A stretch of DNA of 64,000 bases. Source: Planctomycetota bacterium (GTDB taxonomy: Bacteria > Planctomycetota > PLA2). Position 1 is the stretch's first letter; every line of letters begins with the position of its first letter. The DNA is taken from contig JAJFFH010000061.1 in NCBI GenBank assembly GCA_021776735.1, positions 62,001 to 126,000 on the forward strand. The letters run 5' to 3'. The translations under genes were made by a program, and so were the position numbers. Below the pieces are notes generated by a model. That model saw only the letters and a program-made list of their open reading frames with translations. It did no database searches and had not been told where the DNA came from. Of the stretch, positions 1 through 64,000 are shown piece after piece.

Positions 1-2
1 GG

Positions 3-464
3 TTCATCGAGGTGCAGTGCGGCCAGGCCGTTTTCGTGCCCTCGGGAACCGTGCACGCGATCGGCGCCGGGCTGTTCCTGTTCGAAGTCCAGCAGTCGAG
101 CGACACCACGTACCGCCTGTTCGACTGGGGCCGCGGTCGCGAACTCCACCTGGAAACCGGCCTCCCCCACTGCGATCTCGACGGCGCCCCCGCGCTGCCC
201 ACCCCCAAGCCGCGCCCCGATGGCGCCCTCCGCCTCGTCGAGTGCGACTTCTTCTTCGTCGACCGCATCGACACGACCAAGCCGCACACACTCGACCCGG
301 GCCAAAAGTGGATCGCGGTCCTGATCGTCGCGGGCTCGGCCAACGTCGCCGGAACCCGCGCCGGACCCGGCGAAACCGTCCTGCTCCCCAAGGCAGCCGG
401 CCCCGGCCACCTGGAGCCGGACCGATCCTGCACGGCGCTGATCTACGGCCCAAGCCGAACCTGA
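3..464 (+). CDS. manA: Mannose-6-phosphate isomerase, C-terminal part (5' end outside window)
   Basis: Class I phosphomannose isomerase interconverts mannose-6-phosphate and fructose-6-phosphate in the cytoplasm. The frame is open from the window edge, so only the last ~153 codons are present. The cupin signature is clear: GTVHAIG carries a metal-ligand His, and EIQQSSDTTYRLFDWGR-like family sequence follows (here VQQSSDTTYRLFDWGR). A second cupin-like strand set (GETVLLPKAAGP) closes the protein. The in-frame GTG at 12 is internal to the domain and is not the true start. The stop at 462-464 is followed by a 114-bp gap that holds two repeat elements. Confidence 0.9.
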   Translation, partial: FIEVQCGQAVFVPSGTVHAIGAGLFLFEVQQSSDTTYRLFDWGRGRELHLETGLPHCDLDGAPALPTPKPRPDGALRLVECDFFFVDRIDTTKPHTLDPGQKWIAVLIVAGSANVAGTRAGPGETVLLPKAAGPGHLEPDRSCTALIYGPSRT

Positions 465-484
465 ACCGATCCCCGAAGCAGCAA

Positions 485-497
485 ACGGACGGCGATT
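485..497 (+). repeat. 13-mer word, variant copy
   Basis: ACGGACGGCGATT, one mismatch to the ACGGACGGCGATG word. It belongs to the GCAA-flanked subtype (GCAAACGGACGGCGAT). It lies 20 bp after manA and abuts the inverted 41-bp-type repeat at 501-556. Confidence 0.7.
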
Positions 498-500
498 TTC

Positions 501-556
501 GATAGCCGGCTGACGTTTGAACGAGAGTCCCGGTGGCCGTTCGATGACCGGCGGAC
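501..556 (-). repeat. Inverted copy of the 26.28-kb tandem repeat
   Basis: Read on the minus strand this contains GCCGGTCATCGAACGGCCAC and, a few bases on, TTCAAACGTCAGCCGG. These are the two halves of the 41-bp units at 26280-26361. It fills the intergenic gap between manA and the 579-1697 gene. Confidence 0.7.
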
Positions 557-578
557 GCGCGAACGCCCCGGCAGCCGG

Positions 579-1697
579 TCACTCGCGCAACAGATCGATG
601 ATCGTTTGGGCGAGTGCCAGGGTCTTGAGGTCGATCTCGGGGTCGCGAAACCAGTGATCCAGGCCCACGGCCAAGACGATGTGTCCGCCCGGCAGAAGTT
701 GGTTCGAAAGCAGCGTCATGCCGTCGTTGGGACCGAACTTTCGCATCGCCGAGTAGGTGCGCTGGACCTGCGGGAGGACCGTGCCGGAGAGCGGGACGGC
801 GACAAAATGGAGGACCGTCAGGTGGCCGGGGAGCGACTGGCCCGCGAACCGCTGCAGGCTGCGTTCGGCGGACATACTCTTCATCGTGTCCAGCGGGATG
901 CCGATGATCCAGCCCACGACGGCCGCAATCCACCGCTTCGGCCAGGTCATGTTTGCGTCGATGAATTCGGTGCCGCGCAAGACCCCGCCAATGCTCACCC
1001 AGCCCCGAATGAAGTCCCGATCCTCCGCCGCCATGACGCTGCCGATCGCGTAGGCCACGTCGGGACCGCCCTTGCTCGTACTGACCAGCACGACCTTCTT
1101 GCCCGCCGCACGCAGCGCTCGCAGCTCGGCCGCGATGTGCTCCCCGTTGACCTCGACCGTGCCGGCCTCCCGGACGCGAATGAACGCGGTCCCTAACCCC
1201 GCCTGCCGCAACAGCGCGCGCGGCTCAGCCATGTCGCCCTTCGTTTCCGTCTTGGATTCGTAAAGCAGGCCCGGCACAAACACGGTGACGTAGTCGTCGG
1301 CGCCCTTGGAATCGATCCGGACAACGCCCCGCGCCCGTTGCTCGCGAAACCGCGCCACATGGGCCATGAACCGCTCCTGCATCCGCCGATGTCGCGGCAC
1401 AGAGAGAAGGCGGCGCACAAAGTACACGGCAGCAAAGTCCGGCGACGCTTCGTCCGACAAGGCCCGCAGGCTGTCGCGACTCAACGGCGCAGAATCGTAC
1501 CGGGCAAGAAGCCGCGCGATCTCCGCATCCAACTCGGGCCGCGCCCCCGACCGGCTCGGAGAATTCTCGATGAAGTAACGCGCCAATTCGGAATCGACCG
1601 TCGTCTGAACAGATTCAAGGCCTACCCGTCCCTCGACCGGAATGCGCGGAATCGAATTGCATCCGCAAAGAAAGGCGAACAGCGCCAGCGCACGCAT
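579..1697 (-). CDS. Alpha/beta-hydrolase-like lipoprotein
   Basis: A 372-residue exported protein. The N-terminus is a short hydrophobic signal ending in a lipobox (LFAFLCGC), so it is probably lipid-anchored with the domain outside the cytoplasm. The C-terminal two thirds look like an alpha/beta hydrolase: a strand-nucleophile-helix element VVLVSTSKGGPDVAYA (Ser in S-T-S-K-G-G, near residue 206), a downstream GPNDGM that could supply the acid, and GGHIVLAVGLDHWF that could supply the His. The nucleophile elbow is not a textbook GXSXG, so enzymatic activity and substrate are unknown. It converges with nothing close by and is followed upstream by a 49-bp gap carrying a 13-mer repeat. Confidence 0.7.
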   Translation of the reverse strand: MRALALFAFLCGCNSIPRIPVEGRVGLESVQTTVDSELARYFIENSPSRSGARPELDAEIARLLARYDSAPLSRDSLRALSDEASPDFAAVYFVRRLLSVPRHRRMQERFMAHVARFREQRARGVVRIDSKGADDYVTVFVPGLLYESKTETKGDMAEPRALLRQAGLGTAFIRVREAGTVEVNGEHIAAELRALRAAGKKVVLVSTSKGGPDVAYAIGSVMAAEDRDFIRGWVSIGGVLRGTEFIDANMTWPKRWIAAVVGWIIGIPLDTMKSMSAERSLQRFAGQSLPGHLTVLHFVAVPLSGTVLPQVQRTYSAMRKFGPNDGMTLLSNQLLPGGHIVLAVGLDHWFRDPEIDLKTLALAQTIIDLLRE

Positions 1698-1725
1698 GGA
1701 GCGAGTCTACGTCCGGGCGTCAGGG

Positions 1726-1738
1726 ACGGACGGCGATG
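1726..1738 (+). repeat. 13-mer word, exact copy
   Basis: ACGGACGGCGATG followed by TTTTC, preceded by GG. It lies in the short gap between two minus-strand genes, upstream of the hydrolase-like lipoprotein. Confidence 0.85.
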
Positions 1739-1746
1739 TTTTCGGA

Positions 1747-2274
1747 TCAGGGGTCTTTGGCGCGAGCGGGTCGAAACATCAGCGCTTCGTCCGGTTCAAC
1801 GGAGTTCCGGGCGCACGCGCCCGGCGTTGCCGGAGAAAACCCCAGGCGCTCAAGCAGCCGGCGCGAGCGGAAATTGCGCTCCTTGAACATCGCCCAGAAC
1901 GTGTGCGCACGGTATTCGCCGGCCAGTTCCGCCATCATCGCTTCAACGCAACGGTTTGCGTAGCCCTTGCCCCAGTACGCGCTGGCGAGGATGTACGCGA
2001 TGAAGCAGTGTCCGTCCGCGTGCGTCGTGGCCTGCACATAGCCCGCAAGCCGCGAGTCCGGAAGACGAACGACCCAGTTCAACCAGTGCTCGGTACCGTC
2101 GGGAGAGCGCCGCGACTCAAGCTTCAAGAAGCGGTCATGAAGCCAGCCCACGGAAGACGGCGGCTCGTTCTCGAACTCGTAGATGGCCGGGTCCCCGAGA
2201 ACCAAAAACATCTCGGACGCATGCGCCGCCATCTGCGGCACAAGCGTCAGGTCTCCGGCAGCGACAACCCTCAT
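1747..2274 (-). CDS. GNAT-family N-acetyltransferase (RimJ/RimL-like)
   Basis: A 175-residue protein with the layout of RimJ/RimL-type acetyltransferases, which move acetyl from acetyl-CoA to an amine. The acetyl-CoA loop is visible as AYWGKGYANRCVEAMM (motif A, R/Q-x-x-G-x-G/A-like), and the usual motif B is NFRSRRLLERLGF, matching the common 'N..S..L..KLGF' pattern. The substrate cannot be read from sequence. The length fits a single GNAT domain. A long-form copy of the dispersed repeat sits 50 bp upstream. Confidence 0.85.
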   Translation of the reverse strand: MRVVAAGDLTLVPQMAAHASEMFLVLGDPAIYEFENEPPSSVGWLHDRFLKLESRRSPDGTEHWLNWVVRLPDSRLAGYVQATTHADGHCFIAYILASAYWGKGYANRCVEAMMAELAGEYRAHTFWAMFKERNFRSRRLLERLGFSPATPGACARNSVEPDEALMFRPARAKDP

Positions 2275-2322
2275 CGACCCCGGAGTCTATCCGTCCCGCT
2301 GCACACGGGCCACGAGGACAAA

Positions 2323-2364
2323 AACATCGCCGTCCCAGCCTTCGCGCCTTCGGCGCTTTGGCGG
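2323..2364 (-). repeat. Long-form dispersed repeat (about 40 bp)
   Basis: On the minus strand this reads AAAGCGCCGAAGGCGCGAAG, then CTGGGACGGCGATGTTTTT. It matches the copies at 25189-25227 and 33850-33889 with a few indels. Here it is intergenic, between the GNAT gene and the membrane-protein gene. Confidence 0.65.
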
Positions 2365-2403
2365 ACGAGCCGCTTGCTGTCGGCCGAGAGGCTTTCTTCG
2401 CGG

Positions 2404-3252
2404 TCAGTTTTCGCTGCGGGTGATGGAGATGGCGACGAAGGCGACGCCGCCGTCCAGGGCCAAGAACCACGGAGCGATGAAACGCAGGGCGCCCCAGGCG
2501 GCCGGGACATGCGTGCGGAGCGGGACGCCGCCTTCGAGGAACGGGCGCACGATCCAAAACAACAGGCCGGCCACCATCAGCAGGCGGGTCAGGCCGGCGA
2601 GGATGACTTCGGCGCGCGAGCGCATCAGGTTCAGCATGCTGCACAGGGCGGCGCCCGCGAGCAGCACGAAGGGAACCTGATCGCGCCATTCGGTCGCGAT
2701 TTGCGGGAGCTGCTTCAGGTGCGTAATGGCGAACGGGGTGTCGCCCGATGCCGTCGGCAGGAACGCGAAGACCGCGAGGACGAGAGAGCCGAGAGCGGCG
2801 AAGGCCTGGCCCGCGACCTGGCTCGGACGCGTGACCCTGATTCCGGAACCGACGTAGATCGCCGTCATGGCGACCAGCACGACCCAGCCCATTTCGCCGA
2901 GGCTGGTCAGCGGGAGGGATGCCGGATTCGACATCGGAAACTCCATCCAGATCAGCCCCGCCGCCATGGGCAGGATGAGCTGGGCGGCGGCCAGGGCGAA
3001 GTTGACGAAGTGGCGGGCGCGGGAGCGCCAGCCCACGAAAGCGCCGAGAAGCGCGGCGGCAGCGGCCACGGGGGCGAGCAAGAGCCACGTCCGGACCCAC
3101 GGGTTTTCGTGCTCCGCGACGAGATTCCAGAGGTACGAGCCACCCTCGAGCGTGGCGGGCATGAGGCACGTCGCGGCCAGAAAAACGCCCCAGAACAGGT
3201 CGTATCGGATCCGGCCACGGGACTCGCGCTTTTTCGTCAAACCAGTGGGCAC
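2404..3252 (-). CDS. Multi-pass membrane protein of unknown function
   Basis: A 282-residue protein with about seven hydrophobic segments (for example WLLLAPVAAAAALLGAFVGW and LVLAVFAFLP) separated by short polar loops. No catalytic or binding motif is recognisable. The start chosen is GTG at 3252, only 20 bp from the divergent start of the pseudouridine synthase. An internal ATG at about residue 31 is possible but would remove the first predicted helix. The shared short intergenic region implies overlapping divergent promoters. Confidence 0.6.
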   Translation of the reverse strand: MPTGLTKKRESRGRIRYDLFWGVFLAATCLMPATLEGGSYLWNLVAEHENPWVRTWLLLAPVAAAAALLGAFVGWRSRARHFVNFALAAAQLILPMAAGLIWMEFPMSNPASLPLTSLGEMGWVVLVAMTAIYVGSGIRVTRPSQVAGQAFAALGSLVLAVFAFLPTASGDTPFAITHLKQLPQIATEWRDQVPFVLLAGAALCSMLNLMRSRAEVILAGLTRLLMVAGLLFWIVRPFLEGGVPLRTHVPAAWGALRFIAPWFLALDGGVAFVAISITRSEN

Positions 3253-3260
3253 GCTATACT
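3233..3260 (+). promoter_or_regulatory. Possible sigma-70-type promoter for the pseudouridine synthase gene
   Basis: A TATACT hexamer at 3255-3260 has a weak TCGTCA-like -35 about 15-16 bp upstream. Transcription would begin a few bases before the ATG at 3273. The -35 match is poor and the spacing is short. Confidence 0.3.
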
Positions 3261-3272
3261 GATCGGTTCGAC

Positions 3273-4052
3273 ATGGAACGGCTTCACAAGATTCTCGCCC
3301 ACTGCGGCGTCGGTTCCCGGCGCGACTGCGAAGAGCTGATCAGCCAGGGCCGGGTCGATGTCAACGGCCAGGTCGTGACCGAACTCGGCACGAAGGTCGA
3401 TCCGGCCGCGGACCGCATCCGCGTCGATGGCGAAAAGGTCAAGATCGAGCCGCATGTGTACTACCTGGTGCACAAGCCGCGGGGCTACCTCTGCACGAAC
3501 GAGGACACGCACGGCCGCCCCAAGGTGATCGACCTGATCCCGCAGCAGCGCCGCGTGTACACCGTCGGCCGTCTCGACGAGGGCTCCGAGGGCCTGATCA
3601 TCCTGACCAACGACGGCGCGCTGGCGAACCTTGTGACTCACCCGCGCTACAAGGTCGACAAGACCTACCGGCTCACCATCGCCGGCCCGGTCACGCCCGA
3701 GCAGCTCGACCGCGTCAGTCGCGGCGTCTGGCTATCCGACGGCAAGACCGCCCCTGCGGCCATCCGCGGCGTGCAGCGCAACCGCGGCCGCACGTTCGTC
3801 ACCGTGACGATCCACGAGGGCAAGAACCGCGAACTGCGCCGCGTCTTCGCCAAGGTCGGCCTCCGCGTGCAGGCGCTCCTGCGTGTCGGCATCGGTCCGC
3901 TGCGCCTCGACGACCTGCGCAAGGGCGCGTATCGCCTCCTCCATCCCCGTGAGCTCGACTTCGTGAGGAAGCGTACGGACGGCGATGCCCCCGTCGAAAA
4001 GAAGAAGCCGGCTCGCCGCCCGCCCCTCGTCAGAAAGCATCGCCGTCCGTAG
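3273..4052 (+). CDS. 16S/23S rRNA pseudouridine synthase, RsuA/RluB/RluE/RluF family
   Basis: A 259-residue RNA-modifying enzyme. The N-terminal ~60 residues form an S4 RNA-binding domain (LAHCGVGSRRDCEELISQGRV). The catalytic domain has the family signature GRLDEGSEGLIILTNDG, in which the Asp of GRLD is the nucleophile. GKNRELRRVFAKVGL and VGIGPLRL further support the RsuA/RluB group; which rRNA uridine is modified cannot be told. The last ~26 codons are lineage-specific and are bounded by two copies of the dispersed 13-mer in inverted orientation (3975 and 4038). The C-terminus has therefore probably been rewritten by repeat insertion: it reads TDGDAP at one end and HRRP-stop at the other. 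Confidence 0.9.
   Translation: MERLHKILAHCGVGSRRDCEELISQGRVDVNGQVVTELGTKVDPAADRIRVDGEKVKIEPHVYYLVHKPRGYLCTNEDTHGRPKVIDLIPQQRRVYTVGRLDEGSEGLIILTNDGALANLVTHPRYKVDKTYRLTIAGPVTPEQLDRVSRGVWLSDGKTAPAAIRGVQRNRGRTFVTVTIHEGKNRELRRVFAKVGLRVQALLRVGIGPLRLDDLRKGAYRLLHPRELDFVRKRTDGDAPVEKKKPARRPPLVRKHRRP
3975..3987 (+). repeat. 13-mer word, exact copy
   Basis: ACGGACGGCGATG inside the pseudouridine synthase gene, read as Thr-Asp-Gly-Asp-Ala. It is the left member of an inverted pair with 4038-4050; together they bound a 76-bp segment. Confidence 0.85.
4038..4050 (-). repeat. 13-mer word, exact copy (inverted partner)
   Basis: CATCGCCGTCCGT on the plus strand forms the last codons before the TAG of the pseudouridine synthase gene. 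Confidence 0.85.
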
Positions 4053-4103
4053 GCTCTCGCCCGACGGTCGTCCCCCAGGCTTTCGACGGTTGACGTGCCC
4101 ACG

Positions 4104-4135
4104 AAAAAGCCCGCGCCGATCGACGCGGGCTTTTT
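4104..4135. terminator. Intrinsic terminator, usable in both directions
   Basis: A 12-bp perfect stem AAAAAGCCCGCG / CGCGGGCTTTTT around an 8-nt loop, with T-runs at both ends. It lies 51 bp after the pseudouridine synthase stop and just downstream of the minus-strand tRNA, so it can end both transcripts. Confidence 0.85.
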
Positions 4136-4140
4136 CTCTG

Positions 4141-4213
4141 GTACCCCCACTAGGACTCGAACCCAGATCTACGGCTCCGGAGGCCGCCGCTCTATCCGTT
4201 GAGCTATAGGGGC
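4141..4213 (-). tRNA. tRNA-Arg (anticodon CCG)
   Basis: Read on the minus strand it folds as a cloverleaf: acceptor GCCCCTA with TGGGGGT, D-stem GCTC/GAGC, anticodon stem GCGGC/GCCGT around the loop CTCCGGA (anticodon CCG, reading CGG), and T-arm CTGGG-TTCGAGT-CCTAG. Two G-U pairs occur in the acceptor. The genomic sequence continues CC after the discriminator A. It lies between the convergent terminator and a lipoprotein gene. Confidence 0.93.
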
Positions 4214-4228
4214 TTGGGAGCCGCTAGT

Positions 4229-5461
4229 CTACTCGTCCCGACTCGTGCGGCGATTTTTCAGCCACGCCTGCCAGTACGCGCGCACGTCCGACGGATTCTT
4301 GTTCTCGCCGGTCGCGGTGCGACGCAGGCGGGTCAGCGCCGCATCGGCCTTGTCACCCTTGACACCGAGCAAAACACGAACACGCGCGTGCAACGGCAGC
4401 GTCGCGGCGAAGTCCTGGAGCGCGGCGCGACTCTGCAGCCCGGTCAGGATCACCTTGAGCTGGCGCCTCCCCTCCGGCCCGGCCGTTTTCGCCCACGCCT
4501 CCAATTCCGCCACGTTGCCGGGCGCCCCGGCCAGCGCGCGGGCGGCACGGGCTCGGCGCTCCGGGCTCGCCGCGTCCAGGTCGGCCAAGTGCGCCTTCAG
4601 GATCTTGGGATCGAGGCGCGCCGGCGGCGCGAGCAGCAGCGGCGCCAACTTCGCGTCGAGGTCGAGGCCGTACTTTCCACGGACGTGCGCGGTCAGGTTG
4701 TCGCCCGACCCGTCTCCCGTCCTGCTCCGAAACGTCGTGGGGCGTCCCGGATTGCCGAAGATCAGGTGCACCATGTCGCCGTCGCGCATCACGGAAACGG
4801 TGTTCTCGGAGATCAGGTAACTCAACAGGCCATGGTCGTCGTCCTTGGCCTCGCGGAGCCCCTTCAGAAACTCGCGCTTGGCCCGTCGAAAGTCGGATTC
4901 GGCGACCGGAGCGACAAGCTCGAGCGCGTGACCGCGCAACCGCGCCCAGCGGTGGCCCTTGCGTGCCGCTGCTCGGATCAACGCAACCGTCTCCGCGCTG
5001 GGGCCATCCTTCTTGTCGGGCTTCGCGTCGGGGATACTTTGCGCCTCCCGGCTGATCGCCTCGTTGACTGCCGCGATCAGCTGCGACGCCCCCGTGATCA
5101 CGATTGTCTGAGCGCCGGAGAGCCGCCCCTGATCATCGAGAAAAAATCCAAGGCGGCGCACCTGGACCGACTTGAGCAGGCTGCGCGCCAGCGGATGTTC
5201 CTCGTCTTCCAGGCCCGTCGGGTCGAAGACGAACGGCCACGCCAAGAGGCACGCGGAATTGCTCGCGACGAATCTGTCGAAGCGGGATCGGCCCTTGTCG
5301 AGGTCGTCGCCCGCCCAGTGAATGCCGTGCGTCACGACGTGCAGGACGAGGCGATCCGCGTCCTTGTCGTATTCCATCCGGACGGTCTGGGCCTCGAATT
5401 CCAGACATCCGGTCATAGCGAGACACAAGAGCGGGATGGTCTGCAGCATAAGCCGACGCAT
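4229..5461 (-). CDS. Lipoprotein of unknown function
   Basis: A 410-residue protein starting at ATG 5461 with a classical lipoprotein signal (MRRLMLQTIPLLCLAMTGC). The mature part begins LEFEAQTVRMEYD and resembles exported proteins that track a numeric state rather than a known enzyme; the middle has hydrophobic helices and the last third is helical, Ala/Arg/Leu-rich and could be HEAT-like. No catalytic motif was found. Upstream in-frame codons have Arg/Trp-rich composition unlike coding sequence, so the longer reading was rejected. The start is 17 bp from the divergent J-domain gene. Confidence 0.65.
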   Translation of the reverse strand: MRRLMLQTIPLLCLAMTGCLEFEAQTVRMEYDKDADRLVLHVVTHGIHWAGDDLDKGRSRFDRFVASNSACLLAWPFVFDPTGLEDEEHPLARSLLKSVQVRRLGFFLDDQGRLSGAQTIVITGASQLIAAVNEAISREAQSIPDAKPDKKDGPSAETVALIRAAARKGHRWARLRGHALELVAPVAESDFRRAKREFLKGLREAKDDDHGLLSYLISENTVSVMRDGDMVHLIFGNPGRPTTFRSRTGDGSGDNLTAHVRGKYGLDLDAKLAPLLLAPPARLDPKILKAHLADLDAASPERRARAARALAGAPGNVAELEAWAKTAGPEGRRQLKVILTGLQSRAALQDFAATLPLHARVRVLLGVKGDKADAALTRLRRTATGENKNPSDVRAYWQAWLKNRRTSRDE

Positions 5462-5478
5462 TCCCGCATAATACCCGC

Positions 5479-6267
5479 TTGCTCCGCTACGACCCCAGCC
5501 GCGACGCCTACGCCATCCTCGGCGTCGCTCCCGGGGCGTCCCAGGACGCCATCGAGGATGCCTACCGCGAAGCGGCGCGCACATGGCATCCGGACAAATC
5601 CGTCGCTCCGGACGCGGCCGAACGGTTCCACGACGTCACGGCGGCGGCGACGATCCTGCGCGACCCGGTCACGCGTCGCGCGTACGACCAACAGCGCGAA
5701 CTGCACCTCGGTCCGATCGCTCGCGCCCGTCCGAAGCCCGGCCGAGGAGAGCCGCAAAAGGCGCACGCGCCGCTGCGCCCGCCGCCGGAATGGATGGCGG
5801 ACCACGTTCGGGTCCATTTCGACGCCGCGCTGCTCACGATGCATCTGCCGCGGGTCGCCAAGCCCGGCCACCGGCTCGCGTTGTTTGCCGCCTTCACGGT
5901 CATGGGCGGCTCCCTCGTCGCCGGCAGCCTCGTCGCCGGAGCCCTGGCGTTCGTCCTGTTCCTGATCGCGTTCGCGCTGGCGGCACCGCCCCACGATGGA
6001 CTGCTCCTGTGGGCCAAGATCGCCCCCGGTCGCAAGGTCGCGGAGTACCACTCGCTCGATCAGAGCGTCCAAAGATACGACCGCATCGCCGTCCCGTACC
6101 AGGCGCTGAGCGTGACCATTGCGGCGCAACGGACGGGCTACGTCGTCTTGATCCACGGCTTCCCGCACGATGCAATCCCCATCCTGCACGAGACGAGCGA
6201 CCTCGCCGAGGCCAGGCGCTGCGCCCGCGAAGCGGGCGACTGGCTGGATCTACCCCTCGCCGCATGA
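5479..6267 (+). CDS. J-domain protein with membrane segments
   Basis: A 262-residue protein. Residues ~4-65 are a DnaJ-type J domain: YAILGVAPGASQDAIEDAYR, then the invariant HPD in ARTWHPDKS. J domains stimulate the ATPase of Hsp70. A long hydrophobic stretch at ~135-175 (two probable helices) anchors the protein, and the C-terminal ~90 residues have no recognised fold. The chosen start is TTG at 5479, because the J domain begins immediately and no ATG or GTG is better placed. No G/F-rich or zinc region is present, so it is a class C (specialised) J protein. Confidence 0.75.
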   Translation: MLRYDPSRDAYAILGVAPGASQDAIEDAYREAARTWHPDKSVAPDAAERFHDVTAAATILRDPVTRRAYDQQRELHLGPIARARPKPGRGEPQKAHAPLRPPPEWMADHVRVHFDAALLTMHLPRVAKPGHRLALFAAFTVMGGSLVAGSLVAGALAFVLFLIAFALAAPPHDGLLLWAKIAPGRKVAEYHSLDQSVQRYDRIAVPYQALSVTIAAQRTGYVVLIHGFPHDAIPILHETSDLAEARRCAREAGDWLDLPLAA

Positions 6268-6287
6268 CCCTGGCGCATCTTCCTTAC

Positions 6288-6330
6288 ACCCGACCCCGAC
6301 CCCGACCCCAAACCCAAACCCCCTCCCCCC
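6288..6330 (+). repeat. C-rich tandem tract
   Basis: Repeated CCCGAC units pass into CCCAAACCCAAACCCC and end in CCTCCCCCC directly before an ATG. The minus strand has four or more G-runs, so a G-quadruplex is possible in the leader of the following gene. A similar ACCCAAACCCCT string occurs at about 18443. Confidence 0.6.
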
Positions 6331-8019
6331 ATGCCGCCCTCGTCCGCCACACAAATCCAGGAACTCGTTTCGCTCCGGTACGACTTTTCTCCCGACGCCG
6401 CCCGGCAAAAGACCGAGTTGTTTCGCGCGCTCCGCAAGCGGCGCTGCGCGACGCCGGAGGACGTAAAGTCGTTGCACGAGGCGGCGTGTTTTGCACGCGC
6501 GTTTCCCGAGAACGCCGCCGTGCGCGGGGCGACCGAGAAGCTGCTGGAGGAGTTCGGCGCGCGCGCGGACGTGCGGCGGTTTCGGCGGAGGCTGGGCGAT
6601 TCCGGGATCGCGGGCGCGGCGGTCTACTTCCGTTTTTATTGGCTGATGGCGATCCGGCTGGCCGAGCGCTGGCCGGATGCGATTTCGATCGACTGGAAGG
6701 AATTCGAGCGCAAGGCGGATGTCGTCGGTCTGCTGCATCTCCTGGTGACGTTTTCCGAGACGCCGGCGCTGGACGCGCAGGTGCGTGGGGCCCGCGAGTG
6801 GATCGACGATCTCAAGAGTGCCGACGAAACGGATGCGGCGTTCCTGATCCGGCGGTTTGCAGCGCTCGACGTGCCGACGCCGGTGCGCGAAAAGATGTAC
6901 GAAGACCTCGACGTCCCGCTGCGACTCGATCCGGGGCCGACGACGCCGGCGCGCGGACGCGAGTGCTTTGCCCGGGCGCCCGTCGTGTACCGCCGCGAGC
7001 CGCCTGAACGGGGCCGGCCCCCCGACTTTCGCCGTGCGGTCCTGGCCTCGCGCCCGCGTGTCCGCGCCGCGAGCCCGATAGAGGCGCGCGAACTCATCGA
7101 CCTCGCCAACGCCTGCATGGTCAGCCGACACCGCGACCTGCTGGTTTTCCTGCACGGCGATCCGCAAGACGTACGCATCATCGACTGCGGCGACGGCCTT
7201 TCGTTCGCCTGCATCGGCGCAACCCCGCAGCGCCGCCTGGTCCTCGAGGCGGTCTACGGATTCCTGACGCTGATGAACGGGGTGCCGATCGGCTACGTCT
7301 TGTGCAGCGCGCTGTTTTCGTCGAGCGAGATCGCCTACAACATCTTCGAGACGTTTCGCGGCCGCGGCGCCGCACAGGTGTACGCCAAATTTCTCGGCGC
7401 GGTCCACCGCCTGTTCGGCGTCGACTCCTTCGCCCTCGATCCGTATCAACTCGGCCACGAGAACAAGGAAGGCCAGCAGTCGGGCGCGTGGTGGTTCTAC
7501 TACAAGCTCGGCTTCCGGCCGCACGACCCGGATGTGCGCCGGCTGGTGCGCGAAGAGCTGGCGGCGCTCAAGGCCGACCGCGGCTACCGCACCTCGCCCG
7601 CGCGGATCAACGAACTCGCTGCGGAGTACATGTTCCTGCACCTCGACGCGCCCCGACGCGATGTCTTGGGGCACATCGATCTCGGCAACATCGGCGCCCA
7701 CGTCAGCCGGTTCCTTGCCGACCGCTTCGGCGCCGAACGCGAACGCGGCCTTGCCGAATGTGCCCGCGAGACCGCCCCGCTCCTCGGCCTGCGGAAGAAC
7801 ACGCGCCTCTCGCCGGGAGAAAAGCTGGCGTGGCGCCGCTGGTCCCCGCTGGCCCTCGCCCTGCCCGGTATCGAGCGTTGGACCGCCGCGCAAAAAAGAA
7901 CCCTACGCGACGTGATGCGCGCGAAGGGCGGCCGGCGCGAGTCCGATTTCGTCAAGCGGATCGACACCCACAAGCGACTGCGCGCAGCCCTGCTGGAACT
8001 GTCCCAAACAGCCCCGTAG
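6331..8019 (+). CDS. Unknown 562-residue protein with a GNAT-like segment
   Basis: I do not recognise this family as a whole. The N-terminal half is helical and Arg/Ala-rich. From about residue 250 there is an ordered alpha/beta region (RELIDLANACMVSRHRDLL, then IDCGDGLSFACIGATPQRRL), and then IGYVLCSALFSSSEIAYNIF followed by TFRGRGAAQVYAKFLGAVHR. It ends with SGAWWFYYKLGFRP, which resembles the 'FY.KLGF.P' end of acetyltransferase domains. An acyltransferase-like fold is therefore inferred, not proven. It starts at the ATG after a C-rich tract; there is no purine-rich ribosome site because of that tract. It converges on the CRTAC1 gene. Confidence 0.6.
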   Translation: MPPSSATQIQELVSLRYDFSPDAARQKTELFRALRKRRCATPEDVKSLHEAACFARAFPENAAVRGATEKLLEEFGARADVRRFRRRLGDSGIAGAAVYFRFYWLMAIRLAERWPDAISIDWKEFERKADVVGLLHLLVTFSETPALDAQVRGAREWIDDLKSADETDAAFLIRRFAALDVPTPVREKMYEDLDVPLRLDPGPTTPARGRECFARAPVVYRREPPERGRPPDFRRAVLASRPRVRAASPIEARELIDLANACMVSRHRDLLVFLHGDPQDVRIIDCGDGLSFACIGATPQRRLVLEAVYGFLTLMNGVPIGYVLCSALFSSSEIAYNIFETFRGRGAAQVYAKFLGAVHRLFGVDSFALDPYQLGHENKEGQQSGAWWFYYKLGFRPHDPDVRRLVREELAALKADRGYRTSPARINELAAEYMFLHLDAPRRDVLGHIDLGNIGAHVSRFLADRFGAERERGLAECARETAPLLGLRKNTRLSPGEKLAWRRWSPLALALPGIERWTAAQKRTLRDVMRAKGGRRESDFVKRIDTHKRLRAALLELSQTAP

Positions 8020-8022
8020 CGT

Positions 8023-8035
8023 ACGGACGGCGATA
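8023..8035 (+). repeat. 13-mer word, variant copy
   Basis: ACGGACGGCGATA, one mismatch, four bases after the stop of the preceding gene; flanked GCGT like the copy at 3975. Confidence 0.65.
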
Positions 8036-8151
8036 CCGGTCGCCGTCGTCAGATCGGGGCGAAGCCATGCACATGCGCCAAAGGCAATGCGCTGATGTTG
8101 TCCGTGAGCGCCTAGTCCTTGTCGCCGGGGTCTCAAAGCAGGGAGCGATGA

Positions 8152-8210
8152 CGCCGCAATCCTTGAAGATCCGACACTGGGATTTCGATCTTCAAGGATT
8201 ATTGGCGGCG
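8152..8210. terminator. Long hairpin between convergent genes
   Basis: Arms 8158-8171 (AATCCTTGAAGATC) and 8187-8200 are perfectly complementary over 14 bp, with CGCCGC/GCGGCG extending the stem past a small bulge. The right arm contains the TAA stop of the minus-strand gene. There is no clear T-run, so it may be an mRNA-end stabiliser rather than a true terminator. Confidence 0.45.
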
Positions 8211-9971
8211 GGTGATTTCGTGCTGGCCTGCTTTGAGGGGGCCGCGCTTGTCCTTTTGGCCGTTCGGCCACTGGATCGTGACTTCGGCGGATTCGTTGTC
8301 GCCCAGGCCGAAAGTCAGGGTCAATTCGCTCTGGCTCAGATACGAACCGCCGGTGCGAACGACGCGGCGCTGTGTGATCGGGCCGGTCTTGGCGTGCACG
8401 ATCGCGCCCAAAGCTTCCGGATTCCTGGTGCCGGGCTGGCGCAGGCGCAGGCGCAGCGAGCGGTTGTTCGTCTTGAGGTCGTTGCGCAGGACAAGCGGGC
8501 GACCGCCGGCGCCGCCGCCGTTGCACGTCGCTACAAAATCCAGGTCACCATCGCCGTCGAGGTCTCCTGCGGCGAGGCCGCGTCCCACGATCTGGCGGGT
8601 CAATCCCGGTCCGGTGCGGCGCGAGACGTCGGCGAACCGCTTGCCCTTGAGGTTGCGAAAGAGCTGCGGGGTCTGCGCGAACGAAAGCTCTTTCTTGAGG
8701 CGGCTCACCGACGGCTCGATGTGACCGTTGGCCAGCACCATGTCGCACCAGCCGTCGAGGTCGGCGTCGGCCATCACGAGACCGAAGGTCAGGGGCGCGA
8801 GCGTGGCGGTTCCGATGCGCGCCGTGCCTGCGTCGTCGCGAAAGATCAGCGGGTCACCGCGCGCGACCGAATACAGCGAGACCATCTCCTCGGAAAAGTT
8901 GCCGATCGCCACGGCCAGTTTGCCGTCGTTGCGCCAGTCCACGACGTCCATGCCCATGCCTGCGCGCGCGCGACCGGTGTCGTCGTAGCCTACGCCCGCC
9001 TTCACGGCGACGTCGACAAAGCTTGCCTCGCCCTGGTTCAGGAACAGGAAGTTCTGCACGGTATCGTTGGCGACAAAGACATCGATCCGGCCGTCGCCGT
9101 CGAAGTCGTCGAGGCACACCGAAAGCGACTTGCCCTTTTCCGCGGTCTTGCTCAGCCCTGACGCAGCGGTCGTGTCGCGAAAACTGCCGTCGGGCTCCTG
9201 CAGAAACAGGCGCGGAGTATCCCCCTCGTAGTTTTGCGGCCGGGTGTAGGCCTTGACGCCGGCGACGAGTTCGGCGTGCACGTCGCTGCCCGGCGACCAC
9301 TTCACGTACGACACCACGATCAGGTCGAGATCGCCGTCGCGGTCCGCGTCGAACCATGCCGCGCCGGTCGACCACGCGTCGCTGCCGGGCACGCCGGCGC
9401 CCGACACGCGCGTGAACTTCCCGCCGCCGTCGTTGCGAAACAAGAGATCCGGTCCGCGCGCGGTGACAAAGACATCGGGATCCCCGTCGGCGTCGTAGTC
9501 CGCGATCGAACAGCCCATGCCGTAACACGGGATCTCGAGGCCCGAGCCCTTCGTCACATCGCGAAACGTCCAGTCGCCCTCGTTGCGATACAGCTTCATC
9601 GTCGGCTGCGGCGCGTCCTCTTCCCACGTCCCGCCCTGGACAAACAGGAGATCTAGATCGCCATCCCCGTCGAAGTCGAACATGCCGACCCCAGAGCCCA
9701 TTGTCTCGGGTAGCCACTTCTTGCCGGCCGCGCCGTTGACGTGGCGAAAGTCGATGCCCGTCTGATTCGTCACGTCAATGAGCTCGACGCCCGCCTCGAC
9801 GACCGTCAACTCCGGCAGACCGGCTTCGATCCGGCCCTTGAACATCGGCGACTTCGGTTTTTCTTCCTCGGCGCAGCCTCGTGCAAGCGCGAGGAATCCG
9901 ATCAACAGGAGGCCGTTGACCAGGCTCCCGGTCACGAAGCTAGCGGTGGATGTGGCGCGGTTGGGCGTCAT
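8199..9971 (-). CDS. CRTAC1-family protein: FG-GAP repeats plus ASPIC/UnbV domain
   Basis: A 590-residue exported protein. After a hydrophobic leader with a possible lipobox (LALARGC) there are repeated calcium-type loops, for example DFDGDGDLD, DYDADGDPD, DADRDGDLD, DFDGDGRID and DLDGDGDLD, typical of an FG-GAP beta-propeller. The last ~85 residues match ASPIC/UnbV (GSYLSQSELTLTFGLGD, then VTIQWPNGQ). Family members are secreted or surface proteins of unsettled role, common in Planctomycetota and Acidobacteriota. The start at ATG 9971 overlaps the cytochrome gene upstream by 32 bp, so the two are translated from one transcript. Confidence 0.85.
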   Translation of the reverse strand: MTPNRATSTASFVTGSLVNGLLLIGFLALARGCAEEEKPKSPMFKGRIEAGLPELTVVEAGVELIDVTNQTGIDFRHVNGAAGKKWLPETMGSGVGMFDFDGDGDLDLLFVQGGTWEEDAPQPTMKLYRNEGDWTFRDVTKGSGLEIPCYGMGCSIADYDADGDPDVFVTARGPDLLFRNDGGGKFTRVSGAGVPGSDAWSTGAAWFDADRDGDLDLIVVSYVKWSPGSDVHAELVAGVKAYTRPQNYEGDTPRLFLQEPDGSFRDTTAASGLSKTAEKGKSLSVCLDDFDGDGRIDVFVANDTVQNFLFLNQGEASFVDVAVKAGVGYDDTGRARAGMGMDVVDWRNDGKLAVAIGNFSEEMVSLYSVARGDPLIFRDDAGTARIGTATLAPLTFGLVMADADLDGWCDMVLANGHIEPSVSRLKKELSFAQTPQLFRNLKGKRFADVSRRTGPGLTRQIVGRGLAAGDLDGDGDLDFVATCNGGGAGGRPLVLRNDLKTNNRSLRLRLRQPGTRNPEALGAIVHAKTGPITQRRVVRTGGSYLSQSELTLTFGLGDNESAEVTIQWPNGQKDKRGPLKAGQHEITRRQ

Positions 9972-12573
9972 GGTTGACAGCGGGGTTTTCGAGCAGGAAC
10001 CGGCGGGCGACCGCCATGGATTCGTTGTCGCGCTTGTACTTGTCAAACGCCTTTTTGGCCTCGGCGGCCTCGGGCTCCCTGCCGAGTTGCCGGTAGATGT
10101 CGAGCCGGCGCTTGTGCGCCTGAAAGTCCTCGGGATCGATCCGCAGCACGTTCAAGAACGCCTGCAGGGAAGCGTCGTACTTCTGCATCTTGTAGCGCAC
10201 CTCGCCGAGCCGGCGCCACACGTCGCGATCCCGGGCAAAGACCCCAAGCGACGCTTCAAACATCTCCTCGGCCTTCTCGAACTCCTCGAGCCGTTGAAAC
10301 AGGCGGCCCCAGAAGTAGGGCCGCTGCGCGTCGCTCGGCGCGACCTCATCGACCTTTTTGAGCAACGGCACGGCCCTGTTCGGCGTGGCGCTCTGAATCC
10401 ACCGGCGCGCCTGGTTGCGGTATCCGTCGGCGCGACCGGGCTGCAGGCGGGCGACCTCGCGAAACGACTCCTCGGCCACATCGAACGCACCCTGCAACAG
10501 GTTCGCGATCCCGTGGTCGTTGTAGCGCATCCAGATCGCCGGCGTCGCCACCGCGGTGGCCGCCTTTGCGCCGACCGGCAGCGTCACAGCACTGGTCGCA
10601 AGCGTCATCACGGGGAGTTCCGGCACGGGCCGCTTGAGCTTGTTAAACACGAACTCGGTATACGTCCGGTTGAACTTGCGCCACATGAGCCGCGCCTCGA
10701 TCCGCAGGTCTTTCGCATCCGCCGGAACGGTGAACGCGTAGCGGGCCACGTCTGCCGTACCTGGACCGACCACGCGCTTGAACGCCGCGGCGTGAAAGTT
10801 CCACGCGTCGCGGTCCGTACCCTCGGTGCCGTCGTGGCGCACCATTACGACGCGGTAGAAGTGCGCCTTCTTGTCCACCCGCCGGTCCTTGCCCATCGCG
10901 CCGCTCTGAAACACGATGCGGTCCCCGTCGAACACCAAAAAGTGCACCCAGCCCTGGTTGGAGTCGTTCGTACCGCCGGGAAACGTGTGCCCGACCCGCC
11001 GGTTGCGCACGACGACATCGACGACGACCTCCTCGCCGGGCGGCAGACCGGGCCGTGCGGCATCGAGCGCGCGCACCATCGAGCCGTCGCGAAACGTCGC
11101 CGCGAAAACGTCGATCGACATTCGGCCGCGCAAGTTGCGCTCCATCTTGTCAAGCATTTCCGTGTCGCCGCGGAGCGCGGGCAGCGCGTTGTTGACCGCC
11201 AGGAACCGGTGCGACCGCACGGTACCGTTGTGCGCCGACACGTCGCCGCGCGTCGCCGCCTCGGGCGGCATGTGGCAGTCCTGGCAGCGGGTCGGCTGTG
11301 CCGGCAGATAGAACGTCCGCGCCGCCCCGTGCGACACCCCGCTGTTTTGCCACGCGTCGTATTCGTCCTGGCCGCGCAGGTATCGGTACCGATTCACCGG
11401 CACGTCCAGCGACACCTTGTGGCACATCATGCAGTACTCGGGCGTTCGAAAAAACGGCTTCATGAACTGCCGTCGGTGCGCCCCGGGCTTGGCCTTGATC
11501 ATCTGGTCGGCGACGTAGCGCCGCCAGCCCGAGTCCGCCTCGTCGAACACGTAGGGCGACGCGGAGAGATCCAGGTTGTAGTTGCCGTTGCCGGCGAGAC
11601 CGTGGCGACGGTCGATCGCGTGGCACGCGATGCAGGTCAGCCCGGCGGTCGCCGCGGGGTCGTCGAGATCGAAGTCCTTTTCGAAGTTGCCCGGAAACAG
11701 CAGCGCCGGATCATGGCAGCCCGCGCACCACTGCGACGCCTTGCGGCCCACGGCCTCGCGCGCCGACTCGACCGCCGCAAGATAGAACGGATTCGAGAGG
11801 CTGGCGTGCCGGTGCGCCGACGCCTGCCACTGCGCGAACACATCCGGATGGCAACGCTTGCACGTCTCGTCACGCATGATCTGATGCGTCTTCGCGAATC
11901 CGCCGGTCGAGGTCGTGGCCAGCGACGGGAAAAACGGCGCCGACGCCGCGGGAAAGTTGTCCGCCAGAAACGGCAGAAACGGATCGGAAAGATCGCCGTC
12001 CGTTTGCTTTGCTCCGTATGGGTTACCCCCGGCTGAGGATCCCTGGGCAACGGGAACGGACGACGATGTTTCCGGCTTGGCGACGGCGTGGGCGGCGAGC
12101 AGCATCCCGGTCAGGAGCAGGGACACCGCGCACGCCCGCAAGACCCGCCGGCGCGGCGGCTTGAAGTGGCCGACGAGCCGGTGCAGTCCGTAGGCGAGCG
12201 GCGCCAGGACGGCGAGGACCTGATGCGCCACCAGTATCCACGCGAACTCGCGCGAGTTGGCCTCGTAGAAGATGTACAGGCCGGACACGAACAGCAGGTA
12301 CGCCGCGGCGGTCAGCGTCAGACCGGAGCTGACGGAGGACCGGTCGAGCAGCTTGCGCACGCGACCCAGGTGCCAGACGATGAAGACCGTGGCGAGGACC
12401 AGAAGCAGCGTGCCGCCCACGAGGTGGGCGATCAGCATCAACTGGTAAAAGACCGTCAGGTCGCGCGTGCCGTCGGTGAGAAACAGGTACGCCGAGTTGG
12501 CCAGCAAGAACAGCGCGAGCCCGATAACCCACTTGAAGAAGCTCCGCTGGCCCGGAGTCAGGATGGTCTGCAT
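9940..12573 (-). CDS. Membrane multihaem cytochrome c with TPR tail
   Basis: An 877-residue protein with three parts. Residues 1-165 hold four to five membrane helices. The middle has five CXXCH haem-attachment motifs in order (CKRCH, CAGCH, CIACH, CMMCH, CQDCH) in a cytochrome c554-like arrangement, followed by a beta-rich domain. The C-terminal ~200 residues are TPR repeats (AEEMFEASLGVFARDRDVWR). It is likely an electron carrier facing the periplasm. Between the membrane part and the first haem, GAKQTDGDLSDPF is encoded by a copy of the dispersed 13-mer. It is co-transcribed with the CRTAC1 gene, a pairing that suggests joint export or function. Confidence 0.85.
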   Translation of the reverse strand: MQTILTPGQRSFFKWVIGLALFLLANSAYLFLTDGTRDLTVFYQLMLIAHLVGGTLLLVLATVFIVWHLGRVRKLLDRSSVSSGLTLTAAAYLLFVSGLYIFYEANSREFAWILVAHQVLAVLAPLAYGLHRLVGHFKPPRRRVLRACAVSLLLTGMLLAAHAVAKPETSSSVPVAQGSSAGGNPYGAKQTDGDLSDPFLPFLADNFPAASAPFFPSLATTSTGGFAKTHQIMRDETCKRCHPDVFAQWQASAHRHASLSNPFYLAAVESAREAVGRKASQWCAGCHDPALLFPGNFEKDFDLDDPAATAGLTCIACHAIDRRHGLAGNGNYNLDLSASPYVFDEADSGWRRYVADQMIKAKPGAHRRQFMKPFFRTPEYCMMCHKVSLDVPVNRYRYLRGQDEYDAWQNSGVSHGAARTFYLPAQPTRCQDCHMPPEAATRGDVSAHNGTVRSHRFLAVNNALPALRGDTEMLDKMERNLRGRMSIDVFAATFRDGSMVRALDAARPGLPPGEEVVVDVVVRNRRVGHTFPGGTNDSNQGWVHFLVFDGDRIVFQSGAMGKDRRVDKKAHFYRVVMVRHDGTEGTDRDAWNFHAAAFKRVVGPGTADVARYAFTVPADAKDLRIEARLMWRKFNRTYTEFVFNKLKRPVPELPVMTLATSAVTLPVGAKAATAVATPAIWMRYNDHGIANLLQGAFDVAEESFREVARLQPGRADGYRNQARRWIQSATPNRAVPLLKKVDEVAPSDAQRPYFWGRLFQRLEEFEKAEEMFEASLGVFARDRDVWRRLGEVRYKMQKYDASLQAFLNVLRIDPEDFQAHKRRLDIYRQLGREPEAAEAKKAFDKYKRDNESMAVARRFLLENPAVNHDAQPRHIHR
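11991..12003 (-). repeat. 13-mer word, variant copy
   Basis: Minus-strand ACGGACGGCGATC in the AAAGCAA-flanked subtype, inside the linker of the cytochrome gene (reads TDGD). Confidence 0.7.
12056..12068 (+). repeat. 13-mer word, variant copy
   Basis: ACGGACGACGATG followed by TTTCC, one mismatch. It is in opposite orientation to 11991-12003 and 52 bp away, so the linker segment of the cytochrome is bounded by outward-facing copies. Confidence 0.55.
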
Positions 12574-12653
12574 CAGAACTTCAGTCGAGCGCCGGACCCG
12601 TCATTGCATAATCCGATACGACGCGAACCGGGTCGCGGGCCGCGAAAACCGCG

Positions 12654-12929
12654 CTAGCGCAGCTCACCGAGGCGCGAGACGTCGGCGATCTCCCCCGCGG
12701 GCACGCGCAGCATGTCGTGTTTCTTGAAAACGCCGTACTTGACGGCGAAGTCGAGGTAGTCCGCGGTCGTCTTGCCATCCTGGCCGTCGTCGTGCTGGTC
12801 GACGTCCATCAGGACGATGCCTTCGTCGGTCCGCGTGTCGCAGCGCCCGACGTAGACGCGCGGGCCGTGCGTGCGCACGACCACCGTCATCCCGTGCAGC
12901 TCGCCCTTGTCGTCGTGAAACGTGCCCAT
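12654..12929 (-). CDS. Small conserved-looking protein of unknown function
   Basis: A 91-residue soluble protein (MGTFHDDKGELHGMTVVVRT at the start) with acidic patches and VYVGRCDTRTDEGIVLMDVD. It has the feel of a small beta-barrel or RNA-binding fold, but no family is recognised. ATG 12929 is chosen because AAGGA lies seven bases upstream. It begins 20 bp after the stop of the bacilliredoxin gene, so the two probably share a transcript. Confidence 0.6.
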   Translation of the reverse strand: MGTFHDDKGELHGMTVVVRTHGPRVYVGRCDTRTDEGIVLMDVDQHDDGQDGKTTADYLDFAVKYGVFKKHDMLRVPAGEIADVSRLGELR

Positions 12930-12949
12930 CAGCGATTCCTTCAGAAGCG

Positions 12950-13369
12950 CTAGGCGCAAAACTCGTCGAATGCGGTGACGAGCTCGAACGCCACGCTCGG
13001 CGGGTCGCGCCCCTCGATCATGTGGCGCGGCATGTAGTACACCGCCTCGCCGTTCCTGAAGAGCACCGCAGACGGGCTACTGGGCGGAAACTGGCTGAAA
13101 TGGCTGCGCGCCTTGGCGGTGGCCTCGGCGTGCTGGCCGGCGAACACGGTCGCGACGCGATCCGGCTTCTTGTCGTTGCCGAGCGCCACCCGCAGGCCGG
13201 GCCGGGCACTCCCTGCGGCGCACCCACAAACGGAGTTGACAAACAGAAGCACGGTTCCGTCCCGGGCGTTCAGGAAGTCATCGACCTCCTGTCCGGTGGT
13301 GAGTTCGGCGGCGCCCATCTCGACCATTTCCTGGCGCATGGGCGCGACGAGTTGCGGGTCATACGGCAT
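12950..13369 (-). CDS. Bacilliredoxin, BrxA/BrxB (YphP/YqiW) family
   Basis: About 139 residues. Bacilliredoxins remove bacillithiol or similar low-molecular-weight thiols from oxidised cytoplasmic proteins. The redox motif is C-G-C in LFVNSVCGCAAGSARPGL, and further family sequence follows (TVFAGQHAEATAKAR, FPPSSPSAVLF, RHMIEG). The start at ATG 13369 gives the family-typical MPYDPQLVAPMR; ATG 13378 three codons upstream is an alternative. Function is assigned by family; the thiol used by this organism is unknown. Confidence 0.9.
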   Translation of the reverse strand: MPYDPQLVAPMRQEMVEMGAAELTTGQEVDDFLNARDGTVLLFVNSVCGCAAGSARPGLRVALGNDKKPDRVATVFAGQHAEATAKARSHFSQFPPSSPSAVLFRNGEAVYYMPRHMIEGRDPPSVAFELVTAFDEFCA

Positions 13370-13744
13370 GGCGGCCATGCTACTAGCCGGCATTATTCAT
13401 GTCCACGTGTCGGACCAATGCGGACGCGTAGAGTGGGTTTTGGACGGCACCGGTGCCGTTCGCCTGTTCCGGCCATCCGTTCTCGGATTCGCCCGTTTCC
13501 CTCGGCCATGGCGTTCCGACGGCCTACAGGCACGGACGGCGATGCTTTTTACTGACAGTATCGGGGCCGGCACAGGTTGGACAGCGCGCGCGCCGCCGCC
13601 CCCGCACCCCCCCTTTTTTGCATCTGAAGGCATTTTTCAGGCTCCTTTCGACGGAAATCCACCTTCGAGACAGCTGCGCCGCGAGGCCGTTTGCGCTTCG
13701 GCCGTGTTGTGGTTCATTTGCCAGTGGCAGGGAATCGGGAGAAC
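13370..13744. other. Intergenic region with a 13-mer copy and a C/T-rich tract
   Basis: 375 bp between divergent genes. It holds the exact 13-mer at 13532 and a tract of C then T (CCCCCGCACCCCCCC then TTTTTT, about 13599-13619). CGGCACCGGTGCCG at about 13445-13458 is a perfect palindrome. No open frame with coding character was found. Confidence 0.5.
13532..13544 (+). repeat. 13-mer word, exact copy
   Basis: ACGGACGGCGATG followed by CTTTTTA in the intergenic region between the bacilliredoxin and HD-GYP-partner genes. Confidence 0.85.
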
Positions 13745-15673
13745 GTGCAGCAGGGTAAACAGGGAACATCCAACTTCGGGAAGAGCGACGCCAAGTCGGC
13801 GCGCGCCCCGGCCGTGGTCGATCCGCGGCTGCTCCGGGCGCTTCTTTCCGTGCCGCGCGTGCTGCGTCTCTATCCGACCGGGCACCAGCGCGTGGAAGCG
13901 CAGTTGGCCCAGTTGGAGCAGGCGCTGGCGCTCCGGTTCGGAGACGAATGCCAGCCGCTGCACTTTGTCGTTCGCGGCGGGCAGCTCGAGCTGAACGGCG
14001 AAGAGCCTTCCTGCTCCCCGGAGCTTGCGGGGGAACTCGCGTTCAAGCTCCGCCGCCGGCGCATCCGCATGCTGACGTTGCGGCCGGGGGTCCAGCGCAG
14101 GGAGCTGGAGCGCGTGGCCGAGATGATTGCCCTCGACCACAAGGAGCTCCTGCGAGCCGGCGGGCCGGTCCAGTACCTGTCGCCGGACGGCGACGACGCG
14201 ACGGCGCATGTGGAAGTGCGGCTCTTCCAGGGCGCCGGCGGCGATGGTGACGGCGACGGTCTGTCCCGCATCGCCGCCGTCGTGGCCCAGACTCTCGCCT
14301 CGGACGAGACCCTGAGCCGCCTCGAGCGGATCCGGGCCGCCATCGCCGACCAAACCAGGGACGACGCCATCGCGGTCGAGGCACAGGCCGAGTTCGAGGA
14401 CGTGCTGCACGACTTCTTGGCCCGGCCGGAATGGGAAGGCCTCTCCGAACCGGAGGCGAAACGGGCCCTGCTGGGGTTCCTCGACCTCCTGGAGCACACC
14501 CTGGCCGGCCGACCCGGCGACGGTTACCGCGCCCGCATCGACAGCCTCAAGTCGTTTTTCAGGAGCCTCGATCCCGACGACCTGGCCCGCGGCTCGGACC
14601 GGGGCGCGGCCGGGGCTGGGGACGGCGACGGCGACGGCGACGACGATCTCAGCGAATCGAACGCCGTGTCGTATGACGCCGAGGGTGTGGACGAGTTCCT
14701 CGGGGATGTGGCGAACGCCGGGGACTCCGTCCGCTCCGTCCGCCGCGAGATGGACGAACACTGCCACGAGGAAAACGCGCTCCTGATTCTTTGCGAACTC
14801 ATGGTTGCGGCGAGCAACCAGGCGAAGTACCAGGAGCGGCGCGACATGTTCCTGGGCGCGATCTCGGGGCGAGCCTGGTCCAGCCGGTCGCTCGCCCGCG
14901 TCCTCCGCTTCATGGTGATCGAGATGAAGCCGGTGGGCTTCGAGACCAACGACTCTCTCGTGCAGGCGGTGTTCACGACCACGGACGACGAGGAGGCGCT
15001 CGTCTTGTTTCTCGCCTCGATGAGCAGCCGGCAGGATCTGGCGCGGCCGATTCTCGCCCAGCTCGCGAAACGTCCGGACCCGTTCCCTCTCCTCGTACGC
15101 CTTTTGCGCGCGCCCCTCCTGGAGTCGTTCCGTCCCGCGCTGACGGACCGACTCCTGGAGACGGCGATCGCGCGCCAGGAGGCGTTGAACCGCTGGGCAC
15201 TCAAGAACCGCTCGGCCTTCTTTCGGCCCGAGGTCTTTGCTCCGCTCTTCCGGCGCGGCACGGAACTCGTCGGGCCGATCGCGAAGGAAATCCTCGCGCG
15301 GGGCCCGTCGCGCGACCGCGTGGAGCTCATCTCCCGCCTGCGTCGCGACGGCTCGTCGAAAGCGCTGCGCATCCTCGTGATCGGCATGCCCTTCGGCGGC
15401 GGCAACTGCGACCGCGAACTGCTGCGCGCGCTCGGCTCATTCGACCATCCGCTCGCCGTCGGAGCGCTGCGGGAGGTCGTGCACCGTTCCAACACCGGAG
15501 AGCTGCGTTCGGCCGAGGCAAGCGCGGCGCTGCATTCGCTGAGCCGAATGACCCGGAAGGAAAGTCTCGACTTCATCCACGAAGTGGCCGGGGCACGACG
15601 CCTCGGGATTCCCTTGTACCGCGACGGGCTCCGACGGCTCGCCGCAAACATCCTGGTGGAGTTCGAAGGATGA
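13745..15673 (+). CDS. Large helical protein partnered with the HD-GYP gene
   Basis: About 642 residues, cytoplasmic, with no recognised catalytic motif. An N-terminal helical region (LLRALLSVPRVLRLYPTGHQ) is reminiscent of the start of the following HD-GYP protein (LAARRIYAPGHSRIEG), so both may share a sensory module. Asp/Gly-rich linkers (GAGGDGDGDG and AGAGDGDGDGDD) separate helical domains, and the C-terminal part is HEAT-like. The start is uncertain: GTG 13745 has GGGAG just upstream, while a TTG at 13691 would add 18 residues. The stop overlaps the next start as ATGA, implying translational coupling. Confidence 0.65.
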   Translation: MQQGKQGTSNFGKSDAKSARAPAVVDPRLLRALLSVPRVLRLYPTGHQRVEAQLAQLEQALALRFGDECQPLHFVVRGGQLELNGEEPSCSPELAGELAFKLRRRRIRMLTLRPGVQRRELERVAEMIALDHKELLRAGGPVQYLSPDGDDATAHVEVRLFQGAGGDGDGDGLSRIAAVVAQTLASDETLSRLERIRAAIADQTRDDAIAVEAQAEFEDVLHDFLARPEWEGLSEPEAKRALLGFLDLLEHTLAGRPGDGYRARIDSLKSFFRSLDPDDLARGSDRGAAGAGDGDGDGDDDLSESNAVSYDAEGVDEFLGDVANAGDSVRSVRREMDEHCHEENALLILCELMVAASNQAKYQERRDMFLGAISGRAWSSRSLARVLRFMVIEMKPVGFETNDSLVQAVFTTTDDEEALVLFLASMSSRQDLARPILAQLAKRPDPFPLLVRLLRAPLLESFRPALTDRLLETAIARQEALNRWALKNRSAFFRPEVFAPLFRRGTELVGPIAKEILARGPSRDRVELISRLRRDGSSKALRILVIGMPFGGGNCDRELLRALGSFDHPLAVGALREVVHRSNTGELRSAEASAALHSLSRMTRKESLDFIHEVAGARRLGIPLYRDGLRRLAANILVEFEG

Positions 15674-17073
15674 ACGACACGGCAATTCAACTCGACCTTG
15701 AGCACGCAGAGCTGCTCGCAACCGGCCTGGCCGGCACCTTGGCCGCGCGGCGAATCTACGCGCCGGGCCATTCACGCATCGAAGGCGCCATCCGCGGCTT
15801 TCTCGGCTCGCTCAAGGCCGTCACTGCGGCGGGCGAGCAGTTCCGGGTGACGACCGCGGCCGGCCTGCTGACCTACGCCGGCGTACCCCTGTGCGCGGGC
15901 CATGGTTCCGTACGCCAACTGGCCGGTCTGCTCGCGAGCCGCAAGGTCGGCGGCATCGAGTTCGGCGCGGCTGTCGGCCCCGACTCCTTGCGTTCGTTCA
16001 TCGAATGGGTCGTCGATGGCAACCCGAGGCCTGCCGATGAGTGCAATTGGGCGGGAATCACGCTCCTGGCCGACGGCGCCGGGGAGGGCGGCGACGACGA
16101 GCAAGCGCGGCGGGTGGTCGAGTCTTTCCGCGAATTCGGCGTGGCGCAACAGGTGCGCGAAGCGTCCGTCGAGGTGATCGAACACGTCCTCGACGACGTG
16201 CGCCTCGGCCGCGACGTTGACTTCCGCGAGATCGTGGAGCTCACCCAGTGGGTCGCCGAGGCCGCCCACAGCGAGGGCACGCGGCTCGTCGCCACGACCC
16301 AGCGCATCATGGGCGACGCTTACACGCTCAACCACTCGGTCAACGTCTTCCTGATTTCCACGTCGCTGCTCCAACCGTTCGCCCGCGACCGCAAGCAGCT
16401 CGCCCGTTTCAGTCAGGCGGCACTACTCCACGACGTCGGCAAGACGCTCGTCCCGCGCGAGATCCTCTACAAGCAGGGCAAGCTCACCGACGAGGAGTTC
16501 GAGCAGGTCAAGCTGCATCCGGAACTCGGGGCGGAAATCCTGGCGCGCAACCCGCACATCGATCCGCTCTCGATCGAGGTCGCGTATTGCCACCACATGC
16601 GCGAAAACGGCCACGGTTATCCCACGCCGAGCCTGCCCATCAGGCCCGGCCCGGTTTCGCGCATCGTCCAGGTCTCGGACATGTTCGAGGCGCTGACCGC
16701 GCACCGTCCCTACAAGGAGGGCATGAGCGCGGAGCGGGCGGTGCGCACGATCGGAAGCATGAAGGGCATGGAGGCGCGCCAAGACGCGCTTGCCACGCTG
16801 ATCCGCCGCCTCACCATCTCGCCTCCGGGCTCGGAGGTCTCACTCCACACCGGCGAACGCGGCGTGGTGATCGAGGCCTATCCGGACGCCCCGCACCATC
16901 CCCGCGTGCGCATCATGACGGACGAATCCGGCCGCACACTGGCGTCCCCGCTGGACCTCGACCTTCGTGACCGTATCGAGGAAGACGATCGCCCGATCGA
17001 CAAGGTCCACCTGAAACCGGGCATGGTAAGAACCGGCCGAGAAGCCGCCGCCGCATCCCTCACGGTCCGGTAG
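15670..17073 (+). CDS. HD-GYP domain phosphodiesterase-like protein
   Basis: 467 residues. The C-terminal half is an HD-GYP domain, a family that hydrolyses cyclic di-GMP: LLHDVGKTLVPREILY supplies the HD pair and HHMRENGHGYPTPSLP contains the GYP motif. ATTQRIMGDAYTLNHSVNVF is the preceding conserved helix. The N-terminal ~180 residues resemble the start of the upstream protein and may sense a partner or ligand. No receiver domain is present. The ATGA overlap with the preceding gene argues that the two proteins act together. Confidence 0.88.
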   Translation: MNDTAIQLDLEHAELLATGLAGTLAARRIYAPGHSRIEGAIRGFLGSLKAVTAAGEQFRVTTAAGLLTYAGVPLCAGHGSVRQLAGLLASRKVGGIEFGAAVGPDSLRSFIEWVVDGNPRPADECNWAGITLLADGAGEGGDDEQARRVVESFREFGVAQQVREASVEVIEHVLDDVRLGRDVDFREIVELTQWVAEAAHSEGTRLVATTQRIMGDAYTLNHSVNVFLISTSLLQPFARDRKQLARFSQAALLHDVGKTLVPREILYKQGKLTDEEFEQVKLHPELGAEILARNPHIDPLSIEVAYCHHMRENGHGYPTPSLPIRPGPVSRIVQVSDMFEALTAHRPYKEGMSAERAVRTIGSMKGMEARQDALATLIRRLTISPPGSEVSLHTGERGVVIEAYPDAPHHPRVRIMTDESGRTLASPLDLDLRDRIEEDDRPIDKVHLKPGMVRTGREAAAASLTVR

Positions 17074-17258
17074 CGCCGCCGCCGCGGACGCGAGCTAACG
17101 CCGCCGCCGAGAAGGGACGCTGCTACCGAGCTCGCTCTGCTACCGGATCGCTGGCGTATGCAGCCTCTAGAAGGTTGCTGCTCTGGCATCCCATACCGAG
17201 CCTGGCGAGCGGGCAAGCCGCACGAAATCCGGGGGGGGACAAGACCGGGCGTCAGCTG

Positions 17259-17271
17259 ACGGACGGCGATG
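17259..17271 (+). repeat. 13-mer word, exact copy
   Basis: ACGGACGGCGATG with a GCTG left flank, in the 273-bp gap after the HD-GYP gene. The rest of that gap shows no other feature. Confidence 0.85.
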
Positions 17272-17346
17272 CACAGGGCGGACGCGTGGCGGGCATCCGC
17301 AAGCAGGAGCAGCGGGCAATGTCGTTCGGGATCGGATACTGGTGGG

Positions 17347-18441
17347 GTGTCTGTTGATGCTGCCGTGCAGGATTTCCGGGCCGCGACGCGCGAGATCAAG
17401 AGCAATCTCGACGTGCGGCGGCTCATGTTCGTGGTCGTCAACATCATGCTGCCGGGCGGAGTCGTCGCCATCGCGGACTGCCTGTCGCACGACGGGTATC
17501 CGGACGCGGTCTCGTGGTTGCCGCGCCACATTCTCCTGATCGCCGGGCTGGTCTTTTTCATTGTCGGCTCGGTCGTGGCCGTCGTGCTCGGCCGGTGTCA
17601 CTTCGGCATGGTCATCAACGGCTCGAAGCTGGCCAAGGTCCGCACGGGCAACGTCGTGTTTCACGGTCTCAACTGGTTGGGGGTCACGACGAACTTCGTG
17701 ATGCTGGCGGGACTCGCCGCCGGCGCCGGGCTCGGTCTCGCCCTGCTGTCGATCGGCTGGACAACGCTGGCGTGGATCGGCGCGCTCGCCGTGGTCGTCC
17801 TCCTGCCTCTGGTCCTGCGCGTAAAGCACCTGAACGCAAACGACCTGGTGAAGCGCCTCGCCGGCCACTGGCAGCACGCCGAGTTGCCCTCGCGGGTGCG
17901 CGAAGAACACGTCCAGATGTCGCTCGACGCGACCAACGCCGACGTCGCGGTCATCGTCACCATGGCCACCGCGCTCTTTGCCGGCTTTCTGGCCGCCATG
18001 GCGAACTTGGGCGGCGTCAAGGACTCCCACATCCTGCCGGTCGCACCCGCGACATTCCGTCTGTGGGCCGTTCCCGTGCTCAGCGCCTACCTGACTGGTT
18101 TCCTGCTCCTCTCGGCACGCATGATCGCGCGGCTCCGCGTGGCGCTGGCGCAGCACTCCGCGACGCTCGCGGACCTGCGCAACGAGCCCGACAATCCGTG
18201 GCGATTCAACCCGCTCGAACGCACGTTCCTGCTGTTTCTGATCACCAACGCGCTCGCCGCGCTCGGGCTGGCCATGCTGCTCTGGACCGGCCTCGGCGGC
18301 CGCGTCGCTGCCCTGTCGGCCGCGGCCCTGCTCGCCGCCGGCTGCATTTGGTATCCCACGACCCTGACCCGCGCCGCCCCCGCTCCCGCAGGGTCTCTCC
18401 CCCCCCCGCCCCCCGGACCCCCCACCCCTTCTTCATCCTGA
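17347..18441 (+). CDS. Multi-pass membrane protein of unknown function
   Basis: 364 residues with about eight hydrophobic segments (for example HILLIAGLVFFIVGSVVAVV and TFLLFLITNALAALGLAMLL). No transporter signature is recognised. GTG 17347 is the most likely start; upstream in-frame codons are Ser/Arg-rich and cross a 13-mer repeat. The last ~15 residues (SLPPPPPGPPTPSSS) are encoded by a C-run of the polar repeat class and are probably not part of the fold. Confidence 0.6.
   Translation: MSVDAAVQDFRAATREIKSNLDVRRLMFVVVNIMLPGGVVAIADCLSHDGYPDAVSWLPRHILLIAGLVFFIVGSVVAVVLGRCHFGMVINGSKLAKVRTGNVVFHGLNWLGVTTNFVMLAGLAAGAGLGLALLSIGWTTLAWIGALAVVVLLPLVLRVKHLNANDLVKRLAGHWQHAELPSRVREEHVQMSLDATNADVAVIVTMATALFAGFLAAMANLGGVKDSHILPVAPATFRLWAVPVLSAYLTGFLLLSARMIARLRVALAQHSATLADLRNEPDNPWRFNPLERTFLLFLITNALAALGLAMLLWTGLGGRVAALSAAALLAAGCIWYPTTLTRAAPAPAGSLPPPPPGPPTPSSS
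18403..18414 (+). repeat. Polar C-rich word, near-exact
   Basis: CCCCCGCCCCCC within a longer C-run at the 3' end of the membrane-protein gene. Confidence 0.55.
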
Positions 18442-18486
18442 ACCCAAACCCCTCTCACCGGTTTGCATCACGGTTAAGGTCTTTCC

Positions 18487-21400
18487 ATGTTCGAAGTCGA
18501 GCAAAACGTCTCGTTCCCCGCACTCGAGCGCGAGCACCTCGCGTTCTGGAAAGAGGAGCGCATCTTCGAACGATCGCTCGAGCAAAACCGCGCCGGCAAG
18601 CCGTTCATCTTCTACGAGGGCCCGCCCACCGCCAACGGCCAGCCGCACTGGGGCAGCGTGTTCACGCGCGTCAGCAAGGACGTGTTCTTGCGTTACCAGA
18701 CGATGCGCGGCCGTTTCGTCCCACGCCGCGAAGGCTGGGACACGCACGGGCTGCCGGTGGAGGTCGAGGTCGAAAAGGAACTCGGCGTCAAGGGCAAGGC
18801 GGGCATCGAGGCGTACGGCATCGAGGCGTTCTCGCGCAAGTGCGTGCAGTCGGTCTGGCGCTACATCGACGCCTGGCACGACATGTCGCAGCGCATCGGC
18901 TTCTGGCTCGACACCGACGGCTACGCGACCTACCACACCTACTACGTCGAAAGCGTCTGGTGGGCGCTCAAGACCCTGTTCGACAAGAACCTGCTCTACC
19001 AGGACTACAAGAGCATCTGGTGGTGGCCGCAGGGCAACACCGGCCTCTCCGCCGGCGAAGTGGGCGAGGGCTACCGGGCCGTCGATGATCCGTCGGTCGT
19101 CGTGCGCTTCAGGACCGGGGACGGCCGCTCGCTCCTGGCCTGGACCACGACGCCCTGGACCCTCCCGAGCAACGTCGCCCTGGCCGTGGCAGCCAAGGAG
19201 AACTACGCGGAAGTAAAGCAAACGGACGGCGACGTCTTGATCATGGCGCGCGCGCTCGTCGAGAAACACCTGCCGGAGGACAGCTACGAAATCGTGCGCG
19301 AGTTCGTCGGCAAGGATTTGGAGGGCCTCGAGTACGAGCCGCTCTACAACTGGGGCGACCCGGGCGGCAAGGCGCACGTCGTCGGCTGCGGCGACTTCGT
19401 CACGCTCGACAGTGGTACAGGCATCGTGCACATCGCGCCCGCGTTCGGCGAGGACGACAACCGCTACGGCAAGGAGCAGGGACTCGGCTTTTTGCAGCTC
19501 GTCGAACCTGACGGCACGTTCAACGCCGACAGCGAGTTTGTCGCCGGGATGAACTTCAAGGCAGCCGACAAGCCGATCATGCGCGACCTCAAGGAGCGCG
19601 GACTGCTCTTCTCGCAGGCGACGTACCGCCACGACTATCCGTTCTGCCCCCGCGCCCCCCTGGACCCCCTGATCCAGTACGCCCGAAAATCCTGGTTCAT
19701 CCGTACGAGCACGGAGAAGGATCGCGTGGTCAAAAACAACGCGGCGGTCCGCTGGCAGCCCGAGCACATCCGCGACGGCCGCATGGGTGATTTTTTGCGC
19801 AACAACGTCGACTGGGCGCTGTCGCGCGAGCGCTGGTGGGGCACGCCCCTGCCGATCTGGATCAACGACGAAACCGGCACGATGGAGGCCGTTTCCTCGA
19901 CCGCGGAGATCCTTGTGCGCAACCCGGACGCCTTTGCCGCGTTCGACCGGGCGAAGGCCGCCGACCCCGACCTGCCCGACGACCTGCGGGTTCATAAGCC
20001 GTGGATCGACGAGGTCACGTGGACGCGCGACGGCGAGCCGGGAACCTATCGGCGCGTGCCCGAAGTCATCGACTGCTGGTTCGACGCGGGCTCGATGCCG
20101 TTTGCGCAGTGGGGCTATCCGCACCAAAACCGCGACAAGTTCGAGGCGGCGTTTCCGGCGGACTTCATCACCGAAGCGATCGATCAGACGCGCGGCTGGT
20201 GGAACGCGATGCTACAAATCTCGACGCTGCTGTTTCCCGATCGCGCGGTGCCACATCCGTTCCGAAGCTGCGTCGTGCTCGGTTTCATCACCGACGCCGA
20301 GGGCAAGAAGCAGAGCAAGCGGCTGCGCAACTACGAGCCGCCGATGGAGGCGCTCGAAAAGTACTCGGCCGACGCCGTGCGCTGGGCGCTACTATCCAAC
20401 ACCGCGCCGGGCCTCGGTGCCAAGTTCGACGGCCCGATCGCGACCGAGGCGGTGCGCGACCTCTTGTTGAAGGTCTGGAACGTGTACTCGTTTCTGGCAA
20501 CGTACGCGCGCATCGACGGCTGGGAGCCGCAGCCCCCGCCCCCCCCTGTTGCTACGCGTCCGACGCTCGACCGCTGGATCCTCGCCGAGCTCGACGCGAC
20601 GGTCCGCGATGTCCACGCGGCGTTCGAACGCCTCGAGAGCAACGTCGCCGCGCGCCGGCTGCAGGCGCTCGTCGATGGCCTGTCGAACTGGTACGTGCGC
20701 CGCAGTCGCGACCGGTTCTGGACCGAGGGCGACTCCGCGGACAAGCATGCCGCGTTCTCGACTTTGCACGAGGTGCTGTGCGACGTCGCGACGCTGCTCG
20801 CGCCGTTCACTCCGTTCCTGGCGGAAACCCTGTTCCAGCGCCTCGGGCGCGGCGTTGACTCGGACGGCGTTTCGTCGGTGCACCTCCTGCACCTGCCGGA
20901 CGCGCGCGACGAGCTGGCTGACGACGACCTGCGCGCGGCGATGGCGGCGGTGCGCGATCTGGTCGCGCTCGGCTTGCAGGTGCGCAACGTGAACAGGCTC
21001 AAGGTGCGCCAGCCGCTCGCCGAGGCGATCCTGGTTCTCGGGGACCCGAGCCGGGTCGAGGGCTACACGGACATGTTCGCCGACGAGCTGAACGTCAAGC
21101 GCGTCACGTTGTCCGACGAGCCGGCGAAGTACGTCGAGTACGAGGTCGTGCCGAACTTCCGCGCGCTCGGCCCCAAGCTCGGCAAGCGCATGCCGCTGTG
21201 CAAGAAAGCACTCGCCGCGGCGGACGGCTCCAAACTGCACGCGCAACTCGAGAGCACGGGCACGATCCGGATGAGGCTGACGGACGGCGATGCCTTTGAG
21301 CTGACGCGCGCCGAGGTGGAAATCCGCCTGCGCGCGAAGGAAGGCTACGCCGCCGCGAGCCACGGCGACCGCGTGGTGGTACTGGACACCCGGGTCACCG

Positions 21401-21669
21401 ACGAGCTGAAGCGCGAAGGCGCCGCGCGCGAGGTCATCCACCACATCCAGGCGGCAAGAAAAAAGCTGGACCTGAAGTACGAAGCGCGCATCCAGGTCAC
21501 GTGGCATACGGACGACGATGACCTTGCCCAAGCCGTCACCGAACACGAGTCCCACATCCGCCGGGAAACGCTGGCCACCACGACGCAACGCGGCGCGCCG
21601 AACGCCGACAACAAGCACGAAGCAAGCATCGACGACGCCACGCTGTCGTTCTCGATCGCGACGGTGTGA
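18487..21669 (+). CDS. ileS: Isoleucine-tRNA ligase
   Basis: A 1060-residue class I aminoacyl-tRNA synthetase that charges tRNA-Ile. The catalytic N-terminus has PTANGQPHWGSVFTRV, where the HIGH signature is replaced by HWGS, and GWDTHGLPVE. The adenylation core shows DWALSRERWWGTPLPIW and the KMSKS loop reads KKQSKRL. The CP1 editing domain has WTTTPWTLPSNVALAV. The anticodon-binding domain (DRWILAELD) follows. The overall length fits the larger (type 2) IleRS form. Two copies of the dispersed 13-mer lie in frame (VKQTDGDVL at ~245, RLTDGDAFEL at ~932), and a near-copy gives HTDDDDL at ~1008. All sit in surface-loop-like positions. Confidence 0.93.
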   Translation: MFEVEQNVSFPALEREHLAFWKEERIFERSLEQNRAGKPFIFYEGPPTANGQPHWGSVFTRVSKDVFLRYQTMRGRFVPRREGWDTHGLPVEVEVEKELGVKGKAGIEAYGIEAFSRKCVQSVWRYIDAWHDMSQRIGFWLDTDGYATYHTYYVESVWWALKTLFDKNLLYQDYKSIWWWPQGNTGLSAGEVGEGYRAVDDPSVVVRFRTGDGRSLLAWTTTPWTLPSNVALAVAAKENYAEVKQTDGDVLIMARALVEKHLPEDSYEIVREFVGKDLEGLEYEPLYNWGDPGGKAHVVGCGDFVTLDSGTGIVHIAPAFGEDDNRYGKEQGLGFLQLVEPDGTFNADSEFVAGMNFKAADKPIMRDLKERGLLFSQATYRHDYPFCPRAPLDPLIQYARKSWFIRTSTEKDRVVKNNAAVRWQPEHIRDGRMGDFLRNNVDWALSRERWWGTPLPIWINDETGTMEAVSSTAEILVRNPDAFAAFDRAKAADPDLPDDLRVHKPWIDEVTWTRDGEPGTYRRVPEVIDCWFDAGSMPFAQWGYPHQNRDKFEAAFPADFITEAIDQTRGWWNAMLQISTLLFPDRAVPHPFRSCVVLGFITDAEGKKQSKRLRNYEPPMEALEKYSADAVRWALLSNTAPGLGAKFDGPIATEAVRDLLLKVWNVYSFLATYARIDGWEPQPPPPPVATRPTLDRWILAELDATVRDVHAAFERLESNVAARRLQALVDGLSNWYVRRSRDRFWTEGDSADKHAAFSTLHEVLCDVATLLAPFTPFLAETLFQRLGRGVDSDGVSSVHLLHLPDARDELADDDLRAAMAAVRDLVALGLQVRNVNRLKVRQPLAEAILVLGDPSRVEGYTDMFADELNVKRVTLSDEPAKYVEYEVVPNFRALGPKLGKRMPLCKKALAAADGSKLHAQLESTGTIRMRLTDGDAFELTRAEVEIRLRAKEGYAAASHGDRVVVLDTRVTDELKREGAAREVIHHIQAARKKLDLKYEARIQVTWHTDDDDLAQAVTEHESHIRRETLATTTQRGAPNADNKHEASIDDATLSFSIATV
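19222..19234 (+). repeat. 13-mer word, variant copy
   Basis: ACGGACGGCGACG in ileS with the AAAGCAA flank, read Gln-Thr-Asp-Gly-Asp-Val in the editing-domain region. Confidence 0.65.
20532..20546 (+). repeat. Polar C-rich word, exact
   Basis: GCCCCCGCCCCCC plus two C in ileS, encoding a run of prolines (QPPPPPV) at the junction to the anticodon-binding domain. Confidence 0.65.
21280..21292 (+). repeat. 13-mer word, exact copy
   Basis: ACGGACGGCGATG followed by CCTTTGAG in the 3' part of ileS, read LTDGDAFE. Confidence 0.85.
21508..21520 (+). repeat. 13-mer word, variant copy
   Basis: ACGGACGACGATG (one mismatch) near the 3' end of ileS, read HTDDDDL. Confidence 0.45.
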
Positions 21670-21674
21670 GCGCC

Positions 21675-21761
21675 GTGGATCTTTCGCGGATTACGCGCGA
21701 CGCCGAAGTGATCGGCGGACGACCTTGTATCCGCGGACCTTCCGCGACCGCTCGGAGGTGA
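21675..21761 (+). pseudogene. Remnant of a DUF433-type antitoxin gene
   Basis: The 28-codon frame from GTG 21675 gives SRITRDAEVIGGRPCIRG and then terminates. This is the N-terminal signature of DUF433 proteins (VapB-like antitoxins, usual length 70-80). Family sequence after CIRG (normally G-M/T-R-I/V-T-V) is lost, so the gene is truncated or frameshifted. It sits 5 bp after ileS, and no toxin gene follows. Confidence 0.55.
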
Positions 21762-21766
21762 CGGAG

Positions 21767-22234
21767 ATGTCGCTGCCGCTTCTGGCGGATTTCGTGTGCC
21801 CAGCGCTCGGCCTCGCGGTGATCCTGGCACCGGCCCTTCCCGGTCGCCCATTCAGGACCGGCGATCTTTGGGCGCGCACCGCTGCCGCTACGGCCGGGGT
21901 CTATGCCCTCGCGGGACTGGATCGCTGGTTTTCGTGGTGGTCCTCGGCGGGCCTGGACTTCAGCACCCACACCGGCGTCGCGATCGCATTGGCGACGGGA
22001 CTTGCCGTCAGCACGCGCCGTGCCCGAGTTCCGGTCGGTGCGGTATTGCTTGGATACGCAGTCCTGATCGTGCATCTCGGATACCACTCCGTCGCAGACA
22101 CCCTCACAACGGCCGCCGCCACCGCCCCGGCAACCCTCGCCGCCTTCTCCGCCTTCGCCCGGCCCTCCGGCCAGACGCCGCCCGATGCGGGTGGCACAGG
22201 CGGCGCGAAACGCCCCGCGCGCAATCGCGAGTAG
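21767..22234 (+). CDS. Small membrane protein with PAP2-like features
   Basis: 155 residues with four to five hydrophobic segments. Two motifs recall PAP2-type phosphatases: DFSTHTGVAIALATGL (S-x-H-T in place of the SGH motif) and HLGYHSVADTLTTA (H-x-x-x-D). The Arg of the usual SR-x-x-LG-H motif is missing, so catalysis is doubtful. ATG 21767 is well supported by GGAGG nine bases upstream. The C-terminal ~25 residues are polar and Gly/Pro-rich. Confidence 0.6.
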   Translation: MSLPLLADFVCPALGLAVILAPALPGRPFRTGDLWARTAAATAGVYALAGLDRWFSWWSSAGLDFSTHTGVAIALATGLAVSTRRARVPVGAVLLGYAVLIVHLGYHSVADTLTTAAATAPATLAAFSAFARPSGQTPPDAGGTGGAKRPARNRE

Positions 22235-22330
22235 CGATGGCCGAGAACCGCGCCGCCGACGGGGCTACGGCTCCGGGTCACCGAAGAGCACACGGGCAGG
22301 CGGCGAAGTTCGGCGCGAGCACCCGCACCC

Positions 22331-22541
22331 GGTGGAAGGCTGTCGGGCGGCATCCACATTTGGCGGCCCGGGTTCGCTTCATTGGGGCCACCGGTGCTCG
22401 CGCGTGTTGCGCCGCATCTACCCGAACGCCGTCGCTTCAATGGGGCCACCGCTTCAACGCGGTGGAAGGGCCGCGACGCGACGCCGCGCGCGAACGTGAA
22501 CCGGACCACGCGGGGGCTTCAATGGGGCCACCGCTTCAACG
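22331..22541. repeat. Degenerate CRISPR-like repeat cluster
   Basis: The best unit is 22434-22468: GCTTCAATGGGGCCACCGC then TTCAACGCGGTGGAAG, with an internal CCACCGC/GCGGTGG stem. The left part recurs at 22376-22396 and 22516-22541, and the right end alone (GGTGGAAG) occurs at 22331-22338. Start-to-start distances are 58 and 82 bp, and the interval after 22338 is 37 bp, so spacing is irregular. No cas gene is present in the window. It looks like array debris rather than a working array. The rest of 22235-22691 holds nothing else I can support. Confidence 0.45.
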
Positions 22542-22691
22542 TCCTAACGTCAAGACGTTGTGATTGGACCACGCCACTGCCCCCAGCGACGAACTGTCTC
22601 GGATCGGCGACTCGACGGAATCCATCCGACCCCCTCCCCACGACGAGGCCCAAATCTGCTAGTATTCGGTGGGCTCGGTCCGGGGTTTTCT

Positions 22692-23846
22692 TTGAAGCGG
22701 CTGGCGATTCTTGCCTTTGGCGCGCTGCTTGGCGCGTGCGGAGGGTCTTCGGGAGGCTTTCTTCCTCCCGAGCCGTTCATCCAGCTTTTGCCGACCGGGA
22801 CCGGGGCCTATGCTTCGCCGCCCGTCGCGGATGCGCTGGGAACGATTTCCAACAACGGTCTCGGCTACACCGGCGAGGTGGACCACTTCACCATCGAGGC
22901 GCCCGCGGACGGTCGCCTGCAAATCTCGCTGGCCTGGGATCAGGAAGCCAACATCGACCTCATCGTCTCGCGCGACGCGGAGGCTTTGGACCGGCTTGCC
23001 GAAGGTTTGATGAGCGGGTTTCAGCCCGAGTACGTAGGACTTACGGTCACCAAGGGCCAAGTCGTGCATCTGTTCGTCGCGGGCTGGGTCGGCGACCCCG
23101 GCGACTACACCGTCGAAACGATCCTGCTTCCGGAAACATCGCCGTCCTTCGGCTTACGTACGCCTCCGGCCCTGGAAAACGGACAGCCGTCGAACCGGCA
23201 CATCGATTTCATCTTCAACGTCGAGCTTGAGCCCAACCAGGATGTTGCCGGCTCCGCGACGATCGTGATCGGCACCGGCCACCTCGCCGAAGGCACCTGG
23301 TGCATCGACCGGGATCGACTGCGTTTCCTTCCGCGCCTGCCGTTGCAACCGGGCGACCCCGGCGGACTGCGGCCGGGCGACATCTACACGCTGCAATTCG
23401 CACGCGCCGCCAACGGCATCCGCGCGGTGACCGGCGAGTACCTTTCCGACGTGATCCAGGTGGCCTTCGACGCGGTCGCCCCCGTCGAGGAAGAGCCCGG
23501 CGAGCCGTTGCGCGTGATCGGGACGGCACCATCTCCGGGTCAGCCCGCAACGGACGGCGAGATCCTCTTGGCGTTCAACGAGCCGCTCGACCCGAACCGG
23601 CTCGATATCCGCTTTGAACGCATCGACACCGGCGGCGCCCCCGCCCCCCTCTCTTTTCGCTTCGCGCTCACCCAGTTCCTCGGTTGCAGCGGCTCGCTCG
23701 AATCGCGCATTACCATCGCGCCCGACCAGGCCATCGATCCCGGTGCGATCGTCGCGGTCGTGGTCGGCCAAGGAACCCGCTCGCTCACGGGCAAGCCGCT
23801 AAACGGGGAATACCAGGCCACGTTCGCCTACACTTCGGGCGGATGA
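22692..23846 (+). CDS. Lipoprotein with pre-peptidase-like and Ig-like domains
   Basis: 384 residues, starting at TTG 22692 so that the signal (LKRLAILAFGALLGAC) carries a lipobox. Residues ~35-130 resemble a bacterial pre-peptidase C-terminal (PPC) beta-sandwich (GEVDHFTIEAPADGRLQISL, then ANIDLIVSRD). The rest holds two bacterial Ig-like strands of Big_5 type (TDGEILLAFNEPLDPNRLD). It is probably a surface or periplasmic binding protein. The stop overlaps hemE as ATGA, which is unusual company for a lipoprotein. The codons around 23550 and 23637 are contributed by repeat-like words. Confidence 0.7.
   Translation: MKRLAILAFGALLGACGGSSGGFLPPEPFIQLLPTGTGAYASPPVADALGTISNNGLGYTGEVDHFTIEAPADGRLQISLAWDQEANIDLIVSRDAEALDRLAEGLMSGFQPEYVGLTVTKGQVVHLFVAGWVGDPGDYTVETILLPETSPSFGLRTPPALENGQPSNRHIDFIFNVELEPNQDVAGSATIVIGTGHLAEGTWCIDRDRLRFLPRLPLQPGDPGGLRPGDIYTLQFARAANGIRAVTGEYLSDVIQVAFDAVAPVEEEPGEPLRVIGTAPSPGQPATDGEILLAFNEPLDPNRLDIRFERIDTGGAPAPLSFRFALTQFLGCSGSLESRITIAPDQAIDPGAIVAVVVGQGTRSLTGKPLNGEYQATFAYTSGG
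23138..23150 (-). repeat. 13-mer word, variant copy
   Basis: Minus-strand AAGGACGGCGATG, one mismatch, followed by TTTCC; inside the lipoprotein gene. Confidence 0.5.
23637..23649 (+). repeat. Polar C-rich word, exact
   Basis: GCCCCCGCCCCCC followed by TCTCTTTTC, encoding Ala-Pro-Ala-Pro-Leu in the lipoprotein gene. Confidence 0.65.
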
Positions 23847-24811
23847 CCCGCGATCTTTTTTTGCGCTCGCTGCGCCAAGAGCCTGTTGAGCGATTGCCCG
23901 TTTGGATGATGCGCCAGGCTGGGCGCTACCTGCCCGAATACAACGCGACCAAGAAAAAGGCGGGCGGGTTTCTCTCGTTGTGCCGGACCCCCGAGCTGGC
24001 GGTCGAGGTCACGCTGCAGCCGCTGCGCCGGTTCGATTTCGACGCCGCGATCCTTTTCAGCGACATCATGGTACCGATGCTGCCCGCGGTGCCGGGGCTC
24101 GACTTCGCGCCGGGGCCGACACTGCCGGGACCTGTCACCGATGCCGAGGCGCTCGGGCCGCCGGACGCCGTCGCCGATGTCGACTTCGTCTACGAGACCA
24201 TCCGCCTTCTGCGCGCCGAGCTCGACGTTCCGCTCATCGGCTTCGCGGGCACGCCCGCCACCGTCGGCACCTACCTCGCGGAAGGCGGGTCTTCGAAGAA
24301 CTTCACCGCGCTGCGCAAGATGCTGCACGCCGACCCGGCGCGCGCGCACGCGTTCCTGCGCCGCCTCGAGGAATTGATGCTCGCGTATCTCGAGCGCCAG
24401 ATCGACGCGGGCGTGCACGCCGTGCAACTGTTCGACTCCTGGGGCGGCGAGTTTTCGCACGCGCAGTTCGAAGAATTCTTCGCCCCCGGGCTGCGGCGCA
24501 TCGTTGCCACGCTCAAGCGGCGCGTGCCGGTCATCTACTTCGCGCGCGGACCGCTGCGCGACGTGGGCGCAACCGTGACAGGTGTTGATTGGCGTATCGA
24601 CCTCGCCGAAGCACGTGGGCGTGGGCCGGTCCAGGGCAACCTCGATCCGACCGCCCTGTTCGCCGACCCGGCGACCGTGCGCGCCGCGGTCCAGAAAATG
24701 GCAGCGCCGCTCCGGGGCACGGGCTACGTCGTCAACCTCGGCCACGGCGTGCTGCCGGGCACCCCGATCGAGAGCGTGCACGCGTTCGCGGACGCCGCCC
24801 GCGCGGTATGA
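23843..24811 (+). CDS. hemE: Uroporphyrinogen decarboxylase
   Basis: A 322-residue cytoplasmic enzyme that removes four carboxyl groups from uroporphyrinogen III to give coproporphyrinogen III in haem synthesis. Diagnostic family sequence is clear: PVWMMRQAGRYLPEY at the start, then FSDIMVPMLP, FAGTPATVGTYLAEGGSSKN, QLFDSWGGEFS and NLGHGVLPGTP. The length is slightly short but complete. ATG 23843 overlaps the previous stop (ATGA), and its own stop overlaps hemG in the same way, so the haem genes are translationally coupled. Confidence 0.95.
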   Translation: MTRDLFLRSLRQEPVERLPVWMMRQAGRYLPEYNATKKKAGGFLSLCRTPELAVEVTLQPLRRFDFDAAILFSDIMVPMLPAVPGLDFAPGPTLPGPVTDAEALGPPDAVADVDFVYETIRLLRAELDVPLIGFAGTPATVGTYLAEGGSSKNFTALRKMLHADPARAHAFLRRLEELMLAYLERQIDAGVHAVQLFDSWGGEFSHAQFEEFFAPGLRRIVATLKRRVPVIYFARGPLRDVGATVTGVDWRIDLAEARGRGPVQGNLDPTALFADPATVRAAVQKMAAPLRGTGYVVNLGHGVLPGTPIESVHAFADAARAV

Positions 24812-26157
24812 CGGCCCCCCGCGTCATCGGCGCCGGCATCTCCGGACTCACCGCGGGCTTGTACCTCGGCGCCCCGGTCATCGAGAGCAGCGACCGCGCG
24901 GGCGGCAACGTCCGCACGGAAACCATCGACGACTGCATCGTCGATTGGGGCCCGAACGGCTTCTTGGACAACGAGCCGGCAACGCTGGCGCTCGTCAAAA
25001 AGCTCGGCCTGACGGACCGACTCGTGCGCGCGCGCGAGTGCGCCGCCGTCCGCTACATCTGGCGCGCCGAGAAACTGCACAAGCTGCCGTCCAAACCGCA
25101 GCAGTTTCTGGTCAGCGGATGTCTTCCGCTGCTCGGACGCCTGCGTTGTTTGCTCGAACCATTCGTACGTAGGCAAACGGGCCCGCCCGCGCCGAAGCGC
25201 GGAGCGCGAAGGCGGGACGGCGATGTCTCCGACACGGGCGCGCCGGGCGAGCCGGGCGAATCCGATGAGACCGACGAGTCGGTCTGGGGCTTCGCACGGC
25301 GCCGGCTCGGGCGCGCGGCCGCGGACGTGTTGGTCGATGCGTTCGTCACCGGCGTGTTTGCGGGCGACCCGAAGCGGCTCAGCGTGCGCAGCGCATTCCC
25401 GAAACTGAAGGCCCTGGAGGAAAAACACGGCTCGCTGATGCGCGGCGCGAAGGGCGGCGGTTTCGGACCGCGCGGCACGTTGACCTCGCTGCGAGGCGGG
25501 ATCGGCGAGCTGACGGACGCCCTGGCCGCGCGCGTCGACCTTCGGCTTGCATCGCCGTCCGTCAGCTTTTTGGCCGATTCCGACCCTTCCCAGGTTTGTG
25601 CGGCTCCGGCGGCGCGGACCGCGGATCTGGCGGACGGCAGTGCCGGTCTTGGGGAGTTGGCTGCCGCACTGCGCGAGATTCCGACGGCTCCCGTCGCGGT
25701 GGCGGCGTTCGCGGTGGACGACCCGCTCGACGTGCCGGACGCGTTCGGTTTTTTGGCGCCGCACGGCCAGGGCTTGCGCGTGCTCGGCGTGCTGTACTCG
25801 TCTTCGATCTTTCCCGACCGGGCGCCCAAGGGGGTGCGATTGTTTCGGGTCATGATCGGCGGGCGGCGGGACCCTGAGGCCGTGTCGCTGGACGACGGCG
25901 CGCTGCGCGAGATTTGCGCGCGCGACCTACGGCGGGCGTGGGGCACCTGGAAGGAGCCGCGCTGGTTCCGCGTCTTTCGCTACCGGCGCGGCCTCGCCCA
26001 ATACGAACTGGGCCACCGGGCCCGCCTGGCACGAATCGAAGCCGCCTGCCCGCCGTGGCTCACCCTGATCGGTGCCAGCTATCGCGGCACATCCCTGAAC
26101 GCCTGCGTCAAGGAAGCCGCGAGCCTCGGGGAGCAAGCCCGGCGCTCAAGCGGGTAA
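24808..26157 (+). CDS. hemG: Protoporphyrinogen oxidase (FAD-dependent, HemY/PPOX type)
   Basis: 449 residues. It oxidises a porphyrinogen, coupled to hemE. The dinucleotide fold is VIGAGISGLTAGLYL and the FAD-binding acid lies in VIESSDRAGGNV. DWGPNGFLDNEP and GFARRRLGRAAADVLVDAFV, then VFAGDPKRLS, are family sequence. Between EPFVRR and DESVWGF there are about 35 extra residues (GPPAPKRGARRRDGDVSDTG and on) encoded by the long form of the dispersed repeat, in a loop where related enzymes have only a few residues. A second copy at 25550 follows ARVDLRL, and beyond it the FAD/substrate region appears shortened. Activity is therefore likely but not certain. The enzyme could also use coproporphyrinogen. 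Confidence 0.85.
   Translation: MTAPRVIGAGISGLTAGLYLGAPVIESSDRAGGNVRTETIDDCIVDWGPNGFLDNEPATLALVKKLGLTDRLVRARECAAVRYIWRAEKLHKLPSKPQQFLVSGCLPLLGRLRCLLEPFVRRQTGPPAPKRGARRRDGDVSDTGAPGEPGESDETDESVWGFARRRLGRAAADVLVDAFVTGVFAGDPKRLSVRSAFPKLKALEEKHGSLMRGAKGGGFGPRGTLTSLRGGIGELTDALAARVDLRLASPSVSFLADSDPSQVCAAPAARTADLADGSAGLGELAAALREIPTAPVAVAAFAVDDPLDVPDAFGFLAPHGQGLRVLGVLYSSSIFPDRAPKGVRLFRVMIGGRRDPEAVSLDDGALREICARDLRRAWGTWKEPRWFRVFRYRRGLAQYELGHRARLARIEAACPPWLTLIGASYRGTSLNACVKEAASLGEQARRSSG
25189..25227 (+). repeat. Long-form dispersed repeat (39 bp)
   Basis: GCGCCGAAGCGCGGAGCGCG then AAGGCGGGACGGCGATGTC. It matches 33850-33889 at 36 of 39 positions. It is inserted in frame in hemG. Confidence 0.75.
25550..25562 (-). 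repeat. 13-mer word, exact copy
   Basis: CATCGCCGTCCGT on the plus strand in hemG, read Ala-Ser-Pro-Ser-Val; inverted relative to the copy at 25213-25225. Confidence 0.8.
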
Positions 26158-26279
26158 TCGCACTCTGGAAGATTCACGATCGACTGACGCGCGCCCGCGT
26201 CCTTCGGCAACAAAGTTGCCGCCCGATTGTCAAAACCATCCTTCTGATCCCGGCTCGGTAATGGCACGGCAGCGGCACA

Positions 26280-26389
26280 TTCAAACGTCAGCCGGTCATC
26301 GAACGGCCACCGGAGCTACGTTCGAACGTCAGCCGGTCACCGAACGGCCACCGGAGCCAGCACGGCCGGTCGTCGAGCGCCACCGGGGG
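26280..26389 (+). repeat. Tandem 41-bp repeat, two full units and a partial third
   Basis: Units 26280-26320 and 26321-26361 each begin TTC(A/G)AACGTCAGCCGGTC, continue with GAACGGCCACCGGAGC, and differ at few positions. A decayed third unit follows. The same sequence occurs inverted at 501-556. The tract fills most of the 282-bp gap before the next gene. Confidence 0.8.
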
Positions 26390-26439
26390 GCCGGGCCGCC
26401 GCGGGAGCCGGGCGCGCGCGTTCGGTTTAGACTATTGCC

Positions 26440-28098
26440 ATGCGGTACTTCGTTGTCTTGATTGCGGGCCTGGTGGTTCTTGGCGCGCGCGGGTCGGCTT
26501 GTCTTGCGGAGCCCTGGCAGGCTCCGGTGCACAAGGCGAACGGCATCAACGTCTCGGAAGGTGCGTCGGCGCGGTACGCCGAAACATTTGCGCTGCTTCG
26601 CGTCGCATGGACCAAGGATTCCGACGACGGGGCGCTGCTTCGTCTCGCGACGTACCTGGATCAGCTCGGGCGGCTGCGGGAACTCCGGCCGATCGTCATG
26701 AAGCAGGTCAAGGATGTCCCGAAAGCGCAGGGACGAATGCGCGGACTCTACGGGCGTACCCTCGTCGCGGAAGCGCGCGCGATGGGGCTCGGAGGCTTCG
26801 GGGGAGTCATCATCGTCAACGGAAAACGCCGGGCGTTTCCCATACCCCAGCGTTTGATCCCGCCGGCGGCCAAGAAACTGTTCGTGGAAGCCGCGCCGCA
26901 CCTTCGCGCCGGGCTCCGCGCCGTGCCCAACGACGACAAGCTCCGGACGGATCTCGCCCAGGCCCTCGAGGGAATCGACCCCAAGGAGAACGCGACCGAA
27001 GCGCGCGAGCTGCGGCTGCAAGCGGGCGCGATCGTCGCGCTCCGGGTCGGGCCGGCCCCCGCCCCCCTCTCCAACCTCCTCGCGAAGATGGCCCTGCTCG
27101 ACCACGAAGCCAACGCGCTTGAGCTGTTGCGCCCACACCCACAACACGACAAGGCCGAGTTGTTGCACAAAAGAGCGCTCGTCTTCGCGTTCTGCTCGCA
27201 CACGATTCCGTTCGAGTACGAGCCGGCGGTGTACGGCCCCGTCTCGCTGCTCGCGCCGCGCGCGCTACTCAACCAGCACCTCACGCGGAAGTACAACCAG
27301 GGAACCGACACGATCGGCACCGTTGCGCCGCGCATCTTTCCGGTCTCGCAGGCCAAGCGCGAAGCGATCATCGAAACGCTGGGGCTCGACGCGAGCGACG
27401 CGGCTGCCGCCGCACTTCTCGGCGCGCTGCGGCACTCGAATCAACGCGCGGCGGATGTCGATGCGATCGCGCGCACGCTCAAGAAGTCCGCGTACCCCGT
27501 GATCAAGGTGCACCTCGCGAAGCTGCTCTCGAGTGCGCTGTTTCACGATGCGTCCGGCTACAGTCCGGTCGCGCAGCGCGTGCTGGTCGGCTTGGCCGCA
27601 GACCTCGGCGTGACGGAAGCCCGGCCCGCCCTGCGCGCGGCTCTCCGCTTTGACACCGACCTGAACTGTCCGCGCGGGATCGTCGCCGCACTCGGTCGAC
27701 TCGGAGAGCCGACCGACGCGAAGCTGTTGCTTGCGCTCGCTGCCAACCCGGACCGCGACGTCTTCTTTCGCCGTCAGGCCGTGGCCGCACTCGCCCGCCT
27801 CGCGCCCGACCGGCTCGGCGAACTGCCCGACGAGCCGCTGCTGGGCCTCGCCGTTGCCGCCGCGCGCTACGGCAAGACCCCGACCGAAGAGCTCAAGGGA
27901 CGCCTCCTTGCCGCAATCGGAACGGAACACGAAACCGACGACGCCGCGACCTACTGCGTTGAATTCGGCATCACGGACGCGCTGCCGGCGCTCGAAGAAT
28001 TCACGTCGGGCCGCGACAAGAACCACCCGTCGTACAACATCGTCCGCAAGGCGATCACGGCACTCAAGAACAAGGCCCGCGCGAACGGCGGCGGTTAG
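26440..28098 (+). CDS. Exported HEAT-like repeat protein
   Basis: 552 residues with a cleavable signal peptide (VVLIAGLVVLGARGSACLAE). The mature chain is helical. The N-terminal third resembles TPR packing, and the C-terminal half has HEAT-like units (RGIVAALGRLGEPTDAKLLL, then RRQAVAALARLAPDRLGELP). Such repeats bind proteins; no catalytic motif is seen. Ala-Pro-Ala-Pro-Leu near residue 208 comes from the polar C-rich word. It is preceded by the 41-bp tandem repeats and ends in a 127-bp convergent gap. Confidence 0.65.
   Translation: MRYFVVLIAGLVVLGARGSACLAEPWQAPVHKANGINVSEGASARYAETFALLRVAWTKDSDDGALLRLATYLDQLGRLRELRPIVMKQVKDVPKAQGRMRGLYGRTLVAEARAMGLGGFGGVIIVNGKRRAFPIPQRLIPPAAKKLFVEAAPHLRAGLRAVPNDDKLRTDLAQALEGIDPKENATEARELRLQAGAIVALRVGPAPAPLSNLLAKMALLDHEANALELLRPHPQHDKAELLHKRALVFAFCSHTIPFEYEPAVYGPVSLLAPRALLNQHLTRKYNQGTDTIGTVAPRIFPVSQAKREAIIETLGLDASDAAAAALLGALRHSNQRAADVDAIARTLKKSAYPVIKVHLAKLLSSALFHDASGYSPVAQRVLVGLAADLGVTEARPALRAALRFDTDLNCPRGIVAALGRLGEPTDAKLLLALAANPDRDVFFRRQAVAALARLAPDRLGELPDEPLLGLAVAAARYGKTPTEELKGRLLAAIGTEHETDDAATYCVEFGITDALPALEEFTSGRDKNHPSYNIVRKAITALKNKARANGGG
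27055..27067 (+). repeat. Polar C-rich word, exact
   Basis: GCCCCCGCCCCCC followed by TCTCC in the HEAT-like protein gene. Confidence 0.65.
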
Positions 28099-28225
28099 GC
28101 GCGGCCCCGCCCCCCTTGGCCCGCGTGAACGGCGCCGGTGCCGTCCAAGGATTGTTTCTGCGCGTATGCATCGGGCCGATACTCCACGTCGCCATCAACA
28201 GTGCGGACTACCCAACTCAAGATTC

Positions 28226-28969
28226 CTACGGGCGCACGAGGTCGGCGTACGAGAAGTTACTGCGGAACTCGCAGCACGACCCGACCTCGCCCTCGACGCG
28301 AAACACGAGATCGCCCCAGTCGATGTCGTAGTCGAAGACCCCGGCCCCGATTTCAGGATCGTCGATCACGCCCTCTCCGTCGCCTAGGCCGCCCGCGATG
28401 CCGTCCACCGGCCGCCCCGGGGCGAAGAACTGCAAGAGCACGTCGGTGCGGGTCACGCCGAGATCGACGAAGCCGCGCACGAAGTACTCGACGAAGAACT
28501 CGTCGGTCGGTCCGTCGCGCCGCGCGGTCGCGTTCACGTCGAGCGTGACGACCGTGAAACGACTCCCGGGTGTCTCGCCGTCGTAGTCCAGCCGGTAGTC
28601 GATCGCCACCTCGAGCCCGTCGCTGCCGGCGAACGAGAACGCGAACGGATCCTCGACCGGCGTGCCATCGACCACAATACGCAGCGCGACCTCGCCGGAT
28701 CCGAAGCCCAGCCCGGGCCGGTCCGCCGCCGGCAGCGAGTACCGCACGGTGAAACCGTTCGCCGCCGTCGCCGGCTCGAAGATGTTTAGCTCGGAGGCGT
28801 CGTCGCCGGCGAGGGCGTTGTCGCTCGCGTGAAACACCACGCGCATCATGTCGGAGACGTCTTCCGCCAGAAAGTCCTCCTCGAATTCGAACAGACCGAA
28901 GCTCGACGAACTGCAACCCAGAAGAGTCAGCCCCAGGACGGCGATGTAGGTGGCCTTCAACGTGGACAA
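28226..28969 (-). CDS. Lipoprotein of unknown function
   Basis: 247 residues. TTG 28969 is chosen because AGGAGG lies five bases upstream and the frame then gives a lipoprotein signal (YIAVLGLTLLGC). The mature protein is acidic and beta-rich (VALRIVVDGTPVEDPFAFSF, then VAIDYRLDYDGETPGSRFTV). No family is recognised. The Ile-Ala-Val of the signal peptide is encoded by GGACGGCGATG on the opposite strand, an 11-bp match to the dispersed word. Confidence 0.6.
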   Translation of the reverse strand: MSTLKATYIAVLGLTLLGCSSSSFGLFEFEEDFLAEDVSDMMRVVFHASDNALAGDDASELNIFEPATAANGFTVRYSLPAADRPGLGFGSGEVALRIVVDGTPVEDPFAFSFAGSDGLEVAIDYRLDYDGETPGSRFTVVTLDVNATARRDGPTDEFFVEYFVRGFVDLGVTRTDVLLQFFAPGRPVDGIAGGLGDGEGVIDDPEIGAGVFDYDIDWGDLVFRVEGEVGSCCEFRSNFSYADLVRP

Positions 28970-29092
28970 CGTGTCCTCCTGATCGTGTGATGTCCGGCCC
29001 CAAACCCGGGAAACCGGCTTGCGCTCGCTCTGATGCACGCCGCGTGCCGCCCTCAAGGGGATAGTCGAAAATCCGATCATGGAGGCATGGGG

Positions 29093-29638
29093 ATGAGGGG
29101 ACTCGCGCTGTTCGTGCTGCTGTTTGCGGCGGCTTGCGGCAAGACGCACAAGGCCGGCAAGACGCCGAAGGAAACCGTCAAGAGTTTCGAGGCGGCGATT
29201 CGCGACCTTGAACTGGGGCAGTGCTACGGCCTGCTGACCAAGAGTGCGCAGCGCGAGGTCGATGGAGCGATGCGCGCGCTCAAGGGGATGGCGGCGGCGC
29301 TGCCGTCGGACAAGCTCGCGGACATCGGGATGAAGGGGATCAAGGACATGACCACCTCCGAAGTCATGGACGCCTCGATCAAGTACGCGAAGAGGTCCCA
29401 GCCCACGTCGCTCAAGCGGCTGAAGCAGTTGCAACTCGTGGTGCTCGAAGTCAAGGAGTACGGCGACCGCGCCCGCGTGCGGGTTTGCCAGATTCTTGGC
29501 GGACGCGAACGGGAGTTCATGCTGCCGATGGCGCGCGAGGGTGGCCTTTGGAAGATCGACTCGGGCATCGCCAGCCTGAACCTGCCGGTGCGGCTCGGTC
29601 CCGACCTTCAGGCCGCCGCGACCCCCGTGTTCACCTGA
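29093..29638 (+). CDS. Small lipoprotein, NTF2-like/DUF4878-like
   Basis: 181 residues. ATG 29093 has GGAGG at 29081-29085 at good spacing; ATG 29087 is too close to it. The signal ends in AAACGK (lipobox). The mature part begins TPKETVKSFEAAIRDLELGQ and continues with LKQLQLVVLEVKEYGDRARV, the pattern of cystatin/NTF2-like stress lipoproteins. Role unknown. It stops 2 bp before the convergent gene. Confidence 0.65.
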   Translation: MRGLALFVLLFAAACGKTHKAGKTPKETVKSFEAAIRDLELGQCYGLLTKSAQREVDGAMRALKGMAAALPSDKLADIGMKGIKDMTTSEVMDASIKYAKRSQPTSLKRLKQLQLVVLEVKEYGDRARVRVCQILGGREREFMLPMAREGGLWKIDSGIASLNLPVRLGPDLQAAATPVFT

Positions 29639-29640
29639 GG

Positions 29641-30495
29641 TTAGTTCTTCTTGTCCGGCGGGTCACGCCGGACCGACTTCAGGATCGCGCGTATGGTCGG
29701 TGCCACGTCCGCGGCCACGGCTTCGGGAATGATCATCGCGGCGGAATGGCCGTGCGCGCTGACGAGACGCAACAGCAGGTCCTTGAAGCGACTCTCGATC
29801 GGCACCCGGCTGCCCCCCAGAAACTCGATCTTCTCAGGATGTTTCGCATTGGGGGGCTTCAGGTTGGGCGGCGCCCGCAGAGTCTGCCCCGACGCGAGGA
29901 TCACCGTCGGCGCCTTTCGCGCACCGAGCGACGGGCCCGCGATGCGCAGCTTTCCGTCCGCCCTGGTCGCCTGCCAGCCGCGCGGAACGCGCACCTTCAA
30001 GGCGCCGATCGAGTGTTTTTTCCAGCGCACGGAAAGCGATCGCTCGATGCGGTCGAACGTGCCCCCGGGAAAATGCGACGCGTGCGCAGAAAAATCGAGC
30101 ACCCAGTACGAGTCCCCCAAGAGCACGACGCTGAAGCGCGCCCGACCCTTCTCGCCCTCCTTGAGAAACCGGAGCCCAACGCGAATGCACGGAAACGCCC
30201 CGCCCCCGACGGTCTTGCGTATCTGCGCCGTTTTCGTCCAGCCCGGTCGTTTCAGCACCTGCGCCAAGAGCCTCTTGGCAACGGTCTCAAGCGGTGCATT
30301 CGCCGACCCGACACGCTGAAGCACGAGCCGAGGAACGCCCTTGCCCAGACGCGGCCCTTCGACCGCCAGTGCAACATCGCCCTTGTCTTGCGTCACAACC
30401 TTCCAGGTACGCGGAAACCAAACCCCGACCTCATGCTTTTTGGACCAGGAGAGATCGGGTGCGGCCAAGGAAACGAAGAGAAGCGCGGCAATCAC
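29641..30495 (-). CDS. Exported protein of unknown function
   Basis: 284 residues with a short signal peptide (MIAALLFVSLAAPDLSWSK) from GTG 30495. Two similar beta-rich halves are suggested by EVGVWFPRTWKVVTQDKGDV and LKVRVPRGWQATRADGKLRI, both of the 'V..P..W.....G' kind seen in proteins that wrap lipids or peptides. No catalytic site was found. It is divergent from the sigma-54 regulator operon, with its start 18 bp from the first operator palindrome. Confidence 0.55.
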   Translation of the reverse strand: MIAALLFVSLAAPDLSWSKKHEVGVWFPRTWKVVTQDKGDVALAVEGPRLGKGVPRLVLQRVGSANAPLETVAKRLLAQVLKRPGWTKTAQIRKTVGGGAFPCIRVGLRFLKEGEKGRARFSVVLLGDSYWVLDFSAHASHFPGGTFDRIERSLSVRWKKHSIGALKVRVPRGWQATRADGKLRIAGPSLGARKAPTVILASGQTLRAPPNLKPPNAKHPEKIEFLGGSRVPIESRFKDLLLRLVSAHGHSAAMIIPEAVAADVAPTIRAILKSVRRDPPDKKN

Positions 30496-30513
30496 ACGAT
30501 CAGCGTATCAGGA

Positions 30514-30550
30514 GGTCGGTTTTTGGACCCGCCTGGCCGGGTTCCCGACC
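30514..30550 (+). promoter_or_regulatory. Tandem palindromes, predicted activator-binding site
   Basis: GGTCGG-TTTT-TGGACC (30514-30529) and GGCCGG-GTTC-CCGACC (30535-30550), 21 bp apart centre to centre. The proximal site ends 31 bp before the -24/-12 promoter. The same paired arrangement occurs at 35550-35585 and 36457-36492. Confidence 0.7.
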
Positions 30551-30581
30551 GGAACTCAGGGCTGAAACCGCATGCGCTCGC

Positions 30582-30598
30582 TTGGCCCGGTCGTTGCT
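30582..30598 (+). promoter_or_regulatory. Sigma-54 (-24/-12) promoter
   Basis: TTGGCCCGGTCGTTGCT against the consensus YTGGCACGRNNNTTGCW: only the A after TGGC differs. The expected +1 is 30609, two bases before the GTG of the small gene. It would make the RtcR-like regulator autoregulated. Confidence 0.75.
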
Positions 30599-30610
30599 CA
30601 AACAAGACGC

Positions 30611-30808
30611 GTGGCGTCCACGAACGGCAACCAGGAACTGCGCAACGCAATCGAGCACTGCGTGCGCGCGATCCTCGAATCGGGGTTCGGCCGCTTTCAG
30701 GTTCGAGCCGAACGCACGCGCCCCGACCGCATCCGCGTCCATGTGGACGGCGGCATCTACTCGCAGGTAATCTATGTTCGCGTCAATAGGGAGGATCAGG
30801 AACCATGA
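30611..30808 (+). CDS. Small protein encoded ahead of the RtcR-like regulator
   Basis: 65 residues if started at GTG 30611, which is +3 of the predicted sigma-54 transcript; the in-frame ATG at 30572 lies upstream of that promoter's start point. Sequence: an N-terminal helix (ELRNAIEHCVRAILESGFGR) followed by a beta hairpin (RIRVHVDGGIYSQVIYVRVN). No family is recognised. The stop overlaps the regulator ATG as ATGA, so the two are coupled. It could be a partner or inhibitor of the regulator. Confidence 0.6.
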   Translation: MASTNGNQELRNAIEHCVRAILESGFGRFQVRAERTRPDRIRVHVDGGIYSQVIYVRVNREDQEP

Positions 30809-32271
30809 GCAAACATCTCTTCACCTGGATGGGAACGGCGGACCTGAACGGGATCCACCAGCCACTACGCGCCGGGCCCGTTGCTGCGGCGCTGAAGGAC
30901 AAGTACTACGACGAGGTCCATCTCCTCCGAAGCCCGCGCGACCAGTTGCCGGAAAAGTTCCACGAAAAGTGGGACATCTGGTGCGAGTGGGTTCAGGAGT
31001 ACGCCACCAAGAGATTCACGAGCATCGCCAATCCCGCGCTGCGCACCGCCATGGACTGGGAAGGGATCATGGACGCGGCGCGCTCGGCGATCAAGACCGT
31101 GATCAAGAAGGACCCGAAAGGCGAGCTGACGTTTTTCTTGAGCCCCGGCACGTCCGCCATGTCCGCGGTCTGGATCATCCTTTCCAAGACCGATTTTCAG
31201 GCTCGCTTGGTCGAGTCTTCGAACTGGGAAACCAAGCGCGACGACTCGCTCCAACTCACCGAAGTTCCGTTCGCCCTTGCACTTCGCCGAGGCGCCGGAG
31301 CGGGCGGGCTCATGACGTTTGAGGACATTCCCGATCGGCACGAGCCGATGAAGGACGTTCTCGATGTCGCCCGGCGCGCGGCCCAGACCGACGCGGCGAT
31401 CCTGCTTCACGCCGAAACCGGCTCCGGAAAGGAGGTCTTCGCGCAGGCGATTCATCGCGAGAGTCCCCGCGCAGGCGGCAGGCTCGTCCCCTGCAACTGC
31501 GCCGCGTTCTCGCCCGCGCTTGTCGAGAGCGAGCTGTTTGGCCACCGGAAGGGCGCGTTCACGGATGCCAAGGAAGACCGTGCCGGGCTGTTCGAGGCCG
31601 CGAATGGCGGCACGGTCTTTCTCGACGAGGTCGGCGAACTGTCGCTCGAGACCCAGGCGAAGCTGCTGCGCGTGCTGGATCAAGGGCGCGTGCGCCGGCT
31701 CGGCGAGACCGACGAGAGGCCGATCGACGTGCGCATCGTCGCGGCGACGAACCGTGACCTCAAGAAGATGTGTCGCGATCGCACGTTTCGCGAAGACCTG
31801 TACTACCGACTCGCCCCGATCACCATCGGTATCCCCCCGCTACGGCGTCGCCACCCGGACGATCGACGCGCCCATCTGACACGGGAATTCGACGCCATCA
31901 ACGGGCAGTTCGGTCGCCGGATGGAGCTGTCCGACGACGCCTGGTCCAAGCTCGACGAGTTCGCGTGGCCGGGCAACATCCGAGAGGTCAAGAACGTGAT
32001 GCAGTACTGCATGGCCACCGTTCCGGCGGACGGCGTCATCCGGGCCAAGCACCTGGCCGTCCGGCTCGATGATCCGATCACGAGCGGGCACCCGATCCTG
32101 GATCGACCCCTGGCAGAGTGCGACACGGCAGAGAAACTGCTGCGCTACGAGTACGTCAAGCGCGCGATCCAGAAGGCGGGGACGCAGGTAGCGGCGGCTG
32201 AGCTGCTGCCGTTCCAACACGGGGCCGTCAAGGAGTCCGTGAAGTGGGCCCGCGACCACGCGGTCGAGTAA
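30805..32271 (+). CDS. RtcR-like sigma-54 activator with CARF-like sensor domain
   Basis: 488 residues. Residues 1-160 resemble the CARF-type domain of Rtc[20 protein letters not shown] (113-131) corresponds to the nucleotide-binding loop region, followed by ARLVESS. Residues ~170-400 are a sigma-54 AAA+ domain: Walker A ETGSGKE (204-210), the sigma-54-contact loop GAFTDA (250-255, usually GAFTGA), Walker B VFLDEVGE, and [13 protein letters not shown]. The C-terminus ([18 protein letters not shown]) should hold the DNA-binding helix-turn-helix, but it is atypical. In RtcR the CARF domain senses RNA-end or cyclic nucleotide ligands. Here no rtcA or rtcB is nearby. It probably activates the promoters at 30582, 35518, 36415 and 36534. 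Confidence 0.88.
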
Positions 32272-32292
32272 GAGCGGCGGGACCCGCGCGTA

Positions 32293-32736
32293 TCAGCCGT
32301 CTCGCAGGACTCGGCTTCGGGCTTGGCGCAAAAGATCTTCGCGGTCGTCGGATCGGACTCTGCTCTTCGGGGCGGTTGCGCGCACGCGGCGTTCGAGTTC
32401 CGCGACGGTTGCGCGGCGTTGCTTGAGCCCGCGCCGACGCCGTTCCGCCGCGCGTTTTCGCTCTCGCAGTTGTTCCAGAGCGGACTCTTCCGTGCCGCGA
32501 CTGCGTAGCATCGACAGTGCCAGGTCTGCCTCGCGAGCGCGCGCGCTCTCTTCGCGAATGCGTCGATCGAGGTCGCGGGCGTAGCCCGACAAGCGGGCGG
32601 CCAGGGCGAACGGATCCTCGGGCGACCCCGGCGCGGTCACCGCGCGATCCTCGGCCGGGCACGCGTATGGCCACGAAGAGCGACCCGCGGCAAAGCCGGC
32701 GGCCAACAGGGCGAAGGCGAAAGACATCTTCTTCAT
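32293..32736 (-). CDS. Exported coiled-coil protein, last gene of the ABC operon
   Basis: 147 residues. A signal peptide (MKKMSFAFALLAAGFAAG) is followed by a strongly charged helical region with heptad character (YARDLDRRIREESARAREAD and ALEQLRERKRAAERRRRGLK). It begins 18 bp after the permease stop, preceded by GGAAAT. A periplasmic helical partner of the ABC complex, as in MacA-like adaptors, is possible but unproven. Confidence 0.6.
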   Translation of the reverse strand: MKKMSFAFALLAAGFAAGRSSWPYACPAEDRAVTAPGSPEDPFALAARLSGYARDLDRRIREESARAREADLALSMLRSRGTEESALEQLRERKRAAERRRRGLKQRRATVAELERRVRATAPKSRVRSDDREDLLRQARSRVLRDG

Positions 32737-32754
32737 GGGATTTCCTCTCAGTGC

Positions 32755-34701
32755 CTAGCCTTGTGCGCGCAGCGACTCCACGGGGTGCCGGCGCGCGGCA
32801 CGCACGGCCGGAAACACCACACCGGCAAGCGAGAACAAGACGGACACGGCCAAGGCGACGGCGAACAGCCACCAAAGATCGAGCGCAAGCACGGACGAGG
32901 GAGCGCCGTCGCCGAAGACGCGTCTCAACAGGCCGGCCAAGGCGTTCTCCCCGAGCGCAAGTACGAACACGGCGGCGACGAACGCGACGCAGCCGATCAG
33001 CGCTGCCTGAATGGCGAACACCGAAACGATGGCGCCCGGCGCAACACCGTGCGCGCGCAGGATGCCGATCTCGCGCACGCGGCTTCTGATGTTGAGACTG
33101 GCCGTGACGCCGTTGCCGACCATCGCGTTCAACGCCGCGCCGAGTACAAACACCGCCACGAGCACGGCGAGGACATGGCCGAGTTTGCGCAGCGACCGCT
33201 GCTCGGCGAGCCGATCCTCGGTGCGGTAGCCGGCGTCCCGCAGTCGCTCGCCCACGGACTCGACATCGTCCGCGGACCGCGCAATCACGACCGCGCGCAA
33301 GGCCCCGCGCGCCCGCGCCACCTCGCGCGGCGATTCAAAGCGCGCCCGCGTTTCGTTGTACAACGCCGCACCCCGCTGCCAACGCCGCACGCCACGCAGG
33401 AACGCCCGCGGCGCAAAGGCGAAAGGCATCGCCGTCCGTCCCTGTATTCGGACGGGAACGGTCAAAACATCACCGGGGCCGCGCCCGGTGCCGCGCGTGA
33501 ACCGCAACTCGGACACGGGCTCGCGACCCGCCGGCCAGACCACCCCGGGCACGACGGCGTCTTCGCGCATCCAGCTCCCGGCGGTCAACGCGCCCCGCTC
33601 GAAGCGCCGCGGGTCATCCGCGCCGGTCCCGACCACGCGCAGCGCGCCGCCGGCGGACCGCGCCTCGACCGCAACCTCGGCGAACGCCGCCAGGCACACC
33701 GGCCGGCTCAGCCGCAAGGTCGTGACGAGCGACGGTTCGACGAGACCGCGCGGATGACGCGTATCGCGCACCAGGAACCGAATCCAGCGCACCGGAAACG
33801 CCGCCCACGCCGGGGTGGATGACCCGGACGGAAGCGAGCGGGCCTGCTCGCGCCGAAGCGCAGGGCGCGAAGGCGGAACGGCGATGTCCTTGATCGATCC
33901 CGCACCGTTGCGGTCAAACGAGATCGACAGCTCGCGCGCGAGACGCGGCAGTTCGGCCACGTGTTGCGCATCGACATACACGATCGCGCGAACGCGCGGC
34001 GCGCGCGCGGCCGCACCGTCGTCCGAGAGCGAGTCCACGCGACGCGTGCACCACAGGTCGAGTCGCTGCACGAGCGCGACCGGTGCCAGGATGCGATTGG
34101 TCGCGCTCGATCGTAGGGTTCCGGCGACGCGCACCGGAATGCGCAGTTGCCTGGTGCGCCCGCCGTCGGACCGTGCGACCTCGAGCACCATGCGCGTGTC
34201 CGCGTCCGCGCCGGTGCCCCCGCCCCCCTCCTTTTCCCTTTTCTCCTCGTTTCCATGCACGAAGAACCCACGCGGCACGAGAATCTCGTGCGCGCCCGGC
34301 GCGGACAGGCCGCGGCCCGCGGCGAGGCGGCGCGGCGCGGCGATCGGATCGTTTGAAACAATGCCTTGCGCAACGACATCGACGGCGCGACCGTTCGGAA
34401 GCACGAGGCGCACGCCGATTTCGACACACGGATACGCCTGCACGACGCGCGGCCACGCGGCAATCTCTTCGAGGCGCGCCGGCGTGAAGCGGGAGCCTTG
34501 CGCGATGTCGGGTGCGGTCGCGACGAGGCGCGTGAGCACGCCGGTGTCGATCGTCGCGCGCTGGCGCTGGTAGACGCGCACACCGAGGCCGCCGAGGACG
34601 AGCAGGTACAGGCACGCGACGGAGACGACGCCCGCATTGAGCAGGGCGAGGCCGCGCCGGTGCCGCAGGTCCGACAACGCGAAGCGCAACAGGTTGTTCA
34701 C
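32755..34701 (-). CDS. FtsX-like ABC permease with large periplasmic domain
   Basis: 648 residues. One N-terminal helix (LLNAGVVSVACLYLLVLGG), a ~430-residue extracytoplasmic domain, then three C-terminal helices with FtsX/MacB-type sequence (SRVREIGILRAHGVAPGAIV). MacB/LolC/FtsX permeases couple ATP hydrolysis to work on the periplasmic side rather than classical transport. GTG 34701 has AGGAGG upstream and overlaps the preceding stop (GTGA). The periplasmic domain contains IKDIAVPPSRPALRREQARS, encoded by a long-form repeat copy, plus GGGGTGADAD from the C-rich word and RTAMPF from a 13-mer. Three repeat insertions in one domain is unusual. Confidence 0.8.
   Translation of the reverse strand: MNNLLRFALSDLRHRRGLALLNAGVVSVACLYLLVLGGLGVRVYQRQRATIDTGVLTRLVATAPDIAQGSRFTPARLEEIAAWPRVVQAYPCVEIGVRLVLPNGRAVDVVAQGIVSNDPIAAPRRLAAGRGLSAPGAHEILVPRGFFVHGNEEKREKEGGGGTGADADTRMVLEVARSDGGRTRQLRIPVRVAGTLRSSATNRILAPVALVQRLDLWCTRRVDSLSDDGAAARAPRVRAIVYVDAQHVAELPRLARELSISFDRNGAGSIKDIAVPPSRPALRREQARSLPSGSSTPAWAAFPVRWIRFLVRDTRHPRGLVEPSLVTTLRLSRPVCLAAFAEVAVEARSAGGALRVVGTGADDPRRFERGALTAGSWMREDAVVPGVVWPAGREPVSELRFTRGTGRGPGDVLTVPVRIQGRTAMPFAFAPRAFLRGVRRWQRGAALYNETRARFESPREVARARGALRAVVIARSADDVESVGERLRDAGYRTEDRLAEQRSLRKLGHVLAVLVAVFVLGAALNAMVGNGVTASLNIRSRVREIGILRAHGVAPGAIVSVFAIQAALIGCVAFVAAVFVLALGENALAGLLRRVFGDGAPSSVLALDLWWLFAVALAVSVLFSLAGVVFPAVRAARRHPVESLRAQG
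33427..33439 (-). repeat. 13-mer word, exact copy
   Basis: Minus-strand ACGGACGGCGATG followed by CCTTTCG in the permease gene, in the less common frame Arg-Thr-Ala-Met-Pro. Confidence 0.85.
33850..33889 (+). repeat. Long-form dispersed repeat (40 bp)
   Basis: GCGCCGAAGCGCAGGGCGCG then AAGGCGGAACGGCGATGTCC, antisense to the permease gene. Near-identical to 25189-25227. Confidence 0.75.
34216..34228 (+). repeat. Polar C-rich word, exact
   Basis: GCCCCCGCCCCCC followed by TCCTTTTCCC. The permease gene runs on the other strand, so the word keeps its + orientation independently of gene direction. Confidence 0.65.
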
Positions 34702-35489
34702 GCGACCTCCTGACTGTCGGCAGCGGGGGCCGCGACGCGGTGATCGGACACGGCGAGGGTGACGAAGGACTCGGTCGGGACGGGCTGGCGGGCGGGCGGT
34801 CGGCGCGGCGGCGTGCCGAAGCCGTCGGGCAGGGCGACGCGGTCGCAGTAACGCCAGGCGCGGGCTTCGTCGCGGGTGAGCACGACCACCGGGACGCCGG
34901 TTTCGTCGGACAGCAGACGCAGGGTCTTGAACGCGGCATCGACGGACTCGACGGAGGCGCCGGCGGCGCACGGCTCATCGACGACGACGGCAGCGGGCCT
35001 TTGCGAGAACGCGCGGGCGACCGCGAGCGCGGCCTGCGACTTCGGGGAGAGCTGGTCGGCGGGCAGGGACGACTTCGACACGAGGCCGGTCAGGGCGAGC
35101 AGGCGCGCGGCGTCGTGGCGCAGGTGTTCGAGTACGGACAGACGCTCGTCGACGTCCCAGCCGGTCGCGCACAGGCACAGATCGCGGTCGTCGTTCAGGG
35201 CCGTCGCGGTCAGCGCCGCCGCCAGGGACCGGGCGGGCTCGCCGAGAGGGTTGATCAGGTGCCGCGACCACTCGGCGTCGCTACCACTCGGGCAAATCCA
35301 GCCGGCGGCCATGGGCTCGTCCTCGCAAAAGCGCAGGCCACGGAGCACGACGATGCGACGGGCAGACGAGAGGGTGGAGGGGGTCGCGGGGGAGGAGGAA
35401 GACGCTGCGGAGGGGGACGCGGGTGCGCGCAGCTTCAGGAGACGGCCGGCGAGGACAACGAGGACGGTGAGGCAGATGACGATCAACAT
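34698..35489 (-). CDS. Membrane-anchored degenerate ABC ATPase
   Basis: 263 residues. An N-terminal membrane helix (MLIVICLTVLVVLAGRLLKL) precedes an ABC nucleotide-binding domain that has lost key residues. The P-loop is unrecognisable (WICPSGSDAEWSRH replaces GxxGxGKS/T), the signature reads LSPKSQ rather than LSGGQ, Walker B is AAVVVDEP with the catalytic Glu kept, and the switch His is replaced (LTRDEA). It is probably a non-hydrolysing partner of the active ATPase encoded just upstream. ATG 35489 has AGGAG upstream and also lies at +3 of a sigma-54-like promoter. Confidence 0.75.
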   Translation of the reverse strand: MLIVICLTVLVVLAGRLLKLRAPASPSAASSSSPATPSTLSSARRIVVLRGLRFCEDEPMAAGWICPSGSDAEWSRHLINPLGEPARSLAAALTATALNDDRDLCLCATGWDVDERLSVLEHLRHDAARLLALTGLVSKSSLPADQLSPKSQAALAVARAFSQRPAAVVVDEPCAAGASVESVDAAFKTLRLLSDETGVPVVVLTRDEARAWRYCDRVALPDGFGTPPRRPPARQPVPTESFVTLAVSDHRVAAPAADSQEVA

Positions 35490-35498
35490 GGCAGTCTC

Positions 35499-36386
35499 CT
35501 AAACACGGGGCGTACCAATGCGAAGCGAAAGGGATTTGGCCTGCGGCGCGGTCGGCTCATCGGCCGGGTGGTCGGAATCCCGACCAAACTCGAAGGGGTT
35601 TCGGCCGAACGCAACGAGCCGGTCGCAATAGCGGCGCGCCAAGGCCACGTCGTGCGTGACCATGACCACGGTGCGTCCGGTGCCCGCGACCAGTTCGCGA
35701 AAACGCGACAATACGTTTCGGGCCAAGGCGGGGTCGAGGCTGCCGGTCGGCTCGTCGGCCAGGATCACGTCGGCGTTCGACAACAGCGCACGCGCGATGG
35801 CGACTCGTTGCTGCTGGCCGCGCGACAGTTCCGCGGGCAGCCGATCGGCGCCGGACAGGCCCATGCGCGCCAGCACGGGCTGCGCGCGCGCGATCGCTTC
35901 GTCCCACGGCACCCTGGTACACAAGAGCGGCAGGGCCGCGTTTTCTGCCGCGCGCAGATGCGCGACCAGATTCAAGGACTGAAAAACAAATGCGACGTGG
36001 CGCGCGCGGTACCGGGCCAGCAGCGCGGGCCGGGAAAACGGCACGGGCTCGCCGCGAAACAGGAGCGCGCCCGCATCGGGCGCATCGAGGCCGCCGAGCA
36101 GATTGAGCAACGTACTCTTGCCGCGACCGCTCGCGCCGAGAACGGCCACGAACTCGCCTTCCGCAAACGAGCCGCACAGGTTGGTGAACACCGGCACGAC
36201 GGCTCCGGATCGATCGCGATACGCCTTGGCGACGTCGCGCAGCTCAAGTAGCGGCGGTCGCACGGCGGGCACGAGCCGCACGCGAGGCGCGGATACCGGT
36301 CCGAGATTCGGCGTGCGGCGCAGGGCGCGACCGAGCCAGTAGGAACCGAGACCGACGAGCGCGAAAAAACAAAGCGGCGCGAGCAT
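35499..36386 (-). CDS. Membrane-anchored ABC ATPase, MacB/LolD type
   Basis: 295 residues. An N-terminal helix ([20 protein letters not shown]) anchors an intact ABC domain: Walker [16 protein letters not shown]-loop FVFQSLN, signature [11 protein letters not shown], Walker [14 protein letters not shown], and switch VTHD. The 'DEPTGSLD' form groups it with LolD/MacB/FtsE ATPases. A membrane anchor on a separate ATPase subunit is unusual. The C-terminal tail (after [12 protein letters not shown]) is encoded over the second pair of operator palindromes. It is the first gene of a four-gene minus-strand operon and starts at +3 of its predicted sigma-54 promoter. Confidence 0.85.
35502..35518 (-). 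promoter_or_regulatory. Weak sigma-54-like promoter inside the ABC operon
   Basis: Minus-strand TTGGTACGCCCCGTGTT: the -24 GG is present, but the -12 GC is GT. It is included because its operators lie exactly 31 bp upstream, as at 30582, and the ATG at 35489 falls at +3. Confidence 0.45.
35550..35585 (-). promoter_or_regulatory. Tandem palindromes inside the ABC ATPase gene
   Basis: GGTCGG-CTCA-TCGGCC (35550-35565) and GGTCGG-AATC-CCGACC (35570-35585), 20 bp apart. The proximal site is 31 bp from the -24 element at 35518. Confidence 0.65.
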
Positions 36387-36398
36387 GCCACCGCCTAG

Positions 36399-36415
36399 CG
36401 CAACTCACGGGCCAT
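36399..36415 (-). promoter_or_regulatory. Sigma-54 promoter of the ABC operon
   Basis: Minus-strand ATGGCCCGTGAGTTGCG: TGGC-N7-TTGC, with GG and GC at the required spacing. The predicted +1 is 36388, two bases before ATG 36386. It is 41 bp from the operators at 36457-36492. Confidence 0.65.
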
Positions 36416-36456
36416 GGCTGAAACACCGCCACGTCCACGTTCGCCGCGCGTTCCTT

Positions 36457-36492
36457 GGTCGCTTCTTCGGCCGCGTGGTCGGAAACCCGACC
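36457..36492. promoter_or_regulatory. Tandem palindromes between divergent sigma-54 promoters
   Basis: GGTCGC-TTCT-TCGGCC (36457-36472) and the perfect GGTCGG-AAAC-CCGACC (36477-36492), 20 bp apart. They lie exactly 41 bp from the -24 element on each side, so one site pair can serve both operons. Confidence 0.7.
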
Positions 36493-36533
36493 GCGCCCGA
36501 ACGAAGAATCGCTTGAAACACGCAGCCGCCGCT

Positions 36534-36550
36534 TTGGCACGGCCTCTGCG
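36534..36550 (+). promoter_or_regulatory. Sigma-54 promoter of the coiled-coil/vWA operon
   Basis: TTGGCACGGCCTCTGCG: the full TTGGCACG -24 element, and CTGC at -12 (consensus TTGC). Predicted +1 is about 36561, giving a 45-nt leader before ATG 36606. Confidence 0.75.
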
Positions 36551-36605
36551 ATTGGACACGGGTCAACGCAGTCAACCCAAACCGCTTTTTTGAGGAGCCA
36601 CTCCG

Positions 36606-37409
36606 ATGCTGAAAAAAATCATTGTCCTCTCGCTCGTCTCTGCCGCGCTCGGCGCCGCCGTCCTCGGTCCCTCGAACGTGTTCACTTCCCTCCGTGCCAG
36701 CGCCAACCTCTTCCAGGAGGAACTCGAGCGCGCCAAGCCCGACCTCCAGCAGCTCGCCGAAATCCGCGTCCACCTGCACGACCTCGACGGCCGCATCCAC
36801 GACTACGCCGACCGCCTCGCCGAACTCCAGGGCCGCGTCGATGCGGCCCACCGAAAGTCCGCCGAGTTCAAATCCGCCGCCGGACGCGAGCGTCGCTACC
36901 TCGAACGCGCGCAAGAACACCTCGCACGGCCCGACGAGACCTTCACCGTCGCCGGACGCACCTACACCCGCGCTACGCTCAACGCCGACGCGCTGACCCG
37001 CGTAAACCGCTGCCGCGAGCTCGAACGCCAGGCAGGTTTCTTCAAGGATCTCGCCCAGAAACTGACCCACAGCGCCACCCAGGGCAAAACAATCCTCGCC
37101 CGCGCCAAGACCACCCGCCAACAAAACACGATCAAGCTCCGGGCGCTGGAAGCGCGCCTGGCCAACGCCAAGCTCCTGCAGGAGGTCGTCGCCCTGACCG
37201 ACGGCGTCCGCACCGACCCGCTCGGTCCCCGCACCGAACTCGAGCGCAAGTTCGAACGGCTCAGCCGCAAGGCCGCCTCCCTCGAACGACGCGCCGGCAA
37301 CCTCCATTCCGACGACGCGGCCCTGGTCGACTGGGACGGCCGGGAAACCGACCAGCCCGACGCCCGCGACGTCCTCCACTCCTTTCTCTCAAACAAGCCC
37401 AACCGCTAA
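36606..37409 (+). CDS. Exported coiled-coil protein, first gene of a sigma-54 operon
   Basis: 267 residues. A signal or anchor (MLKKIIVLSLVSAALGAAVL) precedes a long coiled coil (ELERAKPDLQQLAEIRVHLH, then RDLDGRIHDYADRLAELQGR-like heptads). A central FTVAGRTYTRATLNADALTR motif recalls a planctomycete family of membrane-tethered, PspA-like helical proteins; this comparison is from memory and unverified. ATG 36606 has GAGGAG upstream. A strong hairpin follows the gene, so it may be made in excess over the downstream vWA gene. Confidence 0.7.
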   Translation: MLKKIIVLSLVSAALGAAVLGPSNVFTSLRASANLFQEELERAKPDLQQLAEIRVHLHDLDGRIHDYADRLAELQGRVDAAHRKSAEFKSAAGRERRYLERAQEHLARPDETFTVAGRTYTRATLNADALTRVNRCRELERQAGFFKDLAQKLTHSATQGKTILARAKTTRQQNTIKLRALEARLANAKLLQEVVALTDGVRTDPLGPRTELERKFERLSRKAASLERRAGNLHSDDAALVDWDGRETDQPDARDVLHSFLSNKPNR

Positions 37410-37420
37410 CCGCTGACTCC

Positions 37421-37453
37421 GCGCGCGGGGGCCCGGCCCCGCGCGCCTTTTTC
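37421..37453 (+). terminator. Intrinsic terminator or attenuator after the coiled-coil gene
   Basis: Stem GCGCGCGGGG/CCCCGCGCGC with loop GCCCGG and five T. It lies within an otherwise continuous operon, 47 bp before the vWA gene, so partial read-through is expected. Confidence 0.8.
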
Positions 37454-37458
37454 TTGCT

Positions 37459-37472
37459 GCCCCCGCCCCCCC
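37459..37472 (+). repeat. Polar C-rich word, exact
   Basis: GCCCCCGCCCCCCC between the terminator and the ribosome site of the vWA gene. Confidence 0.65.
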
Positions 37473-37500
37473 ACAAACAACGCGCTCAAAGGAGAACCCG

Positions 37501-39495
37501 ATGAAGATTCTGATCCGTGCCTCGCTGTTCTTCCTCGTGTCCGCCGTCGCGGTGTTCGCGTTCAGCCCCGTGCTGCGCGCCCGCGTGTGGGCCTCGGTCC
37601 GCCCGCTGCTCGCCGACCAAGAGCGCCCCGCCGCCGAGCGCCCGAAGCTGAAGCTCATCGCGGACAACACGTACACGGTCCCCGGCATGGACTGTCTCGT
37701 CAACCGCCATGGCATCCGCGTCAAGGTCGTGCCGACCACACGCGGCGTGCGCTGCCGCGCCGAGCCCGGCAACGGCGACATCTCGGGCGCGCCGCTGCGC
37801 TACTTCCGCCCGTACTTCGTCTTCGACGTCTTCCCCCACGAGGGCAAGCCGCAGCACTGCCTGGTCGGCGAAACCCCGCGGCGCTCCGGCGCGATCGGCT
37901 GGGCCCCGGCGTCAGGACTCGCGCGCTGGCCGACCCGCGTCGGGGCACGCTACAAGCGCGCGCCCGGCGGACGCACGCCGCCGCTGCTCGTGTTCCGCAC
38001 GAAAGACGACGCCGCCCGCTTCCTCCGCGAGGGCCTCACGAACGTCGAGCCGATCGCGCGCACGACCCACGACGCCCCGCGCGCCCGCATGCCGTGGCCG
38101 GTCACCGACGTCGCGCAGGTCGAGGCCAAGGGACGGGTTCACGAGGTGATCAAGCTGCAGTTTTTGGGAACGGACGGCGATGCTTTTTCGGCGCAACCGA
38201 CCGCTCCGGCCCGCGGGCGCGACGCGCAAGAAAACGTTGAAAGCGTGCGCCGCAGCCTCGGCACCGTCGATCTCGTGTTTGTCGCGGACAACACGCGCAG
38301 CACGCAGCCGTTTCTCGCCGCGATCAAGATCGCGGTCAACCAGATCGCCAAAAGCATCGCCGTCCGTCCCTCCCTTGACGTTCGTTTCGGCCTCGTCCTG
38401 TTTCGCGACCATGTTCCCGAGATCCTGTTTCCCGGCCGCGCCGCGGTGAAACACTTCGCGCTGACCGGCGACATCGACGAGTTTCTCCGTCGCGTCGCGG
38501 CACTGCACGAAGCGAAGGTGGGTAGCATCGACTGGCCCGAAGCGGGGTATGACGGCCTCCACAGTGCGCTGAGTGCGACGAAGTGGCGCGGCGACCGGTT
38601 GTCGAGCCGCGTGATCTGCCTGATCGGCGACAACTCGTTTCACGAGCCCGGGCACGTCCGCAACCCCCACGGCTATCGCGCACAGGATCTTGTCGCCGAC
38701 GCGCGACGACGTGACGTCCGCATCGTCGGGCTTTGCATTCGCGGTGGCGGCGAGGGGGACGAGCAGCAGCGCCACGCGCGCCAGTTCAACGCTCTCGCGG
38801 CTGGAACCGGCGGAAGAATCTACTCGATCTCGGACGCCGGCAAGGCTGCGGCGCACGTACTCTCCACGCTCGACGCGACCACGCGTACCGCGTCGGAACG
38901 CGCCGTCGTGTACACCGATCTCGCCGCGGGCAAGCCGAAGGAGACGATCGCGCGCGACCGGCGCCTCGACATCGAGCGCGTGACCGAGGTCATGCGCTTT
39001 CTGAACGCGCGTGGCGTGCGCGTCGGGCCGCGCCAGGCCGACGGGACACGCTTCGCCGAGGGTTGGGCGGTCACCGATGTCGAGGGCGTCGCCATCCTCG
39101 AACGCGAGGTCTTTCTCGCGCGCTCCGAGCTCGACCTGCTCGTCAGCTCGCTGAGCTACGTCTGCTCCCGCCTCTCGCCCGATGCTGCGCAAGGACTCTT
39201 CGAGAGTGCCGCCGGCAGCCGCATCAACCCCGCCGCGAGTTTCTTTCGCGACGACCTGCCCGAGCCGCTCGACGTGTTCCTGATGGCCAAGGGTGTCCCC
39301 GTCGGACGCGCGAGCATCCTGCGCCTGACCGCCGCCGATGTCCGCCACATGCCGGAAGAAGAGCGCGCGAAGATGCGCACGCGAATCGCTGGCGTGCTCA
39401 TCCCGGGCCTGGTCGTCGCGCGCAACGACAGCTCGCTGTGGGTCTACCGCGACGGCCTGGAGTTCGGCTGGATTCCGGAGCATCTGCTGCCGTGA
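37501..39495 (+). CDS. Exported von Willebrand factor A-type protein
   Basis: 664 residues. A signal or anchor (ASLFFLVSAVAVFAFSP) leads to an SH3-like segment, then a vWA domain from about residue 255: VDLVFVADNTRSTQPFLAAI carries a variant metal site (D-x-T-x-S in place of D-x-S-x-S), followed by VRFGLVLFRDH and VICLIGDNSFHEPGH. The C-terminal ~200 residues are unassigned and end in SLWVYRDGLEFGWIPEHLLP. AAAGGAGA precedes the ATG. Two 13-mers in inverted orientation (38170, 38355) bracket the first vWA strand and metal-site helix. In the sigma-54 regulon this is a candidate scaffold or sensor outside the membrane. Confidence 0.75.
   Translation: MKILIRASLFFLVSAVAVFAFSPVLRARVWASVRPLLADQERPAAERPKLKLIADNTYTVPGMDCLVNRHGIRVKVVPTTRGVRCRAEPGNGDISGAPLRYFRPYFVFDVFPHEGKPQHCLVGETPRRSGAIGWAPASGLARWPTRVGARYKRAPGGRTPPLLVFRTKDDAARFLREGLTNVEPIARTTHDAPRARMPWPVTDVAQVEAKGRVHEVIKLQFLGTDGDAFSAQPTAPARGRDAQENVESVRRSLGTVDLVFVADNTRSTQPFLAAIKIAVNQIAKSIAVRPSLDVRFGLVLFRDHVPEILFPGRAAVKHFALTGDIDEFLRRVAALHEAKVGSIDWPEAGYDGLHSALSATKWRGDRLSSRVICLIGDNSFHEPGHVRNPHGYRAQDLVADARRRDVRIVGLCIRGGGEGDEQQRHARQFNALAAGTGGRIYSISDAGKAAAHVLSTLDATTRTASERAVVYTDLAAGKPKETIARDRRLDIERVTEVMRFLNARGVRVGPRQADGTRFAEGWAVTDVEGVAILEREVFLARSELDLLVSSLSYVCSRLSPDAAQGLFESAAGSRINPAASFFRDDLPEPLDVFLMAKGVPVGRASILRLTAADVRHMPEEERAKMRTRIAGVLIPGLVVARNDSSLWVYRDGLEFGWIPEHLLP
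38170..38182 (+). repeat. 13-mer word, exact copy
   Basis: ACGGACGGCGATGCTTTT in the vWA gene, read GTDGDAF. It forms an 18-bp perfect inverted repeat with 38350-38367. Confidence 0.85.
38355..38367 (-). repeat. 13-mer word, exact copy (inverted partner)
   Basis: Plus strand AAAAGCATCGCCGTCCGT, read Ser-Ile-Ala-Val-Arg-Pro; 198 bp separate the outer ends of the pair. Confidence 0.85.
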
Positions 39496-39558
39496 CCCAA
39501 CCGGCACGCGCGCGAGCGGTTAGACGGATGGTGGGGAATCCTCATCGAAGGGAGATGC

Positions 39559-42153
39559 ATGCACTCGTTGTCTGAACGGGTCGTCCGTCACATCCGATAC
39601 CTGCTGGCGCATCCGCGGGACCGGGACTCCGGCGATCGATTCGGTGCGATCGAACTCTGGCCGCCCGGACGCTGCGCGCGCGAGATCGAGGATCCCGGTG
39701 CCGACCAGCCGGAAGAAGGCGAAGACGACGCATTCTTGGGCGAGGAGCCGCCGCCCGTACAACGCGCGCCCGCCACGGCCCACGGCAACGCCTTCACGCG
39801 GCCGATCGGACCCGGCGAAACCGAAGCGTTCCCGAGTCCGGAACCGATCACGCGATCACGCGCACGCCTGAACCATCTGCTGCGCGCCGGTCCCCGCCCC
39901 CCCCTGAACCAGCTTCGCGAAATCGGCCTCGACCTCGACCCACTGTTCCTGCGCGATCCGGACGGGTTCTTGTGCCTGCTCGAAACCGTCTCCCTGTTCC
40001 GCGCCTTGCGCTCGCCCGCGGTGCGGACGATGCGCCGCGTCCTCGGCGCTCCCCTGTTTCGCGACCTGGTGGAAAACTACGGCGCCGACTTCCCGCACGC
40101 GTGCACGGCCCTGCTCGCATCGATCCGCTGCTCGTACCTCGATGCGCTCGCCGACCACCTCGGGCCGCGCCTGGAACGCACGCTGCGTCGCGCGCTCGCC
40201 ATCGACGTCGCCCGCGGCACGACGGACAATGCGCGCTCCCGTCTCGAACGCCTGCGCCGCGCGTATCGGATCCGGATCGAATTCGGAGCACGCGCACGCC
40301 GCTACGAGGAGCACATCGGTCCGATCCCGCGGCGGCGCGAGAAGCGACACCTTGCCGCCGCCCTGCTACAAACCGGCGCGCACTGCTGGGAGTGGATTCT
40401 CGACGACGTGATCGGCCGCGACCGATGGCACGAGTTCATCGAGGCGGAGGCCGGCGGCTCGTTGCAGGTCGCTCTGGAGGCGATCCCGGAGATCCCGAAC
40501 GGCGCCACGCTCCAGGCCGCGATCGGTCGCGACGAGATCCGCGGGTTCCTGCATCGCGGCGGCGTGACGCGCGCCCTCGACCAGCGCCTCAACCAACGCC
40601 TCGACGAGCGCCTCGACCCGGACGAGCGGTTCCGCGACAGCATCGATGTCGGGTACATCGACGTCCTGGCCGGACTCGGACACTGGGCAACGTTGGGAAC
40701 GGACGGCGATGCCTTCGAACTACTCGCGCCGGAAGCCTCCCCGTTGCTCTCACGCGCCGTGAACGATCCGTGGGGCCGCAGACACATGCGCACGCTTGCA
40801 CCGAACCAGACCGCGCTCGCCGAGTTGTTCACGCGCATGAACTCCGACGGGCTTCCGCCCGAGCGCGAGATCGTCCTGCCGGTCGTCCACGGCGAAACGA
40901 CGCACGGCGCAGTGCGCGCCCGCGCCCGCTTACTCGCACAACCCGACGGGCTCGCCCTCGACGCCGCGCCGCGCGACCCGCAAGGACGCACGCTGCTTCA
41001 CGCGGCACTTGGGCGCGCGATGGCCGGGCGCCTGGATCGGACGGTGATGTCCGCGATCCTCGACGAAGCCGAGGGCCTGACGCCCGAACCGTTCACGGCG
41101 TGGGCGAGGCCGCTCTCGTTTCAGTTCGAGAAGATTCGCACGGGCACCAAGCTGCGCACGATCGGCGAACTTGACTGTGCCCGCTCGGCGGTTCTCGGCT
41201 CCGCGGACTCACTAGGACTGGGACTGGGACAACGCCGCTACTGGACCCTGCTGCAAAGCGACCATTCCGAGCCCGACGCGATCGAGAGGGCGCTACGGCG
41301 AGGGGACCTCGACGAGGCCGAGCACCTGATCGCGCCGACCCTGGCTGTACGCTGCGCCGAGCCGGGCCGTGGCCACGCGGCCTACCGCGTCGCGCTGGGC
41401 GCGATCGTGCGCCACGACCCGGCGTTTGTCGCGCGCGTGCGCGACGCCGACACCGTCGGCCTGATCGAGGCGCTGGCGGAACTCGCCTTCGAGCGTTTTC
41501 CCAACTACGACGGCCCGCTCGTCGGAGCCGGAGCCAAGCCGGGCACGCGATGGCGCGACCTCCCCGAAGAAGGCACACCGCTGGGAACCGACGACTACGG
41601 AAGGCTGCGCGCCGCGGCGGACAGTATCCGCGAACTCGAGCGCGTCCACACCGGCCAGACCACGCGGGTCACGCTGACGCCGGATCGCGGCCTGCTCGCG
41701 CTGTTCGCCGGCGTGCATGGCGAAGATTGCAGCGTCACCCGCGCCAGCGTGCATCGACTGCGACAACCCGACCACGCGATCTTCATCGTCCGCATTGACG
41801 GGCGGCCGCGGGCTCAAGGCTACCTTTCGGCGCTGGTGGTCACGGACGGCAGGGAACGCGCGCTGCTGATCGACGCGTTCAACCCCTCCAACAACGTCGC
41901 CGCCGATCCCGAACCGCTCGTGAAAGCCGTCGTGCAAGCGCTGGGCGAAGCCGCGCACGCCGAGGCGGGCATCGAATACGTCCTGGTGGCCAAGGAACCG
42001 TCGGGCTTCTCGAACCGCCAAGCACTCTCCCAGGCCGCCGCCGAACTGTTCGGCCCAAACGTCGCCGTCTCGGGCTTTGATACGCTGCGCGGCCCCAACC
42101 GCGGCTTTCAATGCACGAAGCGCCCGATGCGCGTCGCCTGGGTGGCGCCGTAA
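39559..42153 (+). CDS. Large protein of unknown function in the sigma-54 operon
   Basis: 864 residues, with no signal peptide, so probably cytoplasmic. GGGAG precedes ATG 39559. The first 100 residues are acidic and Pro-rich. The middle is helical (LLETVSLFRALRSPAVRTMR and RLERLRRAYRIRIEFGARAR). The C-terminal 150 residues alternate strands and helices (HAIFIVRIDGRPRAQGYLSA and ERALLIDAFNPSNNVAADPE), which could be an acyltransferase-like or papain-like fold; I cannot tell which. TDGDAFEL near residue 383 is encoded by a 13-mer. It resembles in style the 562-residue protein at 6331, without clear shared motifs. It follows the vWA gene after 63 bp. Confidence 0.6.
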   Translation: MHSLSERVVRHIRYLLAHPRDRDSGDRFGAIELWPPGRCAREIEDPGADQPEEGEDDAFLGEEPPPVQRAPATAHGNAFTRPIGPGETEAFPSPEPITRSRARLNHLLRAGPRPPLNQLREIGLDLDPLFLRDPDGFLCLLETVSLFRALRSPAVRTMRRVLGAPLFRDLVENYGADFPHACTALLASIRCSYLDALADHLGPRLERTLRRALAIDVARGTTDNARSRLERLRRAYRIRIEFGARARRYEEHIGPIPRRREKRHLAAALLQTGAHCWEWILDDVIGRDRWHEFIEAEAGGSLQVALEAIPEIPNGATLQAAIGRDEIRGFLHRGGVTRALDQRLNQRLDERLDPDERFRDSIDVGYIDVLAGLGHWATLGTDGDAFELLAPEASPLLSRAVNDPWGRRHMRTLAPNQTALAELFTRMNSDGLPPEREIVLPVVHGETTHGAVRARARLLAQPDGLALDAAPRDPQGRTLLHAALGRAMAGRLDRTVMSAILDEAEGLTPEPFTAWARPLSFQFEKIRTGTKLRTIGELDCARSAVLGSADSLGLGLGQRRYWTLLQSDHSEPDAIERALRRGDLDEAEHLIAPTLAVRCAEPGRGHAAYRVALGAIVRHDPAFVARVRDADTVGLIEALAELAFERFPNYDGPLVGAGAKPGTRWRDLPEEGTPLGTDDYGRLRAAADSIRELERVHTGQTTRVTLTPDRGLLALFAGVHGEDCSVTRASVHRLRQPDHAIFIVRIDGRPRAQGYLSALVVTDGRERALLIDAFNPSNNVAADPEPLVKAVVQALGEAAHAEAGIEYVLVAKEPSGFSNRQALSQAAAELFGPNVAVSGFDTLRGPNRGFQCTKRPMRVAWVAP
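40699..40711 (+). repeat. 13-mer word, exact copy
   Basis: ACGGACGGCGATG in the 864-residue protein gene; GGGA left flank; read LGTDGDAFE. Confidence 0.85.
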
Positions 42154-42165
42154 CGGACTCGGCTA

Positions 42166-42178
42166 CATCGCCGTCCGT
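42166..42178 (-). repeat. 13-mer word, exact copy
   Basis: In the 29-bp gap between the convergent 864-residue protein and MscS-like genes, AAGCAA-flanked subtype. Confidence 0.85.
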
Positions 42179-42182
42179 TTGC

Positions 42183-44624
42183 TTACGTCTTGTTGGTTTC
42201 GCTTTCTGCGGGCGGCATCGGAATCGCGGACTTCAGGTGCAGGTCTCTTTGGGGGAAGGGGATTTCGATCTTGTGCTCCTCGAACTTGTCGAAGATCTGG
42301 AAGCACACGTCGCTGGCGATGTCGTCCTTGGCGGGCGGGTTGTTGATCCAGATCAGTACCTCGAAGTCGAGGGAGCTGGCGCCGAATCCCGTGAAACGTA
42401 CGCTCGGGGCCGGGCGTTTCAGGACCTGGTCGTTTTCTCTTGCGATTTCCAGGAGGAGTTCGCGGACCTTTTTGGTGTCGCTGCTGTAGCTCACGCCGAC
42501 GCCGACCTTGAGGCGCATGCGGGGGTCGCTGTGGCCGTAGTTCACCACCGTTTGGCCGATGAATTCGCGGTTCGGGACCAGCAGGAATACGTTGTCACGC
42601 GTGAGCACCGTCGTCGCGCGGATGTTGATCTGTTTGACGATGCCTTCCTTGTCGCCGACCTCGACGAGATCGCCGACCTTGAGCGGGCGCTCAAAGAGCA
42701 GGATCAGGCCGCTCACGAAGTTCGAGATGATTTCCTGCAAACCGAAGCCGATGCCGACGGACAGGGCGGCCACGATCGTGCCGAGGTGCGACAGATCAAA
42801 CACGCGGCGGACCGCGAGGTACAGACCGGTGCCGACGATGATGTAGCCAACGATCATCGTGACCGTGTACTGCAGGCCCGGGTCGAGTTTCGTGCCGCGC
42901 AGGAACTGGTGTTGGAGCGTGCTCTTGACGTGCTTGGTCGCGGCCAGGAAAAAGGTCAGCAGGGATGCACCGACGATCAGGTCCCACCAGGTTGTGCCTC
43001 CGCCGCCGAGCAGCGGGAGCGGGGTTTCCAGGAACCCACGCAGCTCGTCGAGGTCGGAGCCCGAAAGGGTCAGGAACAGCCACAACGAAAACAAGAGGAA
43101 GCCGACCGACAGCGCGAACATCCATGCGCCTTCTGTGGCGGCGTGGCGTTCCTGCGCCTCCGCCGAGGTCGCACGGGGCGCGCCTTTGGGGCCGTCGGAA
43201 CCGGTCTCGGCCGCATGGACCGCCTGCCGGCTGCGCAACCACGCGCGCGACAGGGTGCACGCCAACTGGTAGAGCAGCGCGCCCGCGATGGCGGCCACAA
43301 CCGCGCCGACCGCGAAGCGCGTGATCAGTCCGGCAAGGATGTCGAACCGCAGCGCCGACAACACGAGCAACGTGGGCACGAGGAGCACGGCGACCGGCTG
43401 CAGGAACCGCACGAGGAAATGCAGCAGGCGCCCCAGCCCCGATTCGCGCGCCGGCAGGAGCCCGAGCAGGAACGACTTCTTCAACAGGACAAAGAGCACC
43501 ACAGCGCCCACGAGCACCTGGTAGCAAAGCCACAGCAATTCGAGCGCGCCGTGGTTCTGGTAGCCGAAGTATTTGAGCGCGTAGAGCAGCGGAAGCAGCG
43601 TGACGGTGAGGTAGAGCAGCAGCCGCAGCCCGAAGCGCAGGCGCCGCGCCACGTCCGCACGCAGGCCCGGAAGCATGAGCTTCATCAGCCAGCGTGCCGC
43701 AAAAAACCCGGCCAGTACGAACGCGACCTTGCGCAGCCACAACGCCACACCGGGCGGAAGGCCGGTCAGAAGCACCGACGCCAGCAGCGGGGCGCCGCCA
43801 CACAGCAGAGCGAACGCGAGCGGACGGTACTCGCGCGTCAGCGCGCCGAGCAGGCGCCCGAGTGCGGTGCGGCGCTCCTTTTTCTCGCGGCGCGAAAGCC
43901 AGCGACCGACGCCAACGAGCAGAACGAACAACACGACCAACGCACCGGCCAGCCGCAGCAACCCGCCGCGACGATCCGAATCGACGACGTAGCTTCCCGT
44001 GGCCCGCGCCGACGCGGCCAGCCAGCCGGGCAGTTCCCGCAGATCGGAAACGCCGTCGCGCAACGCCGATACGGAGATCGCGCTCTTGCCGCGCAGGAAC
44101 AGGTTTTCGCGGCGGAGCAGAAACAGCGTCTCGCGTAGCGCGTCGTGGATGCGCTCGCGCTGCGCCCGCTGCGCCCGCACCTCGAGGTAGACCTCCTGCG
44201 CCTCGTCGCGCAGGCGCTCCAGTTCCTCCCGACCTGCATCGCCGTCCGTTTGCTCCAGCAGCTCCGCAGCCGCACCATCCCGAACCAAGGCAAACGTCTC
44301 GAGCGCGCGATCAAACCGACGCAAGCGCGACTCGTGCCCGTCCCGGTCCGTCCGCGCCTCGAGTTGTTGCAACATCACCCGGACCTCCGCCTGCGACGGG
44401 CGTCGCGCATCGGAGTCTTCGTAGGTCTCCTCAAGCTTCGCCAGCGTGGCCTGCACGGATGCCAGCTCCCGTTCGAGCTTCTCGGCGGTCGCCGGGAGCG
44501 GTTCGCGGAGCGCTTGCAACTTGGTCAACCGTTCCACGGCCGACTGGGGCTGGTCCTTGGAGTCCGGGTCCTGGGCGAGCGCGAGGCCGGCGCACGCGAG
44601 CACGAGAGCAATTCGAGCGATCAT
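42183..44624 (-). CDS. Large MscS-family mechanosensitive channel (MscK/MscM-like)
   Basis: 813 residues. A signal peptide (ALVLACAGLALAQ) precedes a helical, periplasmic coiled-coil region of ~190 residues, then about ten membrane helices, and a C-terminal MscS domain: the pore-lining helix and its turn (LSVGIGFGLQEIISNFVSGL) and the beta-domain VGDLVEVGDKEGIVKQINIR. Such channels release solutes on hypo-osmotic shock. TDGDAGRE in the periplasmic coil comes from a 13-mer copy. The C-terminus (KSAIPMPPAESETNKT) is short. Confidence 0.9.
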   Translation of the reverse strand: MIARIALVLACAGLALAQDPDSKDQPQSAVERLTKLQALREPLPATAEKLERELASVQATLAKLEETYEDSDARRPSQAEVRVMLQQLEARTDRDGHESRLRRFDRALETFALVRDGAAAELLEQTDGDAGREELERLRDEAQEVYLEVRAQRAQRERIHDALRETLFLLRRENLFLRGKSAISVSALRDGVSDLRELPGWLAASARATGSYVVDSDRRGGLLRLAGALVVLFVLLVGVGRWLSRREKKERRTALGRLLGALTREYRPLAFALLCGGAPLLASVLLTGLPPGVALWLRKVAFVLAGFFAARWLMKLMLPGLRADVARRLRFGLRLLLYLTVTLLPLLYALKYFGYQNHGALELLWLCYQVLVGAVVLFVLLKKSFLLGLLPARESGLGRLLHFLVRFLQPVAVLLVPTLLVLSALRFDILAGLITRFAVGAVVAAIAGALLYQLACTLSRAWLRSRQAVHAAETGSDGPKGAPRATSAEAQERHAATEGAWMFALSVGFLLFSLWLFLTLSGSDLDELRGFLETPLPLLGGGGTTWWDLIVGASLLTFFLAATKHVKSTLQHQFLRGTKLDPGLQYTVTMIVGYIIVGTGLYLAVRRVFDLSHLGTIVAALSVGIGFGLQEIISNFVSGLILLFERPLKVGDLVEVGDKEGIVKQINIRATTVLTRDNVFLLVPNREFIGQTVVNYGHSDPRMRLKVGVGVSYSSDTKKVRELLLEIARENDQVLKRPAPSVRFTGFGASSLDFEVLIWINNPPAKDDIASDVCFQIFDKFEEHKIEIPFPQRDLHLKSAIPMPPAESETNKT
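44237..44249 (-). repeat. 13-mer word, exact copy
   Basis: Minus-strand GAGCAAACGGACGGCGATG in the MscS-like gene, read EQTDGDAG. Confidence 0.85.
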
Positions 44625-44894
44625 GGGGCGACAAGTCTAGCCCGGGGGCTCGTGCGAACGGGGCGATATAGGGGGGCGGGGGCAGCGGGCTTGACTTGGG
44701 GGCGCTCGCGCGGCATGCTTGGGCGCTGAACGGCGCGCTCAGTCACCGACGGGGCGTCCCCCCTTTTCGACCTGCACCACACGATTCACAGCCGACCTTG
44801 CCGGCGCCGTTCCTCTTGACTACAGGCAAGGTGCGTCCGCGCTCTCGATCCGTCTGATCGCCAACGCGGGCGGCCGTTCTTCGAAAGGAACGCC
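44625..44894. other. Intergenic region between divergent genes
   Basis: 270 bp. It contains the C-rich word in its only inverted orientation (44671-44683) and a possible -35/-10 pair TTGACT (44692-44697) with CATGCT about 17 bp on. There is no coding frame. The promoter call is weak. Confidence 0.35.
44671..44683 (-). repeat. Polar C-rich word, exact, inverted
   Basis: GGGGGGCGGGGGC: the single exact copy with the C-run on the minus strand. Confidence 0.6.
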
Positions 44895-45302
44895 ATGAAC
44901 TACGAGATTCAGGACATCGAGGGCATCGGCCCCGCGTACGGCGAGAAGCTCGGCGAGGTCGGCATCAAGACCACCGAGGACTTCCTCAAGCACTGCTGCG
45001 ACACGAAGGGCCGCAAGACCATCGAGGAGCAGACCGGCCTCGGACACGGGCTCATCCTCAAGTGGGCGAACCAGGCCGACCTGATGCGCATCTCCGGCAT
45101 CGGCCCGCAATACGCCGAGCTGCTGCAGGCTTCCGGCGTCGATACCGTCAAGGAGCTGCGCCAGCGCAACGCCGACAATCTCGCCACCAAGATGGCCGAG
45201 ATCAACGGCGAGAAGAACCTCGCGAAGACCTCGCCCGCCTCGACCATGATCACGAACTGGATCGAGAAGGCGCAGACCACCGATCCCGTCATCACCCACT
45301 AG
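44895..45302 (+). CDS. DUF4332-type helix-hairpin-helix protein
   Basis: 135 residues with two helix-hairpin-helix elements (IEGIGPAYGEKLGEVGI and ISGIGPQYAELLQASGV), the layout of DUF4332 proteins. HhH motifs bind nucleic-acid backbones; the actual role of the family is unknown. AAAGGA precedes the ATG. It is 9 bp from the following GlsB/YeaQ gene, so they form an operon ending at the terminator at 45582. Confidence 0.8.
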   Translation: MNYEIQDIEGIGPAYGEKLGEVGIKTTEDFLKHCCDTKGRKTIEEQTGLGHGLILKWANQADLMRISGIGPQYAELLQASGVDTVKELRQRNADNLATKMAEINGEKNLAKTSPASTMITNWIEKAQTTDPVITH

Positions 45303-45311
45303 GCGCAGGCG

Positions 45312-45548
45312 ATGAAGGAAATCCTCATCTTCCTCGCCATCGGAGCGGTCGCCGGCTGGCTGGCGTCGCTGGCGATGAAAAAAGACAGCGGCAGCCTGCT
45401 CAAGAACATCATCGTCGGCATCGTCGGCGGCCTGATCGGCGGCTGGCTGTTCCCGATGATCGGGATCCAGTTCGCGGGCCTGATCGGCACCATCATCATG
45501 GCGGCAGGCGGCGCGGTCCTCCTGCTGTTCGTGCTGTCGAAGTTCTAG
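45312..45548 (+). CDS. GlsB/YeaQ/YmgE-family small membrane protein
   Basis: 78 residues with three glycine-rich membrane helices (LIFLAIGAVAGWLASLAMKK, then NIIVGIVGGLIGGWLF, then GTIIMAAGGAVLLLFVLSKF). This is the transglycosylase-associated/GlsB family, usually stress-linked in the envelope. The whole protein matches the family length. Confidence 0.88.
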   Translation: MKEILIFLAIGAVAGWLASLAMKKDSGSLLKNIIVGIVGGLIGGWLFPMIGIQFAGLIGTIIMAAGGAVLLLFVLSKF

Positions 45549-45581
45549 GGCCCGCGCACGAATTCGTTCACGACAAGGATC

Positions 45582-45616
45582 GGCCCGCGCCCCCGTGGGG
45601 CGCGGGCCTGTTTCGT
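45582..45616 (+). terminator. Intrinsic terminator
   Basis: Stem GGCCCGCGCCCC/GGGGCGCGGGCC with a three-base loop, followed by TGTTTCGTTT. It ends the DUF4332-GlsB operon and lies before the convergent small gene. Confidence 0.8.
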
Positions 45617-45628
45617 TTCGGTCGGGCG

Positions 45629-46063
45629 CTACGTGCACGGTGTGCGAATCGTCATCGCGAGGCGAATCTTGACGGTAACATTTCCCCCGCCGGTAGCGAC
45701 GACGACCGACCACTCGGTAGGCGCTCCACTGGGATCGACCGTGTAGTGGTGCTGGCACACGATCTTGCTGCCATCCACCCAATACGTCGCCTCGATTGAG
45801 TTCTTGTCGTACGCGTGGTTGCCGCCGCCGGTCGCAGCATTCCATTCTGCGACAAACTGGTCCAGGGCCGCCTCCCACTGAGTTCGTTTTTGCGCCTCGG
45901 TGCCGGAGAGTGCGAGCGAGAAGTGCGACCATGCGTCGCGGACTAACTTCGGGATGTCCCCCTGGATCTTCGTCTTCAAAGCCTCACGGATCGTCTCTCG
46001 ATCTGCGTCGCTTGTGGCCGCCACAACGAAGAAGCGAAACTGGACGCTGGCATCATGAATCAT
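45629..46063 (-). CDS. Small protein of unknown function downstream of the kinase
   Basis: 144 residues, soluble, no signal peptide. ATG 46063 has GAGGGA upstream; a GTG at 46090 would overlap the kinase stop. The chain (VQFRFFVVAATSDADRETIR, then SIEATYWVDGSKIVCQHHYT) has one helix-rich half and one beta-rich half. No family recognised. Its position after the kinase suggests a shared transcript. Confidence 0.55.
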   Translation of the reverse strand: MIHDASVQFRFFVVAATSDADRETIREALKTKIQGDIPKLVRDAWSHFSLALSGTEAQKRTQWEAALDQFVAEWNAATGGGNHAYDKNSIEATYWVDGSKIVCQHHYTVDPSGAPTEWSVVVATGGGNVTVKIRLAMTIRTPCT

Positions 46064-46089
46064 GGTTCCCTCTATTTCTCCCGTTGTCA

Positions 46090-48273
46090 CTACGCCGACT
46101 TGGCGCAGCGGAATCCAAACGTCGAAGTGTGAACCTTCGAGTAGACCTGTTCAACCGCCGCGAGGCTCTTCTTCCATGCGGGCACGGCCTGATACGACGC
46201 GCCCTTCGCGACCCTTGACTCCGGTTGCGGGCCGGCCACGGTGCGTGGCACGAACGGGCTCTCCGTCCATTCGGCGACGTTGCCGAGCGTATGACGAAGA
46301 CCGTGCGGACCGGGTGCACCCGAACCCACCGACTGCACGTTGGCCAAGTAGACGTCGCGGATCCACTCCGGCGGCGGATCATCCGAAGGCGGTACCGGGG
46401 GCGGTCCACGAACGACAGCGTCCGTCCTGATCCGGGTGGCGTCATTGCCCCACGGAAATGAACGCCCATCGGTGCCACGGGCGGCTCGCTCCCACTCCGC
46501 GACCGTCGGCAACCGCTTGCCGACCCACGCGGAGTAGTCGTTGGCGTCGTACCAGTCAACGAACGCAACCGGCAAGTCGTCCCAAGCCCGCTGGTAGCCG
46601 CCCACCCACAACCCGGGAGGCTTCCGGCCCGTTGCATCGACAAAGCGCTTGTACTCCGCGTTCGAAACCTCAACAGGGTCGATCAGAAACGTCCCCAGCT
46701 CAAGCTCGCGCTCGTAGTAGAAGTGTTCGTCCGCGCGATCGCCGCTACCGAACACGAACTTCCCGGCAGGCACGCGGACCATGCCGTCGGCAGCATCTAA
46801 AACGAGTCGCATGCGCAAGTCGAGGGCCTGTCCGGCGGGGAGATGCACGAAACGCTCCGCCGCAATGGATCCGTCACGGGAGAGCTCGACTCGGTACCAA
46901 CCGGGACGGACGGCGATGTTTTTGATCGGTGTGGTGCCGAGGTCTTCGGCGTGTTCCACATACCCCAGCGGGTCGATCGTCAGGAGTCGGACTGCATCGC
47001 CGTCCGTCCCGTCGTCTGCGCTGACACTCAAGGTGGGCCAGTCACGCCGGCGCCACCAGTTCAAGACACCGTAGGTCGCGCCGCCACCGAGGGCGAGGGC
47101 GCCCGCAGCGACGCTGCCGATCAGCACCTTGCGGCGGTGCGGGCGCAGCTTGCGGCGCGCGCGGCCCAGAAACGACGGCGGCTGTGCCGCGATGGGCTTG
47201 CCGTCGGCGTGCCGACGCAGATCCTCGGCTAACGCGGCCGCCGTCCGATATCGGTCTTCCGGCCGCTTCTCCATGGCCTTGAAGCAGATCGTCTCGAGAT
47301 CGCGCGGGATGCCCGCGTCGAGCTTGCGCATCGAGTCGGGATCGCGAAATGAAATGCTGTAGAGCACGTCCTGCTGCGTCTCGCCCTCGAAGGGGCGCCG
47401 CAGCGTCAGCATCTCGTAAAGCACGACGCCGAGCGAGAAGACGTCCGCACGCCGGTCGATCTTGACCCGCTTCGCGAGTGCTTGCTCGGGACTCATGTAG
47501 TACGGCGTGCCGGCGATGTCGCCGGAAATCGTCAGGCTCTTGAGCGCCTCGAACTTGGCCAGGCCGAAGTCGACGAGATGCGGGCGACCCGCCCCGTCGT
47601 CTTGTCGGTCCTTGTCTACCAGGATGTTTTGCGGCTTGACGTCGCGGTGGATTACGCCGTGCTCGTGCGCGTAGTGCAACGCGCCGGCGACATCGGCGGC
47701 AATCCGCGCCCAGCGCCGGCGCAGGGCCTCGGGTCCGCCGTTGCCCGACTCGCCGTGCTTGATGGCATCGCGCGCGTCCGCCACGAGGTCCGCGACGGAC
47801 CGGCCATGGACGAAGTCCATGACGAAGAACGGAATGCCGTCGACCTTGCCCTTGTCGAGCACCGACACGATGCCCGCGTGGTCGAGCTTCGACGTCGCCT
47901 CGGCTTCACGCTCGAAGCGGTCGCGGTGCAGCTTCGACAGGGCGAGGCTCGGGTGTAGCTGCTTGACGGCGACCACGGTGCCGGACGGATGCTGGGCGCG
48001 GTAGACCACGCCCATGCCGCCCCGGCCCACGACCTCCATGAGTTCGTACTCTCCGAGTCGCCGACCCTCCGGTAGATCCTCGCCCGCAGCGATGTCGCCC
48101 GGGGTCTGGAGCATGCGCTGCTCTGCCTCGTGGGCTTGTATCATTTCCTCCAGCTCGAGGCGCATGGCGTCGTCGTCGCACTCGAGTCGGAGAAAATCGG
48201 AGCGCTGTTCCACGCGAAGTATGACGGCTTCCGCGAACAGGCGCTTCATCCGCTCCCAGCGCTCCGTGGTCAT
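46090..48273 (-). CDS. Ser/Thr protein kinase fused to a formylglycine-enzyme-like domain
   Basis: 727 residues. The kinase domain (~75-350) has GRGGMGVVYRA, VAVKQLHP, the catalytic loop IHRDVKPQNILV, and DFGLAKFEALKS, then GTPYYMSPEQAL, all intact. A membrane helix (LIGSVAAGALALGGGATYGV) follows, then a beta-rich linker and a C-terminal SUMF1/FGE-sulfatase-type domain (DGMVRVPAGKFVFGSG, then LPTVAEWERAARGTDGRSFP). In this family the domain often has no enzyme role. ATG 48273 overlaps the sigma factor stop (ATGA). The linker contains two 13-mers (46906, 46995) in inverted orientation, 102 bp end to end, encoding DGTDGDAVRL and IKNIAVRPGWY. Confidence 0.92.
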   Translation of the reverse strand: MTTERWERMKRLFAEAVILRVEQRSDFLRLECDDDAMRLELEEMIQAHEAEQRMLQTPGDIAAGEDLPEGRRLGEYELMEVVGRGGMGVVYRAQHPSGTVVAVKQLHPSLALSKLHRDRFEREAEATSKLDHAGIVSVLDKGKVDGIPFFVMDFVHGRSVADLVADARDAIKHGESGNGGPEALRRRWARIAADVAGALHYAHEHGVIHRDVKPQNILVDKDRQDDGAGRPHLVDFGLAKFEALKSLTISGDIAGTPYYMSPEQALAKRVKIDRRADVFSLGVVLYEMLTLRRPFEGETQQDVLYSISFRDPDSMRKLDAGIPRDLETICFKAMEKRPEDRYRTAAALAEDLRRHADGKPIAAQPPSFLGRARRKLRPHRRKVLIGSVAAGALALGGGATYGVLNWWRRRDWPTLSVSADDGTDGDAVRLLTIDPLGYVEHAEDLGTTPIKNIAVRPGWYRVELSRDGSIAAERFVHLPAGQALDLRMRLVLDAADGMVRVPAGKFVFGSGDRADEHFYYERELELGTFLIDPVEVSNAEYKRFVDATGRKPPGLWVGGYQRAWDDLPVAFVDWYDANDYSAWVGKRLPTVAEWERAARGTDGRSFPWGNDATRIRTDAVVRGPPPVPPSDDPPPEWIRDVYLANVQSVGSGAPGPHGLRHTLGNVAEWTESPFVPRTVAGPQPESRVAKGASYQAVPAWKKSLAAVEQVYSKVHTSTFGFRCAKSA
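46906..46918 (+). repeat. 13-mer word, exact copy
   Basis: Left member of an inverted pair in the kinase linker; flanks extend it to CGGGACGGACGGCGATG. Confidence 0.85.
46995..47007 (-). repeat. 13-mer word, exact copy (inverted partner)
   Basis: CATCGCCGTCCGTCCCG completes a 17-bp perfect inverted repeat with 46902-46918. Confidence 0.85.
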
Positions 48274-48863
48274 TTCAATCGTGCCTCTAGCCAGGCGCGC
48301 GCAAACTGCCACTCGCGCTCGACCGTTCGTTCGGACACACCGAGCGCCTCGGCGACCCGCGCGTTGCTCAGGCCACCGAAGAACTTCAGCTCCACGACGC
48401 GTGCCGACTGCGGATCGCGATCGGCCAGATCCTCCAGAAGCTCGTGCAGCTCCAGGTGTTCGAGCTCGTGTCCCATGACACAGACCGACATCTGGCTGAG
48501 CGGGATCCGTGCGCCGACAGCCCGGCGCTTGTCGCGCCGCTTGGCCTTGTCATGGTCCGCAAGCGCCCAGCGGATGGCATTCGCGGCCACGGCCCGAAAG
48601 TGGCTGGCTCCCTTGTAGCCCGCGGCGTCGCGATCGACGAGACGCAGATAGGCCTCGTTCACGAGCGCGGCGGGCTCCAGCGTGTGGCTGGGCCCCCGCG
48701 CCCGCAGCAGGCGGGCGGCGAGACGCTCGAACTCTGCGTACAGGGTCTCGTACAGGCAACAGCGCGCGTGCTCGTCTCCCTCACGAACACGGCGCAACAA
48801 GAGCGTCATTTCGCTCTTCGAAACCCGGTCTCCCGGATCCTGGGGGGCTTGCCTGGTTCCCAT
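48270..48863 (-). CDS. ECF-type RNA polymerase sigma factor
   Basis: About 197 residues. It matches the short planctomycete ECF group: region 2 (YAEFERLAARLLRARGPSHT, then LVNEAYLRLVDRDAAGYKGA) and region 4 with a helix-turn-helix (VVELKFFGGLSNARVAEALG, then VSERTVEREWQFARAWL). These factors are typically paired with a kinase, as here by ATGA overlap, which suggests kinase-linked regulation. The start is uncertain: ATG 48863 is used, while ATG 48809 would remove 18 residues that do not look like region 2. The 314 bp beyond (48864-49177) show no other feature beyond a pyrimidine-rich tract at about 49035-49065. Confidence 0.85.
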   Translation of the reverse strand: MGTRQAPQDPGDRVSKSEMTLLLRRVREGDEHARCCLYETLYAEFERLAARLLRARGPSHTLEPAALVNEAYLRLVDRDAAGYKGASHFRAVAANAIRWALADHDKAKRRDKRRAVGARIPLSQMSVCVMGHELEHLELHELLEDLADRDPQSARVVELKFFGGLSNARVAEALGVSERTVEREWQFARAWLEARLK

Positions 48864-49177
48864 TCGGGCCGCCACTTTCACGAACCTGCCCCCGGCATGT
48901 GGCCACCAAGGCCAGCGCAACTTCCTATCGGGTCGAAACGTCCCACACAGAGGTACACGACACAAGGCCGCTTTCTCCGACAAGTATTTCTCGTTTTCTC
49001 CCAAAAGGTCGCATTCCCACCGAATTGGTCGCATTCTGCCCTCTCCCCCCGCGCCCCCCACCCCACGAATGCCTGGGTTTGCACCCGCCCTGAGCCGGCG
49101 CCCTGGCCGCGTTTCTCCACGGGTTTTTCGACGAGCGCGGGGCACGGGACGCCGTTCCGCTAGAATCTGCTCGCGAC

Positions 49178-49387
49178 ATGCCGGCCTACCTGCTCGACAA
49201 AACCGACGCAAACGCGGTTCGGCTGCCCTGCGAGGGCACAGTCAGCCTGGGACGCGACTCGCGAAGCACGGTCCAGATCGATGATCCGCAGGCGTCGCGC
49301 AACCACGCCGTCCTCCAGGAAGTCGGTCGCGACAGGGTCTCGCTCTTGCCCGAACGGAACGCGATGACCTTCTTCAAGGATTCGTAG
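49178..49387 (+). pseudogene. Truncated FHA-domain gene
   Basis: The first ~47 codons give the start of a forkhead-associated domain (SLGRDSRSTVQIDDPQASRN, then HAVLQEVG), with the phosphothreonine-site residues GR, S and RNH. After about 49320 the frame runs antisense to the kinase remnant, so the domain (about 90 residues when intact) is lost. The break coincides with the end of the PEGA repeat on the other strand, as expected from a deletion that fused two convergent genes. Confidence 0.6.
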
Positions 49388-50724
49388 CCCGCAAGGGAGA
49401 GCGTCACGGCGTGCCGGCCCTCATCGAGATCGGTCACGTTCAACGGGGTGAGCCCGCGCACGCGCCCGTCGATCGTGATCTCCGCGCCATCGGGTGTCGA
49501 TTGGATCCGCAGCACGGTTTCGATCGTCACGCGGACGAGAACCGCGTTCAGATCCACCCGCCGATCCGTAAGTGACACTCGCGGACGCACGAACGGCACG
49601 TATCCCTCCTTCTCGATGCGGACCTCGTGATCGCCGGACAGGCCCGTGAGCGTCAAGGGCGTCGTGCCGCGCACGACACCGTCAATGCGAACCGTCGCTC
49701 CGCTGGGCGTGCTCCCGGCAAGCAACTCGCCCGCGGGCGCAGGCGGCTCCGAATCGCGACCGAAAAAAAACAGCGCCGCGATCACCACGAAGAGACCAAC
49801 GGCGGCGAGGCCGATCCACTGGCCACGACGGGCATGACGATCGGCCGGGACGGGCGGCCCGGAAACATGGGCGCGGCGCCGTGGCCGCGGCCGCACGGCG
49901 ACCTGTTGACCCTGCTCGGCACGCTTCGCGATCGCGGAGACCCGTCGAATCGTCTGCTCCCCCCCATCACGATGCCCGAGCGACGCGTATGCCAACTCGA
50001 GCGCCTCGAGCAGCGCGTTCGCGTCCTGAAAGCGGTCCTCCGGCTTCGGCGGCAGGCAGCGCTCGATGATCGCGACCGTCGGCTTCGACACGTCGGGCCG
50101 CAACTCGGCAATCGGCACGTAGCGGCCTTCGATCGTCTTCAGCAGGGTATCGATCTGGTCGGGCCCACGATAGGGAGCGGTGTTGCACAAGAGGGCGTAC
50201 AGCGTGGCGCCCATGCCGAACACGTCCGCGGATTTCTTCGCCGAGCGCGCGTCCCGCCCCTGCTCGGGGGACACATAGCCCGGCGTGCCCATCCCGATCC
50301 TGCTGCTCGTCAACTCCTCCTCGCTGTCTTCCACGCGGGCAAGACCGAGGTCGGCGAGCTTTGAACGCCCGAAGAGCAACTGTCCGTCCGGCGAAGCCGG
50401 GATCATGATGTTGTGCGGCTCACGAGATGCGGCGACGGCAGATTGGCGGCGATCCGCGCCTCCTGGATGAACCGCTCGACGATCGGCTCGTCTTTCACCT
50501 GCAGCCCGCTCGGGAGAACCTTGACCGCCACCTCGCGTTGAAGCCGCGGATTGACCCCGTAGTACACGACGCCCATTCCGCCGCGGCCCAACTCGCGCAG
50601 CAGGGCAATCTTGCCGACCGACGGGCGCCTCTCGCCTTCGAACTCGATCTTGTCGCAACCGACCAGGGCGCGATCCGCGCTGAGATCGACGGCCGACTTG
50701 GACCACGACTCCGCGATCGTTCAT
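49320..50724 (-). pseudogene. Disrupted Ser/Thr kinase gene with two PEGA repeats
   Basis: In one frame there is an intact N-lobe (LLRELGRGGMGVVYYGVN, then VAVKVLPS and IVERFIQEARIAANLPSPHL). At about 50420 the frame shifts, and sequence jumps from PHLV to PHNIMIPASPDG, so roughly 70 residues including the HRD catalytic loop are missing. The C-lobe (ADLGLARV, GTPGYVSPEQGRD, SADVFGMGATLYALL) continues, then a membrane helix (IGLAAVGLFVVIAALFFF) and two PEGA repeats (IRIDGVVRGTTPLTLTG-like). The N-terminus also lacks a start codon in frame. The gene is decayed; no active kinase can be made. Confidence 0.75.
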
Positions 50725-50827
50725 CAGGCCGGTCGGCTCCCATGGCAGCCCAAAGGTAGAAGTTTGGGGCGGAAACGTCTACTCGCTATGCCCTCAGCCC
50801 CACCAGCAGTCCCTGGGCGACCGCCCA

Positions 50828-50857
50828 CGAAAAAGGGGCCCGCCGAAGCGGACCCCT
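50828..50857 (-). terminator. Intrinsic terminator of groES-groEL
   Basis: Minus-strand stem AGGGGTCCGC/GCGGGCCCCT with loop TTCG and a following TTTT, 60 bp after the groEL stop; one C-A mismatch in the stem. Confidence 0.8.
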
Positions 50858-50916
50858 CTGAAATCGACTATGCACCGTGAATCGATGGGATGGACGATAG
50901 ATGTCGAGACGTCGGG

Positions 50917-52611
<1,695 letters not shown>

Positions 52612-52914
52612 TTACGCCTCCACCACACCGAGGATGTCGTCCTCGCTGATGATCATGTAGTCCGCGCCACCGACCTTGACCTCGGTCCCGGCGTAGGCGG
52701 AGAAGATGACGCGATCACCGGTCTTCACCTGGAAATCGCGGTGCTTACCGTCCTTGCCGACCTCGCCGTCGCCGATCGCGAGAATCTCGCCCTCGCGCGG
52801 CTTCTCCTTGGCGGTGTCGGGCAGGTAAATACCGCCCTTGGTCTTGTCCTTGGCCTCGAGGCGCTTGAGTAGCACGTTTTGGCCGAGGGGCTTGATGTTG
52901 GGGGTGTCAGCCAT
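52612..52914 (-). CDS. groES: Co-chaperonin GroES
   Basis: 100 residues, the seven-fold lid of the GroEL chamber. IKPLGQNVLLKRLEAKDKTK, GGIYLPDTAKEKPREGEILA (the mobile loop), and GDRVIFSAYAGTEVKVGG are family sequence. ATG 52914 has AGGAGA eight bases upstream. A longer in-frame reading upstream runs through the intergenic repeat region and is not coding. Confidence 0.97.
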   Translation of the reverse strand: MADTPNIKPLGQNVLLKRLEAKDKTKGGIYLPDTAKEKPREGEILAIGDGEVGKDGKHRDFQVKTGDRVIFSAYAGTEVKVGGADYMIISEDDILGVVEA

Positions 52915-53038
52915 CCCACTGGTCTCCTGATACAGGTTCTTCGTCCGTAAGAACTGGGGCCTATACCAAGCGGGGTGCCAAACCCCGATCGGACGACATA
53001 AGTCTTTTTTCGACAATGACTTACACGAACGACAGCAA

Positions 53039-53051
53039 ACGGACGGCGATG
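53039..53051 (+). repeat. 13-mer word, exact copy
   Basis: CAGCAAACGGACGGCGATG then CCTTTTG, intergenic upstream of groES and of the following gene. Confidence 0.85.
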
Positions 53052-53077
53052 CCTTTTGATGCCATTTTGGCGGGGTC

Positions 53078-53090
53078 GCCCCCGCCCCCC
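53078..53090 (+). repeat. Polar C-rich word, exact
   Basis: GCCCCCGCCCCCC plus one C, 27 bp after the 13-mer at 53039, in the same gap. Confidence 0.65.
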
Positions 53091-53158
53091 CATTCGTTCT
53101 GACAAAATCAGCTCTAGCTGAAACCACCCCCCGGGCTGCGTTTTTTAGGGCGAGAACC

Positions 53159-54070
53159 ATGAAACTTTCGCGATCCCTCCTCCTGATCACCGCGGTGATC
53201 ACATCTCTGTGCGCCAGTTCGGCCCTGGCTGATGAAATCCACCTCAAGAACGGCAAGGTCATTTCCGGCCTCGTCGTCGACGAGGGTGCGCGGTACACGG
53301 TCGTGGACCGGGACCGCAAGTTCGCCATCAAGAAGTCGCTGGTGAAAAAGGTCGCCGAGTCGAACTGTTTCATGAGCAAGTACCAGGCGCGGCTGGACAA
53401 GCTGCCGGTCGATGACGCCGAGGCGATTTTCGAGTTCGGCCGCTGGCTCGACCAGAACGACTGGTCCTCGCGGGCCAAGCTGGCCTACCGCGAGGTGCTC
53501 GATCTGGACCCGGATCACCGCGGCGCGCGCCGGGCGCTCAGCTATTCCATGTACGAAGGCGAATGGGTCTCGCCGGACGAGCTGAACCGCAAGAAGGGCC
53601 TCGTCGAGTTCGCGGGTGGCTGGTACACCAAGCACGATCTCGCCGAACTCAAGAAAGAGATCGAGAGCAACAAGAAGCTCCGCATCGCCTACGCCGAACG
53701 GCGCCGGATCAACGACAAGGTGAACCGGATCGTGCAGAAGTTCGCGACCTTCAACAAGAAGAAGCGCGCGAAGGCCTACAACGAGCTCTACCAGTTCGCG
53801 GAGCAGGTCAACTCGCCGGAGCTCCGCAAGTTCGCGGACGACACCAAGGCGCACTTCGACCGGATGCACAAGATTCTGTGCGCCAAGATGATGGCCCGCA
53901 CGGAAATCCAGGCGACGCACACCCAGCTCAAAAAGCCGATCGACGTCTTCCAGACCGCTCTCGGCGCCGCCATCGCGCTGAACGCCAGCCAGAACCCGGT
54001 CCGCATTCAGCTACCGGAACTGAGCGTGGCCAAGGTCCAAACAACCGTTGATATTCCTGCCGGGTGTTAA
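53159..54070 (+). CDS. Exported protein of unknown function with TPR-like helices
   Basis: 303 residues with a cleavable signal peptide ending SLCASSALA. A small N-terminal beta unit (DEIHLKNGKVISGLVVDEGA) is typical of planctomycete exported proteins, followed by a TPR-like pair (AKLAYREVLDLDPDHRGARR) and a charged coiled coil. An RBS-like GGGCGAG is weak. A strong terminator follows at 54146. Confidence 0.65.
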   Translation: MKLSRSLLLITAVITSLCASSALADEIHLKNGKVISGLVVDEGARYTVVDRDRKFAIKKSLVKKVAESNCFMSKYQARLDKLPVDDAEAIFEFGRWLDQNDWSSRAKLAYREVLDLDPDHRGARRALSYSMYEGEWVSPDELNRKKGLVEFAGGWYTKHDLAELKKEIESNKKLRIAYAERRRINDKVNRIVQKFATFNKKKRAKAYNELYQFAEQVNSPELRKFADDTKAHFDRMHKILCAKMMARTEIQATHTQLKKPIDVFQTALGAAIALNASQNPVRIQLPELSVAKVQTTVDIPAGC

Positions 54071-54145
54071 CACTGCCTGGTGAGTGCGGATAGCACCGAC
54101 GAAACTCCGCTTCGCGGATTCTCGCTAGCCTGCCGGATGTTCCAG

Positions 54146-54174
54146 AGCCCCTCGTGCAAACGGGGGGCTTTTTC
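54146..54174 (+). terminator. Intrinsic terminator
   Basis: Nine-bp stem AGCCCCTCG/CGGGGGGCT with loop TGCAAA and five T. It ends the exported-protein transcript. Between here and 54380 only a GGCCCA/GGGCC hairpin near 54310-54335 is seen. Confidence 0.85.
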
Positions 54175-54380
54175 TATGAACGGCATACTCGGCCGCGCTT
54201 GTCGGTGGGCTACGGACTCAGGGCGGTAACCGTCGGGAAATCTTGCGGAACCGGGGTTCTTCGCGGGTTTTTTGGTCGCGCCAGTGCTCTTTCCAGAGGG
54301 CTTTCGGCCCAGATTGGGCCGCAGCTTTCAGAAAACGCACCTCGCGACCTTGCCCGTCCGATAAACTCAGAAGGAAGAAG

Positions 54381-54863
54381 ATGTCGCCGTCTGATTTTTC
54401 CCCCGTTCTAACGCGTCAGGTGGAGTGCTTCGACGAACTCGTCAAGGACGAATCGTGGAAGCGCGACCATGAAGACGCGAACGCGTGCTGGGAGCTTGAA
54501 CAGGTTCTTCAGTTCGGCCTGACGATCTATCGCCTCTTCATGAAGACCGACGAGGTGATCAGTGACGCGATCCTGTCTGATCGGTGCGAGTCCCCCCGGC
54601 AGGCCCGCGCCGCGTTCGACAGCCTCTTGGCGTGGTGGCTACGGCCGTGCGAAACGGTGAATCGTGTGATTCGATCCCTTGAAGACAAGGGATACATGGT
54701 TGAGGGCGCCGCGGAGTTTCGAAAGCACTTCGCCGAGGCGAAGTGGATGCTGACTCCTGCCGACAAGGCGTTTGCGCACGACCGCGTGGCTGCGGTTCGC
54801 GACAATGCGATCGACGAACATCGCACTGGACGAACGGTGCCGCTGGAGAAACTCTCCGATTAG
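54381..54863 (+). CDS. Probable antitoxin of a type II toxin-antitoxin pair
   Basis: 160 residues. Helical, acidic, with a C-terminal AIDEHRTGRTVPLEKLSD, a tail of the kind by which antitoxins wrap RelE/ParE toxins. The ATG has AAGGAAG upstream. No DNA-binding motif is obvious. The following gene overlaps or abuts it, matching antitoxin-first order. Confidence 0.6.
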   Translation: MSPSDFSPVLTRQVECFDELVKDESWKRDHEDANACWELEQVLQFGLTIYRLFMKTDEVISDAILSDRCESPRQARAAFDSLLAWWLRPCETVNRVIRSLEDKGYMVEGAAEFRKHFAEAKWMLTPADKAFAHDRVAAVRDNAIDEHRTGRTVPLEKLSD

Positions 54864-54891
54864 GAACGTCCGCACGTCTTCGTTCCGAAGG

Positions 54892-55173
54892 ATGTGCGAC
54901 AAGCTGCCGACGGCAACGGCGCGCCTCGCGGAAAAGGCATACTCGCAATTCCGCAAAGACCCCAGCCATCCCGGACTGGAGCACCACGCACTTGATGACA
55001 CCAAGCGCGGTCGGCACAGGAACGGCAGCTGGGCGGTCTCGATTACTCGCAGGTATCGCGCCATCTATGTGCCCGACGAGACCGGCTCCGAGCAGCATGC
55101 GCCAGCCAACGTCTGGTACTGGATCGGCTCCCACGAGGACTACAACGCCTTCACCGGGTCCGCACGCCGTTGA
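54892..55173 (+). CDS. RelE/ParE-like toxin
   Basis: 93 residues from ATG 54892; family homology appears to begin about ten codons earlier (VRTSSFRRMCDKLPTATARL). The only upstream in-frame candidate start is an ATT at 54859, overlapping the antitoxin TAG. The core (AEKAYSQFRKDPSHPGLEHH, then SWAVSITRRYRAIYVPDETG and NVWYWIGSHEDYNAFTG) has the compact alpha-beta RelE/ParE pattern, which cleaves ribosome-bound mRNA or inhibits gyrase. Which activity applies is unknown. Confidence 0.7.
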   Translation: MCDKLPTATARLAEKAYSQFRKDPSHPGLEHHALDDTKRGRHRNGSWAVSITRRYRAIYVPDETGSEQHAPANVWYWIGSHEDYNAFTGSARR

Positions 55174-55284
55174 GGCGGAGCCGCTGCACGCCAAGTCGAA
55201 CGCGCTCGGAGGTGACCGAGAGACCTTGCGGCGCGGCACCGAACGCCTGAATGACCCCTGCGGGTAGACTGCGGGCTTCTTTCC

Positions 55285-55953
55285 ATGGCGGTTCTTGAGA
55301 TTGATCGGCTTGTCAAACGGTATGCCTCGCCCGACGGGGAGGTGGAAACCGTGATTGACATCGAGCGGCTTGAGCTTGGGGACGGGGCCCAGGTTGCGTT
55401 GCGGGGGACCAGCGGGTCCGGGAAGACGACGCTGCTGAATCTCATTGCAGGGGTCTTGCGGGCCGACGAGGGGCGCATCGTTTTGGCGGGACACGACATC
55501 ACCGCGATGTCGGAGTCCGAGCGCGACCACGTTCGGGCGCGGCACCTGGGCTATGTCTTTCAGACGTTTAACCTGCTCCAAGGCTACAGCGCAGTCGAAA
55601 ACGTCGTGCTGGGCATGGTGTTCGGCGGCCGGGCCGATCGCGGCCGGGCCGAGGGACTACTCGAGGCGGTCGGGCTCAAGGACCGGATGAACTACCGGCC
55701 GCGCCAGCTCTCGGTCGGACAGCAACAACGCGTCGCCGTGGCGCGCGCTCTCGCGAACGACCCCGATCTCGTGCTCGCCGACGAACCGACCGGCAGCCTC
55801 GATCCGCGCCACGCGCAGGAAGCGCTCGACCTGGTCCGGAAGCTCTGCGAGGAAAACGACGCGGCGATGCTGCTCGTCAGCCACGACGATGGCATCCTGG
55901 AACGGTTCGACGACATCCGCGATCTGAGTGAACTCAACCGCGCGCGCGCATGA
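55285..55953 (+). CDS. ABC transporter ATPase, LolD/MacB type
   Basis: 222 residues with an intact ABC domain: Walker [16 protein letters not shown]-loop FQTFNLL, signature [10 protein letters not shown], Walker [14 protein letters not shown], switch VSHDDG. It pairs with the FtsX-like permease that overlaps it (ATGA). No membrane anchor is present, unlike the ATPases at 34.7-36.4 kb. Confidence 0.92.
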
Positions 55954-57197
55954 ACGAGTTCTGGGCGATTCCCCTGATGGTGCGCCGCAGCCTGCGGCAG
56001 CATCTCCTGTCAACCCTGGTGACGGCGATTGCCTTGGGGCTCGCAAGCGGGCTCGTCATGTCCATTTTCGCGATCAACAACCAGGCGGACAAGGCGTTCC
56101 GCGGCGGCGAAAAAACGTTCCACGCGGTGCTTGGCGCGCGCGGGAGCCCACTGCAACTGGTGCTGAACAGCATCTACCACCTCGAAACGTCGCCGGGCAA
56201 CATCCCGTGGAAGCTCTACAAGACAATCAAGAACGACCCGCGCGTCGAGATCGCCGTGCCGTACGCGGTCGGTGACAACTACGAGGGCTTTCGCATCGTT
56301 GGCACGACCGAGGAGCTGTTTGCCGCCAAGAAACTCCAGGTGGACGGCTTCGTCTTCAACTCGCAGCGTCGCCAGGCCGTGATCGGCAGCTTTGTCGCCG
56401 CGCAAACCAGCCTCAAGCCCGGCGCGCACTTCTTCCCGGTTCACGGGGTGCAGCCCGATCCGAACGCCGCCGTACACACGGAGGATCAGTACGTGGTTGT
56501 CGGCGTGCTCAAGCCGACCAACTCCCCTCTGGACCGCGTCATCTTCATTCCGATCGAGGGCATCTATCGCATGGGTGGCCATCCGCTCGCGGACGGCACC
56601 GTCGCCAAGGACGGCGAGGAGATCCCGGACGAGTTCAAGGAGGTCAGCGCGGTCCTGATCAGGCTGAAGTCGCCTGCGTTCGGCATGCAACTGGCCGACA
56701 CCATCAACAACCGCAACAAGGAAGCGACGTTCGCCTGGCCCATCTCCACCGTGATCGGACGCTTTCTGAACAAGTTCGCGTGGATTCTCCGCGTCTTGGA
56801 AATGATCGCGTATCTGGTCGTCGCGGTTGCCGCCGGCTCCATCCTCGCGAGTCTCTACAACACGATGAACGAACGGCGCCGCGAGTTCGCGATCCTGCGC
56901 GCGCTGGGCGCGAGACGTAGCACCGTGTTTACAGCCATCGTCATGGAGTCGGCGGCGATCGCCACCATCGGCGCGTTGATTGGCTTCCTGGTCTACGGAG
57001 CCATCCTCTTCTCCGCCGCCATCGCCATCCGGCAGCACACCGGCGTGGTGCTCGACACGGCGATAGACTTCAGGCGCCAGCCGGAGCTGTGGAAGACCCC
57101 GCTCGCCATGATCGCACTCGGCGCAGTCGCCGGCATCCTGCCCGCGTGGAAGGCCTATGCCACCGACGTGGCCGAAAACCTCGCCCCTCAATCGTAA
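55950..57197 (+). CDS. FtsX-like ABC permease
   Basis: 415 residues with one N-terminal and three C-terminal membrane helices around a ~220-residue extracytoplasmic domain. [20 protein letters not shown] is the FtsX/MacB signature. With the upstream ATPase it forms a MacB/LolCDE-like mechanotransmission complex rather than a solute importer. The following gene overlaps as TAATG. Confidence 0.88.
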
Positions 57198-57670
57198 TGA
57201 AACACCTCGGAAACATCGCCGTCCGTTCGCTGTTGATCGGAGTTCTTGCCGCGTGCAACAACGACGAGCAACCCCAGACCAAAACCGGCCATGTACACAC
57301 GCACGCCGACGATGCGAAGTTCGGCGGGGCCATGGTTGAGATCGGCGCACATGCCGCGTGGGTTGAGATCGTGCACGAGCCAGGTTCCGGACTGATCACG
57401 ACGTACATTCGCGACGCGCACGCGGTCCATCCGTTGCCGTGCGCCATGAAACGCCTGCCCCTGACGGTGCTCGTGAATGGCAAAGAGCACGAGATCGAGC
57501 TCCTGCCCTACATCGACCCGTTGAGCAGCGAGAAGGCCGGCGCCGTTTCCGTGTTCCGGGCCCGAATCGAGGTCTTGAAAGGCGTAACGACGTTTTCGGG
57601 CGCTTTGGGCAAACTCGCTCTGCGCGGGAAGATCTTTCCCCCGGCGACCTTCACGTATCCGGCGAAGTGA
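57197..57670 (+). CDS. Small His-containing lipoprotein of the ABC operon
   Basis: 157 residues with a lipoprotein signal (LGNIAVRSLLIGVLAAC). The mature part has HVHTHADDAKFGGAMVEIGA and resembles periplasmic metal-related proteins (the 'H-x-H-x-H ... VELG.H....E' style); metal binding is inferred. The hydrophobic core of its signal peptide begins NIAVRS, encoded by an exact 13-mer copy (57214). Confidence 0.65.
   Translation: MKHLGNIAVRSLLIGVLAACNNDEQPQTKTGHVHTHADDAKFGGAMVEIGAHAAWVEIVHEPGSGLITTYIRDAHAVHPLPCAMKRLPLTVLVNGKEHEIELLPYIDPLSSEKAGAVSVFRARIEVLKGVTTFSGALGKLALRGKIFPPATFTYPAK
57214..57226 (-). repeat. 13-mer word, exact copy
   Basis: CATCGCCGTCCGT on the plus strand inside a signal-peptide coding region; TTTCC follows on the minus strand. 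Confidence 0.85.
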
Positions 57671-57685
57671 TACGATAATGGGGTT

Positions 57686-58540
57686 ATGAGCAAGACCCTC
57701 TGGCTCGTTCTCGGCGTCGGCACATGCGTTGTGCTCGGCACGCAGCTCAACCGTTGCTTGACCTGCCAGCCGCCGCAAAACATCAACGTGAACGCGAACC
57801 TCCGGCTGGAGGGCGCCGCGTTCCTGAGCAAGAGTCCCCCGAGCAAGGGCGCTCAGAGCGGGGGCCCGGCCACTTCGGAGGCCACGTCGGGCGGTGCGTC
57901 AACCGCAGGCGAACCGATTCCCGGGCCGAAGCTTCCCGACGTGCCCAACATTGCCGGCGGCATCGGGTCGGCGAACGGAACGGACGGCGGCGTCGCGGTC
58001 GGACTCGCACCGAACGAGGCGAAGGACAACGAGGCCGGCGAGCGCGAAGCCGGCAACGATGAAGTGCTGATCAAGAAGCTTCCGACGCCGGAAGAGACCG
58101 CGGACAGCAAGGACGCGAAGAAGGCGAAGCTCAAGAAGCTCTCGCTCACCTTCGACAAGCTCGCGAGCTACGACTACAAGTTCCCCGACATCGGCGCCAA
58201 GGAAGAAGACACGAAACAGATTCCGGGGTCGGTGCAAAAGCTAGAGGGCCGCACGATCTCGATCCGCGGTTTCATGATCCCGATGGCGAACGACGGCGAG
58301 AACGTGCTGGAGTTCGTGCTCGTCCGCAACCAGAGTTTTTGCTGCTTCGGGGTCTACCCGAAGATGAACGAGTGGATTCACGTGAAGATGGCGCCCGGCA
58401 AGACCGCGCCGTTCGCCCTCGACGTTCCCATCACGATCCACGGCGAACTCCACGTCGGCGAGGAGTGGGAAAACGGCGTCGTGATGAGCCTCTACCGCCT
58501 GGACTGCACCACCGTCGACGAACCCCCCGTCTACCGCTAA
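57686..58540 (+). CDS. DUF3299-type exported protein
   Basis: 284 residues. A signal or anchor with a Cys-rich turn (LNRCLTCQ), then a low-complexity Gly/Ser linker, then the DUF3299 domain (ISIRGFMIPMANDGENVLEF, then FVLVRNQSFCCFGVYPKMNE). DUF3299 proteins are often encoded with ABC/FtsX genes and metal-related lipoproteins in Planctomycetota. The CCFG pair may bind a metal. The role is not established. GTDGGV near residue 98 is a decayed 13-mer (57980). Confidence 0.85.
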   Translation: MSKTLWLVLGVGTCVVLGTQLNRCLTCQPPQNINVNANLRLEGAAFLSKSPPSKGAQSGGPATSEATSGGASTAGEPIPGPKLPDVPNIAGGIGSANGTDGGVAVGLAPNEAKDNEAGEREAGNDEVLIKKLPTPEETADSKDAKKAKLKKLSLTFDKLASYDYKFPDIGAKEEDTKQIPGSVQKLEGRTISIRGFMIPMANDGENVLEFVLVRNQSFCCFGVYPKMNEWIHVKMAPGKTAPFALDVPITIHGELHVGEEWENGVVMSLYRLDCTTVDEPPVYR

Positions 58541-58559
58541 GCCGCCGCAGCCTATCCTG

Positions 58560-59150
58560 CTAGTGTCCCGAGAGCAGCAGGGCAGCCTTGGGCAGTATCC
58601 GGGCGATTTCCTCGCTCGCGTTGTCGATGACCGTGTGGCGGATTTCGTCCTCGAACAGTCGGCGGAGTCCTTCGCGACCGTCCTCGACCATGTCCACTAC
58701 GTCCTCCGCCGGAAGCTGGAGCTTGTTCGCAACCTCCACCGCGCTCAGCGGGTGCGCGCCATCGGGCCGGTCGTACATGCGCAGCAGGAGCTGGTGCGCT
58801 TCGGGATGCGCGCGCCCGTACTCCTTGAGTGCCGCCTGAAAGAGACCGGCCGCCCAATCGCGCTCGAAGTCGGGATCGACACCGGGGCTCGCCCCGTCCT
58901 CGCGCAACGTCGCGTCGATCTGTGCCAGGACGCACGCACGCAGGCTCTCGCCCCCGCCCCCCCCTGCACAACGCTCGTAGAGATCCTCAAGGACGAGATC
59001 CGTCAAATCCTCGGTGTGCCGCCAGCCGTCCACGCGCCGCCGCATCTGAAACAGGATCGGCGGACGCACGCGCTCCCTGAGCCCGCGCCACGCCTCCTTG
59101 CGCGCGTCGTCGCCGACGTCGGAATCGAGAACAAGCTGCCAACGGTTCAT
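58560..59150 (-). CDS. Divergent ECF-like sigma factor
   Basis: 196 residues. MNRWQLVLDSDVGDDARKEA and the following AWRGLRERVRPPILFQMRRR match the 'TRW..VL' start of a planctomycete ECF group, and the region-2 acid DLTDLVLEDLYERC is present. Region 4 (ELQLPAEDVVDMVEDGREGL) is divergent, so promoter recognition may be altered or lost. No partner anti-sigma gene is adjacent. CAGGGGGES in the middle derives from a C-rich word. Confidence 0.65.
   Translation of the reverse strand: MNRWQLVLDSDVGDDARKEAWRGLRERVRPPILFQMRRRVDGWRHTEDLTDLVLEDLYERCAGGGGGESLRACVLAQIDATLREDGASPGVDPDFERDWAAGLFQAALKEYGRAHPEAHQLLLRMYDRPDGAHPLSAVEVANKLQLPAEDVVDMVEDGREGLRRLFEDEIRHTVIDNASEEIARILPKAALLLSGH
58950..58964 (+). 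repeat. Polar C-rich word, exact
   Basis: GCCCCCGCCCCCCCC antisense to the ECF-like gene; + orientation kept, gene on the minus strand. Confidence 0.65.
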
Positions 59151-59170
59151 CGCAGTTAACCTTGGCGACG

Positions 59171-59767
59171 ATGATAGGTCGTCTTTACCTGATCGTCGAC
59201 ATCGCATCGCTGCCGATCATTCCCGAGGCCCTCGCGGGCGGTGTGGACATGGTGCAGCTCAGGGACAAGGCAGGAACGGACGGCGATGTCTTGCAGGCGG
59301 CGCGCGAACTTGTGCGGCTGTGTGGTCGCGACGTGCCCGTGATCCTCAACGACCGCGTCCATCTGGTCGCGGCGGCGGGCGCGGCGGGGGCCCACATCGG
59401 CGAAGACGACCTGCCGCCCGACAAAGCGCGCGCCCTGCTCCCGCCCGGCGCGCTGTTGGGCCTTTCGACGCACTCCGCGGAAGAAGTGGAGGCGGCCGAG
59501 CGGATTCCGGTGGACTACGTCGGACTCGGCCCCATGTTTGAGAGCACGACAAAGGCGCTGTCCCGCGGACCGGGAGGCCCCGCGTTGCTGCAGGGCGTAG
59601 CAACGGACCTCCCGGTGTTCCCGATCGGCGGGATCACGGAGGCGAACGCAACGGCACTCGTCGCCGCGGGCGCAAGCCGCCTGGCCGTCGGCGCGGCGAT
59701 TTGCGCGGCCCGCTCCCCCGAAACCGCAGCGGCGAGGCTCCGCGCACTGTTGCCCGCTCTGACGTAG
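59171..59767 (+). CDS. thiE: Thiamine phosphate synthase
   Basis: 198 residues. It joins the thiazole and pyrimidine precursors to thiamine phosphate. GGVDMVQLRDKAGTDGDVLQ (the QLRDK is the family's), ILNDRVHLVAAAGAAGAHIG, and STHSAEEVEAAERIPVDYVG, then PVFPIGGI, are ThiE signatures. A GTDGDV insert beside the substrate lysine comes from an exact 13-mer. Length is short for the family (about 210) but complete. ATG 59171 has only a weak ribosome site. Confidence 0.9.
   Translation: MIGRLYLIVDIASLPIIPEALAGGVDMVQLRDKAGTDGDVLQAARELVRLCGRDVPVILNDRVHLVAAAGAAGAHIGEDDLPPDKARALLPPGALLGLSTHSAEEVEAAERIPVDYVGLGPMFESTTKALSRGPGGPALLQGVATDLPVFPIGGITEANATALVAAGASRLAVGAAICAARSPETAAARLRALLPALT
59276..59288 (+). 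repeat. 13-mer word, exact copy
   Basis: In thiE, read AGTDGDVLQ, just after the conserved QLRDK strand-loop. Confidence 0.85.
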
Positions 59768-61600
59768 TCAAAAGTCCCCGTCGGCGTTGAATCGCGCCAA
59801 GAGAAGATTGAACCCGGAGGCGCCTTGGACCGTGGTCTCGTTCGGGTCTCCTTCGCCCAAGACGATCGGGCCGTTGAAAATCGTGATGATCGCGGCGGAG
59901 CCGTCGTCAAACGCCGCGGCGGCGATGCCGCGTGCGCCGGAGTTGGTGGGAATGGCACGCGCCCAGGCAAGGGTTCCGTCGTGCTCAAAGCGAGCCACCA
60001 ACTCAGAGAAGCCCTGGGCACCGAGCGCCGGGAAGGTCACCTCTTGGGGCTCGCCGGGAGCAAGGGTGAGGACGGAGCTGAAGTTCGCCGCAACGATCAG
60101 CGATCCGTCCTGAGCTCGGGACAGCCCCGGCTGCCGAAGAAAACCGAAGTTGAACGTCCGGTCCGCGAGAACCCGTCCCCAAACAAGGCCACCGTCTGCC
60201 GAGAACCGCGCCATGAATGGGTTTCCTGGTTCACTTCCCGACAAGACCAGCTCGTTCGGCCCGCCCTCCCCCAGTCGCATGGCGAAGTCGAACGAACCGA
60301 GAATGACACAGGACCCATCCGGATCCGTCACGAGCCCGTACGCCACGTCATTGTCGGTCCCGCCAAAACGCGACGCATCGACCAGCATTCCGTCCTCCGC
60401 AAACCGCGCCACGAAGATGTCCCGGTTGCCGCGGCTGACCAGGGAAGTCTCACCGGGCTCGCCCAGACCGAACGTCGTGATGTGGCTGAAGTCTCCGACG
60501 ATGCCGCACGTTCCGTCCGGAAACACTGCAACGTCCCGGAGTATCTCGCGCCCCGGCCCGCCGGCAGTTCGCGCCCACGCGAGGTCTCCGTCGGGCTCGT
60601 AGGCAACCACGAAGATGTCACCGATCTCACCGGCGTCCGCAACGAGCAGGGTCTCGTTCGGCTCACCGTCACCGAACAGCAGGGTATCGATGAACGAACC
60701 GGCGAGGACGACCGCCCCGTCCCGGCCGGCGGCCAGGCCGTAGGATCTCGTCTGTACCGCATCCGGCGAAAAGCGCCGTGCCCATTGAAAAGACCCGTCG
60801 TCGCCGTACCGCCCGACGAAACGTGCACCGGGCCCGAATCGGGCGCCGGGGAACGACGCCTCCGTCGGCTCCCCCTCCCCAAACACGAAGCGGGTTCCCT
60901 GTTGAGGTATCAGGTCTCCCAAGACCGCGCACGACCCGTCCGTTCCGGCGACGATGCGGGTCACCCTGGTGCCTCCGTCACGGCGCGCCCAGACAAGGGC
61001 CCCGTCGTTGTCGTAGCGAGCCAAGAACATGCGTTCCACGACGGCACTCGAAGGGTCGGGAGTTTCCAAGACGGTCTCGTTGGCTCCGCCGTCGTCGAAC
61101 ACCACGGTTCCCGTGAACGATCCGGCCACGACGACAGAACCGTCGGAGAACGACGCGATGTCCCGCACGTGCGCCCCCTCAACCGCCTGTGCATAGGCCC
61201 GATTCGCCAGGGTCACCAGCCCGAGCGCAACGACCACGACCGGCGTGCCCCCTGGTGCCGTCAACCGGCCCACGATGCGATACGTACCCAGCGCAACGCC
61301 GGTCGTATCCCAGGCCACGGTCTGCCCGTTGCCGTCGTCGTCCACGCCCGTCGCGATCGGGATCGGGTCGGGATTGGTCGCGAGACCGGAATCCGGCTCC
61401 GCGAAGACCTCCAGGACCGCGTCGCTGGGATCGTTGGAGACGATCTCGATGGTGATCCGGCCGCCCCGGCTCGCCTCTACGTCGGCCTCCGGCGACAGGA
61501 ACACGAGCGTAGGCGTGGCGTCGGCGGTGGCGTTACCGCCGCCTCCCGATCCACAACCACCGAGTACAAAAAGTAACGTGCAGGCCAGACCGCGAACCAT
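59768..61600 (-). CDS. Large lipoprotein with repeated beta-propeller-like units
   Basis: 610 residues with a lipoprotein signal (LACTLLFVLGGC) and GGAGG before the ATG. The mature chain begins with an Ig-like domain (ITIEIVSNDPSDAVLEVFAE) and then ~60-residue repeats of the form 'D G S ... V V A G S F ... F G ... N E T ... (F/V)VAR(Y/F)..DG.L.WAR' (for example FDDGGANETVLETP and FVARFAEDGMLV). It is probably a surface or periplasmic beta-propeller protein. No enzyme site was found. It converges with thiE (stop to stop 1 bp). Confidence 0.75.
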   Translation of the reverse strand: MVRGLACTLLFVLGGCGSGGGGNATADATPTLVFLSPEADVEASRGGRITIEIVSNDPSDAVLEVFAEPDSGLATNPDPIPIATGVDDDGNGQTVAWDTTGVALGTYRIVGRLTAPGGTPVVVVALGLVTLANRAYAQAVEGAHVRDIASFSDGSVVVAGSFTGTVVFDDGGANETVLETPDPSSAVVERMFLARYDNDGALVWARRDGGTRVTRIVAGTDGSCAVLGDLIPQQGTRFVFGEGEPTEASFPGARFGPGARFVGRYGDDGSFQWARRFSPDAVQTRSYGLAAGRDGAVVLAGSFIDTLLFGDGEPNETLLVADAGEIGDIFVVAYEPDGDLAWARTAGGPGREILRDVAVFPDGTCGIVGDFSHITTFGLGEPGETSLVSRGNRDIFVARFAEDGMLVDASRFGGTDNDVAYGLVTDPDGSCVILGSFDFAMRLGEGGPNELVLSGSEPGNPFMARFSADGGLVWGRVLADRTFNFGFLRQPGLSRAQDGSLIVAANFSSVLTLAPGEPQEVTFPALGAQGFSELVARFEHDGTLAWARAIPTNSGARGIAAAAFDDGSAAIITIFNGPIVLGEGDPNETTVQGASGFNLLLARFNADGDF

Positions 61601-61743
61601 AGCGAACCTCCACGAGAGCCCACGGGTTTAGGCGCAATCCCCGTGCCGCGGCACAGGAGCGCTCGGTTGGCGAACCCGGGCCGCGATTCTTGCGCGTCCT
61701 TCGAACCAAATTTGACAGGAGCGCGGGTTTCATCTGCGAACCT

Positions 61744-64000
61744 ATGGGCATGCGCCGCACCCTCGTGCTCCCGCTCCTGTTTGCCATCCTGCTGCCCCAC
61801 GTGCTTTGGGCCCAGGACGGTCCGCCGGAGAAACCCGCGAAGCCGGAACCCAAGAAGAAGGCCGATCCGCAGCCGGAGCTGCACAAGATCTACGTTCCGT
61901 ACAAGAAGCTCGATGAGCTCCTCGGCACCGACAAGGAACGCGTCATGGTGCCGTACAAGGAGTTCCTCGAACTCTGGAACCTCAAGTACGGACCCAAGGC
62001 GTCCGCGGCGGAGCCGCCCGTGCCGTTCGCCGTCGAGTCCGCGCGCTACGACGGGCGCGTACAAAACGGACTCGTCGTGTTTCAGGCGGTCCTTCAGATC
62101 GAGGTCTTTGCGGAAGGCTGGCAGCGCATCCCGCTCGGCTTTTCGCGGATCGCGTTCGAAGACATCGCCGTCGATGGCAAGCCGGGCGTATTGACGCCGA
62201 CCCGGGGCGGCTACGAACTCCTGCTGCAGGGCAAGGGCCGCCACAAGGTCGAAGCGCGCCTCGTGGCCGGCATCGCCCGCGGCAAGGAGGTCGCGACGTG
62301 CGAGTTCGGGCTCCCGCCCGTGCCGCTGCACCGGCTGACGTTCCGCGTCCCCGGCAAGGGCACGGAAGTCGGTCTCGAGCCCGCGCGCGCGAGTTCGACG
62401 AAAAACGACGGCGACGAAACGGTGCTGCTCGCGTTCTTGGGCCCGCAGCGCAAGGTCAAGCTCAAGTGGCGGTACAAGCCCGAGGAGACCGAACGCGAGC
62501 CGTCGCTCGTGTTCTCGACCGACATCGTGGATCTCAGGGTCGAGGAGCGTTCGCTGCGCGGACTGACCCGCTTCGAGCTGAAGGTCCTGCGCACGCCCAC
62601 GGAAAAGTTCGTCGTCGAGATTCCCGAGGGCGTCCAGGTACTCGAGGTCTCCGGCGCACGCCTGCGCACCTGGAACTTCACGGACGAGGCCCGGCGGCGT
62701 CTCGAAGTGCGCCTGCACAAGCCCGCCATCGGGTCGTACACGTTCGAGGTCCGCTTCGAGCGCACCGTTTCCATTCAAGTGCCGGGCATCGTCGCGGTGC
62801 CTGCGCTGCGCCTCGTCGACGCGTCGCGCGAGCGCGGTTTCGTTCGCGTCACGGGCGCCGAAGGCGTCGCCGTCCGTCCCGGAGCGCTTGAAAACGCGTT
62901 TCAGTCGGACCTGAACTCCCTGCCCAAGGCGATCCGCGGCGGCCGCGGCCTCGGCTTTCGCTTCGCAACCGTGCCGTATTCGATCGGCCTCGTCACCGAA
63001 CGCATCGAACCACTCGTCTCCCTCGTGCATCGCGCACGGCTCAACGTCGGACGGCGCCTCGTGTCGCTGCACCAGGAACTCCAGTTCGACGTCGAGCGCA
63101 CGGGACTGTTCTCGGTGCGCGTACACGTGCCGGACGGCATCACGCTCACCGACATCGGCACTCCGCAGCTCGTCGATACGTGGCGCGAGATCAAGGAAGA
63201 CGGCAAGCGCATCCTGGTCATCGAACTGCGCGGCCGGCGGATGGGCAAGTTCACGCTGCCGTTCAAGGGCGAGATGGAACTCGATCTCGGCAGGGATCCC
63301 AAGGAGGATCTCAAGAACGTCCGGCTCCAGGTGCCGCTGCTTTCGATGACGGGCGCGGACCGCGAAGAGGGCACGCTCGGCGTCTTCATGGACGCGGGCT
63401 TGAAGGCCTCGGCGAAGACAAAAAGCGTCGTGCCGCTCGAGCCGAAGGAATTCGTCCAAAAAGACCGCTACCGCTCGCCCGCCGGACTCCCGCTCGCCTT
63501 CGCGTGGCGCTGGCGCGGCGAGGGCCCGGAGGTCGCGTTCACGATCGAAAAACGCAAGCCCAAGGTCACCTGCGACGTGCACTACCGCCTCGAAGCCGGC
63601 GAATCGCGCGTGCAGGTCCGCGCGGAGCTCCACTACAACGTGCAGTACAGCGGCGTGGAGACGTTCTCGTTTCGCGTGCCCAAGTCGATCCGCAAGAACC
63701 TCAAGGTCGATGTCGCCGGGTTTCGTGAGAAGGAACCCAAGGACGACACAGTCAAAGACGGCGATGTTCCCACCACGACGTGGACCGTCACGATGCAGCG
63801 GCCCGTGCTCGGCAAACTGGTGATCGTCGCCGAGTACGACGAGACTTTCCCGCAGCCGCTTCAGACGGGCCAAAGCCGTCCGGTCGCGATTCCCGCGATC
63901 GTGCCGCTCAACCTCGATCGCACGAACGCGTTCGTTGCCATCCGCAAGGCACCCACGATCAAGGTCGATCCCGCCGGAACGGACTACGAGCAGATCGATC
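61744..64000 (+). CDS. Large exported protein of unknown function (3' end outside window)
   Basis: At least 752 residues, open to the window end. A signal peptide cleaves after LPHVLWA, followed by a charged Lys/Pro linker and then a long beta-rich chain (VPFAVESARYDGRVQNGLVV, then VVEIPEGVQVLEVSGARLRT, then LNVGRRLVSLHQELQFDVER). No catalytic motif is recognised. ATG 61750, two codons on, is an equally good start. VKDGDVP near the end is a decayed 13-mer (63754). An unusually long open frame on the opposite strand (61477-63873) is a shadow of the strong GC skew. Confidence 0.6.
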   Translation, partial: MGMRRTLVLPLLFAILLPHVLWAQDGPPEKPAKPEPKKKADPQPELHKIYVPYKKLDELLGTDKERVMVPYKEFLELWNLKYGPKASAAEPPVPFAVESARYDGRVQNGLVVFQAVLQIEVFAEGWQRIPLGFSRIAFEDIAVDGKPGVLTPTRGGYELLLQGKGRHKVEARLVAGIARGKEVATCEFGLPPVPLHRLTFRVPGKGTEVGLEPARASSTKNDGDETVLLAFLGPQRKVKLKWRYKPEETEREPSLVFSTDIVDLRVEERSLRGLTRFELKVLRTPTEKFVVEIPEGVQVLEVSGARLRTWNFTDEARRRLEVRLHKPAIGSYTFEVRFERTVSIQVPGIVAVPALRLVDASRERGFVRVTGAEGVAVRPGALENAFQSDLNSLPKAIRGGRGLGFRFATVPYSIGLVTERIEPLVSLVHRARLNVGRRLVSLHQELQFDVERTGLFSVRVHVPDGITLTDIGTPQLVDTWREIKEDGKRILVIELRGRRMGKFTLPFKGEMELDLGRDPKEDLKNVRLQVPLLSMTGADREEGTLGVFMDAGLKASAKTKSVVPLEPKEFVQKDRYRSPAGLPLAFAWRWRGEGPEVAFTIEKRKPKVTCDVHYRLEAGESRVQVRAELHYNVQYSGVETFSFRVPKSIRKNLKVDVAGFREKEPKDDTVKDGDVPTTTWTVTMQRPVLGKLVIVAEYDETFPQPLQTGQSRPVAIPAIVPLNLDRTNAFVAIRKAPTIKVDPAGTDYEQID
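62865..62877 (-). repeat. 13-mer word, variant copy
   Basis: Plus strand CGTCGCCGTCCGT, one mismatch, in the exported protein gene, read Val-Ala-Val-Arg-Pro. Confidence 0.5.

Follow-up and report, generated by a model that had tools for sequence, protein, structure and literature searches.

Why should a single ABC operon encode two ATPase subunits, both apparently anchored in the membrane and one of them probably dead? The question is raised by an operon on the minus strand (36386-32293) of the 64,000-nt stretch of planctomycetal DNA analysed here (the window), in which four tightly packed genes encode, in this order, two ATPases (ATPase1 and ATPase2), a permease and a coiled-coil protein (Table 1). 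The ATG of ATPase2 lies nine bases past the ATPase1 stop codon and has a strong Shine-Dalgarno sequence of its own (AGGAG); the GTG of the permease, preceded by AGGAGG, overlaps the ATPase2 stop codon as GTGA (4 nt). The initial annotation, which had described a permease with a big periplasmic domain followed by an exported coiled coil, was right about this gene set, its coordinates and its strand.

Table 1. Features of the operon and its divergent neighbour (positions in the window; ATPase2 motifs from an alignment of 32 ABC ATPases)
Feature	Position	Strand	Details
ATPase1	35499..36386	-	295 aa; intact MacB/LolD-class ABC ATPase; predicted N-terminal membrane helix aa 3-19
ATPase2	34698..35489	-	263 aa; degenerate ABC ATPase (pseudo-ATPase); predicted N-terminal membrane helix aa 2-19
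FtsX/MacB-type permease	32755..34701	-	648 aa; GTG start
Short coiled-coil protein, exported or anchored	32293..32736	-	147 aa
Divergent gene, distant PspA-like, membrane-anchored/exported coiled coil	36606..37409	+	267 aa
ATPase2 degenerate Walker A	35268..35294	-	CPSGSDAEW (aa 66-74)
ATPase2 degenerate signature	35037..35051	-	LSPKS (aa 147-151)
ATPase2 Walker B, retained	34974..34991	-	AVVVDE (aa 167-172)
ATPase2 Arg206 in place of switch His	34872..34874	-	
Candidate sigma54 -24/-12 site	36399..36414	-	TGGCCCGTGAGTTGCG; before ATPase1
Candidate sigma54 -24/-12 site	36535..36550	+	TGGCACGGCCTCTGCG; before PspA-like gene
45-nt repeat, copy 1	36457..36501	-	71-115 nt upstream of ATPase1 ATG; contains palindrome GGTCGGGTTTCCGACC
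45-nt repeat, copy 2	35550..35594	-	61-105 nt upstream of ATPase2 ATG, within ATPase1 3' end; palindrome GGTCGGGATTCCGACC

All ABC motifs had been ascribed to ATPase1, and the 32-sequence alignment bears this out: Walker A, the Q-loop (Q136), Walker B (ILADEP), the D-loop (SLDP) and the switch His are in place, and the signature, LSRGQ, is one change from LSGGQ. The protein matches Pfam ABC_tran with E=1e-28; its best PDB matches are MacB and LolD (E=4e-42), with MacB the nearest by sequence, and its top NCBIfam models are those of MacB, LolD and FtsE, which puts it into the LolD/MacB/FtsE class at scores below the cut-offs of both LolD (159.1 bits; cut-off 307.75) and FtsE (152.5 bits; cut-off 264.85).

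In ATPase2, Walker A is lost (CPSGSDAEW against the consensus GxSGSGKST, with K changed to A), the Q-loop Gln is replaced by Thr (T109), the signature has gone from LSGGQ to LSPKS, in which the Ser is still present, the LD of the D-loop is lost, the switch His has become Arg (R206), and about 24 residues are missing between Q-loop and signature in the same alignment. Walker B (VVVDEP, including its Asp-Glu) and the post-signature helix AALAVARAF are kept. The alignment agrees with the earlier description of a second ATPase devoid of Walker A, signature and switch His that has preserved Walker B; that list was sound as far as it went, omitting the Q-loop, the D-loop and the deletion of about 24 residues. 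To judge by its motifs, ATPase2 is probably catalytically dead and can neither bind nor hydrolyse ATP.

A sequencing error or frameshift in ATPase2 is ruled out by an uninterrupted open frame, by a GC3 of 0.79-0.92 all along (0.84-0.92 over almost the whole length, above that of ATPase1), by the Shine-Dalgarno sequence and by the other two frames, in which no Walker A or other lost motif is hidden; because of this GC3 and the lack of a hidden motif, ATPase2 is taken to be a real gene, not the product of a misreading. Two objections had been anticipated, namely that a sequencing error at Walker A might disguise an intact ATPase, or that homologues of the protein might lack the ATPase fold. The first did not come true, and as to the second, ATPase2 keeps ABC homology in its sequence and, as modelled, the fold. 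Homology to ABC ATPases is significant only in the C-terminal half, with values down to 4e-9 against NCBIfam ABC models (aa 124-218) and of 2e-5 against PDB sequences. The AlphaFold model matches many ABC NBDs in Foldseek (E 1e-9, probability 1.0, TM-score only about 0.5), a support for the fold that is not independent of the alignment of ABC ATPases on which the model was built; its mean pLDDT is 69, rising above 90 for most of residues 120-170.

The permease exceeds the Pfam gathering cut-off for FtsX (E=4e-10) and is far from reaching the cut-offs of the NCBIfam LolC/E models. Its topology, one TM helix, a periplasmic part of about 450 aa (close to the roughly 430 residues estimated before) and three further TM helices, is that of type VII (MacB-superfamily) permeases, and the model has helices at approximately 16-62, 497-539, 555-599 and 609-636, the TM core matching structures of LolE (the best in PDB), MacB, YtrF, LolC and FtsX. 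The periplasmic part is modelled with low confidence, since pLDDT is below 50 for residues 50-468; by eye, porter-like segments can be made out at both ends of this insert, which has no MacB_PCD match. The 147-aa coiled-coil protein has a signal-like N-terminus and no EnvC or hydrolase domain recognised by Pfam.

In an ABC dimer, each ATP site is shared: one subunit contributes Walker A, Walker B, Q-loop and switch His, its partner the signature (PMC12038006). In ABCG5/G8, a bad signature in one protein and a bad Walker A in the other leave one site live and one dead (PMC7756502). No intact composite site of this kind was found in the ATPase1/ATPase2 pair, as ATPase2 offers neither Walker A, Q-loop and His nor signature; as the loss of Walker A and that of the signature fall on one subunit, a 1:1 heterodimer would have both its sites damaged, while a dimer of ATPase1 has two good ones. 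Also shortened in ATPase2 is the helical subdomain between Q-loop and signature, which usually meets the coupling helix of the permease in other ABC systems. Both this shortening and the two broken composite sites of a 1:1 pair argue for a motor made of an ATPase1 homodimer, with ATPase2 as a tethered accessory, and ATPase2 is more likely, going by these losses, to be a pseudo-ATPase accessory than half of a motor.

An obligate asymmetric heterodimer below the permease dimer, in which one ATPase2 would stay static beside one ATPase1 and the machine would be driven by one slow ATP event at the Walker A/B site of the latter, is unlikely, if a serious contender: the two genes are adjacent and translationally coupled, the anchors match, asymmetric heterodimers are common among ABC proteins, and ATPase2 keeps the signature Ser and the Walker B Asp-Glu. 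However, both composite sites would be broken, as ATPase2 can offer no signature GGQ to the ATPase1 site and, for the second site, has no Walker A, Q-loop or His; the segment shortened by about 24 residues belongs to the subdomain that usually meets the coupling helix, and a permease encoded on its own might just as well work as a homodimer with two ATPase1 subunits. A functional asymmetric ATPase1/ATPase2 pair is possible, without being the best-supported arrangement. Much of what was first proposed stands, with two separate, apparently anchored ATPases of which the second is dead, a permease of the MacB type and a coiled coil that is exported; what is disfavoured, by the losses of Walker A, signature and helical subdomain, is a conventional heterodimer with one live site.

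The favoured reading, held tentatively and at a little less than even confidence, is that of a type VII (MacB-superfamily) ABC machine with an ATPase1 homodimer as motor, ATPase2 as pseudo-ATPase accessory, and a place in a sigma54 envelope response; it draws on sequence-based evidence, namely gene order, motif losses, the FtsX/MacB-class TM core, the hydrophobic N-termini, a repeat and a palindrome. MacB-type machines pass a conformational change on to the periplasm and do not carry their substrate through the membrane (PMC5985334). Here, the ATPase1 homodimer would presumably work with two permease subunits, and the large periplasmic domain would be moved by the binding and hydrolysis of ATP on the cytoplasmic side (mechanotransmission). 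The machine would act on the envelope, perhaps with the exported coiled coil as its periplasmic partner, broadly as FtsEX does through EnvC. ATPase2, as a tandem duplicate of ATPase1 that would have kept the anchor and the signature-helix/Walker-B core, might serve as a membrane-tethered regulatory or assembly subunit, and the locus would probably be induced jointly with the divergent PspA-like gene in a sigma54-dependent envelope response.

The N-terminal membrane helices noted on both ATPases hold as predictions. The best 17-residue Kyte-Doolittle mean of the N-terminal segment is 1.74 in ATPase1 and 2.78 in ATPase2, the model of the latter has a helix at residues 2-19, and a comparable segment is found in none of the ATPases of about 50 relatives. 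Both hydrophobic stretches are followed by residues rich in Arg and Lys, so that, by the positive-inside rule, the ATPase domains would be cytoplasmic. The two anchors align better with each other than their own shuffles do (10 of 2000 shuffles reach the score), as is expected if duplication postdates the gain of the anchor. For ATPase1 the start codon, and with it the anchor, is on less firm ground than for ATPase2, because the sigma54-like site at 36399-36414 would have the transcript start at about 36388, some two bases ahead of the ATG. If ATPase1 began downstream instead, at the GTG of codon 36, 39 or 42, it would be an ordinary soluble LolD-type subunit and ATPase2 alone would be anchored; this is improbable, as a Shine-Dalgarno sequence is missing before those GTGs but partly present before the ATG (AGGCGG), the composition of codons 1-45 is coding-like (GC 0.78/0.60/0.76), the hydrophobic stretch, with RALRR after it, has the classic make-up of an N-out/C-in anchor and aligns with that of ATPase2, and the promoter may be a chance match.

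The pair probably arose by a tandem duplication, of about 0.9 kb, of the upstream region together with the ATPase gene; this is the simplest reading of the DNA sequence, because a 45-nt repeat sits at a matching distance upstream of each ATPase gene. It is the best direct repeat of the region, 80% identical, with a spacing of 907 against an ATG-to-ATG distance of 897; its local alignment score is 47 (at most 30 in 500 shuffles), and the stretches from repeat to ATG can be aligned as well (3 of 1000 shuffles are equally good). The best paralogue of ATPase2 within the genome is ATPase1, the proteins being about 24% identical. The palindrome GGTCGGGNTTCCGACC occurs exactly twice in the 5.97-Mb genome, both times at this locus, and that it is intact while the proteins fell to such identity suggests a candidate binding site under selection. 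The ATPase tree cannot place ATPase2 (branch length 8.9), which is too divergent for the protein tree to test the duplication.

Orthologues of ATPase2 were absent from the family (5 genomes), the class/order (17), the phylum (392) and a scan of GTDB contigs, all searches returning only generic ABC matches of about 27-39 bits over aa ~120-235; the 17 are all class genomes of the collection searched, the 392 are a sample of the phylum, and scanning contigs extends to close relatives only. Nor does the periplasmic part of the permease have a relative in the class (17) or phylum (392) genomes, and a second contig scan, with the permease, gave no orthologue. Beside the 20 nearest permeases no tandem ATPases were seen, each locus having at most one recognisable MacB-class ATPase in the stretch examined. 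The arrangement, whose gene order the initial annotation had proposed to look for elsewhere, is so far known from one genome only.

As there are no orthologues, no conservation supports a function for ATPase2, and both this single-genome distribution and the very long branch would suit a functionless, decaying duplicate whose frame is not yet broken. Such decay is nevertheless slightly less probable still than a downstream start of ATPase1: the frame is intact at the GC3 given above, a strong Shine-Dalgarno sequence and coupling to the permease start are in place, and the residues of the structural core (A-ARA, DEP) and the membrane helix have been kept although most sequence identity is gone. 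No likelier than decay is a role of ATPase2 as a membrane-tethered competitive switch, which would dock on ATPase1 or on the permease, lock the machine in auto-inhibition with no intact ATP site, and give way to a second ATPase1 when the envelope is stressed; if true, the exchange of a pseudo-ATPase subunit would here regulate an ABC machine.

Among known systems, the ATPase domains of MacB are fused to the permease and not soluble; only ATPases of the LolD/FtsE type are separate soluble subunits. The statement that MacB/LolD-type ATPases are normally soluble homodimers is right for the LolD/FtsE type, as far as separate and soluble subunits go, and wrong for MacB. LolCDE likewise combines a separate LolD-class ATPase with an FtsX/MacB-type permease, and the TM core here best matches LolE, but the present operon has two unlike ATPases (one dead, both anchored) and a single permease gene, and the NCBIfam cut-offs for LolD and LolC/E are far from reached. 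With MacB of MacAB-TolC the permease shares four TMs, of which TM1 and TM2 enclose a big periplasmic domain, and ATPase1 is nearest to MacB; here, however, ATPase and permease are in separate genes, an extra dead ATPase is present, and no MacA or TolC gene was seen adjoining the operon. FtsEX-EnvC also has a separate type VII ATPase and permease with an exported coiled-coil partner encoded alongside, a parallel best seen as analogy and not membership; the proteins here score below the FtsE/FtsX NCBIfam cut-offs and the periplasmic domain is far larger. The YtrBCDEF operon of B. subtilis has two ATPases and a MacB-type permease, YtrF, which the permease model here matches, but in that operon both YtrB and YtrE count as nucleotide-binding, two additional membrane proteins are encoded, and an anchored dead ATPase is not described.

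ABCG5/G8, TM287/288, BmrCD and Rv1273c/72c are ABC ATPase pairs with one degenerate member, in which the defects fall in one composite site and the other is intact; here, Walker A and signature are lost in one subunit. A usual hallmark of asymmetric ABC pairs, loss of the Walker B Glu (PMC7544095), is the one thing absent here, since ATPase2 keeps this Glu. One ATP site still works in the degenerate ABC pairs known so far; here, the structural role of the second ATPase domain would be split from ATP chemistry, one subunit having lost both halves of what it contributes. Provided that the cell makes and requires ATPase2, the operon would be a natural example of a mechanotransmission-type ABC machine under the control of a pseudo-ATPase, with anchors unusual for such ATPases; the case rests on one genome.

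Control of the locus by sigma54 is plausible from its promoter-like sequences. Two sigma54-like sites point outwards from the common 219-bp intergenic region, and rpoN is present in the genome; the pattern, which was set after the sites had been seen, is not enriched genome-wide (29 matches against 83 in a reversed control), its strict form is absent upstream of the relatives of the PspA-like gene, and the site before ATPase1 would leave that gene almost no leader ahead of its ATG. The divergent gene differs from the classical PSP system in that it misses the Pfam PspA/IM30 cut-off (19.6 bits; cut-off 33.9), and it has an N-terminal membrane segment too. None of its relatives in the phylum lies beside an ABC operon, an observation that weakens the favoured reading of the locus. 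The 147-aa coiled coil has no sequence match to the short coiled coils near these relatives, the likeness being one of size and layout only. In the phylum, the PspA-like relatives adjoin FHA-domain sigma54 activators, Ser/Thr kinases and short exported coiled coils, neighbourhoods which suggest an envelope-related signalling module.

The anchored coiled-coil protein encoded divergently from the ABC operon, which is distantly PspA-like, forms with its relatives at the loci L081-L100 a family of anchored PspA-like coiled coils. In several lineages of the phylum the neighbours of this family are an FHA-sigma54 activator, a Ser/Thr kinase, a B-box zinc-finger protein and a short exported coiled coil; family and neighbours together may constitute an envelope-stress module that lies outside the curated families.

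The window also encodes an ordinary ATPase/permease pair, which is the canonical counterpart to the odd ABC operon (see the table). The unassigned N-terminal ~170 residues of the convergent sigma54 activator resemble, by eye, the CARF-type domain of RtcR; the NCBIfam RtcR match is confined to the AAA+ part and scores under the cut-off. The small membrane protein is similar, again by eye, to the transglycosylase-associated/GlsB family.

Features of the window discussed here
Feature	Position	Strand	Remark
Sigma54 activator	30805-32271	+	convergent with ABC operon
PspA-like gene	36606-37409	+	
Exported VWA-domain protein	37501-39495	+	immediately 3' of PspA-like gene
Small membrane protein	45312-45545	+	78 aa, MKEILIFLAIGAVAGWLASLAMKK...
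LolD-class ATPase and FtsX/MacB_PCD permease	55285-57194	+	

The palindrome GGTCGGTTCTCAGACC, present in identical copies at four positions of the source genome (G000:C1:58201, C29:37600, C31:19 and C46:282), two of them at contig ends, is probably a repeated element.

Follow-up and report, generated by a model that had tools for sequence, protein, structure and literature searches.

Sigma factors of the ECF43 group are the closest described counterparts of part of the locus reported here. In passages of PMC8103513 and PMC8999054 their DAED motif is described as replaced, and a threonine in that place is phosphorylated by a neighbouring kinase. For one member, EcfK, residues T51 and T106 are discussed in parts of PMC13147305, where the T51A variant was still functional in multicopy complementation. 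Gene decay in large environmental genomes is treated in passages of PMC13288992, which report 125-527 pseudogenes per high-quality MAG from lake sediment, most of them in the largest MAGs, e.g., those of Planctomycetes.

The locus combines a kinase-linked ECF sigma factor with two broken signalling genes. The host is probably a planctomycete, as the two best protein matches in named genomes fall in Planctomycetota. The locus lies in a 5.97-Mb genome assembled as 71 contigs, within the window (C58:62001-126000), i.e. the whole stretch of 64,000 nucleotides that was analysed; positions without a contig name refer to this window. The gene order along the stretch is kinase-FGE, ECF, truncated FHA, broken kinase-PEGA and groEL (50917-52611), and the kinase-PEGA remnants lie downstream of groEL on the minus strand. 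Two of these neighbours, the convergent kinase-PEGA and FHA genes, are probably recent pseudogenes that arose through small deletions. The repeats found comprise the GGM-tail repeat of groEL, an 18-base family that falls partly inside it, and two chance-like inverted pairs. No promoter-like sites were found, and there is a single terminator-like site (49790-49776, minus strand), fewer than in shuffles.

The kinase-PEGA gene

A Hanks-type kinase-PEGA gene is split over two different minus-strand frames. The N-lobe (50424-50720) matches positions 3-61 of PF00069 (E 5.3e-6, which for this match alone is below the curated cut-off), and the C-lobe, which is followed by two PEGA domains (49322-50421), matches positions 128-253. 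The initial annotation had placed a break at about 50420 and concluded that the catalytic loop was gone, and this is borne out: at the internal junction (50413-50425, minus strand) the frame changes and some 71-73 residues, including the HRD loop, are missing. When four intact homologues were aligned to the edges of the N-lobe and C-lobe, the gap measured 71, 72, 73 and 73 residues and ended in HRDxKP; in the neighbouring kinase-FGE gene it is 79 residues. Of the features expected of a functional Hanks-type Ser/Thr kinase, the region 50743-49322 retains the glycine loop (GRGGMG) and the lysine of the VAxK motif (VAVK). The HRD catalytic loop is absent, and there is no single open frame with a start. 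A PDB search with the C-lobe returned general kinases such as PknB.

The missing start of the N-lobe is a third lesion (50721-50743, minus strand), additional to the two breaks recognised initially. Stops interrupt the N-lobe frame at 50726 and 50723, and the first ATG, GTG or TTG in it is a TTG at 50591, directly ahead of the glycine loop and not credible as a start. The ATGs at 50743 and 50724 belong to two other frames. Between 49330 and 50420 the C-lobe frame contains no stops, whereas the remaining minus frames contain 11 and 3. Decay is suggested to be recent, since the C-lobe frame is still stop-free.

The FHA gene and the tail-to-tail junction

The plus-strand FHA ORF (49178-49387) encodes 70 amino acids. 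It is FHA-like to about 49339 and then runs antisense through the end of the PEGA sequence to a stop. The FHA domain is incomplete, with 33-35 of the 67 positions of PF00498 (1-33 in the window search, 1-35 in the genome search). Among the 30 FHA matches in the same genome, this stump is the only one that ends before position 59, the other 29 all reaching at least that far. On the opposite strand the first PEGA domain matches positions 3-69 of 71, and the second is cut, matching 2-60. At about 49320-49345 codon usage passes from the plus-strand FHA frame to that of PEGA on the minus strand. The cut FHA domain, the cut second PEGA domain and this switch together define a tail-to-tail junction at 49321-49345, which agrees with the initial view that both genes break near 49320.

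In mechanistic terms, one internal deletion would have taken the catalytic region of the kinase, and a second, across the convergent 3' ends, would have cut off the two tails and brought the genes together end to end; these deletions, with a small lesion at the kinase start, make the simplest history. Because these motifs were lost, the kinase would be unable to phosphorylate, and the FHA stump would be unable to fold as a phosphothreonine reader.

Search for the intact locus in relatives

Comparison with an intact locus in a relative, as the initial annotation had proposed, yielded no such locus. In a DNA search of 59 genomes, including the host's own, only short stretches were found besides the locus itself, the longest being 239 bases. 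Around the groEL orthologue of four family relatives, none of the kinase, FHA, ECF and kinase-FGE genes was detected; in two of these relatives the contig continues for only some 3.3 and 2.0 kb on the downstream side of groEL. When 15 window proteins were compared by tblastn with the groEL regions of these relatives, groEL alone was recovered, plus groES or the gene at 53159 in one or two cases. The ancestral arrangement was therefore not seen, and fusion by deletion, as originally proposed, is the simplest reading, which we infer.

Protein searches reached further. The 54-residue FHA stump has matches in 16 of 149 genomes, its own included; no FHA orthologue can be named because the best E value outside its own genome is only 1.2e-6. 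The nearest homologues of the kinase are all located away from the groEL neighbourhood. Four planctomycete Hanks-type kinases (L062 on JACQVV010000082.1, G003:C37, L063 and G034:C215) are like the broken kinase in their domain and in a similar short N-terminal stretch, and those of L062 and L063 are 48-50% identical to its C-lobe part. Unlike the broken kinase, all four are open through the catalytic loop, and the one at G003:C37 has no PEGA domain in its frame of 340 amino acids. The G003:C37 gene, the closest kinase in the family, was considered as a candidate for the same locus and rejected; it is intact but sited elsewhere, next to what we take to be biotin-synthesis-like genes.

The failure to find the block next to groEL in any of the four relatives might indicate that the stretch was recently arranged, in which case a rearrangement (an inversion or the end of an insertion), and not a deletion, could have joined two truncated genes that were previously non-adjacent. 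This is unlikely, however, given that both genes share a single cut point, that the ORF list shows no insertion at the junction, and that no long repeat was found there.

Codon usage, control segments and other broken kinases

Along the locus, the codon-usage track switches at about 50420 as well as at 49320-49345, in agreement with the domain and frame breaks. As a control, the codon-model scan was applied to 15 stretches of 20 kb from the same genome, containing 236 coding segments. Six of these were flagged, all as ending 123-177 bases before their stop, and none as lacking a start. In the window 3 of 51 segments were flagged, namely the C-lobe, the N-lobe and the segment 28232-29620. The flag on the C-lobe, an end 144 bases before its stop, is as mild as those on the six controls; the other two segments were flagged as startless. 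Since no control was startless, the scan backs the missing start of the N-lobe most; the case for the other breaks is made by domains and frames. The scan is insensitive, in that a frame shift in another broken gene of the genome (C22:120997-121841) went unflagged.

The segment 28232-29620 (minus strand) is coding-like, without a Pfam match, and its first 186 bases contain no start codon before 29434. A further frame break, or a start set at the wrong place, possibly explains it.

The genome contains 79 matches to PF00069, which merge to 75 loci, and five of these approximately 75 loci look broken, the present one included. Six kinase loci were read individually, and the others were judged from the match table with partial matches in long frames left aside. 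The kinase-FGE gene at C22:120997-121841 is interrupted by an in-frame TAG and also changes frame; the kinase at C20:9877-10318 lacks its first 71 positions and switches frames; that at C48:53550-53945 ends after HRDIKP; and that at C1:3184-3393 ends at position 71, followed by in-frame sequence without a Pfam match. A further match, at C10:10010, runs off the end of its contig. Judged by match table, two relatives with 60 and 50 PF00069 matches show no internal stop and no split over frames, in a count that leaves out partial matches in frames of at least 269 amino acids. Among ABC matches in the host genome an internal stop was found in 0 of 63, with four weak partial matches left out, and pieces of one gene share its frame. 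Fisher tests, which used rounded denominators and were conceived after the data had been seen, gave p 0.066 (5/75 vs 0/60) and p 0.011 (vs 0/108). The surplus of broken kinases in this genome is slight, and the presence of several among some 75 loci fits the turnover of an expanded family.

These counts bear on the possibility of a local fault in the assembly or consensus (a strain mixture or misjoin in a metagenome-derived genome), with the genes of the organism itself intact. Three lesions inside 1.5 kb, in a genome of 71 contigs in which another broken kinase stops right after the conserved HRDIKP, would be in keeping with such a fault. It is nevertheless rather improbable in view of the absence of startless segments among the 236 controls and of internal stops among the ABC matches. 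Moreover, the kinase at C48:53550-53945 shows no kinase sequence past HRDIKP in the frames read, so its break does not reflect an exchange among kinase copies. Continued use of the remnants, with the short FHA peptide or the kinase piece without catalytic loop acting as a regulator, is very improbable; the C-lobe keeps its coding bias, and from an ATG at 50724 its frame runs without a stop to 49186 (512 amino acids), but across the N-lobe DNA this ORF is in the wrong frame, so that its product would lack the N-lobe, and the FHA piece is half a domain.

There is good support for describing the region as a decaying signalling locus, because both genes are broken where the initial annotation placed the breaks and the catalytic loop is gone. 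Overall, the locus is a case of ordinary gene decay with one interesting sigma factor alongside.

The neighbouring ECF sigma factor and kinase-FGE gene

The adjacent kinase-FGE/ECF pair had been taken to be intact. With respect to frames and domains this holds. The kinase-FGE gene (46090-48312, minus strand) is open, with HRD and DFG motifs and complete domains, and lies directly downstream of the ECF gene (48270-48839, minus strand), which is likewise open and matches positions 2-183 of the 185 of PF07638, as well as TIGR02999 above its cut-off. Such an ECF with a downstream kinase is a repeated module in this genome: all eight ECFs with a PF07638 score over 140 bits are followed on the same strand by a kinase match (loci L145-L152), at a distance between domain matches of at most 0.3 kb in seven cases and 1.7 kb in one.

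The pair departs from intactness at one residue. The window ECF was aligned with 71 other ECFs of at least 110 bits from 17 genomes, the host's own included. At the position equivalent to T51 of EcfK, where it has alanine, 66 of the others have threonine and four have serine, and one is cut by its contig; all 70 readable sequences thus carry a Thr/Ser acceptor. Two residues earlier the window ECF has glutamate, the others having glutamine in 59 cases and glutamate in 5. At a position in the linker it has proline, where 31 of the 71 have threonine and 14 proline; that this threonine corresponds to T106 of EcfK is a guess. The sigma2.2 DAED motif, as given in passages of PMC8999054, is absent, and EPAA occupies the aligned place. 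The absent motif and the adjacent kinase gene are ECF43-like, the missing acceptor is not; the family assignment of the window ECF is that given by PF07638 and TIGR02999.

As the T51A variant of EcfK worked in multicopy, the alanine in the window ECF is no proof of loss of function. Because the usual phospho-acceptor is missing, the ECF/kinase-FGE branch would be either rewired or also losing function. An altered ECF may lie next to broken genes by chance. A tentative and rather doubtful alternative is that one arm of a phosphothreonine circuit, made up of the FHA reader and a second kinase, disappeared while the ECF next to it escaped phospho-control, in which case the ECF might act without its kinase.

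Comparison with described systems

The pseudogenes themselves are ordinary, and the locus marks where a signalling branch was lost amid some 75 kinase loci. Gene fragments are common in large planctomycete genomes, as in the MAGs of PMC13288992; kinase pseudogenes such as the present one are not described in the passages of that source considered here. The window ECF provides a natural test case, in that it poses the question whether a kinase-linked ECF without the acceptor residue still works, and whether it is always on. The answer would show how circuits of this kind are taken apart or rewired. With EcfP/PknT and EcfK/PknS, the ECF43 pairs described in parts of PMC8103513, PMC8999054 and PMC13147305, the window ECF shares the lack of DAED and the adjacent kinase gene; where those sigma factors have an acceptor threonine, it has alanine instead.
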